Virus record (IMG/VR): IMGVR_UViG_3300031851_000199 | Coordinates: 1-23,332 of that record | Direction: 5' to 3' (one strand) | From: a virus | Length of the DNA: 23,332 bases | Part shown: one piece after another, positions 1-23,332 of the stretch | Numbering within the stretch: the first letter of the stretch is position 1 | Layout of the letters: the number at the start of each line of letters is the position of its first letter | Notes under the pieces: model-generated | Told to the model about the DNA's origin: nothing | What the model saw: the letters and a program-made list of their open reading frames with translations, nothing else | The model's database searches: none | Translations under genes and position numbers: made by a program

Positions 1-3000
1 TGTTATCTAAAGGTACACTAATACCTAAAGCAGATCTTAAAAAACTTTTTATAGATTCAGCTGCTGCGGCTGGTCGAGCCGTTAATACAAATATATCACG
101 ATCGCCTTTTGCTTCAGTTAATTTTTTGGCAAGCACAGCAAGAGGGCCTTTTGAACCGTCTTTAACTGTACTAAATTCAGAAAAATCAAATTGTGCACCA
201 AGCTCCGCAAGCTCACCTGATTGCTCCGCAAACTCTGTAGCTGTTAAACTACCAGTAGTGCCGTCAGGAAGCAAATAAAGCACGTTAGATTTGCTTTTAG
301 CAAGTGTATCGTCAAAGTCAAATACTCTAGCTTTCTTTTTAGGTGCATTTTTATTCATTGCAGCGGCTTTAGCCTTGCTTAAAACACCTAATCTTTCATT
401 AATTTCAGCAGTACTTAAATCTTTTGTATCTACACCAAGATCTTGCAAAAGCTTTTCGCCTTCTTTTCTTATGTTCTCTTGTGCAGCAGCGACCCCAGCT
501 TCATTATAAACAGCCAGTCTAGCTCTTGCGGGTGTATTAACATCTTCAATTTCTTGTGTAGCTACTTTAGCAAACTCAAGCCACTGAGCTTCCGACATGT
601 ACTTCTTAACGGTTTGATAACCAGCGTCTATAGCTTTAGTTAAACTTTTACCTGCTTTATAAGTTGCTTTAACTGTACGTAATCCACCTACTAAAACATT
701 TAAGCTAACGTCTTTTGCAGCTAATAATAAGAATGGATCAACCGCAAAACCTTTTGTACCAGTAAGCTCTGTAAGTTTAGCTATAGCTCTGTCTATAATA
801 AACTCAACTTTATCTTCAGTTACAACCTCATTAGCAGCTTTTATAGCGTCAGGAGTTGAAGGACTTTCTACTCCTATTTCTTCAGCTACCGTTTTATTAG
901 TCGTAACATTACTAATTTTATTTAAATCTAAATTAGCTGCTGACATTCTTTTTATGCCGGCATTATTATCAAGCATGCTAACTCCTTTTGGTAAAGACTT
1001 AGTTAACTTATTTTCAGCTATAAACTGATCATTCTTTTTTGATTGTAGTACTTGAAAAAAGTTTTTATTCCATTTAGGTTTTAGCTTGTTAACTTGGTTA
1101 AACTTGATCATAGGTATTAAGCTTAACCCAGCCACGTTAGCTGGAGGTGTGTGTTCTTCAACTGTTTTTATTCCTTTATTATAAGGACCTGTGGTCCCAT
1201 GCTCAAATTTATCTACAATGTGAGTTATGGGTGCCGAAGTTTTAATCCAGCCTGATGTTGCCTGCAACGCTCCTGTAATAAACAAAGAGGCTAGTTCTAT
1301 TGGAGCTCCATTTTTATTTACAGCGTCGTTTAATATTTTTACTATTAGATCACTTGCTTCTTGATTTTTTATAAATCCGGATTGATTTTCTTTTAAAAAT
1401 TTTTTAGTAGCTTTTTCATTACCTTCAATTTTTTTAGGTATTGTAACCCTTTTCAAATCTGGAGTGATATAAAATTTATCATTTTCTCTAGCAGCCGCGA
1501 GAGCATCGAGCCATGCTCTTCCTTTTTTACCATTGTATAAGCCTCCTCTTGAAGGTCTAATTTCATTAATAAATTCCGCTGGAGGGTTATATAAATGTAC
1601 TCCATTCTTATTTATTGAGGCAAACTCTCCTTTTACAGAGCTTCCGTCAAATAATACGTAATATTTAGGAGATTGTTTTGTAGGTCTACTTAAAGATTGT
1701 GCTCCAAAGTTTTGTAATTGTGATGCTTCAAGGAGCCAAGATGGTATTTTATTAGTTTTTATAAAATCCAACATTTTTGCTTGTTTAGCTTTTACATCCG
1801 TTTTTGAGTCAATAGTTATTTGATCAATTCCTAATAATTTATGTATATTACCAGAATTTATTTTTTCTCCAGCAATTTCAATATATATTTGTTTTTGGCT
1901 GTCTGTTAGTTCATTAGTAATACCTACATTATTAGTTATCTCAGACTTTAGTTGATTTAAATCTTTGTATTTTGTTTGTAAATCTTTATCCGTACTTAAT
2001 GCTTTAATTGCTTGCGATGATGCAACAGATACAGCTACAGCTTCTTTAAATCTTGCTTTTCTATTAGATCTAGTAGTTTTAGCTACACTAGGGTCGTTTA
2101 AATAATTTAATAAGGCATTAACTTTTGTATTTTCAAATGCAGCCTTTTCAAGCTTACCATCTTTAAATACAAGCATACCTGCGTCTTCAAATGGATTTAC
2201 AGATACACCGGTTTTTTCATCTTTAGCTCTAGCCATTCGCATGCCTTCAACAGTTAGCATGTCATATAAAGGCGCTGCGTTTTGTATTACTTTATCAGAA
2301 AATTGTTTATCACTTACTTTATCTTTACCAAAAAACTTATCAACAGGATCTTTAAAAGCTACTTTAAAATCATTTGCTATTTGGCTTTTAAACTTTTTAG
2401 TATCAGGATTAAAGTGTTTAGCTACTATATTTTTAACTTTATTATTGTCAAGTTTTAATCCAATGTTTTTACCCGTATCAACCCTATCTTCAGCAATTGC
2501 AAAATCAACTCTTTCGTCGGAGGTTAGCTCCCGCGCCTGCGGAGCCTCTAAACTAGCTGCCCCCTCTGTTACTTGTTGACCAACTTTTTCATCTAATATA
2601 CGCTTACCTCTATTTTCTAAATTACGTACAATATATGTAGATAACTTTTGCCCTTCTTCTGGTTTAAAAGATTTATATAAACCTCTTAATGATGACGAAG
2701 GATTTTTATCAGTGCCGTAAGTTAAGTCAGTAATAAACTCAGCTTTTGTTTCAGCTTTTTCGCCAAACTCAGAATATTCTTTAAATAAAGTATTTGCAAC
2801 CTTATTTAATAAAGGCTGCATTTTAGGAACTACAACATTATTAAATACCTCTACTGATTTAGGGTTAGCATCGTGTGCTTTATTTATTTCAGTAGCATTT
2901 TTTATACTAACTTCAGAAACACCCTCAACTTCTTGGGCTTCAATAACTGCGTCTTCAGCAATACCTTTTATTCTGTTTTTTGCTTTAATAAAAGATTTTT

Positions 3001-4633
3001 TATAACTTTCTAAAGTTGTTCTATATTCATCTTCAGGAAGTTTATCTTTTTTAGCATTTAATTCATTTACTCTTTTTAATTGTAAATCTTTTAAATCTTC
3101 AAATTTATTTATTTCGTCAATATTTTGCTTCGAAAGCAAATTGAAAACTCCATTGGCTCTTACCGTTATATTTTTTAATTGATCTTGAGTATCGTCTATT
3201 TCTTTTTGAACTTCGACCGCTACCTCGGTATCTTCAGTATTTTTTAATTGCTGATTTAAATCTAATAGTCTGTCTGTTAATTTTTCAGTATTATTTTCTG
3301 GGTCTATTTCAGCTCTTAAGCCTTTTAAAGCTTTATAACTTTTTTTAGCACCTCTACCTCCAAGTCCAAAAACCACGGTTCCTGCAGCCGCCTGTAGAAA
3401 AGTTTCTGCCCCGTTTTCTAATATTGATTCCCAAGCCTCTTTGCCTGCTTCAATTACATCTTTGCCTTGCGCCAGTGAAGTGTTATAGGTTTCAACCCCT
3501 AACTGTCCTACTTCTGTTAAGCCTTCTCTTGTAGGCGATGTTAAAAAGTGTTTAACTAATCCTTTGCTAAAAAATTTATTAGCATTCATAGCCTCCCTTA
3601 TGCCTTTTATACCAAATCTTTCAAGGCCTATAGACAATGTAGCTAGTGCTGCAGGAGTTCCTATTTCAAGTTCGTTGTCGTCTATTAATTTTTGATAAGC
3701 TTCTTGAATAGGTATTTCTTCTCCATATTTATACTTTGCTTTTTCAATATTATAATCCCTAATCATTGGCCCGGCAATCTGCGGTACAAGCGTAGCCCCA
3801 TATGTAAAAACAGCAGGAATAGCGCTAGCACCTACGTTGGCAGTTCCATTTATAACACCTGCTAATGCTTCTCCTAAATCACCTTCTTTAATACCTTCTT
3901 TTATGCTAGCTGATGGGGGAAATAGTTTTTTAATATCCTCTGATTGCTTTACTAATTTTTGTAAAGTTTCATTTTCCTTCCTATTTTCAATTTTACTTTT
4001 ATCAAATTCTTTAAACCTGACATCCCTCATTGTAGTTCCAAAAACAGGCTCTGCATCTGCGACATTTTCAATTGCACTTAATGTGCTTACCGCTACACCA
4101 TTTGCCATATCCATCCAATACGGACCCGGCATTCCTCCTAACCCATCTGGTCCCATAAAAGTATAGGCTATATCAGAAACTCTTTCTTTAAATGTAAAAG
4201 GTTTATTGGTTTTGGGATTAATAGGCCTTACATATTTTTCCGGAAGAAGCTCTGCGTTCAACTCCCCTGTTTGTCTGTAATTTTCAAAAGCTTCTTTTTG
4301 TTCGCCCCTAAACTCTCCTTGATCAAACCTAGCTTTTATATTGGTTAAATCCTCTTCATTATACTTTTTAAATTCTTTGCTAGCGGCATAATTTTCAAAC
4401 TCTTCTTTTGTAACTTCTTGATTATTTATAGAATAAGGAACTTTGCCTGCTACACTATCTTGTTTTTCAACAGCAATAGGTTCTACTTCAGTTGCTTCTT
4501 TAACAGTATTTTCACCAAGCATTTCTGCTTTTTTACTATCAATAGCAGCTTGCACTTCTTGCTGAGACTTGCCTTGTGACTCCAATGACTGGGCTAATGC
4601 AATTAATTCTTGCTTTTGTGCTTCTGTTAGCAT
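1..4633 (-). CDS. Giant internal virion (ejection-type) protein with C-terminal HAD phosphatase-like domain, partial
   Basis: An open frame reads without a stop from an ATG at 4633 to the left edge, giving 1544 codons; the 3' end is outside the window. The start lies one base after the stop of the preceding gene, in an A/T-rich leader. The N-terminus is helical and Q/E/A-rich. Hydrophobic, small-residue-rich stretches occur near residues 250-290 and 408-425, with an E-G-L-T-E-V-G-Q segment near 370, a type of sequence I associate with large phage internal proteins. Residues about 430-650 are charged and helical. From about 1435 a HAD-type domain begins: motif I F-D-F-D-D-T-L (D1439, D1441, T1443) and motif II V-L-T-A-R-P (T1518); motifs III and IV would lie beyond the edge. 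Size, place after the tail genes and partnership with the two preceding genes suggest a T7 gp16-like role in DNA ejection. That role is inferred; no transglycosylase motif was recognised. Confidence 0.85.
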   Translation of the reverse strand, partial: MLTEAQKQELIALAQSLESQGKSQQEVQAAIDSKKAEMLGENTVKEATEVEPIAVEKQDSVAGKVPYSINNQEVTKEEFENYAASKEFKKYNEEDLTNIKARFDQGEFRGEQKEAFENYRQTGELNAELLPEKYVRPINPKTNKPFTFKERVSDIAYTFMGPDGLGGMPGPYWMDMANGVAVSTLSAIENVADAEPVFGTTMRDVRFKEFDKSKIENRKENETLQKLVKQSEDIKKLFPPSASIKEGIKEGDLGEALAGVINGTANVGASAIPAVFTYGATLVPQIAGPMIRDYNIEKAKYKYGEEIPIQEAYQKLIDDNELEIGTPAALATLSIGLERFGIKGIREAMNANKFFSKGLVKHFLTSPTREGLTEVGQLGVETYNTSLAQGKDVIEAGKEAWESILENGAETFLQAAAGTVVFGLGGRGAKKSYKALKGLRAEIDPENNTEKLTDRLLDLNQQLKNTEDTEVAVEVQKEIDDTQDQLKNITVRANGVFNLLSKQNIDEINKFEDLKDLQLKRVNELNAKKDKLPEDEYRTTLESYKKSFIKAKNRIKGIAEDAVIEAQEVEGVSEVSIKNATEINKAHDANPKSVEVFNNVVVPKMQPLLNKVANTLFKEYSEFGEKAETKAEFITDLTYGTDKNPSSSLRGLYKSFKPEEGQKLSTYIVRNLENRGKRILDEKVGQQVTEGAASLEAPQARELTSDERVDFAIAEDRVDTGKNIGLKLDNNKVKNIVAKHFNPDTKKFKSQIANDFKVAFKDPVDKFFGKDKVSDKQFSDKVIQNAAPLYDMLTVEGMRMARAKDEKTGVSVNPFEDAGMLVFKDGKLEKAAFENTKVNALLNYLNDPSVAKTTRSNRKARFKEAVAVSVASSQAIKALSTDKDLQTKYKDLNQLKSEITNNVGITNELTDSQKQIYIEIAGEKINSGNIHKLLGIDQITIDSKTDVKAKQAKMLDFIKTNKIPSWLLEASQLQNFGAQSLSRPTKQSPKYYVLFDGSSVKGEFASINKNGVHLYNPPAEFINEIRPSRGGLYNGKKGRAWLDALAAARENDKFYITPDLKRVTIPKKIEGNEKATKKFLKENQSGFIKNQEASDLIVKILNDAVNKNGAPIELASLFITGALQATSGWIKTSAPITHIVDKFEHGTTGPYNKGIKTVEEHTPPANVAGLSLIPMIKFNQVNKLKPKWNKNFFQVLQSKKNDQFIAENKLTKSLPKGVSMLDNNAGIKRMSAANLDLNKISNVTTNKTVAEEIGVESPSTPDAIKAANEVVTEDKVEFIIDRAIAKLTELTGTKGFAVDPFLLLAAKDVSLNVLVGGLRTVKATYKAGKSLTKAIDAGYQTVKKYMSEAQWLEFAKVATQEIEDVNTPARARLAVYNEAGVAAAQENIRKEGEKLLQDLGVDTKDLSTAEINERLGVLSKAKAAAMNKNAPKKKARVFDFDDTLAKSKSNVLYLLPDGTTGSLTATEFAEQSGELAELGAQFDFSEFSTVKDGSKGPLAVLAKKLTEAKGDRDIFVLTARPAAAAESIKSFLRSALGISVPLDN

Positions 4634-4634
4634 A

Positions 4635-6296
4635 TTATTTAATTCCGTATTTATCCATTAAACCTTTTCCTGTAAAATCTAAAGAATCTAAATAATCATC
4701 AATTGAAGGTTGCGTTTTAGTAGCTTTATTTGGTACACCTAGTGCTGCTAAATAGTTTCTAATAAACTGCTCACTATCGTTTAAATCTTCTTTAGATATA
4801 TTTATAGTTTTGCCTCCGGGTACATCCATAACAAAATTATTAGGATCAGTTGTAGTTTGAGAAAAACCACCTTTAGTTTCTGTAATTTTTGCATTATTAA
4901 TATTTATTCCTGTATCTTTAATTATGTCTTCATAATTAAAAGACTTGTTAACTGGCCCCATTACAGATTGCCCAAAAGTTGTTGATTTATTTATTAAACC
5001 CTGTACCCTGTTTAAAAGTGCATCACTAGATTTAGCGTTTTTACCACCGCCTTTTTCAGAAGCAGCTTCTTCTCTAAGTTTCCTTTCTCTTTCTGTGGCA
5101 AGCATAATAGAACTTTCATCCTTTCTTATGTTAGCTAAATCACCTGTATTTTTTTGCTGTAATTCTGCAACCTTTAATTTATTAGCAGCAAGAGTTTCTT
5201 CTAACATGTTTTGAGCATAATCTTCTTTTACCTGCTCTTTTAAAAACTTCAGGGTATCCATGTTTGTAGGCTCAATAATATTACCATTTTTATCTTTTTT
5301 GCCATCTATCATTTCTGACACCTCTTCATAACCAAACCCGCTTTTTGTTGAATCAAGCAAATATGACTTTAAGCCCATTCTTAAATCTCCATTACCTAAG
5401 GAATCAAAATAACCGTTAAAGCTATCATCCGCAGATTGTTTAAACCAAGGCTTTAAAACCTGCTTACCATCTACCTCAACAGTTAAGGGGTCTATTGTAG
5501 ACTCATACATAGGAACACCTGTTACAGGATCGGTTTTTGAAGTTATTTTTGACATAGCTGCGCCCCTCTTTGTTTCCATAATATTTGCAATATCAGCTTC
5601 TCTTTGTTTAAAAGCTGTGTTTTCGGGTGCTGTTAATACTCTAGGTAATTGTTCAAATTTTTCTATAGCCGCTTCTATGGGTTGTTTGTTCCCTTCAGAG
5701 TCTGTCCATGTACCCGTTAGTTGCATTTTATTATTTTTACCAAAAGTGTAGCTTACATCAGCTCTCCCTGTGCTCATCGCCGACAAAAACTCTATTGTTT
5801 TGGGGTCGTTAGCACCAGACTGATTATCATTTTCTACACTTTCCATATATGTAGCTATATCTGCATACAAAATTTTTTCAGCAGCTTTATAAGCCGGTAT
5901 TTGAGATTCTAACGTCATTACAACCTTGCTGTAATCTGCGGCAGTTAATGAGCCGTTATCTCTTGATATTTTAGCTTGGTTTAACCTGTCAACTAGCATA
6001 TTAGAAAAATCAATACGACTATCATTTAAGGCGCCCGCGTCGTCATCAGCTTTTAATATAAGACCCTCTCGGGTTCCAGCGTCTATTTTGTCTAGCGCTA
6101 ATTGATTAGCAATTTCTTTCTGCCTTGTTATTACTTTATTAGCCTCCCTATCGCGACCTTTTTGTATACTTTGGCTTATCATAGCCCCAAACTTCGTGCC
6201 CCTTTCTATGCCTCTATTTATATCGGCTTCTAAATCGTATTGTGGTACATTTGTCACCTTGTAATCAAATGCTCCTAAGTTTCCGTATCTACTCAT
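4635..6296 (-). CDS. Probable internal virion protein (553 aa)
   Basis: This 553-residue protein has no motif I can name. It is charged and mostly helical, with a basic, coiled-coil-prone N-terminal part (residues about 25-75, including a Q-K-G-R-D-R-E-A run). A second helical stretch, about 360-415, is rich in K, E, L and A. The C-terminus is low-complexity and polar. There is no signal peptide or membrane segment. Its ATG overlaps the stop of the glycine-zipper protein gene by 4 bases (ATGA), and the giant HAD-containing gene starts one base after its stop, so the three genes form one tightly coupled unit. By position and size it would correspond to the middle internal virion protein of podoviruses (gp15-like of T7). 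That match rests on layout only; it could instead be another minor structural protein. Confidence 0.8.
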   Translation of the reverse strand: MSRYGNLGAFDYKVTNVPQYDLEADINRGIERGTKFGAMISQSIQKGRDREANKVITRQKEIANQLALDKIDAGTREGLILKADDDAGALNDSRIDFSNMLVDRLNQAKISRDNGSLTAADYSKVVMTLESQIPAYKAAEKILYADIATYMESVENDNQSGANDPKTIEFLSAMSTGRADVSYTFGKNNKMQLTGTWTDSEGNKQPIEAAIEKFEQLPRVLTAPENTAFKQREADIANIMETKRGAAMSKITSKTDPVTGVPMYESTIDPLTVEVDGKQVLKPWFKQSADDSFNGYFDSLGNGDLRMGLKSYLLDSTKSGFGYEEVSEMIDGKKDKNGNIIEPTNMDTLKFLKEQVKEDYAQNMLEETLAANKLKVAELQQKNTGDLANIRKDESSIMLATERERKLREEAASEKGGGKNAKSSDALLNRVQGLINKSTTFGQSVMGPVNKSFNYEDIIKDTGININNAKITETKGGFSQTTTDPNNFVMDVPGGKTINISKEDLNDSEQFIRNYLAALGVPNKATKTQPSIDDYLDSLDFTGKGLMDKYGIK

Positions 6297-7483
6297 CCTT
6301 TTTCTGCAAAATATCCAGTTGCTGCACCCGCTGCGGCTTCTGATAGGCCGCTTAACAACATGCCTCTTTGTTTTTCATATGCTGCGGATTTTTGAGCAGC
6401 TTTTTGATTGGCCATTCCTAATTTGCTTGCTAATCTATTGTATTGCATACCTTGAACATCCATAGCTCCTTGCCTACCCATAATGTCTGCTTGCATACCG
6501 CTTTGTGCTGCAAACTGGTTAGCTGCAGTTGCTGCTTGTGCATTAGCCATGTCAACAGCCTGGTTGCTGCGAAATTGCTCCATTGAAAATTGATTTTGGG
6601 CTCCTGCATTAAATTGATTCATTTGTGCTTCTTGCCCAAATTCTGCTAGTTCAAACTGATTAGCAGCTTGAGCTCCAAATTGTGCCGCTTGGTTCATAGC
6701 TCCCGCGTTAAATTGAGAAGCTTGATTCATAGCTCCCGCGCTAAATTGAGCAGCTTGATTGGATGCGCTAGCATTAAACTGCGATTGCCCTAAATCAAAT
6801 TGAGAAGCTGTATTGCTTTGTCTTAATTGATCTCTTTGCAATTGCATTTCACCCTGTGCTCTCCGCATTTCATTTGCCTTAACTTGTTGGTCAATATCAG
6901 CTGCAATTTTAGATTTAGACTTCGCTGCAGCTGCTGCTAAGGCCGTTGCACCTCCTCCCCCAGTTCCTGCTTGTGCCGCTAGATCTTGGCTTGCCGCTAA
7001 CGACTGGTCTGCCTCTTGAGCAGCTAATTCCGCCCCTGCTGTAGAAACTTGAAGATTATTAAACTCGTTTGTTAAGCCTGTAGCGTCCCCGGTTAAAAGA
7101 GGCCCTATGTTAGTGCCCTGGGCCGTGTAACCTTGGGCTTGATAGCCTGTAGCTTCATAGCCAGTAGCCTCTCCTAGAGTTGGCATTTCAGCTGTTGCTG
7201 CGCTTCCTAGTTGTTGAGCTTTTGCTGCCACAGGATCGTAGCTAGCTCCTTCTATACCCTCAAAAGCATTTTTAAATTTAAATGCGTCAACTTTTGCCAT
7301 TGCGGCAGCTTTAGCTTTTTCTGCTTTTGCAGCAGCTCTACGCTTTCTTTTCCTGCCAAATAAAGATCCAATACCTTTTATGAGACCTCCAGCCGCCCCA
7401 ACACCAGCAGCAATCAGCAAGGCAGAGCTCGCCTCTACAATATAAGGTTCACTTGTTATTTCTAATAAAATCTGTGTAGTCAT
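6293..7483 (-). CDS. Internal virion protein with glycine zipper and Q/N/A/F repeats
   Basis: This 396-residue protein has a hydrophobic glycine-zipper segment at about residues 21-43 (ALLIAAGVGAAGG followed by LIKGIGSLFG). A strongly basic stretch (RKRKRR, 44-49) and an Ala/Lys helix come directly after it, an arrangement suited to a pore or membrane-inserting ejection protein. Residues about 102-125 hold short Gly-Tyr repeats. A GTGGGGATALAAAAAKSKSK segment comes next, a type common in phage internal proteins. Residues about 212-300 carry 11-residue repeats of Q-F-N-A-G-A-M-N-Q-A-A type. The role, pore-forming internal virion protein comparable to T7 gp14 but larger, is inferred from these features and from its place before two other large virion genes. 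The start overlaps the cupin gene by 35 bases; no later ATG would keep the zipper, so this start is preferred. Confidence 0.82.
   Translation of the reverse strand: MTTQILLEITSEPYIVEASSALLIAAGVGAAGGLIKGIGSLFGRKRKRRAAAKAEKAKAAAMAKVDAFKFKNAFEGIEGASYDPVAAKAQQLGSAATAEMPTLGEATGYEATGYQAQGYTAQGTNIGPLLTGDATGLTNEFNNLQVSTAGAELAAQEADQSLAASQDLAAQAGTGGGGATALAAAAAKSKSKIAADIDQQVKANEMRRAQGEMQLQRDQLRQSNTASQFDLGQSQFNASASNQAAQFSAGAMNQASQFNAGAMNQAAQFGAQAANQFELAEFGQEAQMNQFNAGAQNQFSMEQFRSNQAVDMANAQAATAANQFAAQSGMQADIMGRQGAMDVQGMQYNRLASKLGMANQKAAQKSAAYEKQRGMLLSGLSEAAAGAATGYFAEKG
6687..6785 (-). repeat. 33-bp tandem repeat encoding 11-residue Q/N/A/F units
   Basis: Two adjacent 33-bp units (6687-6719 and 6720-6752) are nearly identical, differing at only a few positions, and a diverged third unit follows to about 6785. 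All lie in frame inside the glycine-zipper protein gene and encode units of the form QF-x-AGAMNQA. Further protein-level copies with looser spacing flank them. The near identity of the two central units points to recent duplication. Confidence 0.75.
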
Positions 7484-7940
7484 TTTTTGTGTATGAATAA
7501 TTAAAATCTTCTAACTCGTCTAAATCTGTTAACTTAAGAGGGTTTTGAAAAACATTTTGAAATATACTATCTTCATGAGCATAAATTGCTCTTTGCGTGC
7601 CACCTTTGGAAAACCCCATATAAGGAGCAATATAATGTTCCGCAATGCCATTAGTTACTATAGTAATAGATCCAGTTAACAAAAACCAAACATGATCTCT
7701 TTTGTGTATTGCGCTAACCACCGCTGCGTCTTCTGCTAATTCCATTCTTCTTAAATATAACCCATCTGTAAAATCATGTACTAATTTAAAAACTTCTTTA
7801 AATTCTCTAACAGCTCTACCATTATTATGGGCAAAGCTTTCAGTTACTTCTTTTGAATAAGCATTAGTTAAAAGATTATTAATTTTTTTTTCAAAAGAGT
7901 ATGCTATTATTTTGTTCTTAATTAATTTAATTAAATTCAT
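7449..7940 (-). CDS. Cupin-fold virion-associated protein
   Basis: This 163-residue protein has a helical N-terminal third and then a cupin-like (RmlC-type) beta-barrel at about residues 65-135. The first cupin motif is recognisable as I-H-K-R-D-H-V-W-F-L-L-T-G, with H79, H83 and G90. The second reads G-G-T-Q-R-A-I-Y-A-H-E-D, then Q-N-V-F. The position where cupins usually hold a third metal-binding histidine appears to be F131, so metal binding may be lost or use other residues. Small cupins of this type are familiar to me next to tail and internal virion genes of marine phages; their role is unknown. It starts 6 bases after the 79-residue gene and its 3' end overlaps the next gene by 35 bases. 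An enzymatic role is possible, but a structural or sugar-binding role is as likely. Confidence 0.75.
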   Translation of the reverse strand: MNLIKLIKNKIIAYSFEKKINNLLTNAYSKEVTESFAHNNGRAVREFKEVFKLVHDFTDGLYLRRMELAEDAAVVSAIHKRDHVWFLLTGSITIVTNGIAEHYIAPYMGFSKGGTQRAIYAHEDSIFQNVFQNPLKLTDLDELEDFNYSYTKNDYTDFIRNNK

Positions 7941-7946
7941 ATAATA

Positions 7947-8186
7947 TTATTGACTTGAATAAACCGCTTCTGAGTTAACAGCAAACAGTTCAGCTTTGTT
8001 AATTGATTTATCTACCGGTAGCTTTAAGCGAGTACGCATAAATGTACCTTTTGTTCCCGACACAAGCTTAGTTGCGTCCGCCACAACAGCACCAGATGAA
8101 ACTTTATATGTTGTTTCTTCCGACACTATTGGTGCAAAATACTTACCTTCTTTTTCTTCAAAAGGAAATTTAATTATCGTACTCAT
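7947..8186 (-). CDS. Small virion-region protein of unknown function (79 aa)
   Basis: Not recognised. The 79-residue product has no membrane segment or signal peptide, and its pattern of alternating polar and hydrophobic residues suggests beta structure. Its ATG shares one base with the stop codon of the giant tail protein (TAATG), so translation is probably coupled to that gene. The cupin gene starts 6 bases after its stop. By position it is most likely a minor structural or assembly protein. Confidence 0.7.
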   Translation of the reverse strand: MSTIIKFPFEEKEGKYFAPIVSEETTYKVSSGAVVADATKLVSGTKGTFMRTRLKLPVDKSINKAELFAVNSEAVYSSQ

Positions 8187-11100
8187 TAAGCTTGATTTAT
8201 TGTTATAGTTTGTTTTGCAATTGCAGATCCTGTAACTCTAGCGTTGTTATAAGGCTCTATTTCAATGTCTGCCGTTCTGCTTGAGCCTGTAGTGTTATCT
8301 TCTACGTTAATAGTAAAAGGATAATTTGAGCCTAAAAAATCAATTCCATCAGGATCAACAACTTTTGATCCAGCCGAACCATTTAATAATAGCCAAGACG
8401 GTGTTGAGCCGCCGCTGATAACAGCAGATATTCGTATTGGAACTGTAGCTCCATTAGAATTGGTTATAGTTGTATCTGTATTGCCTGAGGCTGTAAAAGA
8501 TATTGAACCAACATATGTACCAACAGATGCTGTGACTTCACCTGAACCTGTTATAGTCGAGGTCGCTGTTAAATCAGAAGCGCTAGGTGGTATTACAATA
8601 ACTTTTTCTAAATACTCTTGTGATACATTATCTATTGTTGTGCTTGATATAGAGTAACCAGGAACGTCATAAGCAAGACTATATGAGCTAGGTAGTAAAA
8701 CTTTGTCTGTGCCACTAGCTGTCCATCTTAAGGTTGCTGTCCTGGTTGTATTAGCACTATAAGGACTATTACTATATGCGTTACCAGCAGAAGTGCCAGC
8801 AGGTGTGGTTAAACCACCGCTAGCGGGGGTTGCCCATGTTATAAGCGGTAAAACTGTTGCTGCACCACTTACTCCTAAAGAATTATTTGTTGCTGTTGTG
8901 GGTACAAGCAAAGGGAATGTTGCTAAGACGTCTCCATTGTTATACCCCAAGGCAAAATCAGTAACATTAGTACCATTACCCATGCCACTGTGGACGCTGC
9001 AATAATAGTATAATGTAGGAGTAGTAGCGGATACAACTATTTGTGTATATGCACCAGCAGAACCAGGTGTTCCATTATAGGTTACTCCTGTTGTATATTC
9101 AGTCCCACTCCCGTGAGTGCCATCAGATGTTGTGCTAAATTTTAAAGGATGGCCTGTGTTAGAACTATTACTTTGATCAAATATATATGTTTTGCCTTTT
9201 GTTAAAATTAGTATAGGCTGCTTTAAAGCCTCTATACCATTGGGGGCATCGTCTATAGCGTATTTATTCGGGCTATAATTTCTAACTAAAACATTCCTAG
9301 TTACAGTAGATGCTGGTACAGCTTGAAGAGTCGTTAAACCGCTTGTATTTGCCACTATATTACCTGGATCTATATAGTGTGTAGAAGTTGGTGATACTGT
9401 TAAAACTAAATTATTTGCACCAGATGTAGTATATGTTGCAAGAGCAGGACTAACAGCTCCATTAGAAACTGAGTCTCCAACACTCACTGTTAATAAACTA
9501 ATTTCAAATATTAAGGCAGCGCCTGTCCCTGATATTGTTACGGTTTTTATTTCATCGCTAATTCCAGCTGTTCCTGTAATTAAAAATACTAAATTATTAT
9601 TTGTAATAGCAGAAGGATTTTGTACTCCAAGGCCGCTTCCGGTTAAAACAACATCAGTGATGTTTTCAAACTCATAATCTGAATTTTTAGGCTTAGCGGT
9701 AATGATCCATTGAACAGATTCCCCGTTTTTAGCGTACACAGATTGCTCGCCAGTTATTACGCTATTATCAGCAGCACCGCTTAATTGCAATGTTAACAAA
9801 CTAAAGCTTTCTAAAGCAGGCTCGTTGCCTACAGAAGAAATATCTGTTTGCATAAAATCTAATTCCCAACCCGTAGTCCCTTCATAACTTATATTATTAA
9901 AAGTTTTTATTGTTGAAGGATTGTCGTTTAATATAGGCTCTATATAAGATTCAGCCGCGCTTGCACCATAAAAGGTATTCCTATTAACGCTTTCACTGTT
10001 ATGTTTCCATAATTTGCCATTTTTAAAAGTATAATAAACGTTATTTAAACTTAATCCGCCTTCTTGTTCAAAAGATTTAAAACTAGTCCAGCCCTGGCTT
10101 CCTTCATCAAAACTTATAGTAAAATAACCATCTATTGCTGTGGCAACATTGGTGTCTTTAAATCCACTAAACCCTTTACCTATTAAGGTTAAATTATAAA
10201 GATTATTATATTCATCATAAGAACCGATAATTTCGTCGGATTTAGCTAAAGCATCTCTAAAAAAATCGCTCATTCCGTTTTGCGATATTTCAACTAAGCC
10301 GTTCTGAGATAATCTCATTACACTGCCCCTACTCTTATCAGTAAAGTATTTAGCATAACCATAATATGCAAACGACATAGGATCTTTAGACATGCCAAAT
10401 TCTCCCGCGTATGGAGCAATGGTACCCAAAAACTGAGCACTTGTTGTTACAGGTATCGCACCACCTTCTGCAGAATATATAAAGTCTTTATTAACTGGCG
10501 ATCTTGAAATCTTATCTTCTTGAAAAATAATTATTTGTGTATCATCAGCAAAAAGCTTTTGTACTGATCCATCTTGAGGATCTAAAGATATTGTTAAACC
10601 GCCTTCGGCTTCATTAAATTGGTTTATATAGTTTATATTTGTTCTAGAATTAAATAGACCACTTGAGTGAATTAATGTATTAAATCTTCTTTCTTCTGCA
10701 AAATTTTCTTTTACAACATAAGCTCTAACACCTATATCAAAAGATTTTTCGTTATATCCAGCTCTAAGTCTATTTATTTCAATGTGAGTTCCTGAACTAA
10801 AAGTTAATAAATAACAATTGTAAAATTGTATATCTACCGCTGTAGTTGTCAAATCAGATATTAATCCTCCAGTTGATGTTTCAAAAAATATATCTAAATC
10901 CGACTGAAAGGGTTCAGTTTCAAAAACGCATATACCCGAGGTAACCGTGTCTGTAGGAACATTAGCGGTCCCAGCAGGGTTGTTTATAGATTGTACTTTA
11001 GTTAAGCTAGCAGTGGTTTTATTTACTCCCCCTAATATTTTAGGATATACAGCTACGTTGCAGGGAGAAATAGTACCGCTTGTGCTTGGGGGTATTACTG

Positions 11101-12553
11101 CTGTTTGGTCTCTTGGTACTTTATTTATACTATCACCTAGTCTTGCTACAGTGTTTAAAGCTGTTATACCAGAAATCCAATTATAATATTCTTGCTCTCT
11201 TTGTTTTACTACAATTCTATAAGAGTAACACCAATCTAAACTTTGTAGTGCTGTTATTGTAGTTTGTGCAAATGCTATACGCAAAGAATTAAAAACGCTT
11301 GTACTGTCAGCCTCTCCTGTTGCTGCATCAATAAAAACAGTATCTCCCCCCGTTTCAGATAATAATACAGGAGTTTGTCTTCCAAATTTATCCGCTAAAA
11401 CTACGCCAACTTGATATGTTCTTCGAGACTTAACTGACATACTGTTATCTAGCTCTGTATACCTAGCTGAGGCTTCTCCGGTTCTTGAAACCGTAAAAGA
11501 TACGTTAGGTATATCAAAATTTTGCAAATAATTGCCGTATACTAGTCTACCACCAGCTAGCTCTTGTGACTTAGCTATTCTTGGAACAGCGTCTGCTACT
11601 CTTGTTAATTGATCAGAGGGTAGCGTTTTAAATGGATCTTGTGACTTGTAAAAAAAGTTTACACTTGTTTCTGAAGTTAAAACTTTGCTTTCTACCACAT
11701 ACAAAGCACCACTTCCGGTTTCTTTATATATAAGCTCAACTTTATCAATCGCTAGCCCTTGAGGGGTTGGAACTGAAAGCTGAACAGATTTTATTGCATT
11801 AACAAAAGTTTCAATTTCTCCAAAATCATTTATATCTGAAGATATTGTATCCACATTACCCAATCTTGAAAAACAAATAGGAGTAAAGGGAGCTAATATA
11901 CTATATTCACCGTCTTCAAATTTATATCTATATGAAAATCTAATTAATTTATTTTCTAAAAAATTTGATGTAATGGGGTTGCCTTGCTCATCTAAGTTTG
12001 AAACCCCTACAATTGAAGCAGCTTTATAAGGAGCAGGCTTAGCGACAGAAATAACGTCGTCTATGTTTGCTGCTAAATTATATCTACCTGGTGTGCTTCT
12101 AGCTGTTTCAACGTTTATTTTTCTAGGAGGATTTCTATCATCTGTAAAAAATAAAAGTTCATCAACTAAATTAATTCCTGTTATAGGATATTTTTGATGA
12201 AAATTTAAGGCGGCACTATTAACTATTACTGTAGATTTATTTGCTTTTTGATTGTATTCAATTATTTGGTGACTGCCAGAATTTATTTCATTGTAAGAAT
12301 TATTATTAGTTATAAAATAATATATTCTATCATTACCGTTATCTCGATATTCACCTATTTTTTTTGCATTAGATATTGCTGTATCTATTATAAGCTCATT
12401 ACCTAATATGTTTTCTACAGCCCCAATATCTGAGCTTTCAGATTTACTTACATTTATATTTAATGCTTCTCGATATTCACCGGGCTTTAGCATTTTATCG
12501 TCTAAATCGCGATTCATTCGACTCGCGTTAAACAATCTTTTAATTTCTGGCAT
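8186..12553 (-). CDS. Giant tail 'stabilisation'-type protein with Ig-like, cupredoxin-like and BACON-like domains
   Basis: This 1455-residue protein begins with S-R-M-N-R-D-L-D-D and then a P-G-E-Y-R-E-A-L-N segment and a G-N-E-L stretch. This is the N-terminal pattern I associate with the P22 gp10-like tail stabilisation proteins of crAss-like phages. Residues 1 to about 880 form one large region without named motifs. About 900-1090 looks like two or more Ig-like beta domains rich in Thr, Ser and Gly. About 1098-1200 resembles a cupredoxin, with H1135 (in T-G-H-P-L-K-F) and C1185, H1188 and M1191 (in Y-Y-Y-C-S-V-H-S-G-M-G). About 1350-1455 is BACON-like: S-W1387-L, N1420, S-S-R1426-T-A-D-I-E-I and a terminal T-I-N-Q-A. 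It probably sits on the tail and binds cell-surface material. The fold calls are by eye. It follows the connector gene by 5 bases. Confidence 0.85.
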   Translation of the reverse strand: MPEIKRLFNASRMNRDLDDKMLKPGEYREALNINVSKSESSDIGAVENILGNELIIDTAISNAKKIGEYRDNGNDRIYYFITNNNSYNEINSGSHQIIEYNQKANKSTVIVNSAALNFHQKYPITGINLVDELLFFTDDRNPPRKINVETARSTPGRYNLAANIDDVISVAKPAPYKAASIVGVSNLDEQGNPITSNFLENKLIRFSYRYKFEDGEYSILAPFTPICFSRLGNVDTISSDINDFGEIETFVNAIKSVQLSVPTPQGLAIDKVELIYKETGSGALYVVESKVLTSETSVNFFYKSQDPFKTLPSDQLTRVADAVPRIAKSQELAGGRLVYGNYLQNFDIPNVSFTVSRTGEASARYTELDNSMSVKSRRTYQVGVVLADKFGRQTPVLLSETGGDTVFIDAATGEADSTSVFNSLRIAFAQTTITALQSLDWCYSYRIVVKQREQEYYNWISGITALNTVARLGDSINKVPRDQTAVIPPSTSGTISPCNVAVYPKILGGVNKTTASLTKVQSINNPAGTANVPTDTVTSGICVFETEPFQSDLDIFFETSTGGLISDLTTTAVDIQFYNCYLLTFSSGTHIEINRLRAGYNEKSFDIGVRAYVVKENFAEERRFNTLIHSSGLFNSRTNINYINQFNEAEGGLTISLDPQDGSVQKLFADDTQIIIFQEDKISRSPVNKDFIYSAEGGAIPVTTSAQFLGTIAPYAGEFGMSKDPMSFAYYGYAKYFTDKSRGSVMRLSQNGLVEISQNGMSDFFRDALAKSDEIIGSYDEYNNLYNLTLIGKGFSGFKDTNVATAIDGYFTISFDEGSQGWTSFKSFEQEGGLSLNNVYYTFKNGKLWKHNSESVNRNTFYGASAAESYIEPILNDNPSTIKTFNNISYEGTTGWELDFMQTDISSVGNEPALESFSLLTLQLSGAADNSVITGEQSVYAKNGESVQWIITAKPKNSDYEFENITDVVLTGSGLGVQNPSAITNNNLVFLITGTAGISDEIKTVTISGTGAALIFEISLLTVSVGDSVSNGAVSPALATYTTSGANNLVLTVSPTSTHYIDPGNIVANTSGLTTLQAVPASTVTRNVLVRNYSPNKYAIDDAPNGIEALKQPILILTKGKTYIFDQSNSSNTGHPLKFSTTSDGTHGSGTEYTTGVTYNGTPGSAGAYTQIVVSATTPTLYYYCSVHSGMGNGTNVTDFALGYNNGDVLATFPLLVPTTATNNSLGVSGAATVLPLITWATPASGGLTTPAGTSAGNAYSNSPYSANTTRTATLRWTASGTDKVLLPSSYSLAYDVPGYSISSTTIDNVSQEYLEKVIVIPPSASDLTATSTITGSGEVTASVGTYVGSISFTASGNTDTTITNSNGATVPIRISAVISGGSTPSWLLLNGSAGSKVVDPDGIDFLGSNYPFTINVEDNTTGSSRTADIEIEPYNNARVTGSAIAKQTITINQA

Positions 12554-12558
12554 ATATT

Positions 12559-13470
12559 CTAGTGTTTAATCCACTTTGATTTACCTCTAAGCACTTGCGT
12601 TAATTCTTCAAGCTTTAAATTGCTTAATCTAAGTTTTGCATTGCGCATTTTTGCAGCAGCTTCTTTTTTATATAAAGCAGCAGCGCCAGCGGCAGATGGC
12701 CGTAGCTTTGAAAGGTTATACAGCATGTTTGAATACACCGCATCTTCTGCTAATTTAGGAACTAATACGTTGTCAAAATTACCATTATCTCCAAGGCCAT
12801 CTGATATGTATTGTATAGATATTAAATCGCCTTCGCTAAAAGCAGAATCAAAATATATTTTACCAGCTTCTAAATCCAAAAGATAGGTGCCATTTGAATT
12901 TTGTCTTTCAGGCTCAGACCCATACCTAGTATCATAACTGGTTACATCATTGTCATCAAAATAATCTTGAAAATCTTTTTTCTTTAATTCAACTTTAGAT
13001 TCTTGAAATCTAGTAGCTGTTTCTGATATTTCGCTAAAAGTTAAATTTCCTTCTTGATCGTATATATATTTAAAGTCACCGTCTTGAGCAACGGCTTTTG
13101 TAGCCTTACTGTTTTTTGAATTTTGAATTGTTCTATGATTGCCTTCATTATCTACATAAGAAATTTTAACATAATTTACGTAGTCAGAGGGTAAAGATAA
13201 TTGTAATGTAGAGCTTAATTCAATTTCTAAATTTTTTTCAGCATGAAAAATGTCATAGCTAAATTCTTGAACAGAACGTTGTGCCCAAAAAGCTACTTCA
13301 TATCTAGGTACTTTTGTAAGTATTTTATCATCTCCCACATAACCAACAATAAAATTGCTTATAATATCATTTAAATGAACTCTACTATAGTACCCAGGGA
13401 TCGCTGTCCCCGTCCCGCCTTCGAGGGAGGAATAATTATCTACGTCTAAAGGTTTTCTTGATATTGCCAT
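12559..13470 (-). CDS. Head-tail connector / tail-ring-type structural protein (303 aa)
   Basis: This 303-residue protein has an early helical segment (V-P-R-Y-E-V-A-F-W-A-Q-R-S-V-Q-E-F), a beta-rich middle with L-P-S-D-Y-V-N-Y-V-K-I and V-D-N-E-G, and a helical, basic C-terminal part from about residue 235. It ends in R-G-K-S-K-W-I-K-H. This arrangement recalls the connector (tail tubular or ring) proteins of podoviruses and crAss-like phages. The start codon overlaps the previous stop by one base (TAATG), and the giant tail gene follows 5 bases later, consistent with neighbouring parts of the portal-tail assembly. The exact ring position (gp4-like or gp11-like) cannot be assigned from sequence alone. 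Confidence 0.78.
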   Translation of the reverse strand: MAISRKPLDVDNYSSLEGGTGTAIPGYYSRVHLNDIISNFIVGYVGDDKILTKVPRYEVAFWAQRSVQEFSYDIFHAEKNLEIELSSTLQLSLPSDYVNYVKISYVDNEGNHRTIQNSKNSKATKAVAQDGDFKYIYDQEGNLTFSEISETATRFQESKVELKKKDFQDYFDDNDVTSYDTRYGSEPERQNSNGTYLLDLEAGKIYFDSAFSEGDLISIQYISDGLGDNGNFDNVLVPKLAEDAVYSNMLYNLSKLRPSAAGAAALYKKEAAAKMRNAKLRLSNLKLEELTQVLRGKSKWIKH

Positions 13471-14213
13471 TATTGTTCAGTTGCTTGTATTTGTTGTTCT
13501 TTTCCTTGTGCAAACCCCGCTATGTCAGCTTGTTTTATGGTAACTCCTGCTAATGTAAGTATTTTATATACTAATTCTGAATATTCAGATGTGTGAAGCT
13601 CAAAATTTAATGATTTAGCGGTAGCTGAATAATCGTCCGTAGAAGGATTAAAAGCTGTAGAATCATATATAGGCTTATTAGGCACTCCAGATGCAATCTG
13701 GGACGCCGTAGGCATTATATAACCCCACTTTGGAGCATTAGGTTTCTTTAAATATTCTATATTAACGCCTGAGGTTATAGAACTTGGGTAAACCTTTACA
13801 GCACTTCCGTTTATTGTATATACAGGCTGTGTTGAAACAGGGTATGTTAAAGGCGATTGGTTTATAAACTTAACGTCCTTGTGCGAAACAAAGTCTGCTT
13901 CTATGCTATTTACCTGAACGCTTCCTAGCTTATAAAAATCTGCAGGAAATGCCCACGCTCCGTTTGCTTGAGACAAATCGCTACTGTTATAAAAAATATT
14001 TATTTTTTCTGCAGTAGTTATTATAGGATCTGAAAAATCAGCATTATACAATCCGCCTGCCTCATACATTAATTGTTTGTTAAAATAACTTTCAAATATT
14101 TCATTTTGGGCTATATCAGCAAATCTATTGTATTCTTCAGGTGTTATATATCCTCTATTATCTTTATTAGCAATAGTAAGTACACTCTGGTATACGTCGT
14201 TTATATTTACCAT
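13470..14213 (-). CDS. Probable head-tail adaptor/connector protein (247 aa)
   Basis: This 247-residue protein starts with a helical segment, V-Y-Q-S-V-L-T-I-A-N-K-D-N-R-G-Y followed by I-T-P-E-E-Y-N-R-F-A-D-I-A-Q. A beta-rich middle contains F-P-A-D-F-Y-K-L and V-K-V-Y-P, and the C-terminal helix (about 205-247) is Q-rich. I know this pattern from structural proteins of marine podoviruses that lie between capsid and tail genes. The function as adaptor is inferred from that place. It is separated from the upstream 257-residue gene by 56 bases holding competing hairpins, and its stop overlaps the next start by one base. Confidence 0.75.
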   Translation of the reverse strand: MVNINDVYQSVLTIANKDNRGYITPEEYNRFADIAQNEIFESYFNKQLMYEAGGLYNADFSDPIITTAEKINIFYNSSDLSQANGAWAFPADFYKLGSVQVNSIEADFVSHKDVKFINQSPLTYPVSTQPVYTINGSAVKVYPSSITSGVNIEYLKKPNAPKWGYIMPTASQIASGVPNKPIYDSTAFNPSTDDYSATAKSLNFELHTSEYSELVYKILTLAGVTIKQADIAGFAQGKEQQIQATEQ

Positions 14214-14229
14214 GTTTAGTTTATTAATT

Positions 14230-14260
14230 AGTGAGCATAGAGTTAATTTCTCACTCTACG
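14230..14260 (-). other. Pair of competing RNA hairpins between two structural genes
   Basis: In the 56-base gap, arm 14253-14260 can pair with 14236-14243 (8 bp with one G-U). Arm 14250-14255 can pair with 14230-14235 (6 bp). The two stems share bases and exclude each other. On the minus strand no clear run of T follows, so this is not a standard terminator. It could be a processing site, a weak attenuator or chance. Confidence 0.35.
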
Positions 14261-14269
14261 CCCTTTATA

Positions 14270-15043
14270 CTACGAAATTTTTTTCATAATAGACTTCATT
14301 AAATCAACACCTTCATCTGTTTTAAAGTATGCCGCTAATGCGCCATATGGGTGTTGATCAAAAGGCACTGTCATTACCTTTTTACCATTTGCTAATTTGA
14401 ATACAGTTCCGTCATCAGTTAGGTTTAATATACCCATTTCAACAGCTCTATTAGCAAGGTTTCTTAATTTTATATCCTCATCTTGAGATATTTCAATAAA
14501 TAATTCAGGCTCATTTTGAGCAAATCTATAAGCATCTCTTTTGAGTTCTTTAGATGTCATACCTGTTACGGCTGAACCTAATTCAGTTCTCATAATAGCT
14601 TCTAAATGCTCAATATCTAGCGTTTTAACTAAATTTAAAGCTTCAAGCTCTAACTCTAAGCTTTCAATTTCATCAGCCGCTTCTGCAACCTCATCAATTT
14701 CGCTCCAAAGGCTGCCTGCATTTGGATGATATATTGATAAAAGCTTCTGCAAGGGCTGTTGTTGCCTTGGCACTTCTAAAACGCCATCTAAAAATGTAAC
14801 ATGCCCTAATGTAACGTAACCGTCTTGGTTACTTACGAACAAAGACTTTTGATTAGTAGCATATCTTATTTCTTTATTTTCACCTGTATTTTCATCAAAC
14901 CAAAATAAAGGTTTTCTTGTTGTATGCTTAGACTGTATTGTCCAGCTTATTGGTGATCTATCCTGTGATAGAATATAAACCCTATCTTTTATTTCCCATC
15001 CTTTTTCAGGATCAGATACTCTTTTTTTTGCTTGTGCATTCAT
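14270..15043 (-). CDS. Conserved phage protein of unknown function next to the capsid gene (257 aa)
   Basis: No function is recognised. The N-terminal half (residues about 15-95) is beta-rich, with D-R-V-Y-I-L and L-F-W-F-D and a G-V-L-E-V-P-R turn. A helical, acidic coiled-coil-prone part follows at about 112-145 (repeated E/L/A). The C-terminal part (about 150-257) is helical and ends near a T-D-E-G-V-D-L-M motif. I have the impression of similar proteins in several unrelated marine phages near capsid genes, which would fit a virion or assembly role. The gene lies beyond the terminator that follows the capsid gene, and its ATG comes directly after an A/T-rich 13-mer, so it may open a separately controlled downstream unit. 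Confidence 0.75.
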   Translation of the reverse strand: MNAQAKKRVSDPEKGWEIKDRVYILSQDRSPISWTIQSKHTTRKPLFWFDENTGENKEIRYATNQKSLFVSNQDGYVTLGHVTFLDGVLEVPRQQQPLQKLLSIYHPNAGSLWSEIDEVAEAADEIESLELELEALNLVKTLDIEHLEAIMRTELGSAVTGMTSKELKRDAYRFAQNEPELFIEISQDEDIKLRNLANRAVEMGILNLTDDGTVFKLANGKKVMTVPFDQHPYGALAAYFKTDEGVDLMKSIMKKIS

Positions 15044-15044
15044 A

Positions 15045-15057
15045 ATATAATATAATA
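15045..15057 (-). promoter_or_regulatory. A/T-rich 13-mer at the start codon of the 257-residue gene
   Basis: Read on the minus strand, TATTATATTATAT lies one base before the ATG at 15043 and just after the T tract of the terminator. The identical 13-mer precedes the scaffold-like gene. It contains TATAAT-like hexamers but is too close to the ATG for a normal leader, so a translation-start role is at least as likely as a promoter. Confidence 0.3.
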
Positions 15058-15099
15058 AAAATAAAAAGAGGTTAGGGTGGCCGAAACCACCCGTCCTCT
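15058..15099 (-). terminator. Rho-independent terminator after the major capsid gene
   Basis: Nine bases after the capsid stop, the minus strand reads an outer stem AGAGG/CCTCT (15095-15099 with 15067-15071), a small internal loop, an inner stem GGGTGG/CCACCC (15087-15092 with 15075-15080), a 6-base loop and then a TTTTATTTTTATT tract. This is a textbook intrinsic terminator, and its GC-rich stem stands out in AT-rich DNA. It should reduce transcription into the connector and tail genes relative to the capsid gene. Confidence 0.85.
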
Positions 15100-15107
15100 A
15101 TTAATCA

Positions 15108-16634
15108 CTATGCTTTAAATAATACAAAGTTATTAGCACCTTGTACAATTAAACATCTTTCAGATAGATAGTGCATTCTCATTTCATCAATTGGAGATGA
15201 AGAAGCGCCACCTACAGATCCAGTAACCCAAGATTTCATTTTTCTGTTTTCAGTTTCAGAAGCTCTATATCTTACGTGTAGGAAAGGTCTCTTAATGTTT
15301 TTCCCAAGATTTTGGTCGTAAACTGTTGAAGTACCAGCAGGAACTAGTACACCTTCAACGTCTCCAAATCCACCTCTTGTTGAAAAATCATTTAGATATT
15401 TCCAGTCAGTTTTGTAAAAATCATAAGAACCTCTTCTGTATCCAGTAAATCCTAGATTAAGAGCCATATCCTCACTGTTGTTAAATACACCGAAAGAAGT
15501 ACCTCCAGAATATCCACCATTTTGTTGTGCAAGAATATCATCGATTTCTAAAGAAAGATCTCTTCCTAAGAAAAGCATGTTTTCTTCAATAGCACCTTGC
15601 TTGTCTAGTTGCTTAAGTACAGCATCAAAATCTGTTAGAGCACCACCAGAAACCTGCGCACCAAAGTCAGAGTATACATTACCTCTTGCTTCAATAGCTT
15701 CAAAGAAACCTTCAGTACCTTTAGCGGTAGCTGTAATATTTGAATCATAAAAATCCAAGGTAGCCCCAGTGTTCAATTGCTTGACACCTTCAACCATAGA
15801 CATTTCTAGATAGTCTTCCCAACGTAGCCTGTTTTCGTGCTCAGACTTCAAGTACCATAGGTATCCAGAAGCTCCATTTTCAGAAGTTACTTCAATCCAA
15901 CCGATCTGAGCAGTGTCAGAACCATTAATTGAATAGTGCTCCTTAAGAATAATAGGAGAATTGGTAAACGTAGCGTAGCTAGGATCTAGCTTTTCGTTAA
16001 AGTTACCAGTTCCTTTTGCAAATTCAGATCCGTAAGCAAGAGCTGTAAATCTTTCAGCTGCAGTAATAGCAGGAATTCCAGTCAAAGATTTAACTTGGAA
16101 ATAATTTCCAGATACGTTGGTTACAATACCTTTGATAACAGCGCCAGTTCCACCAACAGCTGAAGTTGCTGAAGATTGAGCTTGGATCATTACTGTTTGT
16201 CCTTTACGGAAATTAACAGCAGTTGTTCCTTGTGAAGTAACACCTAGGCTGGTAGGCTGAGCTGTAGGAACGTTAAAGTTCAATACAACACCCCCGTTAG
16301 AAGATGCACTTGCTGTACCAGCAGTTGTTCCCGAAGTAGGCATTGTGCCAGCAGCACTTAGATAAATAGCGTTAGCATATCTTGTGTGCAATCTACCTTG
16401 CTCAGTCCAAATAATTTGATCTGAAGTAGAAGGCATCTCCGCTGATACCATACGAAGGAAAGATCCAATAGAGCGATTTCCGTATCTCTCTACTTCTTGT
16501 TCGTACACATCAGGTAAAAATTGTTGAGCCCATTGATTGAATGAGCTATCTGTAAAATCAATATAGTTACCAGTATAAAGAGCTTTGCTTTGAGTTGGTT
16601 GCAAAGCTGCTGGTATTCCACTTGTAAAAGCCAT
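15108..16634 (-). CDS. Major capsid protein (HK97-fold type, inferred)
   Basis: This 508-residue protein would form the icosahedral shell. Its place after portal and scaffold-like genes, its length, and several segments fit the capsid proteins of crAss-like and related marine podoviruses. These segments are an N-terminal D-V-Y-E-Q-E-V-E-R-Y-G-N-R and S-D-Q-I-I-W-T-E-Q-G-R-L-H, and a C-terminal M-H-Y-L-S-E-R-C-L-I-V-Q-G. Residues about 95-220 are Thr/Ser/Gly-rich beta structure, perhaps an inserted surface domain. There is no separate protease gene nearby and no obvious cleavable N-terminal delta domain. Codons ending in C or G (AAC, AAG, TAC, GAG) seem more frequent here than in neighbouring genes, as expected for high expression. 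The ATG at 16634 has no Shine-Dalgarno; it lies in an A/T-rich leader 17 bases after the scaffold-like gene. A strong terminator follows. Confidence 0.88.
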   Translation of the reverse strand: MAFTSGIPAALQPTQSKALYTGNYIDFTDSSFNQWAQQFLPDVYEQEVERYGNRSIGSFLRMVSAEMPSTSDQIIWTEQGRLHTRYANAIYLSAAGTMPTSGTTAGTASASSNGGVVLNFNVPTAQPTSLGVTSQGTTAVNFRKGQTVMIQAQSSATSAVGGTGAVIKGIVTNVSGNYFQVKSLTGIPAITAAERFTALAYGSEFAKGTGNFNEKLDPSYATFTNSPIILKEHYSINGSDTAQIGWIEVTSENGASGYLWYLKSEHENRLRWEDYLEMSMVEGVKQLNTGATLDFYDSNITATAKGTEGFFEAIEARGNVYSDFGAQVSGGALTDFDAVLKQLDKQGAIEENMLFLGRDLSLEIDDILAQQNGGYSGGTSFGVFNNSEDMALNLGFTGYRRGSYDFYKTDWKYLNDFSTRGGFGDVEGVLVPAGTSTVYDQNLGKNIKRPFLHVRYRASETENRKMKSWVTGSVGGASSSPIDEMRMHYLSERCLIVQGANNFVLFKA

Positions 16635-16651
16635 TTTTTAAATTTTAAAAA

Positions 16652-17854
16652 TTATTTATTCCATTTTATGCGCAACCTATTTGAGGAATCGTTTTCAACA
16701 ACTCTAACTTTACTATTTGAATTTTGTACAGCTGAATTATCGCTGCGAGGGGTCATATCAATATTTTTAGATTTTTTTACCGTTTCTTTTATAGCATCGG
16801 CACGGCCTTGCTCATAGAAATGGGCTGCTAATTTATCAGCATTCCTTCCGGCAAATAAAGCTTTATGATAATCACCAACTTTTTCCATTTCGCCTTCTTT
16901 GTTTAAATAAGGCTTAATAAAGTTGTCAATTGTTGATTGAGCTGTTTTTACTTTTTTTGTATCATCTACTTTGAACCTATATTTTTTTTCTCCAACTTTA
17001 AAATCAAAACCTTTGAATTCTTCGCTAAAGAAATTATTTGTTCTAGTGTCAAATGTGTTTTTTAATTTTTTTGCTCTTTCCTGTATTTTAGTTGCTTCGT
17101 TATAAAAGTCGTGAGCCTCTTTGTATTCTTCAGGTACTTCATTTTGCTTTCTTAACTTAAGATCTGCATAGTATTTTTCCTTGGAATCATTAAAATGCTT
17201 TTGAGCTTTATATAATTCTTCTTTAAATGCTAATTGCTTTGCTTTAATTTCAGAAGGTTCTGCAACCTCTTCATCATAAGCAAAATCTTTTTGCATTAAA
17301 AAATTAATATCCTCGTTATTTAAATGAGGTTTATTATTTTTATAATATTCATAAACTAATGTGGTATTATCCATTTTAGAATAGTCTCTATTAAGATTAA
17401 CATAATCTTCCAAAGTACCATTCGTATCTTGCATAAATTCTACTAGCTTTTGAACATCTTCTGGGTATTCGTTTGTTTGTACAACGTCTTGTTCAGCATC
17501 TTGTACAATTTCTTGTTCAGATTCTTCTACAACCTCTAACGCTTCTTCTTCTTTTTCTTCACTTTGTTCGGTAAGCTCTTCAATGCTTTCTTGCTTGTTT
17601 TCTTCACGAACTTCTTCGCTAGCTTCGGATTCGTCGCGTACAGATACCTCATCTGTGCCTTGCTTTTCACTGGCATTGTTTTCTTGTGTTGGAGGGGTAT
17701 CAACATTAACGCGATATACGCCATCGTCTTGAAACCCGTAGTTAGAATCTACTTCGCCACTTTCTATTGCTTGTTCAAGCACTGCAGCTTCTTTTTCTTG
17801 CGGTGAAGTTTCTTCATTAACTTCAACCGCTTTTACTTTAACGTTTTCTTCCAT
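16652..17854 (-). CDS. Acidic scaffold-like head assembly protein
   Basis: This 400-residue protein is strongly acidic in its first 130 residues, with long Glu-rich stretches at about 60-125. A conserved-looking stretch follows at about 130-190 (L-E-D-Y-V-N-L-N-R-D-Y-S, then Y-E-Y-Y-K-N-N-K-P-H-L). A Lys/Glu-rich coiled-coil region spans about 200-270, and a short basic tail ends in R-L-R-I-K-W-N-K. An acidic helical body with a basic C-terminal tail, encoded just before the capsid gene, is the usual form of a phage scaffolding protein, where the tail contacts the coat. The assignment rests on composition and place. The Glu-rich arm overlaps another reading frame that encodes a basic 46-residue protein (17536-17676), which may explain its odd codon use. 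The gene starts 23 bases after the portal stop. Confidence 0.78.
   Translation of the reverse strand: MEENVKVKAVEVNEETSPQEKEAAVLEQAIESGEVDSNYGFQDDGVYRVNVDTPPTQENNASEKQGTDEVSVRDESEASEEVREENKQESIEELTEQSEEKEEEALEVVEESEQEIVQDAEQDVVQTNEYPEDVQKLVEFMQDTNGTLEDYVNLNRDYSKMDNTTLVYEYYKNNKPHLNNEDINFLMQKDFAYDEEVAEPSEIKAKQLAFKEELYKAQKHFNDSKEKYYADLKLRKQNEVPEEYKEAHDFYNEATKIQERAKKLKNTFDTRTNNFFSEEFKGFDFKVGEKKYRFKVDDTKKVKTAQSTIDNFIKPYLNKEGEMEKVGDYHKALFAGRNADKLAAHFYEQGRADAIKETVKKSKNIDMTPRSDNSAVQNSNSKVRVVENDSSNRLRIKWNK
17536..17676 (-). CDS. Overprinted small basic phage protein (46 aa) inside the scaffold-like gene
   Basis: In a second frame on the same strand, an ATG at 17676 opens a 46-codon ORF. The product begins MPVKSKAQMRYLYATNPKLA and continues with K-K-F-V-K-K-T; it then has S-L-P-N-K-V and ends in a run of lysines. 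The K-S-K-A-Q-x-R-(Y/F) opening and the late L-P-x-K-V match a family of short basic proteins I know from many phage genomes; their role is unclear to me. The frame extends upstream to an ATG at 17724, but the added 16 residues do not fit the family. Codons such as CGC, GCG, TCC and ACG are unusually GC-rich for this genome, which suggests that the basic frame is or was selected. No Shine-Dalgarno is present, as for its neighbours. A chance Lys-rich shadow of the Glu-rich frame is the alternative. Confidence 0.6.
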   Translation of the reverse strand: MPVKSKAQMRYLYATNPKLAKKFVKKTSKKALKSLPNKVKKKKKKR

Positions 17855-17857
17855 AAG

Positions 17858-17870
17858 ATATAATATAATA
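17858..17870 (-). promoter_or_regulatory. A/T-rich 13-mer upstream of the scaffold-like gene
   Basis: TATTATATTATAT, read on the minus strand, lies three bases before the ATG at 17854, in the 23-base gap after the portal gene. It is identical to the 13-mer before the 257-residue gene. It could assist SD-independent initiation or act as a -10-like element; the sequence does not decide between them. Confidence 0.3.
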
Positions 17871-17877
17871 GTTTAAT

Positions 17878-20301
17878 TTACTTTGCTTCAAACCTAGATA
17901 AATCAAAACCGCCTAGTACATCGTTGCCTTTCGACTCAAATGACTTTTTTGGTTTTTCTGTTTTAGGTGGGCCAGCTATAGAACTTACTGATATTTTTTT
18001 ATCAGCAATTCTTTCTTGCGTTTCAGATTGTTTTTCAACTAATTCTTTTTGTGCAGATAATTCTAATTCTTTTAATTTTACATTAAGATCATATTCAAAT
18101 TGCATAAGCTGCTTTTTTGTTTCAGCTTCAAATTGCATTTTCTTAATATTTAGTTCATTTTCAGCAGTAGATATTTGAATAGCAGAATCAGCTTTAACCT
18201 GAGCAGCTTGCGATTTTGCATTTTCAATACCAATCTGTGCTTCACCCTGGGCCTGGGCTTGAGCTACCGAAGCGGCTTGCGCAGCTTGTTGGTCTACAGC
18301 TTGTTTCTTCAGTCTTCTAAACTTAAGCAATTGATTAGCTAGTTTAATATTCCTAACCTCTCTTATATCAATAGCGTCTTCTAAAAATATGCTCTGTTGT
18401 GACAAAGCCATTTGTATATTAGCTTCTAAAGCTGCTTTTTCGTTTTCATCTGGTTGCAGATCTAAAAATATTCCAAAATCATGCAAATGTAACTTATCTA
18501 ACTCTCTTAAAGAGCCTACGGAGAATTGTCCCAAACTTGTTATAAACGCATCTCTTGTTGGATGAAATTCTAACACATCTTTAAATCTTGTTGATATTGC
18601 TTCGGCTAAGGTGATAGTAATAAAAAGACTAGAGTCTAATATATGCCTTGTAGCAACATTGCTATTAGCAGCCGCCATTTTTTGTACACCAACTAATGCT
18701 TTAGGGTCAGGATCAGAACCATCACGCGCTTCATTAAGCCCTGTAATGTCTCTTATCATCTGTAGGTATTGGTTATATGCACCAATTAATAATTGCACTT
18801 GGTTTCCACCACCACCCGGTAATTCTTGAATAGGCACTTTTCCTGGATTAGGGTCTCCATCTACAGTTAAAGATCTACCGATAATAGATCCTGTTTGAAA
18901 ATACATGTTTAATGCTTCTTGAGGATTGTAACTTGTGCCGTTGCCTAAGTCAATTTCCGCAAGTCCATCTGCGTCTATATAAACGCCTGAAGGAGTCATT
19001 CTTTGTATTGCTTGCTGCAGCTTTAAATGTGTTAGCTGAACTAAATCAGCATAAGGTGTCATTTTAGAAACTAAAGAGTCTATTTTACCTTTGTATATTC
19101 TAGGGGCGGCTACTATGTAATTCATTAATACTTTATTAGTATTTGAATGCGGCCTTACCATATTAGTTGCTTTTTTCCATTTCAAAAGCTTATTAGCACC
19201 CAATATATAAACCCCCTCATATATAACCTCTTGTGCTCTTGCTACTCTTTCAAACCTTGTTCTTTTATCTTTTGGTGGATCAAAAGAATCGTCTTTTTCT
19301 ATTGCTTTTTCAGCGCCTGAAGATATTTCTTTTATTTTATAAACATTTTTCTCCCATGTTTTCCAATTAAAATAAAGAACCGTGGCTATATTATTATCGT
19401 AACTTTGGTCGCCCTCTGCATTATAATTTATATTATAATTTTGGTAGCCATTACTTTTTTTAGCAAGGTCTCCAATTTCTTCATTTGATAGTTGAGGAAA
19501 TTGTTTTTTAAGCTCGTTTATTTTTATTGTTTTTACTTCTCCAAAATAATAACAATCTGAAAAATAAGGATCCTCTGTATAGGACCATATTAAATTTGCA
19601 GGGTCAACGTAGTCTAATTTTATACCATCTGTATTGTTAAAGGAATGCTTTACAGCCCCAATTCCTAGCACAGTTATATCATAATCAACCCTGGGTTTTA
19701 TGTAATCATATTTATTTTGATTAAATATATTTTCTATAGCTTGCTCTTCAGCTATTTCAATACCTTGCTTATAATTAAGCTGCATAAATAGATCTAACTC
19801 TTCTGTTGAGCCTGGCAATTTTTCTCTTTCTATATTTCTTACATTAGCGCCTAATTCTTTTTCAATAAGTCCTAGCATTGAATCGGTATTCATATCTCTT
19901 TGAATACCCTCTACATACTGAGTTCTTTGGCCAGTAGATATGGAGTCTTCGCCTACAGCCCTTACATTGTACAGTCTATCTTGCATACCATTAACTACGA
20001 TATCAACAAACTTAGGTATAATAGGTACAGGCTTCCAATCTAAATTAAGGTATGATAAATCTCCATTAATTGCAAATTCATCTTTGTATTTTCTAATAGA
20101 TTGCTCGCCTCTGGCATATAATCTTAATCTATGAAAATTATCTTTAAGTTCATAATATTTGCCTTGGCTACCATTGCCACTATTAAACCACTCTTGTTCT
20201 ATAGCCGTGGCTACCGCCGTACCGTATTCAACACTTTTTTTCTCAGAATCAGAAACAGCCTGACTAGGGAATTGAGAATACTTATTTTTTATTTTTGCCA
20301 T
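17878..20301 (-). CDS. Portal protein
   Basis: This 807-residue protein would form the dodecameric ring at the packaging vertex, through which DNA enters and leaves. The call rests on its place directly after the large terminase (2-base gap), on length in the range of podovirus and crAss-like portals, and on sequence character. Residues 1 to about 450 are an alpha/beta body. A P-G-G-G-G-N-Q loop precedes a helical stretch containing I-R-D-I-T-G-L-N-E-A-R-D-G, a helix-turn pattern typical of portal stem regions. From about 665 to 770 there is a long Ala/Gln- then Lys/Glu-rich helix, like the C-terminal barrel of the P22 portal. The last 35 residues are Lys/Pro-rich and probably flexible. The ATG at 20301 lies in a TTAAATAAAT leader without Shine-Dalgarno. 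Confidence 0.87.
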   Translation of the reverse strand: MAKIKNKYSQFPSQAVSDSEKKSVEYGTAVATAIEQEWFNSGNGSQGKYYELKDNFHRLRLYARGEQSIRKYKDEFAINGDLSYLNLDWKPVPIIPKFVDIVVNGMQDRLYNVRAVGEDSISTGQRTQYVEGIQRDMNTDSMLGLIEKELGANVRNIEREKLPGSTEELDLFMQLNYKQGIEIAEEQAIENIFNQNKYDYIKPRVDYDITVLGIGAVKHSFNNTDGIKLDYVDPANLIWSYTEDPYFSDCYYFGEVKTIKINELKKQFPQLSNEEIGDLAKKSNGYQNYNINYNAEGDQSYDNNIATVLYFNWKTWEKNVYKIKEISSGAEKAIEKDDSFDPPKDKRTRFERVARAQEVIYEGVYILGANKLLKWKKATNMVRPHSNTNKVLMNYIVAAPRIYKGKIDSLVSKMTPYADLVQLTHLKLQQAIQRMTPSGVYIDADGLAEIDLGNGTSYNPQEALNMYFQTGSIIGRSLTVDGDPNPGKVPIQELPGGGGNQVQLLIGAYNQYLQMIRDITGLNEARDGSDPDPKALVGVQKMAAANSNVATRHILDSSLFITITLAEAISTRFKDVLEFHPTRDAFITSLGQFSVGSLRELDKLHLHDFGIFLDLQPDENEKAALEANIQMALSQQSIFLEDAIDIREVRNIKLANQLLKFRRLKKQAVDQQAAQAASVAQAQAQGEAQIGIENAKSQAAQVKADSAIQISTAENELNIKKMQFEAETKKQLMQFEYDLNVKLKELELSAQKELVEKQSETQERIADKKISVSSIAGPPKTEKPKKSFESKGNDVLGGFDLSRFEAK

Positions 20302-20303
20302 AT

Positions 20304-22532
20304 TTATTTAATTAGCGTACTTTGATCGCCCTCATTCTTATACTTAGAGAATGAAAAATTTAGTTTTTTTGTTGTTCGTTCTTGCCTTGGGCGATATAAA
20401 TGTTTTCTACATGCCATTATAGCTAACCCACTGCTTATAGAAGCATCGTGAGCCGTACGTTTTGATATATCGAATTTAGCCCAGTCTTCTAATGTTCTTT
20501 GAAAATGCATATTACCGTGGTTATCGCCTTGATTACCAACGTTTTCTTCTATATATGATTCAATTGCAGCCGCGTGAGCTTGCTTTATGTCTTCTGATGT
20601 ATTAGGTATACCACCTAATTCTATTTCAGATTTAGACAATGCACCCCGTAATTTATCAGGCCGGTTCATAGAAAAACCTCTATACCCTCTTCTTTTTAAA
20701 TGATAAAGTAATCTTGGCTTGTTATTTTCTGCAAGTATTGGCATACCATAAAATGCTATCGCCATAAGTACATCTTCAAAAAAAACTTCTGCTGTTTGAG
20801 GTCTTGCGACATATTCTAAAAAGAATTTGCTTGACGGGAACTCGGGTTGCATTGAAAAGGTTGTTAAGCCATGTAACGCTCCGTTTGATCCTCCGCCACC
20901 AACAGTACCGGAAATATCATAACTATCACAACCAAATGCGCCGTAGTCTATATTACCAGGATATTTAATACCATTTTTTTCAATAATGTTATTTCTGAGC
21001 TCTAGCTTAGGTATCCAACTAATAAAAAATCTACCGTTTTTAGTAGGTGTCCAAATTACTTCTGTATCTTTTATTCCGTTTTTCCAAGAAAAACTCCCTT
21101 GAGCAACATAACCTTTTGAAGTCATTTCTTCGTTATGATCTATTTGCTCGTATATTTTTGTTAAATTAAATAAAGAATGTAATGTTTCATCCCTAAAAGC
21201 GTGTTTTTCACTTCTAGGAAATTGTCTGTAATATTCGTTTAATGCGTCCGCATCATTCTTTAATCCTTCTACCTCATTTTCCCAGTGCTCAATAACTCCC
21301 GCACGAATGAGGCCTCCATCAATTCCTTCAACCGGAGATGATGGTGTTTCGAACACAGGGTATCCATACTTATTAATGAACCCTTCGTAGCCCCATTCCA
21401 TAGGTATGAACAAAGAATATAGTCCACTTGAAGTCTGTCCATTTTTATTTCGCTTGTTAACATCTGAGTTGTAATATAATTTTTTAAAATTATCACCGCC
21501 TTTATTTAAAGCGTTAGAGGTAGACCCCATCATGCATTTGCCAACAACTCTAGCGCCTAATCTTAAACAGGTTTTTGTAACTCTCCAGTTGTTTAATATA
21601 TTATCAGGTCTTTCCCATTTACCGGATTCATCATGAACTAATAGTATTAGTTTTTCTCCATCATAACTATTATCTCCTGTATTTTTCCAGTCAATTGTTG
21701 TATCTAAACCCTGCCCTAATAATTCATCATCTGATTCTTTAAAAGAATTTCTAGTTAATCTTCTTGATGGTAATTTATAAGACAACTCTGTTTTTGGTCT
21801 TTCCATACCATCTTGTATGGGTTTAAAAAAGAATGGATAATTTACCGAGATCGGTACAACCTTGTCGGTAAACATTTTTTTCGCATCAGCACCCGTTTTC
21901 GATAATATACCGAACCTAGAGTCTCTTGACGTCGTAGCCACATTAACAGTTTCTGATGATGCCATGAAGCTAAAGCCAGACCGTCTATTCTTGAGGTAGC
22001 ACATTCCGTAACACCTATAGTCCGCCTTACAGGCTTCCCAAAAGTAATAGAATATTCTGTTTGCCTGCCTAAATTCGGGCGCACCCACGTCAATCTTTGT
22101 CCAGTTGAGGTACATATAGTGTGACCCTGTAATGTAACACGGTTCACTGTTGCACATGAACCAATACCCATCATTCCTATGATTAAACTCAACATCAATA
22201 TATTTATAGTATTGCTCTTTAGTTTGTTCTGGATGGTTTTTAAATTCATGTATTGATCTTATTCTTTTTAAAGATTCTGGTCTTTCCCTTCTTATAAATA
22301 TTTGATCTTCAGCTTTTAGCTTTTGACCATCTATTTTTTCAGGGGTTTGAGGTATTGCTATCTTAAGACCTTGAACCTCATATATATCTCCGATTGTACC
22401 GTCTTTACTTATGACTACGCAATCTAAATCATCGTCGTAGCCGTACTTATATTTTTTAAGCCTATTTTTTTTTCTTACTTCTTTAGTATCGAGGTGATCT
22501 CTGGTAATGTTATAAAGTGATTGTTTATACAT
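20304..22532 (-). CDS. terL: Terminase large subunit
   Basis: This 742-residue DNA-packaging motor combines an ATPase with a headful or site-specific nuclease. The ATPase has a variant Walker A, K-N-R-R-S-G-F-S (181-188), lacking the usual G-K-S/T. Its Walker B is L-I-L-L-V-H-D-E (295-302, with D301 and E302), and a G-S-T-S-N coupling motif lies at 336-340. The RuvC-like nuclease would use D536 (G-C-D-S-Y-D), E602 (A-E-N-N) and D696 (A-H-D-A-S). The G-Y-W-F and S-H-Y-M-Y-L-N segment at 122-143 is a familiar lead-in in terminases of this type. The long N-terminus and R-R-x-G-F-S signature fit crAss-like and related Bacteroidota phages. The ATG overlaps the preceding stop by one base (TAATG). 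No clear small subunit is seen. Confidence 0.93.
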   Translation of the reverse strand: MYKQSLYNITRDHLDTKEVRKKNRLKKYKYGYDDDLDCVVISKDGTIGDIYEVQGLKIAIPQTPEKIDGQKLKAEDQIFIRRERPESLKRIRSIHEFKNHPEQTKEQYYKYIDVEFNHRNDGYWFMCNSEPCYITGSHYMYLNWTKIDVGAPEFRQANRIFYYFWEACKADYRCYGMCYLKNRRSGFSFMASSETVNVATTSRDSRFGILSKTGADAKKMFTDKVVPISVNYPFFFKPIQDGMERPKTELSYKLPSRRLTRNSFKESDDELLGQGLDTTIDWKNTGDNSYDGEKLILLVHDESGKWERPDNILNNWRVTKTCLRLGARVVGKCMMGSTSNALNKGGDNFKKLYYNSDVNKRNKNGQTSSGLYSLFIPMEWGYEGFINKYGYPVFETPSSPVEGIDGGLIRAGVIEHWENEVEGLKNDADALNEYYRQFPRSEKHAFRDETLHSLFNLTKIYEQIDHNEEMTSKGYVAQGSFSWKNGIKDTEVIWTPTKNGRFFISWIPKLELRNNIIEKNGIKYPGNIDYGAFGCDSYDISGTVGGGGSNGALHGLTTFSMQPEFPSSKFFLEYVARPQTAEVFFEDVLMAIAFYGMPILAENNKPRLLYHLKRRGYRGFSMNRPDKLRGALSKSEIELGGIPNTSEDIKQAHAAAIESYIEENVGNQGDNHGNMHFQRTLEDWAKFDISKRTAHDASISSGLAIMACRKHLYRPRQERTTKKLNFSFSKYKNEGDQSTLIK

Positions 22533-22774
22533 TATTTTATTCTATCTTCTACACCTAAAAATTTTACTTTATCTTCAGTTTTTTTATCTGACGACAACTC
22601 TTCTATTTTTTCTATAATTTTAAATGAGTCTTCAATTGCCACCCATTTAGCCTGCGCTGCTATTTTTGCTTTCTCAGGTTCTAATTCAACTAAATTAATT
22701 TTTTGTCTTATAACTTTATCAAGTTCAATTAAAGCAATTTCTGAAGCTTCAATTACTTTCTTCCTTCGATTCAT
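22532..22774 (-). CDS. Small helical protein before terL (80 aa), unknown
   Basis: Not recognised. The 80-residue product begins M-N-R-R-K-K, is predicted by eye to be almost all helix, and ends in a Lys/Glu-rich tail. It overlaps the upstream Cpn10-like gene by 26 bases and terL by one base, so the three are probably translated together. Its place would suit a small terminase subunit, but it is shorter than most and no DNA-binding helix-turn-helix is evident; that assignment is only a possibility. Confidence 0.7.
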   Translation of the reverse strand: MNRRKKVIEASEIALIELDKVIRQKINLVELEPEKAKIAAQAKWVAIEDSFKIIEKIEELSSDKKTEDKVKFLGVEDRIK

Positions 22775-23327
22775 ATTTTATTGTAATTTGATTTGATAAA
22801 ACTCTATATAATTTTTGACCCTCAATATTAAACTCATATTCAGAATCAGGCGTAAAGCCCACCACGTCTCCTATAGAGACTCCTAACAAGCTTAAAGCGT
22901 CGTTGCTATACACAAGCTCTCCGTGTAATTGTTTCTCTTTTAAAACGCTCCATTTTGATTCGTTGCTTATTGGCTTTACAAAGCAATAACCGCTTAAACA
23001 TTTCCAGTTACCATTTCTTTTATAAGCGTATATTTGATCCGGTGCAACTAAGAATTGATTTTCATTTACAAAGCTAGATGAATTTTTTTCTTTACCATAA
23101 ATATCAATCCATCTTCTAAAAACATTGTGATGCAAAATAACTTCATCTTCTTTTTTTATTTCGCTATCAAACATTATAGGTAATGATATTACTTTGCCAA
23201 TTCTATTTGTATACATGTAATCCCTCTCGGATATTTCTGTATTAAGTATTAACTCTTTGTCTTCTACAGTCGTAGAGTTATTATATCTATTTTCAGAATA
23301 TATAATATAATTGTAAAGTGATCGCAT
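22749..23327 (-). CDS. Tandem GroES/Cpn10-like co-chaperonin-type protein
   Basis: This 192-residue protein seems to contain two Cpn10-like barrels. The first (about 1-118) opens with S-L-Y-N-Y-I-I-Y, has N-R-I-G-K-V-I-S-L-P and K-K-E-D-E-V-I-L, and closes at V-A-P-D-Q-I-Y-A. The second (about 112-185) has H-G-E-L-V-Y, G-V-S-I-G-D-V-V-G-F and Y-R-V-L-S-N-Q-I-T-I. GroES proteins share this order: an opening P-L-x-D/N-x-V/I strand, a G-x-V strand, a G-D-x-V/I-x-F strand and a closing I-(L/Y)-A. A phage-encoded Cpn10 (as T4 gp31) would work with host GroEL to fold the capsid protein. There is no clear mobile loop of the usual type, so activity is uncertain. Only five bases precede the ATG, so a start further upstream cannot be excluded. 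Confidence 0.7.
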   Translation of the reverse strand: MRSLYNYIIYSENRYNNSTTVEDKELILNTEISERDYMYTNRIGKVISLPIMFDSEIKKEDEVILHHNVFRRWIDIYGKEKNSSSFVNENQFLVAPDQIYAYKRNGNWKCLSGYCFVKPISNESKWSVLKEKQLHGELVYSNDALSLLGVSIGDVVGFTPDSEYEFNIEGQKLYRVLSNQITIKYESKEESN

Positions 23328-23332
23328 TAATA

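Follow-up and report, generated by a model that had tools for sequence, protein, structure and literature searches.

The muzzle of crAss-like phages forms the tail tip, where host contact is thought likely (PMC10172136). In phage P2 the tail spike is iron-loaded, and a Ferrojan horse hypothesis has been put forward for iron in marine phage tails (PMC5797145). Viral cupredoxins are known from cyanophages, which encode the plastocyanin PetE (PMC3037559). Both the fold and the metal site considered below are familiar; in the open-access literature that we searched, which leaves out most subscription journals, we found no description of cupredoxins in virions, of this fold and site recurring as a cassette in virion proteins, or of a copper precedent in phage tail parts. 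Here we describe a cupredoxin-fold domain with a full type 1 ligand set in a crAss-like muzzle protein, and we favor, with a probability of roughly 0.58, the reading that it is an inserted, putatively copper-binding cassette that acts as a copper-stapled, host-facing module.

The muzzle protein and its inserted domain

The window, by which we mean the whole 23,332-nucleotide stretch of viral DNA analyzed, covers the block of structural genes of a marine crAss-like phage: those for the muzzle, the portal, head and packaging proteins and the large subunit of the terminase. The 1455-aa muzzle (tail-tip) protein that carries the domain (8186–12553, minus strand) was recognized by its Pfam matches to crAss_MUZ (3.4e-12) and crAss_MUZ_C (7.2e-8), both above the cut-off, with 45.8 and 33.2 bits against the crassvirus muzzle families PF25731 and PF25729 (cut-off 27), and by its PHROGs match to phrog_14478 (3e-115). 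The Pfam muzzle match stops near residue 900 and is followed by an arm of some 550 residues, almost entirely beta strand in the AlphaFold2 model (residues 905–1455; 8189–9841, minus strand; pLDDT 92.9, pTM 0.71). This arm houses the cassette and ends in a tentative BACON-like domain (residues 1383–1455; 8189–8407, minus strand; Pfam BACON E = 0.0032, under the cut-off). Foldseek returned a short match between the arm and a Bacteroides GH5 xyloglucanase, an enzyme that we take to contain a BACON domain, and the match may reflect that part of the enzyme.

Elsewhere on the minus strand of the window, a co-chaperonin GroES-like gene (22749–23327; phrog_13932, E = 1e-23) lies upstream of the terminase gene, and a 163-aa protein (7449–7940) is akin to proteins of the short tail fibre in other phages (phrog_12032, E = 1e-15). 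A protein of at least 1544 aa (2–4633), which had no Pfam or PHROGs match and bears a HAD-like FDFDDTLA near its C-terminus, is perhaps an ejected cargo protein.

Positions 8954–9262 (minus strand) translate without a stop into residues 1098–1200 of the 1455-aa open reading frame. A preliminary description had placed here all four residues of a possible type 1 copper site, H1135 followed by C1185-x2-H1188-x2-M1191, and translation returned all four residues at those positions, with minus-strand codons at 9149–9151 (H1135, putative first His ligand), 8999–9001 (C1185, putative Cys ligand), 8990–8992 (H1188, putative second His ligand) and 8981–8983 (M1191, putative axial ligand). C1185 is the sole Cys of the domain and indeed of residues 581–1455. 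The CxxHxxM motif occurs a single time in the 10,172 aa of six-frame open reading frames in the window, and its composition-based expectation in the 1455-aa protein is 0.00025; given this figure, and because the four ligand positions are conserved in homologues, we ruled out a chance motif.

The domain makes up a cassette of about 118 residues (approximately 1083–1200; 8954–9307, minus strand) that is absent at this place in more distant muzzle relatives. Across 79 loci with muzzle relatives, the full-length proteins closest to ours (core identity of at least 74%) contained the domain and in every case CxxHxxM, while relatives at or below 69% core identity were about 100 residues shorter and did not have it. 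In the muzzle alignment the beta-rich flanks run on either side of the gap that spans the domain, and this continuity identifies the domain as a discrete module, gained or lost whole. A FastTree phylogeny placed nine of ten muzzle representatives in a single clade (support 0.86); the copy at locus L329 may, with weak support, represent a separate acquisition.

The domain was modeled with AlphaFold2 from an 86-row alignment (pLDDT 90.2, pTM 0.83), and the cupredoxin-like fold suggested in the preliminary description was borne out. The top 50 Foldseek matches in the PDB were all cupredoxin folds, comprising nitrite reductases, rusticyanin, laccases and other multicopper oxidases (best E 1.9e-4), and the top 50 from VIA-align, including factor VIII, all belonged to the cupredoxin superfamily, with Z of 7.9–8.8, values near 8 being modest by that tool's own guidance. 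The weight of the structural evidence lies in the uniformity of the match list and in its agreement with the sequence profile. By DSSP, residue 56 of the model (H1135) directly precedes a strand, residue 106 (C1185) ends one, and residues 109 (H1188) and 112 (M1191) sit in the loop after the Cys strand, which in the model is the classical arrangement of a type 1 copper site.

Sequence comparison pointed the same way once a profile was used. The single domain sequence had no significant phmmer match in the PDB; the 86-row profile matched a solved nitrite reductase (E = 2e-4) and plastocyanin (near 6e-3), the latter with all four ligands in register, and copper proteins made up nearly all of its 45 matches. 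In hhalign, comparison with a set of eight genuine Copper-bind proteins encoded in marine genomes gave a probability of 93%, the H, C and H positions coinciding. The profile failed to align with four azurin-type sequences, and membership of an azurin-like subfamily was ruled out. No curated cupredoxin family covered this copy, and no model in Pfam, NCBIfam or PHROGs labeled the domain a cupredoxin: Pfam PF00127 (Copper-bind) and PF13473 (Cupredoxin_1) gave no match, the best member of alignment A1 reaching E = 0.0089, below the cut-off, and neither did NCBIfam TIGR02657 (amicyanin) or TIGR02656 (plastocyanin), one A1 member reaching E of 0.004–0.007, again below the cut-off.

Conservation of the putative copper site

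The rows of the 86-row alignment had been preselected for H-C-H, and the invariance of these residues there counts for nothing for that reason. Conservation was instead assessed in a profile-gathered set without ligand selection (391 distinct copies, 177 representatives at 80% identity), in which the lowest-entropy columns were one Gly followed by H1135, C1185 and H1188, with M1191 ninth, although profile searching can favor ligand-bearing copies even in such a set. The ligands, whose conservation the preliminary description had named as a check, were conserved, with His at the first position in 170/177 representatives, Cys in 169/177 and the second His in 168/176. The axial position was mainly Met (153/175), then Gln (18/175), and was Leu once, in a single HCHL representative.

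Losses of the ligands were coupled. In all eight representatives without the Cys the second His was gone too, and the second His alone was lost once. When counted as clusters at 50% identity, both residues were kept in 23, both lost in 5, the His alone lost in 1 and the Cys alone in 0 (Fisher p = 5e-5, relatedness ignored). Gln and Leu are known alternatives to Met as axial ligands of type 1 copper sites, and joint loss together with this Met/Gln/Leu alphabet is as a type 1 copper site predicts.

These data bear on the possibility that the domain is a cupredoxin-derived beta-sandwich that is metal-free, its H, C, H and M being kept for packing, or that holds another metal such as Zn. Several copies without the ligands retain the fold by sequence, and since some homologues do without the site, it is not always needed. 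Yet the columns of the two His and the Cys rank with the most conserved, the Cys always disappears together with the second His, and the axial substitutions match those of known copper sites, so that we consider this alternative unlikely. From the conservation we consider it likely that the domain binds a metal, and the protein family to which it belongs points to copper as that metal.

In one subfamily (CxxHTGQG; L308:4610–5005, L261:4534–4929 and relatives L397–L450) Gln takes the place of the axial Met, as it does in stellacyanin. The giant phage proteins with these Gln-axial copies also contain Met-type copies, and one giant protein may contain differently tuned copper sites. Separately, the tail proteins of S-RIM44 (L086) and S-CAM4 (L087) contain second, degenerate copies of the domain that have lost some or all of the ligands.

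Distribution of the domain in phages and cells

We found 540 relatives in IMG/VR and 57 annotated phage records. The module was present in several marine phage groups, namely crAss-like phages, T4-like cyanophages, pelagiphages and methylophages, and the annotated carriers with a stated host or source are presumably all marine or estuarine (cyanophages, the pelagiphages Baldr and Mosig, and Methylophilales phages). According to annotation or PHROGs, from which their location in the virion was taken, the carriers belong to the tail fibres, to the wedge or connector proteins of the baseplate, or to the virion structural proteins. In PHROGs the module has no label beyond "tail fiber protein" or "unknown function."

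Among cellular genomes, predicted lipoproteins from SAR86, Woeseiaceae and other gammaproteobacteria, in which we recognized signal and lipobox by eye, terminate in the module (for SAR86 and Woeseiaceae, L104:3761–4306, L113:3815–4336, L123:2618–4321 and L131:2705–4252), and Pfam gives the domain in these SAR86 and Woeseiaceae proteins no name. Other copies lie within large surface proteins that also contain cadherin or Big domains. Some of the "cellular" loci, for example in Pelagibacteraceae, look like phage tail fibres. A 169-aa beta-sandwich protein of Marseillevirus LCMAC201 (BFVD A0A481YVH3) matched the domain model (E = 1.9e-5), and eukaryotic giant viruses may thus also encode cupredoxin-like proteins.

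Candidate roles and comparison with known systems

If the cassette is the copper-stapled module that we favor, each domain would bind a single copper ion, which it would pick up once folded or once the host had lysed. Because the only Cys is the ligand Cys, the domain cannot be stabilized by a disulfide, and copper may chiefly lock the domain in place of one. So rigidified, the domain might serve as a rigid, exchangeable, outward part that contacts the host or acts as a spacer, and not as an electron carrier. That copper stiffens a module which is exposed and exchangeable, on the part of the tail facing the host, is the weakest step, to which we give slightly less than even odds.

The preliminary description had also raised exploitation of host copper uptake, which we regard as speculative. 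One alternative is a copper lure, a Ferrojan horse for copper in which the loaded domain would dock on outer-membrane metal-uptake receptors of the host; the iron precedent (PMC5797145), the siting of the domain on the tail tip and tail fibres, and the confinement of annotated phage records with the domain to marine phages all speak for it. The module is found in cell-surface lipoproteins too, however, where luring would be senseless. The copper of a type 1 site is, moreover, buried and tightly held, and we judge such a lure to be distinctly improbable.

A redox role, in which Cu(I)/Cu(II) switching would sense or exchange electrons at the envelope of the host, perhaps thereby setting off ejection, appears more doubtful still. 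Type 1 sites of soluble cupredoxins are usually electron-transfer sites, and the Met/Gln/Leu variation would provide axial tuning. Against this, the second-His loop is polar and Gly-rich (CSxHSGMG), whereas electron carriers would be expected to show a hydrophobic patch, and a redox partner is absent from the window.

An immunoglobulin V-set domain, the label that the deposited notes give to the carriers in P-HM2 (PHM2_106, L089; PF07686) and MED4-213 (BFVD M4QD42) and that a YYC motif might recall, was ruled out, since a single Cys makes the immunoglobulin disulfide impossible, the top structural matches are all cupredoxins, and Pfam gives this copy no immunoglobulin family; the label on these two carriers is probably a misannotation.

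If the favored reading is true, the cassette would be the first copper-binding virion module that we found described, spanning several marine phage groups; it would offer a concrete metal role for tail proteins and make the tailed phages of the ocean possible copper ligands. A module now filed as "tail fiber protein," "unknown function" or immunoglobulin also gains a name. Given that unrelated ocean phages and some ocean microbes share the domain, many marine virions may carry copper. The larger picture, in which many marine phages bear copper-loaded modules, use the bound copper to dock on the host or to trigger infection by a redox change, and make virions an ocean copper carrier, seems to us improbable.

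Among solved structures, the best fold matches were the N-terminal cupredoxin domain of the three-domain copper nitrite reductase of Hyphomicrobium denitrificans (2dv6, 6tfo) and rusticyanin (1rcy), with E of 1.9e-4 and 1e-3, and with Z of 8.8 and an rmsd of 3.2 Å over 105 residues for 2dv6. These share 13–19% identity with the phage domain, and they are soluble or enzyme domains rather than virion modules. The plastocyanin/pseudoazurin/amicyanin family (PF00127) resembles the phage domain in that the four ligands fall in register with those of plastocyanin, and the CxxHxxM spacing is also that of amicyanin; unlike these proteins, the phage domain has a long Gly/Thr-rich segment between the ligands and sits in giant structural proteins. 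The muzzle gp44 of PhiCrAss001 belongs to the same Pfam muzzle family, but the description of PhiCrAss001 includes no cupredoxin domain. Cyanophage PetE is encoded by a separate host-type gene of 324–369 bases with a photosynthetic use and no part in the virion. The P2 spike and the Ferrojan horse hypothesis would have in common with our module a transition metal in a tail part, although there the metal is iron and the folds are others.

Follow-up and report, generated by a model that had tools for sequence, protein, structure and literature searches.

The 46-codon open reading frame that lies, one base on in register, inside the acidic arm of a scaffold-like gene in the 23,332-nucleotide stretch analysed here (the window) is very probably a real, unannotated gene. 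It would encode a basic three-helix protein with kin in phrog_1375, probably translated from an internal start and relocated between hosts as a dual-coding segment. Comparison of sequences establishes its conservation, its coding constraint, its fixed register, its presence in two unrelated host genes and the existence of stand-alone kin; that it is translated, how it relocates and what it does we infer from these.

The window is 23.3 kb of phage DNA whose long genes all lie on the minus strand (Table 1). The host gene is flanked by homologues of portal and capsid proteins, both here and in its relatives, which is the position of a scaffolding protein. Its product matched no known scaffolding protein in PHROG, Pfam or PDB sequence searches and for this reason is called scaffold-like throughout; a homologue from an elemo phage (QMP85866.1) is annotated as 'structural protein'. 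Elsewhere in the window, a 1455-residue virion protein (8186-12553, minus strand) contains a stretch, SNTGHPLKFSTTSDGTHG...YYYCSVHSGMGN, which we take to resemble a copper-binding cupredoxin motif.

Table 1. Position of the nested gene, its host and the neighbouring genes in the window.
Feature	Position	Strand	Basis
Terminase-position gene	20304-22532	-	Place in gene order
Portal protein	17878-20301	-	phrog_6547, E 5e-133
Host gene, scaffold-like protein, 400 aa	16652-17854	-	ORF; between portal and capsid homologues; predicted helical core from about residue 131
Putative translation initiation region, A-rich, without Shine-Dalgarno motif	17677-17690 (-1 to -14)	-	A enrichment at 120 distinct nested starts, low structure
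Nested gene, 46 codons plus stop (+1 relative to host gene)	17536-17676 (ATG 17676, stop 17536-17538)	-	ORF, phrog_1375 E 6e-4, conservation, nested N/S 0.21, AF2 pLDDT 91.4
Host codons 60-106, acidic, predicted disordered dual-frame arm segment	17537-17677	-	AF2 pLDDT, host synonymous rate, D+E content
Major-capsid-like virion protein	15108-16634	-	phrog_13704 'virion structural protein', E 2e-93
Giant gene, start only	4633-2	-	After capsid-like gene and further structural genes

A sequence-only reading of the window had pointed to a 46-codon frame on the same strand as the host gene, over a Glu-rich host stretch. Both are present, and 19 of the 46 host residues in the overlap are Asp or Glu. 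The product of the nested frame is MPVKSKAQMRYLYATNPKLAKKFVKKTSKKALKSLPNKVKKKKKKR. The frame is also open further upstream, as far as an ATG at 17724 that would give 62 residues; this longer reading was rejected, and the internal ATG taken as the start, because the extension is not kept in relatives. The cluster of GC-rich codons described in the same reading is real but modest, GC being 0.433 in the nested frame against 0.315 in the remainder of the host gene, a level equalled in about 9% of 141-nt windows across the record.

Openness alone is weak evidence. When synonymous codons of the host gene were shuffled, 115 of the 2000 resulting sequences had no stop in the nested region (6%; the figure is 14% when all hosts are taken), and 10% contained an open +1 run that equalled or exceeded the 70 codons observed. 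Poly-Glu reads as poly-Lys one base on (GAA as AAG), and the open frame might be an untranslated by-product of such purine-rich codons. We consider this highly improbable, since the most conserved part of the nested protein is its non-repetitive first 30 residues, permuted +1 peptides are at most 72% identical to the real one, the host N/S lies above 1 while that of the nested frame is 0.21, and the same protein is encoded within unrelated hosts and also by stand-alone genes. It is this comparative evidence that lifts the nested frame beyond chance.

The nested frame is present with the same ATG in all 21 of the closest scaffold relatives (L002-L022); most of these are 68-96% identical, and one comes from a 68-kb contig. 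Four further relatives at 46-48% identity (L023-L025, L058) share both the frame and its start, and beyond the nearest 21 it is kept in the same register at more than 130 loci. Searching IMG/VR with the small protein yielded at least 375 confirmed loci; in all 80 that were fetched among the matches listed, the frame sits at +1, with the same ATG, inside a gene that equals the scaffold-like gene in size and, wherever the flank reaches, directly follows a portal-sized gene. Stops in the nested frame of close relatives would have spoken against a gene, and none was found in the set over which conservation was read (L002-L025, L058 and L084-L163).

G003 and G005, long records of 50 and 57 kb, contain no recognisable copy of the nested gene at any position. 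These represent a copy-less subclade (L027-L048) that lies inside the scaffold-nested phages, and in which the gene has apparently been lost or has diverged past recognition. Since some scaffold relatives lack it, so far as is visible, not every phage of the group requires the nested gene. A scan of genome contigs gave six loci only, filed under Woesearchaeota, Sphingomonadaceae, Chitinophagaceae or Flammeovirgaceae MAGs (the PBPJ01 contigs L164, L166 and L169, and L165, L167 and L168). All six look like phage-gene contigs wrongly binned into bacterial or archaeal MAGs. The capsid-like protein of L168 and L169 is 90% identical to that of the window.

The two frames differ sharply in what they tolerate. 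Nearest-neighbour changes were counted over 78 distinct sequences in the overlap: those that alter the host protein and are silent in the nested one number 262 against 93 expected, those that alter both 110 against 194, and those silent in the host and altering the nested protein 51 against 100, counts that treat related sequences as partly independent and so describe patterns rather than exact rates. N/S is about 0.21 for the nested frame and about 2.4 for the host in this set (1.4-2.4 for the host across analyses of the overlap), and four other sequence sets, three of them from the giant gene described below, give 0.12-0.36 and 1.65-3.4, respectively. The drop in synonymous variation of the scaffold frame that had been suggested as a check was found: across the 16 distinct host genes that are closest, synonymous change in the host frame runs at 9.7 (arbitrary units) in the overlap, whereas the rates before it, immediately after it and towards the C-terminus are 44.9, 46.2 and 32.4, respectively, a 3-5-fold reduction that coincides exactly with the overlap. 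Within host codons 61-100 the variable sites shift from the third to the first position of the host codon (13, 2 and 2 of 20, and 13, 5 and 4 of 20, at positions 1, 2 and 3).

Both frames are thus open, host synonymous change is reduced and the nested frame is under purifying selection, as dual coding requires. Judged by its substitution pattern, the nested frame is protein-coding. Of the two frames it is the one that is conserved and widespread, and the acidic scaffold arm is the permissive partner; the picture of a basic protein newly overprinted on a scaffold gene does not hold. The DNA conservation is sharply confined to the limits of the ORF, and might be ascribed to a DNA or RNA element (a recombination or packaging site, or a structured RNA) rather than a protein gene. 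This is most improbable given that changes concentrate at the third position of the nested frame (168 of 301 in one set), that its length varies by whole codons, that RNA structure at its start is weaker rather than stronger and that its product has a confidently predicted protein fold.

The scaffold-like protein is predicted to be disordered across the overlap. In its AF2 model (whole-model pTM 0.33), pLDDT falls below 50 at residues 53-127, which span the overlap, ahead of the helical core. Host residues in the overlap vary freely, yet the arm remains acidic. Asp plus Glu make up 0.36 of them against 0.11 expected, and Lys plus Arg 0.10 against 0.27, the expectation coming from nested proteins back-translated according to the codon usage of the window, with no stops allowed in the host frame. 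The first of these differences rules out paired charge as an automatic effect of coding. Lysines of the nested protein are encoded by AAG in 12 of 17 cases in the window, compared with 77 of 336 in the other genes, and together with the excess acidity this preference shows that codon choice in the nested gene serves the charge of the arm.

The sequence-only reading had gone further and suggested that the acidic arm and the basic protein would make a neat pair of charges and might bind each other. That codon choice keeps the arm acidic agrees with this, but as proof of a partnership it is unsupported: where related scaffold genes lack the nested gene, their arms are just as acidic (Asp plus Glu 0.319), and the basic gene also occurs in an unrelated giant gene, so that acidity is a property of the arm and not of a special pair. 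The arm before the core has a median length of 127 residues with the nested gene and 109 without; an extra 46-codon block inserted into the arm is unsupported as a simple picture, since nested arms are only about 18 residues longer.

The nested product is confidently predicted to be a three-helix mini-domain. AF2 with 50 aligned sequences places helices at residues 6-15, 17-26 and 29-33, followed by a basic tail, with a mean pLDDT of 91.4. In structure it comes closest to small stand-alone phage proteins, among them the 44-residue A0A6J5L1Y8 (TM 0.91, E 2.6e-3), and weaker matches come from Phabio, 201phi2-1 and Barnyard. A fold search of the PDB gave no match at E 0.001 or better, and sequence searches of Pfam, NCBIfam and the PDB gave nothing useful; PDB profile matches to designed repeat proteins were set aside as repeat artefacts by their appearance, no stretch passing alone.

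The proposed likeness to a widespread family of short basic phage proteins is borne out by a match of the window protein to the phrog_1375 profile (E 6e-4, 21 bits), with E 4e-5 to 6e-5 for L166, L094 and L058 and 6e-10 for gp3 of Mycobacterium phage Indlulamithi. The profile either reaches giant-hosted members at E 0.07 or misses them, and for this reason we regard the nested group as a distant branch of the family. Size, an N-terminal S-x-x-Q motif, a late L-P-x-K motif and the basic tail are shared, whereas the members of phrog_1375 that were seen are separate genes beside portal or terminase, and the window gene is nested at +1 with a weak HMM match. That it does not stand alone in the head and packaging region limits the likeness rather than the membership, position lying outside the profile. 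With tblastn the window protein found no match among isolate phages, probably through masking of its Lys-rich sequence; less Lys-rich relatives worked as queries, and kin of phrog_1375 found by tblastn include Gordonia phage genes near terL.

Phabio gp376-like proteins (phrog_16759) and the N-termini of large virion proteins of phrog_25121 and phrog_22033 resemble it as a short module through a weak sequence match (tblastn E 3) and a fold match (TM 0.55 for Phabio), but these have a longer spacer and stand alone or form the N-terminal part of large head proteins, and homology to them is insecure. Over its first 45-58 residues the small Phabio protein (L172) matches the N-termini of two families of large virion structural proteins, phrog_25121 and phrog_22033, as if its module could be fused to head proteins.

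In F. johnsoniae, adenine at -12, -13, -6 and -3 raises initiation (PMC6847099). Adenine is enriched over same-phase controls at each of these positions among 120 distinct nested starts (-13, 93% against 33%; -12, 78% against 49%; -6, 82% against 48%; -3, 84% against 48%), and at -11 as well. Those at -3 and -6 are hardly forced by the host protein because both are third positions of host codons. Folding is weaker at the nested start than nearby (mean -1.5 against -3.3 kcal/mol, with a p of 7e-12 that relatedness inflates), and Shine-Dalgarno-like motifs are rare, at 3 of 121 starts. In sequence context, then, the nested ATG is an initiation-like start of the A-rich, unstructured Bacteroidota type, from which the nested protein would probably be made by internal initiation on the scaffold message. 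In L107, L108, L111, L117 and their kin, a host-frame ATG (MNK-x-NE...) lies 25 nt (eight codons) upstream of the nested ATG and might serve as the start of a second, shorter version of the scaffold-like protein.

Ribosomal frameshifting is common in phage late genes, and ribosomes reading the scaffold arm come upon the nested frame further along the message; the nested frame might be read only as a fusion, by a +1 shift out of that arm. We hold this to be very unlikely, as the conserved signature is one of initiation and not of a shift site. The ATG is kept in every copy found by patterns that did not require one, the nested frame upstream of it is unconserved in relatives and usually closed within a dozen codons, and stand-alone relatives begin at the same Met as nested copies.

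The small gene also has a second, unrelated host. In G015, G018 and G019 (L064, L070, L073) the scaffold gene has no nested ORF and the small gene lies at a distance, at +1 within another gene whose open frame runs for 1040 codons or more, and G016 carries a diverged copy inside a 2903-codon ORF. The elemo phages of Flavobacterium (L171) have it inside a giant 'structural protein' gene, the nested ATG lying at position 3583 in MT497078, and it is likewise nested in a giant gene in MW202828 (L170) and the MAG contigs L165 and L167. Every elemo record among the matches listed has its small-gene match under the giant gene; the annotation of two elemo records shows only the giant gene at that site. 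The giant proteins share a recurring peptide in the host frame, (D/N)A(V/I)Q(E/K)Q(S/T)T, which is the shadow of MPFKSKAQ in the small one. A second IMG/VR scan yielded 80 loci, of which 50 are nested in the same scaffold family (with a portal homologue alongside, and a capsid homologue too where the contig reaches), 13 are nested in a giant gene and 17 stand alone or have only a short overlapping frame. The register is +1 in every nested case, scaffold and giant hosts alike. Each long record with the small gene has one clear copy, and G049 adds a second, weak match.

Stand-alone homologues, another check proposed at the outset, do exist, in phrog_1375 and as Indlulamithi gp3. Such relatives lie beside terminase (L253, L254, L262 and GTE2) or portal (L251 and Indlulamithi gp3), and in L274 close to a gene product with a weak match to an internal virion protein. 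Kin of the small gene also lie in unannotated stretches of the GenBank records of Gordonia phages GTE2 (HQ403646, 556-636), LilyPad and Suzy and Nocardia phage P3.1, which suggests that stand-alone copies, too, are often missed. As the elemo annotations show, gene callers systematically overlook a common phage gene.

Over the first 90 nt of the ORF, giant- and scaffold-hosted copies are 71-89% identical, compared with 20-57%, or near random, in the 60-nt flanks. On a tree of nested-ORF DNA, giant-hosted L195 and L171 group within scaffold-hosted L196, L197 and L200 with 98% support. Host type needs 6 parsimony changes on this tree and the starred branches force at least 2 to 3 per label, the number and direction of moves being uncertain with 126 columns and many poorly supported forks. 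Mapped on the portal tree, nesting in the scaffold takes 4 changes, among them losses or displacements within the clade of scaffold-nested phages.

Stand-alone copies adjoin head genes, where a neighbouring frame could extend over them, and each host gene might have separately overprinted its own neighbouring copy by frame extension or fusion, with no moving dual-coding unit. The portal tree by itself is compatible with few such events. We nevertheless think repeated capture rather unlikely. Only 10 of 20,000 back-translations of the window protein were stop-free in the host frame, and a stand-alone copy would for that reason seldom be ready for overprinting; L195 and L171 share 78-86% of their DNA with L196-L200 and group among them; and the register is +1 without exception. 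Comparison of the copies therefore leads us to favour movement of a ready-made dual-coding segment. We lean, if only somewhat, towards a dual-coding cassette that relocates between unrelated hosts, the scaffold arm and the giant virion protein, with both frames remaining usable and the disordered acidic linkers of late phage genes as its landing places.

On this cassette model the basic small gene appears to be a wanderer, probably older than its present hosts, which the arm accommodates. The nested amino acids would be the conserved partner, the arm tolerating almost any stop-free, acidic sequence, and changes of site would most likely have come about by recombination of the ready-made segment. 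The small protein would be produced together with a late structural protein, as both nested hosts are late structural genes. Since stand-alone kin adjoin terminase or portal as well, a role as an accessory protein in head assembly, in packaging or in ejection of the genome fits best, and we put it forward tentatively. Flavobacterium sp. BAL314 and its elemo phages offer a cultivable model for expression and function, and the pair is a natural test system for how one sequence serves two proteins and for the limits of disordered acidic linkers.

A literature search that covered few subscription journals found no description of this nested gene, and an earlier report may exist. A precedent in form is Rz1 in Rz of lambda, a gene wholly inside another in the +1 frame. 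Pairs of the Rz1/Rz type share with the present one the complete nesting, the common strand and the +1 register. The present gene differs in that it is found inside two unrelated hosts as well as standing alone, and in that the stretch of host it overlaps is a disordered arm that tolerates change. Overlaps common to several virus families are found mainly in dsDNA phages and reach 185 nt (PMC7017920). In the usual model of overprinting, a frame arises de novo on an ancestral one and disorder relieves the conflict between them (PMC8227390). The present case resembles viral overprinting as usually described (PMC8227390, PMC3744397) in that two proteins come from one stretch and one partner is disordered, but the order is reversed, the nested frame being the widespread, conserved one. 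Where overlaps are usually viewed as new frames on old genes, here it is the nested frame that looks old and the host arm that adapts.
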